The translations under genes were made by a program, and so were the position numbers. A DNA stretch of 25,810 nt from positions 1-25,810 of the IMG/VR virus record IMGVR_UViG_3300017987_000330. The stretch is one strand, 5' to 3'. The stretch is from a virus. This document shows positions 1 to 25,810 of this stretch, one piece after another (position 1 is the first letter of the stretch; each line of letters opens with the position of its first letter). The notes under the pieces were generated by a model. It did not search any database. It worked only from the letters and a program-made list of their open reading frames with translations, and was not told the origin of the DNA.

Positions 1-33
1 AGTAAAAAAGTTAATTTCACATGCGTTTTTATC

Positions 34-62
34 TTGACACGAACGAAAAAGTAGACTAATAC
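34..62 (+). promoter_or_regulatory. Probable early promoter (sigma-70 type)
   Basis: A perfect -35 hexamer TTGACA lies at 34-39. A 17-bp spacer leads to TAATAC at 57-62, which matches the -10 consensus only partly. It lies about 45 bp ahead of the first gene and points into the early operon. In Mu the early promoter drives ner, A and B, and the same role is inferred here. The lysogeny repressor, which would normally be divergent and further left, is outside the window. Confidence 0.5.
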
Positions 63-63
63 A

Positions 64-80
64 TTAAAGTGTAAACTTAA
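64..80. promoter_or_regulatory. Imperfect palindrome, possible operator
   Basis: TTAAAGT (64-70) and ACTTAA (75-80) form an imperfect inverted repeat just downstream of the probable early promoter and ahead of the Ner-like gene. A small Cro/Ner repressor commonly binds such sites to shut down its own early promoter. The match is short and in AT-rich DNA, so chance is possible. Confidence 0.25.
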
Positions 81-107
81 GCCATAAATAAACAAAGGAG
101 CTTCACA

Positions 108-323
108 GTGGATTCCGAAGAAATCCGTGTCGAATTATACAAACGGCGAAAAGAGCATTCCCAAGCCAAAATCGCAGACAGACTCGGTGTCAGTCGCACG
201 GCGGTCATGTTGACTATAGATAAAAAAATAGTTTCAAAAAAAATCATGCAAGAGATCGCCGATGCGCTCGAAAAAGACAAAGAGTACGTCTTCCCGGAAC
301 ACTTCCTAAAAAAAGCAAGTTAA
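108..323 (+). CDS. Ner-like helix-turn-helix early regulator
   Basis: A 71-residue protein made almost entirely of a helix-turn-helix; the likely recognition segment is around residues 20-40 (AKIADRLGVSRTAVMLTIDK). The ending 'EIADALEKDKEYVFPEHF' closely resembles Mu Ner and Nlp-type regulators, where a 'W/FPxxY/F' motif closes the domain. Ner represses early transcription and the repressor gene in Mu, and the same is inferred here. The start is GTG with a good ribosome site (AAAGGAG, 94-100) at suitable spacing. Its position as the first early gene ahead of the transposase matches Mu. It ends in tandem stops (TAA TAG). DNA in and before this gene is AT-richer than in the late region. Confidence 0.75.
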   Translation: MDSEEIRVELYKRRKEHSQAKIADRLGVSRTAVMLTIDKKIVSKKIMQEIADALEKDKEYVFPEHFLKKAS

Positions 324-356
324 TAGCCGTTAATATTAAATCTCAATTCGGTTAAC

Positions 357-848
357 ATGTCAATGTCTAAAAACGCTAAAAAATCCGACAATGGACAACT
401 GAGCATCTTCTCCTTCCTTAAAGAACTCTCCAGGGAAAACGAACCCTTAGAAGGCAAATACCGAATCATCGAGGCGCTACGGACAGGCCTGCGCACGGCG
501 ATCAAAGCATGCCCCTTAAGCCGGTATCAGATCGCCGGCGAGATGAGCACCCTTCTGGATCACACCATCACCAAAGAGATGATCGACTCCTGGACGCGAG
601 AATCCGACGAGATAAACGGCCGGCCGGGCCGTCATATCCCGGCCGAGTATCTGCCGGCATTCTGTAAGGTAACCGGCAATAACGACCCATTGATGATCAT
701 GGGCCAGAAGATCGGGCTTTTTGTGCTCCCCGGTCCCGAGGCCTTAAGGGCTGAGATTCAAAAACTGGACGAGCAGCTCAAGGAAGTCAGGGATCGCAAA
801 AAGAAACGTATGATGTTCCTACAGGAAATAGAGAGGGAGCATGACTGA
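357..848 (+). CDS. Early regulator, possibly CII/CP76-like
   Basis: A 163-residue protein just ahead of the transposase. The middle part (about 45-125) reads like a phage CII/CP76-type DNA-binding protein: a helical 'RTAIKACPLSRYQIAGEMSTLL' segment, then 'GRHIPAEYLPAFCKVTGNNDPLMIMG', a pattern seen in that family. The C-terminus (about 130-163) is a charged helix that could form a coiled coil and help oligomerise. No Shine-Dalgarno is seen before ATG 357 (a second ATG is at 363), so translation may be weak. Its stop overlaps the transposase start by 8 nt, suggesting coupled translation. The regulatory role is inferred from family resemblance and position; the exact function is unknown. Confidence 0.5.
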   Translation: MSMSKNAKKSDNGQLSIFSFLKELSRENEPLEGKYRIIEALRTGLRTAIKACPLSRYQIAGEMSTLLDHTITKEMIDSWTRESDEINGRPGRHIPAEYLPAFCKVTGNNDPLMIMGQKIGLFVLPGPEALRAEIQKLDEQLKEVRDRKKKRMMFLQEIEREHD

Positions 849-2760
849 GGCGGATCGGTCAAAGACGATGCAGGACAGGCTCTCCGGTTACACGCGGGAG
901 ATGATCCTGCCGATTCGTAACGACCTGGATCTCAAGCACGCTAGGGCCCTCCTTGAAATATTCGACTCGGCGCCGGCCTGGTCGCGCAGAAAGGCGGTGG
1001 CCAGGGGCGAGATCGTGGATGCCTTCAGCGTATTTTCAAAAGGCATGAAGCTTACCGAGGCGAAAGAGTTGTTCGTCAACCGCTATAATACGAACAACAA
1101 CCACCTGGGTATATCGGATAAGACCTATAAGATATATGAAAAAATCAGCCGGCCGAGCCTGGACCTGTGGCGTTCAAGAAAGAAGGAAATGGGCCTGGCC
1201 GGCTTACTTGAATCCACAACCAGGGGAAAGCCGCACGGCAGGATCACCCCTGAGATGCATCATTATATAATAGGTATAATTTCCCGGCGACCCCAAACGC
1301 GGCCTGCCAGGGTTTACGACTACCTGGTCAATAAGTTTTCCTCCAGTCAAACCACCCTACCCTCCGAAACAACTATAAGACGGCATATAAATAAATGGAT
1401 AAAGGAGAACGGCAGCGCGTTCGCCTTTATGAAGAATCCCGACCAGTGGCGGAGCGCCCGGCAGGCCGCGTTTGGGGACGCCGGGGAGAAGGCCCTGCAC
1501 TTTTTACATATAATTGAGTTCGACAATACGCCTGCGGACATCCTGTGCGCGGACAAGAAACGCTACACGATCACGGCCGGCATCGATATGTTCAGCCGTA
1601 AGGCTAAATGCCTGGTCGTTCCGGTATCCAGGAGCGTGGCCGTAGCCGGACTGATGCGATGGATGATCCTTAACTGGGGGCTCTTCGACGTGATGATCGC
1701 GGATAATGGAAAGGATTATGCCTCAAAACATATCGAGGCGGTCTGCGGCGCCTTAGGCATAGAGCTGCCACCCGTACCCGCTTTCAGCCCGGAGAAAAAA
1801 CCTTTTGTGGAGCGATTCTTTAGGACGCTTTCAACTATGCTTTTCGAGGAATTAGACGGCTATATCGGCCACAATGTGGCCGAGAGGAAAGCGATTGAAA
1901 GCAGAAAGTCCTTTGCGCAGCGCATGTTCGACAGAGATGAGACGATCGAGTGCCGGATGATGCCCGATGAGCTCCAGGAGGTTGTCGACACCTGGGTTGA
2001 GAAGGTCTATCACCAGCGAAAACACGGTGAGCTCGGCAAAAGCCCGAACGAACGGGCTGGAGAGAGCGCCGGGGCCGTACGCAAAATCCTTGATGAGCGC
2101 GTGCTCGACATCCTGCTCGCACCGATCGGGAAGCCGACGGTCGGAAAGAAGGGTATCCGTTACCGGAACGGCTACTATGCTGCAATAGAGCTGGCCGGAC
2201 ATATTGGGGAGAGGGTCCAGATCAGGCAGGATCTCGCCGATGCGGGCAGGCTTTATGTCTTCAACGAGGCCTCTAAATTTATCTGCATTGCCCGGGATGC
2301 GGCGCTCGAAGGCATCTCGGTAGAGGATGCCAATCGCGCACGGAGGAGACAGAAAAAACAGATCAAACAGCAGGTGCAGGCGTTTAAAACCCTGGCGGAA
2401 GGCGTGGGGGATCCGATGGCCGAGCTTTTGGAGGCCAGGCGAACCTCATCGGGCCAGGTCATCAACTTTAATCGCGAGGAGATATTCGAGAACGAGACCG
2501 TAAGGCAGGCGAAAAAGGCCGGCATGCCGCATAAGCCCATCGAGACATTTGTACCGGATCCGCCGATTGCGGCGGAGAAGGCCGACAAGGTCGTGCCGAT
2601 CCGGGAGGAGGAGCCCTTTTTCGAGAGCCGTCTTGCGCGGTACAAACACATCAGTCAACAGGAGAAGATCCGCGAGCTTACCGATATAGAGAAGGCCTTT
2701 AAGGAGGGTTACGAGGGAAGCGAGGAATACTACAAGATATTTGTGATGCCTTTTAAATAG
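841..2760 (+). CDS. MuA-like DDE transposase
   Basis: A 639-residue transposase, close in size to MuA (663). The N-terminal 200 residues hold helix-turn-helix DNA-binding segments ('SRRKAVARGEIVDAF', 'KTYKIYEKISRPSLDLW', 'SETTIRRHINKWI'). The RNase H-like catalytic core spans about 220-390. Likely catalytic residues are D228 (IEFDNTPAD), D288 (IADNGKDY) and E324 (KPFVERFFRTL), giving a DD35E spacing. A Mu-type C-terminal beta-barrel follows at about 420-490 (GIRYRNGYYAAIEL). The last 150 residues are charged and would contact the ATPase partner. It carries out strand transfer for integration and replicative transposition. The ATPase gene starts 8 nt downstream, as in Mu. Confidence 0.93.
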   Translation: MTEADRSKTMQDRLSGYTREMILPIRNDLDLKHARALLEIFDSAPAWSRRKAVARGEIVDAFSVFSKGMKLTEAKELFVNRYNTNNNHLGISDKTYKIYEKISRPSLDLWRSRKKEMGLAGLLESTTRGKPHGRITPEMHHYIIGIISRRPQTRPARVYDYLVNKFSSSQTTLPSETTIRRHINKWIKENGSAFAFMKNPDQWRSARQAAFGDAGEKALHFLHIIEFDNTPADILCADKKRYTITAGIDMFSRKAKCLVVPVSRSVAVAGLMRWMILNWGLFDVMIADNGKDYASKHIEAVCGALGIELPPVPAFSPEKKPFVERFFRTLSTMLFEELDGYIGHNVAERKAIESRKSFAQRMFDRDETIECRMMPDELQEVVDTWVEKVYHQRKHGELGKSPNERAGESAGAVRKILDERVLDILLAPIGKPTVGKKGIRYRNGYYAAIELAGHIGERVQIRQDLADAGRLYVFNEASKFICIARDAALEGISVEDANRARRRQKKQIKQQVQAFKTLAEGVGDPMAELLEARRTSSGQVINFNREEIFENETVRQAKKAGMPHKPIETFVPDPPIAAEKADKVVPIREEEPFFESRLARYKHISQQEKIRELTDIEKAFKEGYEGSEEYYKIFVMPFK

Positions 2761-2768
2761 GAGCGTAG

Positions 2769-3455
2769 ATGAAAAACGTATTTGCGATGACAGACAATTC
2801 CGAGCTTTTCGTTGTCCTAGCTGAATCATTAATGAAACGCGACCGGGGTGTGGACGGTATGGGGCTGGTGTTCGGGGAACCGGGCTTAGGAAAGTCCCGC
2901 ACGGCCATATGGTATGCGGACAAAGCCAATGCGGTATATTTCCGGGCTAAAGAGCACACGACCATGCGATCGTTACTGGAAGGCCTGGTCGTAGAACTGG
3001 GGCAGGCTCCCGTGTATCGCACGTCCGAGCTGTATGCGCAAGCCCTAGCGAGCCTAAGGGAAAACCCCAGATTGGTGATTGTAGATGAGATCGATTATCT
3101 CGCCACGAAAGGTAAGGGCCTTCAGACACTTAGGGACCTGGCCGACGAGACCAGCGCGCCGGTCCTGATGATCGGTATGATGGATGCGGAGCGCAAGGTA
3201 GCGCGATTCCGGCATCTCTACGACCGGCTCCAGGCGCATATCCTGCGGTTTAAGCCGCTTGAGGCGGAGGACGCCAAGCGTTTCTGCGAGCAGCTCTGCG
3301 ACGTAAAGCTGGATGATGCGGCAATAACCGAGATCAGCCGGCGTACAAATGGAAGGCTTAGGAAGATTATCGCGGAGATCTACCGGGCCGAGAAGATCGC
3401 CAAGGCGAATGATCTCAAGAAGATCGAATTCAAACATATCAAGCGGGCGGCATAG
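2769..3455 (+). CDS. MuB-like AAA+ ATPase, transposition target selector
   Basis: A 228-residue AAA+ ATPase. Walker A is GEPGLGKS (residues 36-43) and Walker B is 'RLVIVDEIDYL' (D106, E107). In Mu, MuB forms ATP-dependent filaments on DNA, picks target sites, stimulates MuA and gives target immunity; TnsC and IstB relatives act likewise. This protein is shorter than MuB (312) and lacks MuB's N-terminal helix-turn-helix extension, since the P-loop begins almost at once. A separate winged-helix protein is encoded immediately downstream in the same reading frame, separated only by TAG ACG before its ATG. Ribosome site: GGAG at 2760-2763, 5 nt before the ATG. Confidence 0.9.
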   Translation: MKNVFAMTDNSELFVVLAESLMKRDRGVDGMGLVFGEPGLGKSRTAIWYADKANAVYFRAKEHTTMRSLLEGLVVELGQAPVYRTSELYAQALASLRENPRLVIVDEIDYLATKGKGLQTLRDLADETSAPVLMIGMMDAERKVARFRHLYDRLQAHILRFKPLEAEDAKRFCEQLCDVKLDDAAITEISRRTNGRLRKIIAEIYRAEKIAKANDLKKIEFKHIKRAA

Positions 3456-3458
3456 ACG

Positions 3459-3977
3459 ATGGACCAAGCGATACCCTTTGCTGAACAGGCGCGCCGGGCA
3501 GCCAGAAGGCTCGGGCGGTTTACCTCGCAGGATCTCGAAAACGAGCTTCCTGTAAATGATTATGCGGACCGCCAAAAGATCCGATGGACGATCCACGACT
3601 TTTTAAAGCGCGGGGAGGCGGTGCGAGTAGACCGGGGCATCTATCAATACAAGCATATCCAGAAACGGGTGACCTACAGGCAACGCCTATGGAATGCGGC
3701 CAGGAGGATGAAGGGGCCGGAGTTTACGCTCGGAGACCTCGAGCAGCTCACCGGGATTGCCTACAAGACCATACAGGAGTTCTGCGGGTGGCTGGTGAGC
3801 GGCGGATATGCCGAGCGTATCGAGCCGGGAATATTCAAGCGCACCTGCGAGTACCCGCCCCTGGTGCCCCAGGACGCAAGGAAGAACCAGCGCCTGGCCG
3901 ACTGGCGCAGGCGGCTTAATAAGATCGGGCAGATGATTGAGGACCTGGCCGAGGAGATGACTGATGAGGAAGAATAG
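3459..3977 (+). CDS. Double winged-helix protein next to the transposition ATPase
   Basis: A 172-residue protein with two apparent winged-helix segments. The first (about 18-66) runs from 'FTSQDLENELPVNDYADRQKIRWTIHDFLKRGEAVRVDRGIYQY'. The second (about 85-130) includes 'FTLGDLEQLTGIAYKTIQEFCGWLVSGGYAERIEPGIFK'. The tail is a charged helix. It probably binds DNA; a role in transposition or early regulation is inferred from its place directly after the MuB-like gene. The upstream ribosome site is poor, so it is probably translated by coupling or reinitiation after the ATPase stop. The two ORFs share a frame across a single TAG. It could supply the DNA-binding module missing from the short MuB-like protein, but this is speculative. 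Confidence 0.6.
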   Translation: MDQAIPFAEQARRAARRLGRFTSQDLENELPVNDYADRQKIRWTIHDFLKRGEAVRVDRGIYQYKHIQKRVTYRQRLWNAARRMKGPEFTLGDLEQLTGIAYKTIQEFCGWLVSGGYAERIEPGIFKRTCEYPPLVPQDARKNQRLADWRRRLNKIGQMIEDLAEEMTDEEE

Positions 3978-4107
3978 AAAAAAGTCGGAAGGCGAGATAA
4001 AGATTTTCCTGGCTGGCATGGCCATAGTGCTCAGAGATATGTCCAGGGAGCTCACGAAGATCTATGACGGCATGTTCACCGAGGAGAGAGGTAATGCAAA
4101 TAAATAG
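3964..4107 (+). CDS. Small early protein of unknown function
   Basis: A 47-residue ORF starting inside the end of the winged-helix gene. The start ATG at 3964 follows GAGGAG (3951-3956) at about 7 nt. The product begins MRKNRKKSEGEIKIF and continues as one amphipathic helix (AGMAIVLRDMSRELTKIYDGMF). No family is recognised. The overlap and ribosome site make it a plausible real gene of the early operon. Confidence 0.5.
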   Translation: MRKNRKKSEGEIKIFLAGMAIVLRDMSRELTKIYDGMFTEERGNANK

Positions 4108-4111
4108 ACCC

Positions 4112-4120
4112 GGGGGGGGG
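4112..4120 (+). repeat. Homopolymer tract of nine G
   Basis: Nine consecutive G residues lie between a stop at 4107 and the possible GTG start at 4122. Such tracts can vary in length during replication. Here it lies in the untranslated gap, so length change would alter the spacing or strength of a ribosome site rather than a reading frame. Confidence 0.6.
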
Positions 4121-4121
4121 C

Positions 4122-4304
4122 GTGGGCGGAAAGATATCTGATATGACACCGCAGGAGCGGGCCGCGATGGCGCGCGACCTTGCCCGGGAACGCAATGAGC
4201 TCAAGCGGCTCCCGTATCACCCGGAGATAGGGGCCGCGATCGGGAGCCTAAGCCGGCGGATCGAGAACCTGAAGGCGGGAAGGCATGTTGCCAATAAAGG
4301 ATGA
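4122..4304 (+). CDS. Small helical early protein of unknown function
   Basis: A 60-residue ORF from GTG 4122, or 53 residues from the in-frame ATG at 4143 (MTPQERAAMARDLARER). The ATG has only a weak GGCGGAAAG upstream; the GTG follows the G9 tract, which could act as a ribosome site. The product is charged and largely helical (RDLARERNELKRL, IGSLSRRIENLKAG) and may form a coiled coil. No family is recognised. Its stop overlaps an ATG at 4301 in the ATGA style. Confidence 0.45.
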   Translation: MGGKISDMTPQERAAMARDLARERNELKRLPYHPEIGAAIGSLSRRIENLKAGRHVANKG

Positions 4305-4342
4305 AAGACGGGCGCAGAAAAACGGCTTGTCTTCATTGTTAG
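4301..4342 (+). pseudogene. Possible remnant or recoded zinc-finger ORF
   Basis: An ATG at 4301 overlaps the preceding stop (ATGA) and follows AAAGG. It encodes only 13 residues (MKDGRRKTACLHC) before TAG at 4340-4342. Reading on through the TAG gives a further 45 codons to TAA at 4478-4480, starting IPPYLTPNPEPPCPEA, which looks protein-like. It could be the broken start of a small CxxC protein, or chance. The continuation overlaps the next gene in another frame. Confidence 0.25.
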
Positions 4343-4375
4343 ATTCCTCCTTATTTAACTCCTAACCCTGAACCC

Positions 4376-4408
4376 CCCTGCCCCGAGGCCTCCCACCCCG
4401 GGGCAGGG
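4376..4408 (+). terminator. GC-rich hairpin in an intergenic gap, possible terminator or leader structure
   Basis: CCCTGCCCCG (4376-4385) and CGGGGCAGGG (4399-4408) form a perfect 10-bp stem with a 13-nt loop. The loop region itself contains the palindrome GAGGCCTC. The downstream sequence (ATGCTAAAAAGTTTT) has no immediate T-run, so intrinsic termination is doubtful; a pause, a Rho-related role or an RNA stability element is as likely. It sits before a start codon with a poor ribosome site. Confidence 0.4.
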
Positions 4409-4430
4409 ATGCTAAAAAGTTTTGCAGGAC

Positions 4431-4868
4431 GTGAACGAAGAAAAGACCATAGAGGGCCAGAGATACATAAAGACCAATAAGGTTTGTCGGCATTGCGGAC
4501 AGGCTGTCTGGTGGCAGAAGGATAAAGGAAAGATGGGGGGTCACGCACCCGATTGGTGTCCGGATAAGGCTGAATGCCAGGCGGCCAGAGAGGAGCACTT
4601 CAAGGAGGAGCGGAGAAAGTATTGTCGGCAGAGAAATGCCAGGCTCAGAAATGCGGAAAAGATATTCGTGAGCGAAGGCCTACGGCGATGCCGCGGAGTG
4701 GAGAATGATGAAGGACGGTTCATACATCACCCGGAATGCACAGGCTGGATCCCGAAGACAAGCGCGAACCGGTTGCTGTCGCCGGCTTGCCATAGGCTCA
4801 ACAGCAGACGGCGCGCATACGGTGAAGGGGAGCTTTATGGTGTGCTTTTCGGGAAGGCAATGCGGTAG
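4431..4868 (+). CDS. Cysteine-rich zinc-binding protein, unknown function
   Basis: About 145 residues. The N-terminal part carries CRHC followed by CPDKAEC (about residues 19-49), a typical four-cysteine zinc site. The C-terminal half carries 'RRCRG...HHPECTGW' and 'ACH', a possible second site. The middle is a charged helix (REEHFKEERRKYCRQRNARLRNAEK). No specific family is recognised. A nucleic-acid-binding role is plausible but unproven. The start is uncertain: GTG 4431 is used here, TTG 4422 is in the same frame, and neither has a well-spaced ribosome site. The gene follows the GC-rich hairpin. Confidence 0.55.
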   Translation: MNEEKTIEGQRYIKTNKVCRHCGQAVWWQKDKGKMGGHAPDWCPDKAECQAAREEHFKEERRKYCRQRNARLRNAEKIFVSEGLRRCRGVENDEGRFIHHPECTGWIPKTSANRLLSPACHRLNSRRRAYGEGELYGVLFGKAMR

Positions 4869-4878
4869 AGCGGCTCAG

Positions 4879-5082
4879 ATGAGAAACAAAGAGATACAAT
4901 TTTATATCAAGGAATTAAGAAGCGAGCAATGCCAGTGCGGGAGACCTAAGAAGCCAGGCCGGTCTTTTTGCTACTGGTGCTATTCATCGCTTCCGAGAGA
5001 GATGCAGCGGGATCTATACCAGAGCATTGGGGATGGCTATGAAGCGGCGTACGAGGAGGCCGTGGCATGGCTCAACGGCTAG
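4879..5082 (+). CDS. Small zinc-finger-like phage protein
   Basis: A 67-residue protein with 'CQCGRPKKPGRSFCYWCYSSLP' at about 18-39: two close Cys pairs that could bind one zinc. A helical C-terminus follows (MQRDLYQSIGDGYEAAYEEAVAWL). The frame stays open upstream to 4705, but that stretch overlaps the preceding gene, so the ATG at 4879 is preferred. The ribosome site is weak (GGTAGAG further upstream). It overlaps the next gene by 16 nt. Its function is unknown. Confidence 0.6.
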   Translation: MRNKEIQFYIKELRSEQCQCGRPKKPGRSFCYWCYSSLPREMQRDLYQSIGDGYEAAYEEAVAWLNG

Positions 5083-5603
5083 AGAAATTTATATGCCCCA
5101 TATGCCAATCGAAATTCACGCTGGATCAAATATCGCACGAGGCGGATATGCAGGCGCTCGCGGGCCTTGCCGCCAAACTGGGCCGGGCATGGTCACCTGC
5201 ATGGGAATATCTGGATTGCTTCCGGCGGGAACAATGGAGTTCCGTGAGGCTCAAAAAGCGCATACGGTTATTGTCGGAGATCCTGAAGCTGTGGCAGTCC
5301 TGCGAATTTCTCTATCAGGGCAAGCGGTACCGGACCCGGCAGGAATCTGTATTGAAGGGCATGGAAACTGTGAACAATGCGGAAAAGTTCGGGTTCAACA
5401 ACCATAATTATCTAAAGCGCATATTGCTTGCAGACGCCGAGAGAGTCTCGGCCGAAGGCATGACAGCCAAAGAAGAGGCGGATCGGCATAAAGCGCAGAA
5501 CACAGGGCGCAAGGATGAAAAAAAGGGAATAACTGCCGAGGAGTATAAGCAAAAGCACGGCATTGAAAGCCTTGCGGACAACATTGGAAAGAGCATGGAA
5601 TGA
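5067..5603 (+). CDS. Early phage protein with N-terminal CPIC zinc ribbon, unknown function
   Basis: A 178-residue protein starting inside the previous gene. An N-terminal CPIC (residues 10-13) looks like half a zinc ribbon, but a matching second CxxC pair is not evident. The middle part is helical and basic (VRLKKRIRLLSEILKLWQSCEFLYQGKRYRTRQESVLKGM). The tail is polar and Lys-rich, with a short helical end (HGIESLADNIGKSME). It belongs to the cysteine-rich early cluster at 4431-5603 and its stop overlaps the next start by 4 nt (ATGA). No function can be assigned. Confidence 0.6.
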   Translation: MAQRLEKFICPICQSKFTLDQISHEADMQALAGLAAKLGRAWSPAWEYLDCFRREQWSSVRLKKRIRLLSEILKLWQSCEFLYQGKRYRTRQESVLKGMETVNNAEKFGFNNHNYLKRILLADAERVSAEGMTAKEEADRHKAQNTGRKDEKKGITAEEYKQKHGIESLADNIGKSME

Positions 5604-6298
5604 AGGCATCGGACCTGGGTATAGATATCAAGACCGGATATCACGACAGGCGGCTTACGGCAGTCGAAAGTAAGTTTTTGGGAGTCCTGTGGACAGACCA
5701 TGTGGGTCAGGGCAAAAAAATCCCGGCGGATACCATTGCCCTGCGATGCTTTTCCGGGATGGATCCGGACAAGATCTATTCTAATTTCTATACACCGTCT
5801 AAAGAGCTCAACCAGAACATAGAATACTGGAAGCGCGAGGTCAGGATCATTCATAATCATTTATTGCGCGATCACAGCAACATCCCGGTGCTTTCCAAGG
5901 CAGGCAGCGGCGGCGGGTACTGGATAGCGGGAAGCGAGGCCGAGGCGGAAGAGTTTTATGCCACCTTCAGGAAGCGCGGGCTCACGGGCCTGGTCAAGGC
6001 CACCCGGGGAAAGCAGGCGGCGGTCGTAGAGGCCGTGCAGCAGCTGGTGTTCGAGTTCGAGGACCTGGTCGACCAGACGGGCTTTACGTCATACATTAAG
6101 CCGCGGGTGGCGGCGCCGATGGCGCCGGAAATCGTGGATGCGCTCCTGGAGAAGATGACCATGAATCCCGAAAAATTTGCAGATGGTTTAAGAAAAATAG
6201 GCGAAAAGTACGGATCCGTGCTGCTTCCCAGGGCCACGGTGGCGGCCATGCAGGCCAAGGCCAGGGAGCTCCAGGAGATGGCGGCGGGGCTGAGCTAA
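5600..6298 (+). CDS. Early phage protein with possible winged-helix segment, unknown function
   Basis: A 232-residue protein, translationally coupled to the previous gene by an ATGA overlap. The segment at about 65-112 (VRIIHNHLLRDHSNIPVLSKAGSGGGYWIAGSEAEAEEF) resembles a winged-helix ending in a beta-wing: 'GGGYWIA' is typical of phage host-range or replication regulators with such folds. The C-terminal half is helical and Ala-rich. A regulatory or DNA-binding role is an inference. The following 23 bp to the HD-domain gene contain a good ribosome site for that gene, and base composition changes there. Confidence 0.6.
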   Translation: MKASDLGIDIKTGYHDRRLTAVESKFLGVLWTDHVGQGKKIPADTIALRCFSGMDPDKIYSNFYTPSKELNQNIEYWKREVRIIHNHLLRDHSNIPVLSKAGSGGGYWIAGSEAEAEEFYATFRKRGLTGLVKATRGKQAAVVEAVQQLVFEFEDLVDQTGFTSYIKPRVAAPMAPEIVDALLEKMTMNPEKFADGLRKIGEKYGSVLLPRATVAAMQAKARELQEMAAGLS

Positions 6299-6321
6299 GG
6301 AGGAAAAATAAAGGAGAGTCC

Positions 6322-6912
6322 GTGCGTATCGGAACGAAAAGTATATTGTTCGGAGCCCATCAGTTTCTGGTTCACCCCTGGTTTGTTGCATGGGCATGGT
6401 GGAAGCTGTACGGTTTTCCCTTTGATCCACGATTGTGGATAGCGTTTTTCATTCACGATCTTGGGTATTTTGGAAAGCCCAATATGGACGGCCCTGAAGG
6501 CGAAAAGCATGTTGAATGGGCGGCGTGGTTCATGGGGGCTTTATTTGGGAAGACGTGGCAGGATTTTTGTCTTTACCATTCTAGGTTTTATGCAAAAAAA
6601 AACAACGCTCATTTTTCAAGGCTATGCGTTGCTGATAAATTGTCTATCGTATTAACCCCAGCATGGCTATATATCCCATGCGTCAAAGCGACAGGAGAGG
6701 TTTATGAGTATATGAAACTTGCCGACACCAGAACTAAAGCTGGTGAACCTAAATATGCAAGCATGCAAATCTATAGCGATAGCATTAAACAATGGTATGC
6801 TAATGTTCAAGAATATTTGAGGCGGTGGGTTAATAAACATAAGGATGGCAAAAAAGATTCATGGACTCCAGGAGAAAGGATAGCAAGAGATGAAATAGGT
6901 ACATGGAGTTAA
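6322..6912 (+). CDS. HD-domain phosphohydrolase-like protein
   Basis: A 196-residue protein with the metal-ligand pattern of HD hydrolases: H13 or H18, H45-D46 (FFIHDLGY), H63 (GEKHVEW), H86 (LYHSRFY) and D105 (VADKLS). HD enzymes cleave phosphomonoesters or nucleotides using one or two metal ions. The substrate here is unknown; nucleotide metabolism or a signalling nucleotide is possible. The start is GTG at 6322 with a strong AAGGAGAG site (6311-6318). The gene is visibly AT-richer than its neighbours upstream and downstream in the late region, which suggests separate acquisition. It is followed by 74 bp and then a radical SAM gene, so the two may be a cargo pair. Confidence 0.65.
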   Translation: MRIGTKSILFGAHQFLVHPWFVAWAWWKLYGFPFDPRLWIAFFIHDLGYFGKPNMDGPEGEKHVEWAAWFMGALFGKTWQDFCLYHSRFYAKKNNAHFSRLCVADKLSIVLTPAWLYIPCVKATGEVYEYMKLADTRTKAGEPKYASMQIYSDSIKQWYANVQEYLRRWVNKHKDGKKDSWTPGERIARDEIGTWS

Positions 6913-6986
6913 ACGCCGACCAGAAAATTCACCCAGCTGAAAAGAGCGGGTGATCTTCGCTTTAGCAATGCGGGGACATCAAGGAA

Positions 6987-7718
6987 ATGAACGTCATTTA
7001 TGAGCCTAAGGGCAAGGCCAGGGAATACGCGGAACTGGCAATCAATCTTTATAAAGGCTGCGAGCACAGGTGCCGATATTGCTATGGTGCGAGGGGGCCT
7101 TACATACCTGCGGATAGATACTATGGGTCTGCAAGCCCCAAGGCTCATGTTATCGAAAGGTTAAAAAAGGACTGTAATAAACTAAATGGGCAGTGCCCAG
7201 AGATCCTGCTAAGCTTCCTGGGCGACGTGTATCAACCTGCTGAGATGGAATTGTGCCTGACAAGGCAAACCATTGAGATGTTGATCAAGCATAATTTGCC
7301 TTTCACTATACTAACTAAGGGCGGAACAAGGGCTGCGCGAGACTTCGATCTCCTTGCAAGTTATCCAAAAGCCAGGTTTGGCACCACGTTGATATTCCTC
7401 AACCAGGGAGACGCGGAACACTGGGAGCCGGGTGCGGCGTCCATTACGGACAGGGTTGAAGCTATCAGGCAGGCACATGAGAGAGGCATCAAGACATGGA
7501 TATCATTGGAACCTGTCATTGATCCAGCACAAGCACTACAGATCGTTCGCGAGCTATATCCTATCGTGGATCACTGGAAGGTTGGGAAGATCAACTATCA
7601 CCATAACATTGAGCGCGCGGTTGACTGGGCCGGCTTTCGGCTTGCTGTGACGGCGCTATTGGATTCACTTGGTGCGGACTATTATTTGAAAAGAAGCCTG
7701 TATAAGTATGATTCGTGA
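6987..7718 (+). CDS. Radical SAM protein of the SPL/Rv2578c-like type
   Basis: A 243-residue protein. 'NLYKGCEHRCRYCYG' carries the CX3CX2C motif (C25, C29, C32) that binds the [4Fe-4S] cluster and S-adenosylmethionine. 'LLSFLGDVYQPAE' and 'LTKGGTRAARDFDLL' fit the partial TIM barrel of the family that includes spore photoproduct lyase and Rv2578c-like proteins. The Cys spacing and length fit this small group. The substrate is unknown; DNA repair or nucleic-acid modification is possible from relatives. It has an AAGGAA ribosome site just before ATG 6987. A weak CACCC/GGGTG hairpin lies in the gap upstream (6930-6952). Expression with the HD-domain gene is likely. Confidence 0.8.
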   Translation: MNVIYEPKGKAREYAELAINLYKGCEHRCRYCYGARGPYIPADRYYGSASPKAHVIERLKKDCNKLNGQCPEILLSFLGDVYQPAEMELCLTRQTIEMLIKHNLPFTILTKGGTRAARDFDLLASYPKARFGTTLIFLNQGDAEHWEPGAASITDRVEAIRQAHERGIKTWISLEPVIDPAQALQIVRELYPIVDHWKVGKINYHHNIERAVDWAGFRLAVTALLDSLGADYYLKRSLYKYDS

Positions 7719-7733
7719 AGGCGATTGTGAAGG

Positions 7734-8162
7734 ATGGGATTAACAAGAAAACAGCTCGCAATCATCCATATTGCCAAGAAGTCTCTGGCGTTGGATGATG
7801 ACACCTACCGCGACGCATTGTATGCCCACGGCGGCGCGAGAAGCGCGAAACACCTATCTCTCCGGGGCTTTGATGCGGTGATGAGGCACTTTAAAGCCTG
7901 CGGGTTTAGAGAGCAGGAACGAGGGCCGAGGAGAAAAGAACCAGGAAAAGACAGGCCGGGGTTTGCGAGTGAGGGGCAGCTTAAGAAGGTCTATGCGTCC
8001 TGGTGGTCTCTGGCCGGCACGTATTACACGAAAGGCAAAGAGCTTAAGGCGTTGAGGGCGTTTTTAAAGAAGCGGTTCCGGGTGGACCACGAGAATTTTT
8101 TAGACGCACAGACGGCACGCAAGGTGATTGAGGCGATAAAAAGGATACAGCAAAGACGGTGA
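7734..8162 (+). CDS. gemA: GemA-like (Mu gp16 family) regulatory protein
   Basis: A 142-residue protein that matches the GemA/gp16 family (DUF1018). The N-terminus 'RKQLAIIHIAKKSLALDDDTYRDALYAHGGARSAKHLSLRGFDAVMRHFKACGF' is characteristic, as is the C-terminal 'FLKKRFRVDHENFLDAQTARKVIEAIKRI'. In Mu, GemA affects host gene expression and DNA relaxation; its molecular role is not settled. It is commonly encoded late in the early/middle region of Mu-like phages, as here. An in-frame stop at 7728-7730 fixes the start at ATG 7734. The ribosome site is poor. No Mor or C late activator gene is visible nearby, although Mu has mor just after this position. Confidence 0.88.
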   Translation: MGLTRKQLAIIHIAKKSLALDDDTYRDALYAHGGARSAKHLSLRGFDAVMRHFKACGFREQERGPRRKEPGKDRPGFASEGQLKKVYASWWSLAGTYYTKGKELKALRAFLKKRFRVDHENFLDAQTARKVIEAIKRIQQRR

Positions 8163-8177
8163 ACGAGAGGCCTACAA

Positions 8178-8309
8178 TTGAAAGAATACATCCGTTGTCC
8201 TGTGTGCGGAAAGAAGCTCGGCGAATGGATCAAGATCGAAGGCAGGGCTGTCATCAAAAAGCTATGCCCGAAATGCAAAAAACACAGGTATATTACGAGG
8301 GAGAGTTGA
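8178..8309 (+). CDS. com: Com-like zinc-finger protein
   Basis: A 43-residue protein starting at TTG 8178 with GAGAGG 8 nt upstream; an in-frame stop at 8160-8162 excludes a longer form. The sequence carries CPVC (residues 7-10) and CPKC (residues 30-33) separated by 19 residues, then 'KKHRYI'. This matches the Com family (CxxC...CPRCKR). In Mu, Com binds mom mRNA and turns on its translation; mom encodes a DNA-modifying enzyme. No mom-like or methyltransferase gene follows here. The -35 box of the next promoter overlaps its stop codon. Confidence 0.7.
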   Translation: MKEYIRCPVCGKKLGEWIKIEGRAVIKKLCPKCKKHRYITRES

Positions 8310-8334
8310 CATAACAAAATCAATCTAATATAAT
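8306..8334 (+). promoter_or_regulatory. Perfect consensus sigma-70 promoter
   Basis: TTGACA (8306-8311), a 17-bp spacer, and TATAAT (8329-8334) match the consensus at all 12 bases with ideal spacing. Transcription would start near 8341-8342. It points right, towards the lysis and head genes, and is followed after about 100 bp by a strong terminator. This is far stronger than the early promoter candidate. Confidence 0.9.
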
Positions 8335-8350
8335 CTTACTTAAAAAAATT

Positions 8351-8368
8351 AGCGGCCAGAGCGCCCGA
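8351..8368 (+). repeat. 18-bp direct repeat, copy 1
   Basis: AGCGGCCAGAGCGCCCGA, identical to copy 2 at 8388-8405; start-to-start distance is 37 bp. Only two copies are present, so it is not a CRISPR array. Confidence 0.95.
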
Positions 8369-8387
8369 ATATTCGTACCGTACTCAC

Positions 8388-8405
8388 AGCGGCCAGAGCG
8401 CCCGA
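8388..8405 (+). repeat. 18-bp direct repeat, copy 2 (forms 5' arm of the terminator)
   Basis: Identical to copy 1. Its last 7 bases (8399-8405) pair with 8428-8434 in the terminator stem, which suggests that the duplication has a role in RNA folding. Confidence 0.95.
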
Positions 8406-8444
8406 TTCACACCAGCAGTGGTGTGTCTCGGGCGTTTTTTGTTT
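8399..8444 (+). terminator. Strong Rho-independent terminator
   Basis: The outer stem CGCCCGA (8399-8405) pairs with TCGGGCG (8428-8434). The inner stem CACACCA (8408-8414) pairs with TGGTGTG (8419-8425) around a GCAG loop. Two mismatched pairs separate the stems. A run of six T (8435-8440), then GTTT, follows directly. This lies between a perfect promoter and the lysis genes, so read-through must be regulated for this promoter to serve them. Confidence 0.92.
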
Positions 8445-8473
8445 GGGCAAACCCTAAAGCGATACTTGAGGTG

Positions 8474-8818
8474 ATGACAGAGAAAAATCCGAGATTTGCG
8501 TGCCCCTGCTGCGGGAAAAATGAAATCGATCCCCGCGTGGAGGCCATTGTCGAGAAGATCGAGCGCGATGTGGGCCAAAGGATCCCGGTGGCATCCGGGT
8601 ACCGGTGCGAGAAGCACAACCGCGAGGTGGGCGGATCCGAGACATCGAGCCACCTTAAAGGCCTGGCCAGCGATCTCGGCTGCAAAAAATCCCGGCTGCG
8701 ATTCATGACCCTGAGAGCCCTGATAAGGCTCGGGATCCATCGGATCGGCATTGGAAAGAAAGGGATCCATTTCGATATCGACCGGAGCAAGGATCCCGAG
8801 GTGGCCTGGCTTTATTAA
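8474..8818 (+). CDS. Endolysin, M15-type D-Ala-D-Ala peptidase
   Basis: A 114-residue zinc peptidase of the small phage M15 group. 'FACPCCGKNEID' near the N-terminus, 'VASGYRCEKHN', 'SSHLKGLASDLG' and 'GIHFDID' are family hallmarks. Predicted zinc ligands are H60, D67 and H99. It would cleave peptidoglycan peptide cross-links at the end of infection. The frame is open from 8423, but that start lies inside the terminator hairpin; ATG 8474 (or GTG 8471) is preferred. The GAGG at 8468-8471 is unusually close to the start. It is the first gene after the promoter-terminator block, as expected for a late lysis gene. Confidence 0.85.
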   Translation: MTEKNPRFACPCCGKNEIDPRVEAIVEKIERDVGQRIPVASGYRCEKHNREVGGSETSSHLKGLASDLGCKKSRLRFMTLRALIRLGIHRIGIGKKGIHFDIDRSKDPEVAWLY

Positions 8819-8846
8819 TTTTAAATCATCAACAGGAGGAAGAAAA

Positions 8847-9344
8847 ATGGACCGAAAAAACGCGATACCGCCAGTATTCTGGCCGATCATCGGGGCGGTC
8901 GCCGCACTGGGGCTGATCGCGCTTATCACGATCAATAGCGGGTGTTCGTTTCTTCAGGTGGACTCCGTTAATCTCGAAGACAATAAGGCCATGTTCCATG
9001 ATATCGGCCTTAACCTTGTCTCTCTGACGCTCGCGGACCAGCCCGAAAGACGGCTCGACAGGGTCGATCTGGCCGCGGAGGCGGCGCTGGCCATGCTGGA
9101 AGAAGACGACCTGGAAAAGGCGATAAACAATCTGATCGAATTCGCTGCGACCTACCCGGAAGTGGATGACTGCGACGACTGCAAGCAGGTCGCGACCGTG
9201 GCCGCGGGCATACTCGGGGGCCTTCTGAATGTGGACCTCGATGTGCCGGAGGAATACGAGGCGGCCTATGAATGCGCAAAGGCCTTCCTGGAAGGGGCGA
9301 GAGAAGGCGTGCGCCAAATCAAACAACAGAGGGGGTTATCATGA
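8847..9344 (+). CDS. Membrane-anchored or lipoprotein-like protein of the lysis region
   Basis: A 165-residue protein. Residues 10-28 (VFWPIIGAVAALGLIALIT) are a hydrophobic segment, followed by 'INSGCSF'; the Cys could be a lipidation site, though N at -3 is atypical. The rest is acidic and helical with repeated Ala/Glu/Asp stretches and a 'DDCDDC' motif at about 110. It could be a lysis accessory protein or a spanin component, but no family is recognised. ATG 8847 follows AGGAGG (8834-8839) at good spacing; the open frame upstream to 8751 overlaps the endolysin and is rejected. Its stop overlaps the next start (ATGA). Confidence 0.6.
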   Translation: MDRKNAIPPVFWPIIGAVAALGLIALITINSGCSFLQVDSVNLEDNKAMFHDIGLNLVSLTLADQPERRLDRVDLAAEAALAMLEEDDLEKAINNLIEFAATYPEVDDCDDCKQVATVAAGILGGLLNVDLDVPEEYEAAYECAKAFLEGAREGVRQIKQQRGLS

Positions 9345-9526
9345 CCAATCTCATGGGCGGATGGAAGACATGGGCGGGCGGCCTGATCTCGATCGGGGCC
9401 GGCATATATCTGATCATTCAGGGCAAGGTTGAGATAGGCCTGGGATTCGTCTCGGGCGGCCTGACCGCGCTGGGCATCGGCCATAAGATCGAAAAGGGCG
9501 CCAAAGCAAAGGCCTCGGGCGAATGA
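9341..9526 (+). CDS. Small glycine-rich membrane protein, holin candidate
   Basis: A 61-residue protein with two short hydrophobic, Gly-rich segments (about 12-27, AGGLISIGAGIYLIIQ; about 31-47, EIGLGFVSGGLTALGIG) and a charged C-terminus (KIEKGAKAKASGE). Size, two membrane passes and position after the endolysin suit a holin or antiholin. The ribosome site GAGGGGG (9329-9335) supports the ATG at 9341. Ends overlap with both neighbours by 4 nt. The holin role is inferred from context only. Confidence 0.6.
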   Translation: MTNLMGGWKTWAGGLISIGAGIYLIIQGKVEIGLGFVSGGLTALGIGHKIEKGAKAKASGE

Positions 9527-9810
9527 GCGTTACACAGGTTGCGCTCATCGTCGTGGGCTGCGCATTTTCCGCGCTGCTGACGTTCATCATTTTCTACCTC
9601 CGGGATCTCAAGGTGTCTTTCCAGCATATGCAGGAAAGCCAGGATAAGAAGATCCGGGGGGTGGAGGGCCGGCTCAATGAGATGCCGGAGAAGTACGTAT
9701 TCCGCGATGACTTCGTGCGGTGGACCATCGGGATCGACAAAAAGATCGACGATTTGGCCAGGGATATCAAGTCGCTCATGAAAGAGGAGGAGAGGACGTG
9801 TCGAAAATAG
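9523..9810 (+). CDS. Membrane-anchored coiled-coil protein of the lysis region
   Basis: A 95-residue protein. Residues 4-25 form one membrane helix (TQVALIVVGCAFSALLTFIIFY); the remainder is a charged helix with 'MPEKYVFRDDFVRWTIGIDKKIDDLARDIKSLM', a pattern common in small phage proteins encoded beside holins. An Rz-like spanin or holin-associated role is possible. It overlaps the holin candidate by 4 nt (ATGA) and the next gene by 13 nt. Confidence 0.6.
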   Translation: MSVTQVALIVVGCAFSALLTFIIFYLRDLKVSFQHMQESQDKKIRGVEGRLNEMPEKYVFRDDFVRWTIGIDKKIDDLARDIKSLMKEEERTCRK

Positions 9811-10094
9811 AAAACCGGGAGATCCGGGGATGGTGCCTGCGGGCCTGCGAGCGGGCCAAGCCCTACGGCGCAAGCTTCAGGGTGATCGAAATGAGCCTCA
9901 TGGAGGCCGGCTTTCATTGCAGCCTGAGCGAGATCAAGGCCCACCTGATATATCTCGAGCAGAAGGGCTATATCCAGACCGAGGAGAAGGCGGCCGAAGG
10001 GATCGTGCGGCGCATCAACTCCATTACGCCGAAGGGCGTGGATCTTATCGAGGGCAACATCGAACCGGACCCGGGAGTACTTATAGATGGCTAG
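9798..10094 (+). CDS. Small winged-helix protein before the packaging genes
   Basis: A 98-residue protein. The core (about 15-65) 'CERAKPYGASFRVIEMSLMEAGFHCSLSEIKAHLIYLEQKGYIQTE' followed by 'ITPKGVDLIEG' is a winged-helix fold with its wing. Proteins of this kind sit just ahead of the gp27/gp28 packaging genes in many Mu-like phages. The start is GTG 9798, with GAGGAGGAGAGG upstream. It overlaps both neighbours by a few bases. A role in regulation of late genes or packaging is unproven. Confidence 0.65.
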   Translation: MSKIENREIRGWCLRACERAKPYGASFRVIEMSLMEAGFHCSLSEIKAHLIYLEQKGYIQTEEKAAEGIVRRINSITPKGVDLIEGNIEPDPGVLIDG

Positions 10095-10617
10095 GCTGGG
10101 AAGAAGCAAGAGCCGACTCCTGAAACTCCCCAAGGAGATCCTGGCGCAGGTAAATGAGATGCTGGTCGAGGTGGGCGAGGGCCGCAAGACCTACGAGGAG
10201 ATCGCCGAGTGGGTAAAGGGCCAGGGCCATCAGACCAGCACGAGCGGGATCTATCGCTATGCCAAGCATTTCTTTGCCCTGGAAAAAGTGCGCTTCGTGG
10301 GCGAGCAGGCAAAGACCATCATCGAGGCCGCGGGCCAGGACCCACTCAAGATCGAGGAGGCCACATCCAAGCTGGGCGCGGTCGTGATGATGGAAGTGCT
10401 CCAGGAGGCCATGCAGGGAGACCGCATAGACGTCAAACACATCGGCCGCCTCATCGGTGATTTTGCCCGGCTCCAGAAGTCGAGCGTGGACAGGGAACGA
10501 TTGAAGAAAAGCGTCATGGAAAACATCGAACAGGCGACCGAGAAGGTGGCAAGGAAAAAGAAGCTGGATCCCGAGACCCTGAGAATCATCCGGGAGGAGG
10601 TCTATGGGCTCATCTGA
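10087..10617 (+). CDS. Mu gp27-like protein (DUF3486), probable small terminase
   Basis: A 176-residue protein of the gp27/DUF3486 family. The N-terminal 'RSKSRLLKLPKEILAQVNEMLVEVGEGRKTYEEIAEWVKGQGHQTSTSGIYRYAKHF' is the family's DNA-binding helix-turn-helix segment. The C-terminal half is helical and charged, suiting oligomerisation. In Mu the protein lies next to the large terminase and is thought to be the small subunit that recognises the packaging site. Here its stop overlaps the large terminase start by 14 nt. Confidence 0.82.
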   Translation: MARLGRSKSRLLKLPKEILAQVNEMLVEVGEGRKTYEEIAEWVKGQGHQTSTSGIYRYAKHFFALEKVRFVGEQAKTIIEAAGQDPLKIEEATSKLGAVVMMEVLQEAMQGDRIDVKHIGRLIGDFARLQKSSVDRERLKKSVMENIEQATEKVARKKKLDPETLRIIREEVYGLI

Positions 10618-12184
10618 ACCGGCGATTAAGCTCACTGAATACCAGAAAAACTGGGTCAATGACAAGAGTCGTTTCAAGATCGGCGTCTTGACCCGGCAGG
10701 GCGGAAAGTCCTTTGAGACGTCGCTCGAGGCCGTACTCGATTGCCTGGAAGAAAAGACCCTGTGGGTGTTTCTCTCAGCCGGCGAGCGGCAGAGCAAGGA
10801 ACTGATGAGCAAGGCGGCCATACATGCCCGGGCCACCGGGAAGATCATCGAGGAGATCGAAGGCGAGTTCTTTGTAGACAAAGACACCAAATACAAACAG
10901 CTGGAGATCGTTTTTCCGAACGAGGCCAGGATTATCGGGCTGCCGGCCAACCCGGACACGGCCCGCGGGTGGAGCGCCAACATCCTGCTCGACGAATTCG
11001 CGCTTCACCGGGACAGCCGCGAGATCTGGAAGGCGCTCTTTCCGACCGTAACGCGGGGCTACAAGATCCGGATCGTGAGCACGTTCAAGGGCAAGATGAA
11101 CAAGTTTTACGAGCTTTTCTACGGCGCCCCAACGCTACAGAGCTATACCGGCCGCGAGTATAAGTACGTGGGCGATCGCGGCGGGTGGAGCAAGCATTTT
11201 ACGGATATATACCAGGCCATCGAGATGGGCCTCGAGCTCAAAGACGAGGAAGGAAAGCCGATCGAGCCGGACGACCTCAGGCTGGCCCTGAATGACGACG
11301 ACGCCTGGGCCGAGGAGTTCGAGTGCGTCCCGTCCGACGAGGTCTCGGCATTCCTGACGCACGACCTGATCTCCTCTGTCGAAGACGTCAAGATCAACAA
11401 GACGCCCGTTTGGGTGGAAAGGCTCATAGCCGCAGCCGAGGCCAACTATTCGGAGTTCAAACGCACTAAAATCAGGCCCGCCCTGCCCCTCCACGTCCTC
11501 CACAATGTCGAATTCCTGGGTGAGCTATACATTGGTATGGATATCGGCCGGAAAAAGGATCTCACGGTCATCTGGGTAGACCAGAAGATCGACGGCATGT
11601 TGCGGGCGGCCGCGGTCATAGAGCTCAAGCGCAAGCCGTATTTCGTGCAGGAACAGGTGCTTCATAGCGTGCTGAGCCAAAAGGCCTTTAGGAGGGCCTG
11701 CATTGACGAGACCGGTATCGGCGCGCAGCTGGCCGAGGGCGCCCAGGACATGTTCGGATCCTACCGGGTCGAGGGCATTCCGTTTACGGCGGAGAGCAAA
11801 GAGACCCTGGCCGTGGGTCTCAGGCAGAACTTCGAGGACAGGGGCAGCCTGATCCCGGCGGACGTGACGATCCGCAACTCGCTTCACAGTGTTAAGAAAT
11901 ACCCGACCACGACCCGGCATTTCCGGTTTGATGCGGAGCGCACGGACGCGACCGGCCATGCGGATCATTTCTGGGCCAAGGCCCTGAGCGTGCAGTCCGC
12001 GGGCGGCAGGGCCGGCCCGATCGCATATGGCGGCTACGATCCGGAGCCGGCAAAAAGAGTCATGGAAGAGGCCCGGCGCTCGGCGGACAGGTCCCGGCTT
12101 GACAGGGCCGAAGAAGATGCAGGCCCGGGACGGATGTTCGGCCGGGGCATGGGCCGGATGATGCGGAGGATGATGAATGGCTAA
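10604..12184 (+). CDS. Mu gp28-like large terminase
   Basis: A 526-residue packaging motor. The ATPase has a Walker A variant RQGGKS (31-36) and Walker B ILLDEF (D130, E131), followed by 'IVSTFKGKMNKFYELF' as coupling motif. The RNase H-like nuclease follows, with acidic residues D313 (GMDIGRKKDLTVIWV), D368 (CIDETGIG) and D454 (HADHFWAKAL). This order is typical of Mu gp28 and other phage terminases. It drives DNA into the prohead and cuts it headful-style beside host flanks in Mu-like phages. The C-terminal tail is Arg/Met/Gly-rich. The stop overlaps the portal start by 8 nt. Confidence 0.92.
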   Translation: MGSSEPAIKLTEYQKNWVNDKSRFKIGVLTRQGGKSFETSLEAVLDCLEEKTLWVFLSAGERQSKELMSKAAIHARATGKIIEEIEGEFFVDKDTKYKQLEIVFPNEARIIGLPANPDTARGWSANILLDEFALHRDSREIWKALFPTVTRGYKIRIVSTFKGKMNKFYELFYGAPTLQSYTGREYKYVGDRGGWSKHFTDIYQAIEMGLELKDEEGKPIEPDDLRLALNDDDAWAEEFECVPSDEVSAFLTHDLISSVEDVKINKTPVWVERLIAAAEANYSEFKRTKIRPALPLHVLHNVEFLGELYIGMDIGRKKDLTVIWVDQKIDGMLRAAAVIELKRKPYFVQEQVLHSVLSQKAFRRACIDETGIGAQLAEGAQDMFGSYRVEGIPFTAESKETLAVGLRQNFEDRGSLIPADVTIRNSLHSVKKYPTTTRHFRFDAERTDATGHADHFWAKALSVQSAGGRAGPIAYGGYDPEPAKRVMEEARRSADRSRLDRAEEDAGPGRMFGRGMGRMMRRMMNG

Positions 12185-13670
12185 CCTACGCGAAAAGGTA
12201 GCACGCTTACTTGCGCCCGACCTGATGAACGAAGGCCAGGTCAAGGCGCTCGTAAAACAAGAGGTCGCGGCGGCCCGCCAGGCCATGCCCATCTCGCTCG
12301 ACTACGACCCCAAGAACGAAGGCTACCGCCGGATATCCGGCCAGGGCCAGGAAAACGCGCGAAGGGATCTCTCCCCCCTAAGCCAGGACCTGATGCTGGA
12401 GCTCGCCTATTATCTCTATGACTCGAGCGGCCTAGTCAAGCGCTTTGTGCGCGATACCAAGAACTTCGTGCTGGGTGAGGGTATCACCTATGAGGTGGAC
12501 AATGACGACAAGGAAGAGGCCAAGGGCGTGCTGGACGATTTCTGGAACGATTCGATCAATGCGCTGGACCTCCGCCTCGAAAAAAAGATTGAGTTTCTGG
12601 GGCTTCTGGGCGAGCAGTGCTGGCCCGTGGCCGTAAATCAGCACACGGGCAAGGTGTGGCTCAGCTATGTGGACCCGGTAAATATCGATCGCGTCTCGAC
12701 GCTCCGGGATTTTCCCGAGATAGCCGGCCAGATCAGGCTCAAGGGCACGGCCGGAAGGACCGGGAAAAAGATCCAGGTGATCCGGGAGGAGACCAACCCC
12801 ATGATGGCCGAGCACGGCAGGCTCGTGGGCGATTGCTTTTATTTTACCGTGAACAATCCGCCAAACGGCCCCAGGGGCAGGAGCGACCTCATTCATCTTT
12901 TTGATTTCATCAACGGGTTCGAGGAGGGCCTGTTCGACGAGCTCGACAGGATCAAGCTCATCAAGTCGTTCGTCTGGGATGTATCGCTCGAGGGCGCAAC
13001 GGACGAGGAGATTAAAGAATTTCTCAGGAACAATAAAACGCCCTAGGCCGGCAGCGTGCGGGCGCATAACGAACGAGTCAAGTGGGAGGCGGTCACGCCC
13101 GACATGAAACACTCGGACAACAAGGCCCTATTCGATCTGATGAAGACTTATCTGGCGGCCTGCGCGAACCGGCCGGACAGCTGGCTGGGCGCGGGCGGCA
13201 AGGCCTACCAGACCGAGGCCGATCTCATGGGCGAGCCCACGTTCAAGGACCTGGGAAGCCGGCAGCGCTATGTCAAGTATATGCTCGAGCATGTGCTCAA
13301 GTTCGCACTGGACCAGGCGATCTTGCACGGCGTGCTGAGGGAGAATGAAAAAAAGCCGTTCTCCGTCACCGTGAACATGCCCGAGATGCAGACAAAGGAC
13401 CTCAAGAAGACCGTGGACGGCCTGTTTACCCTGGCGCAGTCCCTGATGATTGCCGAGACGAGCGGCTGGATCACGGCCGAGACCGCGAGCAAGGTGTATG
13501 CCAGCATGGCCGGCCAGGTGGGCATCGAGATCGACGCGGCCGAAGAGATCAAAACCGCCGCAAGGAAGGCGGGCGATAAGGTAACGGAAGACTACGCGGC
13601 GCGCGAGGCGGTCATAGAGCAAGTCGTGGCGCGACTTGAGAAGAAAAACCCCCGGCTGAGAGTCGCATGA
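12177..13670 (+). pseudogene. Portal protein interrupted by an in-frame TAG
   Basis: The frame runs from ATG 12177 to TGA 13668-13670 with a single TAG at 13044-13046. Upstream are 289 residues with portal features (LVKRFVRDTKNFVLGEG, 'VDPVNIDRVSTLRDF', 'RGRSDLIHLFDFINGFEEGLFDELDRIKLIKSFVWDV'). Downstream codons continue the same protein (AGSVRAHNERVKWEAVTPDMK...). The full product would be about 497 residues, a usual portal size. No ribosome site lies before the next possible start (GTG 13056). The portal is the 12-fold DNA gateway and is essential, so the TAG either inactivates the phage, is suppressed, or is a sequencing error. It ends in an ATGA overlap with the next gene. Confidence 0.8.
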
Positions 13671-14530
13671 CCCGGAGAGAGCAGGCATATAACCGGCGGC
13701 TCAAGGAGCTGATCAAAAAGACGGACAGGCTCGCGGATAGAGAAGTCGAAAAGGTGCTGGGATTTCTCGAGCAGGCAAGGTCCGAAGTGGCGGCCCGGGT
13801 CGCATCGACCGAGTGGCAGGCGCATTACATCCCGGAGCTCAAGGAGGCTGTTGAAAGGGCGATCGAGGCATTCAGGCAGCGGTATTCGGCAGGGCAGAAA
13901 GAGGGTCTGGCCAACATCTGGAACGCCGGAATAGACAGTATCGACGCGCCGCTTCAGTATGCCGGGATCAGAAGCGGCGCCCCCGAGATATCGCGGACCG
14001 TGCTCGAGGTGATGCAGGGATATTCCGCCGATCTGATCAACGGGCTCTCATCGGATGCGGTCAAGAAGATCAACAGCGAGCTCGTTCTCGGCGTGATGGG
14101 CGGAAAAACGCCCTATGAGACCATGAAGGCGATCGGCCGGAGCCTGGACGAAAAGAGCGTATTCAAGAGCCTGGGTCATAGGGCCGAGGCCATCACGCGC
14201 ACGGAGATGGCCCGCGTGAACAGCGCGGCCCGGGAGGCCCGGATGCAGGCGACGGCGGAGGCCGGCACCGAGCCTGCCATGAAGTGGCAGAAGAAATGGA
14301 TCGCATCGGGCAAGGCGCACCCCAGGGAAAACCATGCGGCACTTGATGGCAAGATCGTGGATGTCAACGAGGATTTTCCGGGGGGCATCCCCTACCCGCA
14401 TGCACCGGGGCTTCCGGCCAAGGAGGTCGTCCAGTGCGGCTGAACGCACGTGCTGACTTCTCCGGACTGGGAGGAGCTGCCCAAGACATGGGAGGCGGTG
14501 CCTTACCAGGAGCGGGCCATTTATGATTAA
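13667..14530 (+). CDS. F-like head morphogenesis protein with in-frame UGA (possible Sec)
   Basis: A Mu F/SPP1 gp7-type head morphogenesis protein. The ORF proper stops at TGA 14441-14443 after 258 residues, ending KEVVQCG. Family members normally continue there with a Cys (CxC motif). Reading TGA as an amino acid adds 28 codons (THVLTSPDWEELPKTWEAVPYQERAIYD) to TAA 14528-14530, for 287 residues. The core features are present: 'AEAITRTEMARVNSAAREARM' and 'PRENHAALDGKIVDVNEDF...PYPHAPGLPAKEVVQC'. The codons after TGA look fully coding. A hairpin at 14457-14476 has SECIS-like placement. A selenocysteine reading is inferred; a point nonsense mutation from TGC is the alternative. Confidence 0.75.
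14457..14476 (+). promoter_or_regulatory. SECIS-like hairpin downstream of the in-frame UGA
   Basis: CTTCTCC (14457-14463) pairs with GGAGGAG (14470-14476) over 7 bp with one wobble, closing the 6-nt loop GGACTG. The stem starts 13 nt and the loop 20 nt after the UGA. Known bacterial SECIS elements (such as E. coli fdhF) place a short hairpin with G in the first loop positions at about this distance. No bulged U as in fdhF is seen. Function is inferred from geometry. Confidence 0.4.
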
Positions 14531-14554
14531 CAGTCTATGAAGGAGGTAAAGGTA

Positions 14555-14899
14555 ATGACAGAGCAAGTGAAGCCAAATGGCGGGGGACAGGGAAAAGAAG
14601 AAGAGCAGCCGAAAAATATGCCGGGGAACCAGGGCGGTCCGGAGAGCACCAACACCGGAGATTTCAAGGGCCTGATCGCCGAGGCCTGCCGGGCATACGG
14701 CATCGACAAGAAGTTCGTGCTCTCTTCGCGCATGGACGGCGATGCGGCGATCATTGTGACGCAGGGCGGCGCCAAGGTGCAATACCGGAAGGGCGACGAG
14801 GTGGAAAAGCTGAGCCCGATCCGGGTAACCGGGGTCAATCCGGAAAACGAAAGGCGCAAGCCTGTGGCCGGCAAAGGAAGCCGGCACGCCAAGAAATAA
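14555..14899 (+). CDS. Conserved-looking phage protein ahead of the capsid gene, unknown function
   Basis: A 114-residue protein. The first 40 residues are low-complexity (Gly, Gln, Glu, Pro, Asn). The C-terminal half is a compact domain, 'LIAEACRAYGIDKKFVLSSRMDGDAAIIVTQGGAKVQYRKGDEVEKLSPIRVTGVNP', ending in a basic tail (RKPVAGKGSRHAKK). ATG 14555 is chosen because the strong AGGAGGT (14541-14547) lies 7 nt before it; the in-frame ATG at 14537 lies upstream of that site. A basic tail could bind DNA, but the role is unknown. Confidence 0.6.
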   Translation: MTEQVKPNGGGQGKEEEQPKNMPGNQGGPESTNTGDFKGLIAEACRAYGIDKKFVLSSRMDGDAAIIVTQGGAKVQYRKGDEVEKLSPIRVTGVNPENERRKPVAGKGSRHAKK

Positions 14900-14920
14900 A
14901 ACCACCGGGAGGGTTTTTCT

Positions 14921-17395
14921 ATGCTGTATACGAAAAAAAAGCCGCCCGACTGGCTCAAGAACCTGCCCAAGGGCGCGATCGGTATCGGGGTCGAGGTGTT
15001 CAACAATGTATTTGGTGATACCAAAGACGAGGACCGGGCAAGACGCGCGGCCTGGGCGGCGATAGAGGCCAAGTACAAAAAAGGAGAGGACGGCGAATGG
15101 CGGGCGAAAGAGGCCATGACCGGTGCGGAGAGGAGCCACCCTATCCGGTTCAGGGCCGCCCGGCAGGTGGACGAACAGGGCCTGGTGTGGGAAGCGATAT
15201 TGATCGCGCCGGGGCTGAGTTCCGGATACCCACGATTTTACTGGACAGACGAGGTCTTGTCCGCTGCGGCCGGTGTGTTCCAGGGCGTGGACATCAACGC
15301 CTATGAGCTGACCGCGGATTTTTTCACCCACCTTCCTATTCCCAACCTCGAGATCCTGGATGATGTCAAACGGTACCTGGTGGCCAAGAAGGTGGGCTGG
15401 GTCGAGAAGACCTGGTGGGCCGAGAGCGAAGGCATCAAGGCGACCATCCGGTTTTTCAAGGAGGCCGCGTGGCTGCCCAAGATGATCCAGCAGGGCATGA
15501 ACCAGGGAAACAGCGAGGTCCTGGGCTTATCGATCGATGCAAGAATCCAGGGCATGGAGGTCGTAGTGGACGACTTCTCCGTGGTCTGGGTCACAAAGAT
15601 AGTGTCCGCAAGCAGCGTGGACGTGGTGACATATCCGGCTGCAGGCGGGAAGTTTATCCGGGCCGTTGCGGGCCTTGGCAAAAACCACAAAGGAAAGGAG
15701 ACGATCATGGATAGAGAAGAGCTTCTTAAGTTAATCGAGGAGTCCCGGCCGGAATTGCTCGAGGGCAAAGACAGGGCCGCGCTCAGCGATGATGAGATCA
15801 AATCGCTGGCCCGCATGGCAATGGAAAAGCCCAAGACAGACGATGGCGGGGACAAGAAGGGCCCTGTGAAGGATCCGGCCGACGGCGGGGATAACGGTGA
15901 CGGCACAAAAGATCAGCGTGCCGCGCAGGCGGCCCAGCCCAAACCTGTAACCCAGGAGGACATTAACAAGGCCATCAAGGATGCCACAGGCGCCCAGGAG
16001 AAACGGGCCGCATGCGGCCGCATGCTCGATGAGGCATTGAGCGCGGACGATAAGCTCCCGCCGAATATGGCCAAGCGGATCCGCAAGCAGTTCGAGGGCA
16101 AAGTGTTTACCCGGGAGGAGCTGGATGCCGGCATCAAAAATGAGAAAGAATACCTGGCCGCCATGAGCGGACCCAGCCTGGACCTGGGCGACCAGACGCG
16201 GATCAATGTCGGTTATCGGAGCCTGGACAAGGCCCAGATGGCCGTAGATCGCATGTTCGGGCTTTCCAGGGACGATATGGTTATGTGCGCCCGGCTGGAC
16301 AGACTGGATCACAAGCCGTTTTTCGAGGACATGCGCGCGGCCCAGGACTATGACAAGTTCGACGAAGTGCCGCCCTTCAGGGGCCTCCGGGAGATGTATG
16401 AATTTTTCACCGGTGATTCCGAAGTAACCGGCCGGTTCAACCACAAGGCGCTCTCAAAGGACCTTCGCGCGGCACAGGATATCACCAGCGCGACGTTTTC
16501 CTATGTGCTGGGGAATACGCTCTCCAGGCGGCTCGTGCGCGACTATCGCGAGATCAACTTCCAGGAGGACCTGCTCATCTCCATCCGCAAGCCGGTCAAG
16601 GATTTCCGGCAGCAAGAGGCCGTGATGGTGGGTTATTTCCCTGATCTTGCCACGGTGGACCCGGAGGCCGCGGATTATGACGAGATCTCCGGCGTGACCG
16701 ATGAAGAGTCTACCTACGCGCTCATCCAGAAAGGTAATATCCTGACCATCACCCGGAAGACCATCATCAACGATGACATGACGCTCATCGACCGGCTGGT
16801 GAGACGGCTGGGGCGGACCGCCAGGCGGACGCACGCCAAGTATGTATGGGCGTTTTTCACGGCAAACGCCAACTGCTCCGACGGGACCGCATGGTTTACC
16901 TCCGGGCATGGCAACCTGACTACGTCCGCGCTCGCGTTTGCGACAGCCCTGGCTGCCTATCAGGCCCTGGCCAAGATGACCGAGAAGGATTCCGGCGAAA
17001 GGATCGGCATGCTGGACGACCCGAACCTCAAGCCGACCCTGGTCTATCCGATCGATCTTATCGCAACCGCGGAACAGATCATAAACGACGATGATTATTT
17101 CTCCTCGAACGATCTGACCACCAAGACCAGGAATCCGGTCAAGGGCAAGATCAAGGGCGCAATGGTGTCCCTGCTTACGGATACCAACAACTGGGGCCTC
17201 CTGATGCCGCCGAGCGAGGTGGACATGGTGGAGATGGGCTACCTCAACGGCCGAAGTGAACCGGAGATGTTCGTGGCCGACACCCCGCAGAGCGAGCAGG
17301 TATTCGTGGCTGACAAGATTCGCCACAAGATCCGGCACGAGTATGCCGGCGCGCTGGTGGACTTCAGGAGCGGCTACGGCGGCGTGGTGGCATAA
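14921..17395 (+). CDS. ChaB-protease-scaffold-major capsid polyprotein
   Basis: An 824-residue single ORF that appears to join four parts. Residues 5-62 resemble ChaB (LPKGAIGIGVEVFNNVF...RARRAAWAAIEAKYKKGEDGEW). Residues about 75-255 look like a prohead protease (ILIAPGLSSGYPRFYW, LGLSIDA with candidate Ser, and 'SSVDVVTYPAAGGKF'). Residues about 263-430 are charged, Lys/Asp/Gly/Gln-rich and scaffold-like. Residues about 440-824 are a major capsid domain, with 'GNILTITRKTIINDDMTLIDRLVRRLGRTARR' and 'HEYAGALVDFRSGYGG'. Maturation would need cleavage between scaffold and capsid. The ribosome site GGGAGG precedes ATG 14921. An internal strong start at 15707 likely supplies most capsid protein. 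Domain limits are estimates. Confidence 0.85.
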   Translation: MLYTKKKPPDWLKNLPKGAIGIGVEVFNNVFGDTKDEDRARRAAWAAIEAKYKKGEDGEWRAKEAMTGAERSHPIRFRAARQVDEQGLVWEAILIAPGLSSGYPRFYWTDEVLSAAAGVFQGVDINAYELTADFFTHLPIPNLEILDDVKRYLVAKKVGWVEKTWWAESEGIKATIRFFKEAAWLPKMIQQGMNQGNSEVLGLSIDARIQGMEVVVDDFSVVWVTKIVSASSVDVVTYPAAGGKFIRAVAGLGKNHKGKETIMDREELLKLIEESRPELLEGKDRAALSDDEIKSLARMAMEKPKTDDGGDKKGPVKDPADGGDNGDGTKDQRAAQAAQPKPVTQEDINKAIKDATGAQEKRAACGRMLDEALSADDKLPPNMAKRIRKQFEGKVFTREELDAGIKNEKEYLAAMSGPSLDLGDQTRINVGYRSLDKAQMAVDRMFGLSRDDMVMCARLDRLDHKPFFEDMRAAQDYDKFDEVPPFRGLREMYEFFTGDSEVTGRFNHKALSKDLRAAQDITSATFSYVLGNTLSRRLVRDYREINFQEDLLISIRKPVKDFRQQEAVMVGYFPDLATVDPEAADYDEISGVTDEESTYALIQKGNILTITRKTIINDDMTLIDRLVRRLGRTARRTHAKYVWAFFTANANCSDGTAWFTSGHGNLTTSALAFATALAAYQALAKMTEKDSGERIGMLDDPNLKPTLVYPIDLIATAEQIINDDDYFSSNDLTTKTRNPVKGKIKGAMVSLLTDTNNWGLLMPPSEVDMVEMGYLNGRSEPEMFVADTPQSEQVFVADKIRHKIRHEYAGALVDFRSGYGGVVA
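15707..17395 (+). CDS. Nested in-frame scaffold-capsid protein from an internal start
   Basis: ATG 15707 is codon 263 of the polyprotein and lies 6 nt after AAAGGAG (15694-15700), a stronger ribosome site than expected by chance inside a gene. The product would be 562 residues (MDREELLKLIEESRPELLEG...), that is scaffold plus capsid without ChaB and protease. In Mu the scaffold Z is nested in-frame in protease I, and in lambda Nu3 is nested in C. Such an arrangement would give many capsid chains per protease chain. The internal start is predicted, not shown. Confidence 0.6.
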   Translation: MDREELLKLIEESRPELLEGKDRAALSDDEIKSLARMAMEKPKTDDGGDKKGPVKDPADGGDNGDGTKDQRAAQAAQPKPVTQEDINKAIKDATGAQEKRAACGRMLDEALSADDKLPPNMAKRIRKQFEGKVFTREELDAGIKNEKEYLAAMSGPSLDLGDQTRINVGYRSLDKAQMAVDRMFGLSRDDMVMCARLDRLDHKPFFEDMRAAQDYDKFDEVPPFRGLREMYEFFTGDSEVTGRFNHKALSKDLRAAQDITSATFSYVLGNTLSRRLVRDYREINFQEDLLISIRKPVKDFRQQEAVMVGYFPDLATVDPEAADYDEISGVTDEESTYALIQKGNILTITRKTIINDDMTLIDRLVRRLGRTARRTHAKYVWAFFTANANCSDGTAWFTSGHGNLTTSALAFATALAAYQALAKMTEKDSGERIGMLDDPNLKPTLVYPIDLIATAEQIINDDDYFSSNDLTTKTRNPVKGKIKGAMVSLLTDTNNWGLLMPPSEVDMVEMGYLNGRSEPEMFVADTPQSEQVFVADKIRHKIRHEYAGALVDFRSGYGGVVA

Positions 17396-17456
17396 AGACA
17401 CGGCCTGACATGATTTGACACGAACTGACAACAGCCAAAAAAAGGGAGGTTTTGAA

Positions 17457-17939
17457 ATGAAAAGATCAAGAGGCATAACGCTGCTGTCTCTCATAACGCT
17501 CGTTGCATTCGTAGCGATTGCCGTGTTTGCAACGCAATGTGCGGCAGCCGAGTACTGGAAAAACAAATATGTGCGGTTTTCCGCCACGGCCGGGGAGACA
17601 TTGGCGACCGGCGATACTGTTTGCATTAAAGGCTCCGATGGCAAGGCCTATAAGGCGGACGCAAACAGCTCCAGCCTGAGGCCTGCGGTGGGCATGATCG
17701 GCAAGGGAGGCGCGGCGAATACGACCGTTGAAGTCATCCCGCTCGGCGTTCTTGCGGGCCAGACCGCCATATCGCCGGGGGCACGGCTTTTCCTTTCGGA
17801 GACGGCGGGTGCACTTACGACCACTGCGCCAACAAATGCCCAAGCTATGGGTTTCGGCGCGTCTGTAGTGTCCGCCAGTTCGACAACGGATTATTTTATC
17901 AGCATCATGATCCCGACCAGTTCGGGGGCCGGATATTAG
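17457..17939 (+). CDS. DUF2190-like capsid decoration protein with N-terminal signal peptide
   Basis: A 160-residue protein. Residues about 33-110 (WKNKYVRFSATAGETLATGDTVCIKGSDGKAYKADA...RPAVGMIG) match the DUF2190/head-decoration beta-rich fold commonly encoded after the major capsid. Unusually, it starts with a classical signal peptide: basic MKRSRG, hydrophobic LSLITLVAFVAIAVFATQ, then CAAA before EYW, a good signal peptidase I site. ATG 17457 follows AAAGGGAGG (17441-17449) at about 7 nt, so the signal belongs to the protein. The function of exporting a decoration protein is unclear. It ends in TAG, in the same frame as the next gene. Confidence 0.65.
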   Translation: MKRSRGITLLSLITLVAFVAIAVFATQCAAAEYWKNKYVRFSATAGETLATGDTVCIKGSDGKAYKADANSSSLRPAVGMIGKGGAANTTVEVIPLGVLAGQTAISPGARLFLSETAGALTTTAPTNAQAMGFGASVVSASSTTDYFISIMIPTSSGAGY

Positions 17940-17942
17940 CCG

Positions 17943-19025
17943 GTGAGGCTTTATCGTCCCATACTGCTTGCGGCCGTGCCGGGCCTGGTGTTCTGCATCG
18001 TGCCAGTGCCCGGCATCAGCCTGCGGCTTTCGTTTCAGCTGGCATCCATATGGCTGGCTGCGGCGGTATTTACGTCCGTGCTCACAAGCTGGTGGTGGAG
18101 AGCGTTTTTCGTGCTGGCGCTCGCCCAGGCGGTCTCCGAGGCGCCGGCACTACATGTTTACATGCCGCTCCTGATGATTGCCGTCTTTCTGGCGGCAGCC
18201 CAGGGATTCAGTAAAATCAGGCATGTTCAGGTCATGAACGCCATGCGTGTCGCGGCATTGATGCTCACCGCATGGATTGTCCTGCAAAGGCTCGGCGCTG
18301 TAACAGATTTCAATATGGGGAACCAGGTGGCGGGGCCTTTGAATGCCGACGCGGCGGGGGTATTTCTGGCCCTGTGCCTGCCGGCATTTATCCGTTACGG
18401 GCTGATCCCCCTGGCGGCAGTTGTCGTAATCGGCCTGTTTTTATGCGCCTCTACGACCGCCATGATTGCAGCATCAACGGGCATTGTTTTTTTTATATTC
18501 TTATGGAGATGGCCGGGGGTAACGGATTCCGGCGGTCGCTTCGCCATAAGGGCGATATCCTTAATGGTCGTGATAGCCGGCATGATGGTCTTCTTTCAGA
18601 TTTTCGACCCCATTGAAAACACGCTGCAGTGCCCCAGATGGCAGGCCTGGAAGCACATCGCATGGTCTTTCCGGTCCGAGGCGTTCGGCAGGGGGCTCGG
18701 ATCTTTTCAGGATATATTTCCGCTGCTGATCTCGGGAGACGCGCGGCTTTCTTCTATGGGCTGGTGGAAGCATGCGCATAACGAGTATCTGCAGGCCGCA
18801 TTCGAGATGGGGCTCCAGGTAATGGTCCTTATCGTCGCCTACCTTCTGGCCTTCGGCTATCGCGCCTGGCAAATAAGAAAGTCGCTTTCCCGGGAACAAT
18901 GTACTGTGATCGCCGGCATTACTACGCTGGCAGTATCGTGCCTCGGCTGGCATACGTTTCATGTCGCACCATTGGCGCTCCTGGGGGTTGCCTGGCTGGG
19001 CCTGGCACATAGGGAGATAATATGA
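17943..19025 (+). CDS. O-antigen ligase/polymerase-like membrane protein
   Basis: A 360-residue protein with about nine or ten hydrophobic segments. The periplasmic-loop motif 'FGRGLGSFQDIFP...WWKHAHNEYLQAAFEMGLQ' (HAHNEYL at 277-283) is the signature of the WaaL/Wzy (O-antigen ligase) family. Such enzymes join or polymerise surface polysaccharide at the periplasmic side of the inner membrane. In phages, related genes change host serotype and block re-infection. Placement inside the head operon is unusual. The start is GTG 17943 with no clear ribosome site; TAG CCG separates it from the previous ORF in the same frame. Its stop overlaps the next gene (ATGA). Confidence 0.75.
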   Translation: MRLYRPILLAAVPGLVFCIVPVPGISLRLSFQLASIWLAAAVFTSVLTSWWWRAFFVLALAQAVSEAPALHVYMPLLMIAVFLAAAQGFSKIRHVQVMNAMRVAALMLTAWIVLQRLGAVTDFNMGNQVAGPLNADAAGVFLALCLPAFIRYGLIPLAAVVVIGLFLCASTTAMIAASTGIVFFIFLWRWPGVTDSGGRFAIRAISLMVVIAGMMVFFQIFDPIENTLQCPRWQAWKHIAWSFRSEAFGRGLGSFQDIFPLLISGDARLSSMGWWKHAHNEYLQAAFEMGLQVMVLIVAYLLAFGYRAWQIRKSLSREQCTVIAGITTLAVSCLGWHTFHVAPLALLGVAWLGLAHREII

Positions 19026-19726
19026 GCACGTTATTTGATTATACCGAGGCCATAGAGGTCCTGGCACCGGGCGAGCACCCGGTGGATGAGGCCAAGCTGC
19101 AGACGGCCAGGGAAAAGGCCGTGGCCAGGGCGATGGATGCGCACTCCAGGCACAAGCCGGTGGTCGTGGTGGAGGACGTCGACGGCGACGGCGGCTTTGA
19201 TTATGCGCTCTCAGGCCTTGCCTCCTGGGAGGACAACTTCAGCGTGATCCGCCAGGTAGAATACCCGGTCGATGACGACGATGAAACACCGGGAATCCTG
19301 GAGGACAATGAATGGGCAATTTATGAAAAACCTTCCGGCCGGGTCCTGAGAATGGTCTCCAGCACGCCGCAGACCGGTGAGAGCATCCGGGTGACTTATA
19401 CGGCGCGGCATGCCTGCACGGTATCCGACTGCTCGGTGGATGCCGGCGACGAAGAGGCGGTGCAATCCTTGGCTGCGAGTTTTTTCTGCCGGATCCTATC
19501 GGCCATGCATGCCCAGGATCAGGACTCCACGATCGATGCGGACAGCGTGGACCATGCCGGAAAGCGCCGTGAATACGAGGCCCTGGCAAAGACCTATCGC
19601 GGCGAGTATTACAACCACATGGGCATCAAGGAAGGCCGGCCCAAGCCGGCCAGCCACACCCAGGACCAGGACGTGGACTATCCCTGGGGTCAGGACCGGC
19701 TGACCCATCCCCGGCGGAGAAGGTAA
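19022..19726 (+). CDS. Head-tail connector-like protein
   Basis: A 234-residue protein at the position of the Mu gp36-like adaptor, after the capsid genes. The pattern 'VVVEDVDGDGGFDYALSGLASWEDNFSVIRQVEYPVDDDDETPGILEDNEWAIYEKPSGRVLRM' is beta-rich, and 'VTYTARHACT...EEAVQSLAASFFCRILSAMHAQDQDSTIDADSVDHAGKRREYEALAKTYRGEY' is helical. The latter is typical of phage head completion proteins with an HK97 gp6-like helical part. The C-terminus is polar. Assignment rests on order and on this pattern. Confidence 0.6.
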   Translation: MSTLFDYTEAIEVLAPGEHPVDEAKLQTAREKAVARAMDAHSRHKPVVVVEDVDGDGGFDYALSGLASWEDNFSVIRQVEYPVDDDDETPGILEDNEWAIYEKPSGRVLRMVSSTPQTGESIRVTYTARHACTVSDCSVDAGDEEAVQSLAASFFCRILSAMHAQDQDSTIDADSVDHAGKRREYEALAKTYRGEYYNHMGIKEGRPKPASHTQDQDVDYPWGQDRLTHPRRRR

Positions 19727-20226
19727 TGGAAACCGAGGTCATTTACAACATCACCGAGGTGCGCGAGCTCGCAAGGCGCTACCCTGAGCTGGTCCGGCAG
19801 GAAAGCCGGCGGGTCATGGACCTTATCGTGCGCCGGCTTGAAAAGGACGTGGTGGAGGGAACCCCTAAGGGCGTGGGTGGCCAGGCGGGCCTGGCGGGAT
19901 CCACCCAAGGCGAGGTCGTTATGTTCGGGCAGTCCGTCCGCGGCATGGTGGGCCAGCCCCTGGAATACGGCGAGGTCGTGGAGCTCGGAAGACGGCCCGG
20001 AAAGGCCATGCCGCCGGTGGAGCCGATCGCGCTCTGGGCCAGGTCAAAGCTGGGCGTGCCCGCTGATGAGGCGAAATCCGTGGGCTTTGCCATCGCCCGG
20101 AAGATCGCGGAGAAGGGTTTTGAGGGTGCGCATATGTTCGAGAAGGCCTGGAACAGGAACGAGGCCTGGATCCAGTCGCAGCTTGGAACCATTCCGATGC
20201 GCGTACAACGGAGGCTTTCCGCATAA
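19726..20226 (+). CDS. HK97 gp10-like tail completion protein
   Basis: A 166-residue protein. 'LEYGEVVELGRRPGKAMPPVEPIALWARSKLGVPADEAKSVGFAIARKIAEKGFEGAHMFEKAWN' matches the HK97 gp10-like family, which includes the 'GRRPGKxPP' loop and the 'AxxIARKIxxxG' helix. These proteins complete the head-tail junction or tail end. The start overlaps the previous stop by 1 nt and the stop overlaps the next start by 1 nt, in keeping with a tightly coupled structural operon. Confidence 0.8.
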   Translation: METEVIYNITEVRELARRYPELVRQESRRVMDLIVRRLEKDVVEGTPKGVGGQAGLAGSTQGEVVMFGQSVRGMVGQPLEYGEVVELGRRPGKAMPPVEPIALWARSKLGVPADEAKSVGFAIARKIAEKGFEGAHMFEKAWNRNEAWIQSQLGTIPMRVQRRLSA

Positions 20227-20708
20227 TGGCGCTGTCATCGATCATCAGCGAGGCAAAGAACGTATTCGAGGGCGTGACCGGCCACGGCATTGTCCATGAA
20301 TACGAGCGATGGTCCAAGAACTGGTCGACTCTCTTGAATCTTTTCAAGGACTCAAATAGCAGGATCAACGGGCTGACCATATCACGGAAGGGCACGGCGC
20401 AGCGGCAGGCGACGATCGGCGAGGTGGAAAAGGCGCATGTGCTGCGTATCCAGGCGGTCTATGGGCTCAATGACGCGGATGGGTCCGAGACGACATTCCA
20501 GTCGCTCCTAGAGGACTATGTGGCGGCGTTCAATGACGATGACAACAAGACCCTGAACAATACATGCCTGACCATCGATCCGGACTGGGGGCCGATGGAA
20601 AATGCGGTGGGCCTGCAGATCGATGACGTGACCACGCGGATATTCGGGACGGTTCTCTGTCATCATGCGGACATGAGGCTGTGCGCCATAGAAACAATCA
20701 GCGTTTAA
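20226..20708 (+). CDS. Tail terminator-like or neck protein
   Basis: A 160-residue protein in the place of the tail terminator (between gp10-like protein and tail tube). It shows alternating strand and helix segments: 'ERWSKNWSTLLNLFKDSNSRINGLTISRKGTAQRQATIGEVEKAHVLRIQAVYGLNDADGSETTFQSLLEDYVAAFND' and a closing 'VGLQIDDVTTRIFGTVLCHHADMRLCAIETI'. This is compatible with a gpU/Gp37-like fold. Assignment is by order and general pattern. Confidence 0.6.
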   Translation: MALSSIISEAKNVFEGVTGHGIVHEYERWSKNWSTLLNLFKDSNSRINGLTISRKGTAQRQATIGEVEKAHVLRIQAVYGLNDADGSETTFQSLLEDYVAAFNDDDNKTLNNTCLTIDPDWGPMENAVGLQIDDVTTRIFGTVLCHHADMRLCAIETISV

Positions 20709-20720
20709 GGAGGCGATGTT

Positions 20721-20945
20721 ATGTTTACACTCAAAAAGGGGGCCGAGTCTTTCCAGGTGGTGGACGGACCGCTTGCCGGCAAAAGATATGTGAGGGGCAA
20801 GGCATACAAACAGGTGCCGCCGGAAGAGAGGGCCAAGTTTGAAGAGATAAAGCCGCCCGAAGCCAAAGACAAAAAGGCGGCGCCTTCAGGAGCAAAGGCC
20901 CAGGCTCCGGACAAAGAGAGCTCGAAGGGAGGGGATAAACCATGA
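20721..20945 (+). CDS. Small basic protein before the tail tube gene, unknown function
   Basis: A 74-residue protein. The first half (MFTLKKGAESFQVVDGPLAGKRYVRGKAYKQVPPEERAKFEEI) could be a small beta-domain; the second half is Lys/Ala/Pro-rich and probably disordered. The strong AAGGAGG at 20708-20714 supports ATG 20721. It overlaps the tail tube start by 4 nt. Small proteins of this type are often found at this position in Mu-like phages. No function is assigned. Confidence 0.6.
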   Translation: MFTLKKGAESFQVVDGPLAGKRYVRGKAYKQVPPEERAKFEEIKPPEAKDKKAAPSGAKAQAPDKESSKGGDKP

Positions 20946-22219
20946 GATCATATCGCGCAACGCATAATCTGGTCGCCGTTTCCGCTAACAGCAAGGAGAC
21001 GGCCATCAATACTGAGCAGACTCTTGATACCTCAATGCTGGTGGCACTGGAAGACGTGATCAATCTGGAGCCGCGCCGGGAGAGCAACGCAGACGAGTTG
21101 ACCGGAAAAGAGGAGGCGGATGCCGTGTATGATCTGGGGAATATGGCGGCAGCCGCTTTTAATTTCGCAAAGGCCCAGCCGCAGCATTTCGCCTTCATTT
21201 TGGCATATGCGCTCGGCGCGATCAGCACTGCTGCGGCCGGTACCGGTTACGAGCATACGATCACGCCGATCGAAGACGACGAAGATGCATACAGATCCAA
21301 CCCGTCCTTTACGGCGGCCCAAAGATTCGGGAAAACCGTTGTCAAACGTCGCTTCGCGTCCATGTTTGTGGATTCTTTTGTGGCCACGTTCGCCAAGGAT
21401 GACTGGTGTAAGATCGTCGGGCAGTGCAAGGGCACGGGCAAGGTATCGGACAATGTCTATGAAGAGACGATAAGCGCGGCGCCGGATGCCACCTCTCTTA
21501 CGCTGGCGGCGAACGCCGTCGAGGGCGCAGACGCCGCGGAGCGGCTCGACAATGTCCAGCGGATCCGCGTGGAGCTCTCGGCGGATGAATGGACAGAGGT
21601 GGAGTACTCCGCGGTCTCCGCGGCAACGCCGGCCATAATCACCATATCCGCGCCGGGGTCCCCGGGAAGCAATGTGGACTACAAGGTGCTTTATATCCCC
21701 ACAGAGCCTGCGTGGGCGACCTTTCCTGCACGGGTGACCGAAACGCCGCTCCGGGTGAGCCAGCTGACCTTCAAGCTGGGCGGCGCCTGGGACGGGAGCG
21801 CATTCCAGGGCGGCCGCGAGATGGATGCGGAGATTAGGACCATCGAGTGGAACTTCAATAACAACGGCGATATCGAGTTCACGCCGGGGGCGGGCGACGC
21901 CTATGCCTCGCGCTATTTCCGGAACAACCGCATGCAGACATTGCGGGTGGGTCGGGAATTCCGGAACTACATCATCCAGCAGCATATCGACGACAACGAC
22001 ACCTTCGGCGTTTACCTGCTCGCGGAAGGGGCGATTTACGACTCCCCGCACAAATACCAGGTGGAGGTCATCTTTCCGCTGTTATCCGTTTTGTCCGCGC
22101 CGATATCCGTTGACGGAAAACGCGTTGCAGAGGCCGGCGATCTCATCATCCTGGAAGACGACACCTATGGCAGCGTGATTGTCAATGTCAAGAACCTTCA
22201 GAGCACATATGCAGCATAA
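20942..22219 (+). CDS. Major tail tube protein
   Basis: A 425-residue protein with mostly beta and loop segments, ahead of the tail chaperone and tape measure, which is the standard place for the tail tube of long-tailed phages. 'ALEDVINLEPRRESNADELTGKEEADAVYDLG' at the N-terminus and 'LRVSQLTFKLGGAWDGSAFQGGREMDAEIRTIEWNFNNNGDIEFTPG' in the C-terminal half suit tube-2 type proteins. At 160-270 the protein has an Ala/Ser/Thr-rich part (about DATSLTLAANAVEGADAAERL) that may be an inserted Ig-like surface domain. The length is about twice a minimal tube protein. Confidence 0.75.
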   Translation: MRSYRATHNLVAVSANSKETAINTEQTLDTSMLVALEDVINLEPRRESNADELTGKEEADAVYDLGNMAAAAFNFAKAQPQHFAFILAYALGAISTAAAGTGYEHTITPIEDDEDAYRSNPSFTAAQRFGKTVVKRRFASMFVDSFVATFAKDDWCKIVGQCKGTGKVSDNVYEETISAAPDATSLTLAANAVEGADAAERLDNVQRIRVELSADEWTEVEYSAVSAATPAIITISAPGSPGSNVDYKVLYIPTEPAWATFPARVTETPLRVSQLTFKLGGAWDGSAFQGGREMDAEIRTIEWNFNNNGDIEFTPGAGDAYASRYFRNNRMQTLRVGREFRNYIIQQHIDDNDTFGVYLLAEGAIYDSPHKYQVEVIFPLLSVLSAPISVDGKRVAEAGDLIILEDDTYGSVIVNVKNLQSTYAA

Positions 22220-22233
22220 GGGAGGAATGAAAA

Positions 22234-22617
22234 ATGCCGAGGGTACTAAGCAAGGAGACTTATGAGCTCAGAATCCAGGACAACATCTCCGGGAGCGAGC
22301 TCGTATTCTATTACCGGATGCCGACGACGCAGGAGCGCATTGCCTATCAGAACGAGGGCACGCAGAGAATCAAGAACAAGCTCGTGTTCCGGACAGGGCA
22401 GACAAGGCAGAAGTTCGGCGCAAAGATACTAAGGGGTATCCGAAAAGATGATTTTATAGTTGAAAAAGACGGCAAGCCCGTCGATATATCGAGCATGCCC
22501 GACTGGAAGGAGCTGATCGAAGAGCATGCGATGGATCTGGTCGAGCTGCTCGCTGCCCATGTGTTCGAGAACTCGGCTGAGGCCCTGGAAGACGCAGAGG
22601 ATGTTGAAAAAAACTAG
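22234..22617 (+). CDS. Tail assembly chaperone, G-type (zero-frame product)
   Basis: A 127-residue protein between the tail tube and tape measure. It is acidic near the end (EALEDAEDVEKN) and contains 'YYRMPTTQERIAYQNEGTQRI', typical of phage tail chaperones. The ribosome site GGGAGG (22220-22225) is followed after 8 nt by ATG 22234. The end contains the heptamer A AAA AAC directly before TAG, where a fraction of ribosomes would slip back one base into the extension. The chaperone coats the tape measure protein before the tail tube polymerises. Confidence 0.82.
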   Translation: MPRVLSKETYELRIQDNISGSELVFYYRMPTTQERIAYQNEGTQRIKNKLVFRTGQTRQKFGAKILRGIRKDDFIVEKDGKPVDISSMPDWKELIEEHAMDLVELLAAHVFENSAEALEDAEDVEKN

Positions 22618-22889
22618 CCGAAGACCTCCGGGCAATCCGCAAGGGGGTCTGCAGCGATGAAGACAGAGAAAAATGCGAAATCGAGACCGGAGACAATATC
22701 GGATGGGCCTGCGCCAACTGCCCAAAGGCGAGGGCGGAAGACCTTCATCCCTATACGCAAAAGCTTCTCCGGATCCGGCTTCTCCGGATCGCGGGGTATC
22801 CGTTCAGTGCAAATGATTTAACCCCTGAAGAATGGCTGGACCTCGGAAAGGTTGCACAATGGTTGGAAGCGCCGGAACCATTAAAGTAG
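22234..22889 (+). CDS. Tail assembly chaperone GT-type product by -1 frameshift
   Basis: Slippage at 22608-22614 (A AAA AAC) shifts from frame of 22234 to the -1 frame, then reads from 22614 to TAG 22887-22889. The extension has 91 codons: LAEDLRAIRKGVCSDEDREKCEIETG..., with CANCPK, then 'LHPYTQKLLRIRLLRIAGYPFSANDLTPEEWLDLGKV'. It has no start codon or ribosome site of its own in this frame, yet has a strong protein-like composition, so it is expressed only by frameshift. The total product is about 218 residues. In lambda, the same G/GT scheme sets the ratio of the two chaperone forms. Confidence 0.82.
22608..22649 (+). promoter_or_regulatory. Programmed -1 frameshift signal
   Basis: The slippery heptamer A AAA AAC (22608-22614) is followed by an 8-nt spacer and a 7-bp stem: GACCTCC (22623-22629) with GGGGGTC (22643-22649), one wobble pair, 13-nt loop. 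Heptamer, spacing and stem form a canonical -1 signal. Confidence 0.8.
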
Positions 22890-24706
22890 AAATCCACGTA
22901 GACGACAGAGGGACCGTGACGGTCAAGCGGTTCGAGTCCGAAGTGGAAAAGACCGGCCGCAAAGGGGAGCGGGCATTCAGGCGGACGGGGCGCAGCATCG
23001 GGGACATGAACAAGCGCCTGGCAATTACCAATACCGCCATGCTCAAGTTGAGCGGCCTGATAACAACGCTGGCCGGCGCATACGGATTCTTTAAATTGAT
23101 CAGCATGATCAATGAAACGAGAAAGGCGGCATCTGATCTTCAAGAGGCAACAAATAAATTCAATGTGGTGTTCGCGGGCCAGGTTGACCTGGCATCGAAA
23201 TGGGCGAGTGAGCTCCGGGAATCTTATGCCATGTCGAGGAGGGAAACCAGGCAATACCTGTCTTCAGTGCAGGATCTTCTGGTTCCTATGGGCATGATGC
23301 GCGATGAGGCGGGCAGGCTTTCCTTCGAGATCGTCAAGCTCTCTGCGGACCTCGGGAGCTTTAACAACCTTCCGACCGCAATGGTCATGGCCGATATCCA
23401 GTCGGCCCTGGTAGGCAATTTTGAGACCATGAAAAAATACGGCGTCGTGCTCAACGCCACGATCGTCCAGGAAAAGGCGCTCGCGCTCGGCCTGGCAGAA
23501 ACCAAAGACCAGCTTACCGCGGCGCATAAAGCGCAGGCAGCATATAAACTGATGGTCGAGGGTTCACGGGCCGCGATCGGCGATATGGCGCGGACTTATG
23601 ATGACCATGCAAACCAGATGAAACAACTGGAGAGAAACATTGAGGATCTGTCAGCGGCCTTTGGGGAAAAACTCCTTCCGATGATAACAAGCGCTATCAA
23701 GAAGTTTAATGAGCTGGCGGATGCGTTGGGCATCGGCAATGAGGAATTAATGAACCCCCTGGTGCAGCAAAGAGAGCGGCTGGAGAGAGAGCTGCACAAA
23801 TATGAGAGGACGGCAGAGATATTGTCATGGATACCCGGAATTGAGACGCCTGAGGCGGTCAAACGCCAGATAGAGCTCGCAAAGCTGCGGCTCGACATGA
23901 TCAATGAAGCGATCGAGCAATATCAAAAAGAAAAAGCCGCCAGGAAAGCGAAGGACGGCGGAAAGCCAACCCCTGCCGGCGCCGCCGGCGCTGGCGAAAA
24001 TCTCATCCAGAAGCTTCGCAAGGAGGCATACGCCGAAGACTTTCAGCGCCTTCAGGCGGTGATGGATGCCCAGGATAGATATATCCAGGAGGGCCTCGAA
24101 GACCTCGAGGAGATCAACAAAAAATCCAAAGAAGTCTTTGACGATGATATGAAAAATGCCGTCACGGGCTGGGCCAACAATTTCAGCCATGAACTGACAA
24201 ACATGGTCTGGGAGGCGGATATCAGCTTCAAGAAAATACTGGAATCCTTCGGCCGGATGGTCACGCAAATGGCCATGCAAAAGATGATCGTGGACCCAAT
24301 GCTGGGGTGGTATTTCGGCAAGGGAAGCGCGCACGGCAATATATTTGACAGGGGCAGGCTTTTGCCTTTCGGCCACGGCGCCGTGATCAATCATCCGATG
24401 GTCTTTCCGATGGCGAACGGCGCAGTTGGCTTGATGGCCGAGAAAGGCCCCGAGGCGATCATGCCGCTTAAGCGCACACCGAGCGGGGACCTGGGCGTTA
24501 AGGCGGAGCCGGCCGCTGTCGAGGTAAACATCTTCAACAACGCATCCGGCACCGAAGTCAAGACCCAGGAGCGCGTAAGCGCCCAGGGCGGGCGGGCAAT
24601 CGATGTAATTATAGACGAGATCGTGGCCGCCAAGGTCGGCCGCGGCTACACCCACAACGCCCTGAAGCAGGTCTTCGGAATGCAGCCCCGGGTGATGGGG
24701 AGGTGA
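22859..24706 (+). CDS. Tape measure protein
   Basis: A 615-residue protein. The N-terminus 'TIKVEIHVDDRGTVTVKRFESEVEKTGRKGERAFRRTGRSIGDMN' and hydrophobic 'MLKLSGLITTLAGAYGFFKLI' start a long helical protein with tape-measure repeats ('QYLSSVQDLLVPMGMMRDEA', 'TYDDHANQMKQLERNIEDLSAAFGEKLLPMI'). The C-terminus 'FGHGAVINHPMVFPMANGAVGLMAEKGPEAIMPLKR' is typical of lambda-like tape measures. The ATG at 22859 has GGAAAGG 7 nt before it; ATG 22832 in the same frame has no ribosome site and is not used. The start overlaps the chaperone extension by 31 nt. The length implies a tail around 90 nm if the usual 0.15 nm per residue applies. Confidence 0.88.
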   Translation: MVGSAGTIKVEIHVDDRGTVTVKRFESEVEKTGRKGERAFRRTGRSIGDMNKRLAITNTAMLKLSGLITTLAGAYGFFKLISMINETRKAASDLQEATNKFNVVFAGQVDLASKWASELRESYAMSRRETRQYLSSVQDLLVPMGMMRDEAGRLSFEIVKLSADLGSFNNLPTAMVMADIQSALVGNFETMKKYGVVLNATIVQEKALALGLAETKDQLTAAHKAQAAYKLMVEGSRAAIGDMARTYDDHANQMKQLERNIEDLSAAFGEKLLPMITSAIKKFNELADALGIGNEELMNPLVQQRERLERELHKYERTAEILSWIPGIETPEAVKRQIELAKLRLDMINEAIEQYQKEKAARKAKDGGKPTPAGAAGAGENLIQKLRKEAYAEDFQRLQAVMDAQDRYIQEGLEDLEEINKKSKEVFDDDMKNAVTGWANNFSHELTNMVWEADISFKKILESFGRMVTQMAMQKMIVDPMLGWYFGKGSAHGNIFDRGRLLPFGHGAVINHPMVFPMANGAVGLMAEKGPEAIMPLKRTPSGDLGVKAEPAAVEVNIFNNASGTEVKTQERVSAQGGRAIDVIIDEIVAAKVGRGYTHNALKQVFGMQPRVMGR

Positions 24707-24707
24707 T

Positions 24708-25058
24708 ATGGCATCATGGCCCGGCACACTTCCGGATGATCCGTTAAAGCAGGCCTATGAAGAGACCTTCCAGGATCAGGCCCTGCGCACCCCGATGGAC
24801 GCAGGGCCGGACAAGCTCAGGCGCAGGTTTACCGCCGGCGTCAAATATTTTCGTTTCCGATTCAGGCACACCAAGACCCAGGTGGCGACGCACATGACGT
24901 TCTATGAAACGACATTGAGCGCCGGCTCGCTTCCATTCGACTGGACCCACCCGCGGACTGGCAGCGCCGTCGAGTTCCGGTATGTGGGCCCGCCCAGGAT
25001 AAGCGGCGGCGGCGGAAACAGTTTTTTTATAAACGCGAACATGGAGATTCTGCCATGA
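24708..25058 (+). CDS. Minor tail protein after the tape measure
   Basis: A 116-residue protein. 'WPGTLPDDPLKQAYEETFQDQALRTPMDAGPDKLRRRFTAGVKYFRFRF' and 'FDWTHPRTGSAVEFRYVGPPRIS' are seen in small tail-tip proteins after the tape measure in lambda-like and Mu-like siphophages (gpM position). The strong GGGGAGG (24698-24704) lies just before ATG 24708 with close spacing. It probably caps or extends the tail tip. Its stop overlaps the next start (ATGA). Confidence 0.7.
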   Translation: MASWPGTLPDDPLKQAYEETFQDQALRTPMDAGPDKLRRRFTAGVKYFRFRFRHTKTQVATHMTFYETTLSAGSLPFDWTHPRTGSAVEFRYVGPPRISGGGGNSFFINANMEILP

Positions 25059-25528
25059 GCAGAGACCTGTCCCTGACATTTCGGGAGGCGATCAATGCGC
25101 AGCAGACGGACGAGGTGTTCCTGGTGCTGCTTACGATCGATCATGACGACCTGGGGTCGCCTTTCTACGTTGTCAACAACAACGAGGACATTGAGAGCAA
25201 CGGCAATACCTTTGTAGCGTACCCGTTTGATATCTCGCTGCCGGACGATTCGGATGACTCCATCGCCGTCGGCAAGGTCACCATTGATAACGTGCACCGG
25301 GATATCGTTGTCGCGATCCGGGGGATCAACACTGCGCCGGACTTGACCATTCAGGTGGTTCTGGCAAGCGATCCGGATACCATCGAGGCGGAATTCTCCG
25401 GATTTAAATTCACTGACATCGTTTATGATGAGCTTGTCATATCAGGCAATATCAGCATCGAAGATTTTATGCACGAACCTTTCCCGGGAGACTCATTCGT
25501 CCCCCGCTATTTTCCGGGGCTTTTCTAA
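25055..25528 (+). CDS. DUF1833-like tail-tip protein (gpL position)
   Basis: A 157-residue protein of the DUF1833 type: 'REAINAQQTDEVFLVLLTIDHDDLGSPFYVVNNNEDIESNGNTFVAYPFDISLPDDSDDS', then 'KVTIDNVHRDIVVAIRGINTAPDLTIQVVLASDPDTIEAEFSGFKFTDIVYDELVISGNISIEDFMHEPFPGDSFVPRYFPGLF'. The motif 'EPFPGDxFxPxxFPGLF' at the end is characteristic. It overlaps the previous gene by 4 nt and the next by 1 nt. It probably helps form the tail tip; lambda L is the positional counterpart. Confidence 0.8.
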   Translation: MSRDLSLTFREAINAQQTDEVFLVLLTIDHDDLGSPFYVVNNNEDIESNGNTFVAYPFDISLPDDSDDSIAVGKVTIDNVHRDIVVAIRGINTAPDLTIQVVLASDPDTIEAEFSGFKFTDIVYDELVISGNISIEDFMHEPFPGDSFVPRYFPGLF

Positions 25529-25810
25529 TGGTCGCTGAATGGGCAAGCAGATATATAGGCATCCCGTTCAAGATGCATGGCGCGGACCGTACCGGCATAG
25601 ACTGCTGGAACCTTTTCCGGCTGATCTACCAGGAGCAGTTCGATCGCAAGCTGCCGTCATATAACGACGAGTATGACGAGAGCTTTAATCGCGAGCAGCT
25701 TGCTGCGGTCATCTACCGGCACCTTGCGCCCTGGAGCAGGATCATGGAACAGGGAAAAGAAAGCCCGGGAGATGCGATCCTGTTCCGCATCTTGGGTGAG
25801 CCAACGCATG
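25528..25810 (+). CDS. NlpC/P60-like tail protein (gpK position), cut by the window end
   Basis: At least 94 residues. 'RYIGIPFKMHGADRTGIDCWNLFRLIYQEQF' has the catalytic Cys motif (C26 in GIDCW) of NlpC/P60 peptidases. 'PGDAILFRILGEPTH' ends with the likely catalytic His (H94) at the window edge. In lambda-like phages such a peptidase sits in tail-tip protein K and may cleave cell-wall peptides during entry. The start overlaps the previous stop by 1 nt. The rest of the gene is outside the window. Confidence 0.82.
   Translation, partial: MVAEWASRYIGIPFKMHGADRTGIDCWNLFRLIYQEQFDRKLPSYNDEYDESFNREQLAAVIYRHLAPWSRIMEQGKESPGDAILFRILGEPTH

Follow-up and report, generated by a model that had tools for sequence, protein, structure and literature searches.

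A putative selenocysteine codon with a SECIS-type hairpin in the Mu F-like head gene of a Mu-like phage and its relatives

Results and Discussion

The head gene at 13667–14530 (+ strand) of a Mu-like phage is very probably a selenoprotein gene, in which host SelB and tRNA-Sec, guided by a hairpin at 14457–14476, would insert selenocysteine (Sec) at an in-frame UGA at 14441. This gene and its homologues are best read as a new family of phage selenoproteins that share a C-x-U motif, although this reading comes from sequence alone, without selenium, peptide or mass-spectrometry data. The support consists of Sec/Cys exchange at the site, a SECIS-type hairpin that is tied to UGA, a tail under selection, and Sec machinery in two UGA-carrying bacterial genomes. 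It bears out the proposal in the first-pass annotation that a virion assembly protein may carry Sec and that this would be novel, with Sec insertion itself remaining an inference. That annotation considered a single phage, while the homologues indicate that the predicted Sec is a widespread trait of the family.

The phage and its head gene

The window, which is the whole stretch of DNA analysed here, is a 25,810-base virus record from a Mu-like phage encoding a transposase, GemA, a Mu F-like head protein and a capsid. The Mu-type DDE transposase (841–2760, + strand; Mu-transpos_C, 53 bits) marks the phage as Mu-like and, together with GemA (7734–8162, 96 bits) and head genes of Mu type (PF04233), meets what is expected of a member of the Mu-like transposable phages. 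Two other genes in the window are of note in their own right. An O-antigen ligase-like membrane protein (17943–19025; Wzy_C, 40 bits), which possibly alters the host surface, is encoded amid the structural genes, between the capsid/cement and head-tail genes. In the early/middle region, 6987–7718 encodes a radical SAM protein whose relatives are the PA0069/Rv2578c families and 'radical SAM mobile pair protein B'; every family match is below cut-off.

The head protein matches PF04233 (Phage_Mu_F) with 45 bits, above the Pfam gathering cut-off of 29.6, and PHROG 2468, head morphogenesis, with an E of 1e-28; the reading of the gene through its UGA rests on homology across the codon. Against the SPP1 gp7 minor capsid model TIGR01641 it scores 29.6 bits, below the NCBIfam cut-off of 39.65, and is thus related in its domain without being a member, and no Sec-aware model for this protein was found in NCBIfam. 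The gene consists of 258 codons, the UGA (U259), 28 further codons and a TAA at 14528–14530, and reads ...AKEVVQCG-TGA-THVLTSPDWEELPKTWEAVPYQERAIYD-TAA. The first-pass description of KEVVQCG followed by TGA and 28 in-frame codons to TAA is therefore exact, with the proposed Sec codon at 14441–14443 (+ strand) as the last codon of a putative C-x-U motif, TGC GGC TGA (Cys257-Gly258-Sec259; 14435–14443, + strand). The same UGA is present in IMGVR_UViG_3300029258_001589 and 3300017989_002834, contigs of other metagenomes that match the region with 100% identity, so that an assembly error confined to a single sample is not the explanation.

The portal gene directly upstream (12177–13670, + strand) has an in-frame TAG at 13044–13046, given here as context only and outside the Sec claim. 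Its relatives have Lys, Arg, Glu, Pro, Asp or Gln at this position and none has a stop. Whether the TAG is a nonsense mutation, an error or, which is unlikely, a pyrrolysine codon is unconfirmed, as both identical contigs begin downstream of it. A six-frame search of the window for conserved read-through stops was swamped by wrong-frame matches, and a gene-by-gene check for others besides the UGA left only this portal TAG.

The tail after the UGA

The 28 conserved codons after the UGA (14444–14527, + strand) are predicted to form a beta strand and a helix. When the UGA was entered as Cys, AlphaFold2 modelled the head protein and its tail with a pLDDT of 95.7 and a pTM of 0.91, with the post-UGA residues as strand and helix. 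Over the first 10 codons past the UGA, dN is 0.27 and dS is 1.01, compared with a dN of 0.11 and a dS of 1.88 over the 16 codons before it. On these estimates selection acts on the protein in the tail, and dS, too, falls after the UGA relative to the codons before it, which a hairpin there would require. The tail is conserved as far as RAIYD in UGA members and Cys members alike.

The tail is far longer in two UGA-containing MuF proteins, L028 (2–529, − strand) and L045 (876–1370, + strand), where the frame stays open for at least 177 and at least 165 codons beyond the UGA, respectively; these extensions have no Pfam match. For the window's head protein, a Foldseek structure search returned nothing below an E of 0.1, VIA-align found only helical-bundle resemblances, mostly over residues 1–204, and the sequence profile found no solved relative, the C-terminal part never having been queried separately.

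Cysteine or UGA in homologues

In the 57 distinct homologues for which the codon could be resolved, it is TGA in 23, TGC in 22 and TGT in 12, with no other codon at all. The first-pass annotation had held that the family normally has Cys here, in a CxC motif, and this is borne out: the motif takes the forms C-G-C, C-S-C, C-R-C and C-H-C, the first Cys is invariant, and the UGA stands at the position of the second. Unrelated codons at this site, which would have refuted the proposal, are absent. Loci fetched without any UGA pattern give the same picture (8 TGA, 28 Cys, none other). Pattern scans of IMG/VR for the motif found 14 stretches with TGA and 12 with TGC or TGT, and none in which the same motif has TAA or TAG at the site. 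All 14 of the TGA stretches are the head gene, with the frame open after the UGA and a similar tail; more distant members came from a second pattern and from family searches. The relatives found first, 58–60% identical, mostly have Cys in a CGC motif, with UGA in one of them (L005).

A tree of 57 rows built on the part of the gene upstream of the codon has several clades in which UGA members alternate with Cys members. Eleven changes of codon state are most likely, of which at least four are forced by well-supported branches alone, so that Cys and the predicted Sec have been exchanged repeatedly. Outside these homologues, 6 matches to an HPNC(R/S)-TGA pattern turned up in 395 genomes; they appear to be due to chance, none having a MuF-like frame upstream. 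In these genomes there is thus no sign of UGA in the canonical HPNCRC-type MuF proteins, and the predicted Sec is so far restricted to the present sub-family.

A SECIS-type hairpin tied to UGA

The SECIS-like hairpin (14457–14476, + strand) is made up of CTTCTCC (14457–14463), a loop of GGACTG, in RNA GGACUG (14464–14469), and GGAGGAG (14470–14476), forming 7 bp. It starts 13 nt after the UGA with its loop at +20, exactly as first described. Bacterial SECIS elements have a G in the apical loop (PMC1088965). A hairpin was counted as SECIS-type if it had 5 or more pairs that reached a minimum pairing score, a G in the first two loop bases, and a loop between +16 and +26. Of the 23 UGA genes 21 satisfy this rule, as do 2 of 34 Cys genes (Fisher, 2.7e-11), whereas synonymous recodings of the UGA genes would be expected to meet it in 5.1 of 23, and in nearly all of the SECIS-type hairpins the loop starts at +20 to +23. 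The absence of a conserved hairpin in related phages would have told against Sec; the hairpin is instead kept in the UGA members and largely missing from the Cys members. Compared with their own synonymous recodings, the UGA genes fold with a mean z of −1.50 and a mean energy of −10.7 kcal/mol, and the Cys genes with a mean z of +0.29 and a mean energy of −5.6 kcal/mol, the z of hairpin stability differing between the two groups (Mann-Whitney, 9e-7).

The stems vary by lineage while their place and pairing are kept, as in CGTCGAG..CTCGACG (L073), CGCCCC..GGGGCG (L090) and TCACGCC..GGCGTGA (L078), the first of which is unrelated in sequence and yet of the same place and shape. Column covariation of the hairpin is weak, with few compensatory pairs and no significance against shuffles, because the register of the stem shifts by one or two bases, and the tests on synonymous codons and the Cys control were used in its stead. 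The 3' arm of the hairpin is partly fixed by the conserved D-W-E codons, and the Cys control and the synonymous null separate these effects only partly. An Rfam search at gathering cut-offs gave no match; bacterial SECIS vary too much for Rfam to call them clearly. On the homologue counts and the hairpin controls, the UGA at this site is far beyond chance.

One of the two exceptions among the Cys-encoding relatives, L044, has a strong SECIS-like hairpin in the same place (5769–5858). This may be a relic of a recent change from Sec to Cys, although this is an inference.

Selenium machinery in the genomes that carry the gene

Two UGA-carrying genomes were found to have Sec machinery; both were taken from the phylum to which a Syntrophobacterales MAG belongs. 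In G322 the UGA copy is on a 69 kb contig with genes for a GGDEF protein, a fatty-acid transporter, a carboxyl transferase, an amidase and a histidine kinase, and since these are ordinary bacterial genes the copy is a prophage in a bacterium. This genome has selA (602 bits), selB (346 bits) and tRNA-Sec (76 bits), over the curated cut-offs. G001 has selA (638 bits), selB (367 bits) and tRNA-Sec (79 bits), likewise over the cut-offs, but the contig of its phage is only 3.2 kb and the host assignment rests on binning. The first-pass annotation had called for a host with selA, selB, selC and selD; the first three, selC being the tRNA-Sec gene, are present in these two genomes, while selD was outside the search and the host of the window phage is unidentified.

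In a Verrucomicrobiales MAG with the Cys version (G003), neither selA nor selB was found over cut-off. Sec machinery is present in G004 and G345, and yet these carry Cys versions, so that the Sec genes of a host do not alone predict the codon.

A separate observation concerns contig C188 of G001, the MAG that holds L031. At 2306–4121 (L127, L083) a second SelB-like gene (347 bits) is immediately preceded by a second tRNA-Sec-like gene (52 bits), and the two genes are either a further pair for Sec-type decoding or the result of mixed binning.

Alternative explanations for the UGA

The extended protein could be made without selenium, if the UGA were read by a near-cognate tRNA or under a code reassigned to Trp, Gly or Cys. 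Such read-through would likewise conserve the tail, and other viruses are known to extend virion proteins by UGA readthrough. It would not account for homologues in which Cys is the only amino acid encoded at the site, without a single case of Trp, Gly or Arg, nor for a hairpin of SECIS type and placement that is tied to UGA, nor for the Sec machinery of the UGA-carrying bacterial genomes, and many genes of the window use UGA as a normal stop; this explanation is accordingly considered very unlikely. A global reassignment of UGA was rejected separately, as about 11 of the 29 called genes in the window end in TGA.

Sec insertion competes with termination in bacteria, and the short form of the head protein would stop just past the first Cys. 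It is conceivable, then, that the UGA mostly terminates and that the long form, with its Sec, is a minor and regulated product, giving a selenium-dependent switch between two head proteins. Little credence is given to such a switch, given that the Cys relatives make the long form only, that a strand and a helix of the predicted fold come from the tail, and that truncation in L028 and L045 would cost a further 165–177 residues.

The first-pass annotation had left standing a simple nonsense mutation and a hairpin that arose by chance. Such a mutation, in a prophage undergoing decay, needs only one base (TGC to TGA), and the portal gene of this phage has another in-frame stop missing from relatives. 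This explanation is effectively ruled out by the same UGA in 23 divergent homologues with no TAA or TAG version, by the lack of any stop within the upstream reading frame of any homologue and by purifying selection on the tail. An assembly error was also rejected, in view of the 23 divergent homologues and the two identical contigs.

Proposed mechanism and meaning

In the selenoprotein reading, host SelB with Sec-tRNA-Sec would bind the hairpin as the ribosome arrives at the UGA, and Sec would be inserted there to give a C-G-U motif near the C terminus of a 287-residue MuF-type head protein. Sec in place of Cys usually marks a reactive residue. The C-x-U may act as a redox pair, through a selenenylsulfide or a thiol/selenol switch, perhaps with the invariant His223, in assembly or maturation of the head. 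This redox role is an inference, and the invariant His and the two Cys/Sec residues could also bind metal.

We know of no role for the CxC motif in MuF head proteins. Its repeated Sec/Cys exchange suggests that it is chemically active and not merely structural, and its role becomes directly testable. The structure of these phages would be tied to host selenium metabolism, a full-length head protein would need a Sec-decoding host and be made in such cells only, and annotation pipelines truncate the head gene at the UGA. It is possible, though it can be put forward only tentatively, that a virion protein of many Mu-like phages has a Cys-x-Sec redox or metal site without which heads could not be assembled or matured or the genome delivered, that Cys is repeatedly exchanged for Sec and back when the phages pass from hosts that use selenium to hosts that do not and the reverse, and that host selenium metabolism thus limits host range.

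Comparison with known systems

The 119 prokaryotic selenoprotein families inventoried in 2026 include no phage, viral or PF04233 entry (PMC13188914), and phage are not mentioned in a 2022 review (PMC9312934) or in the 2025 deep-Sep paper (PMC12013277). No phage selenoprotein was found in the full-text literature searched, subscription papers and preprints being outside its scope. As far as could be seen, the predicted decoding is of a known bacterial kind and it is the carrier, a phage virion-assembly protein, that is new.

Among eukaryotic viruses, the poxvirus glutathione peroxidase is a selenoprotein, an enzyme captured from the host whose SECIS is of the eukaryotic 3'UTR kind. It is alike in being a virus gene that uses host Sec decoding, whereas the window gene is a phage virion-assembly gene with a SECIS of bacterial type. 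Closer in decoding are the bacterial selenoproteins with a SECIS right after the UGA (FdhF formate dehydrogenase, SelW-like and AhpD-like proteins), which share a UGA where relatives have Cys, a coding-region hairpin about 20 nt downstream with a G in a small apical loop, and Sec-decoding hosts. The window protein differs from these in belonging to phage head morphogenesis, being neither a host metabolic enzyme nor one with a thioredoxin fold. The CxU selenoproteins (rhodanese-like form 3, UshA-like and ferredoxin-thioredoxin reductase; PMC13188914, Table 1) share the Cys-x-Sec spacing, but differ from the head protein in family and function. The phage Mu F-like or MuF minor head proteins (PF04233, PHROG 2468) have the same domain, the same post-portal position and a CxC near the end, and the present sub-family is set apart from other MuF proteins by the codon for the second Cys of this motif, which in 23 of its 57 members is UGA.
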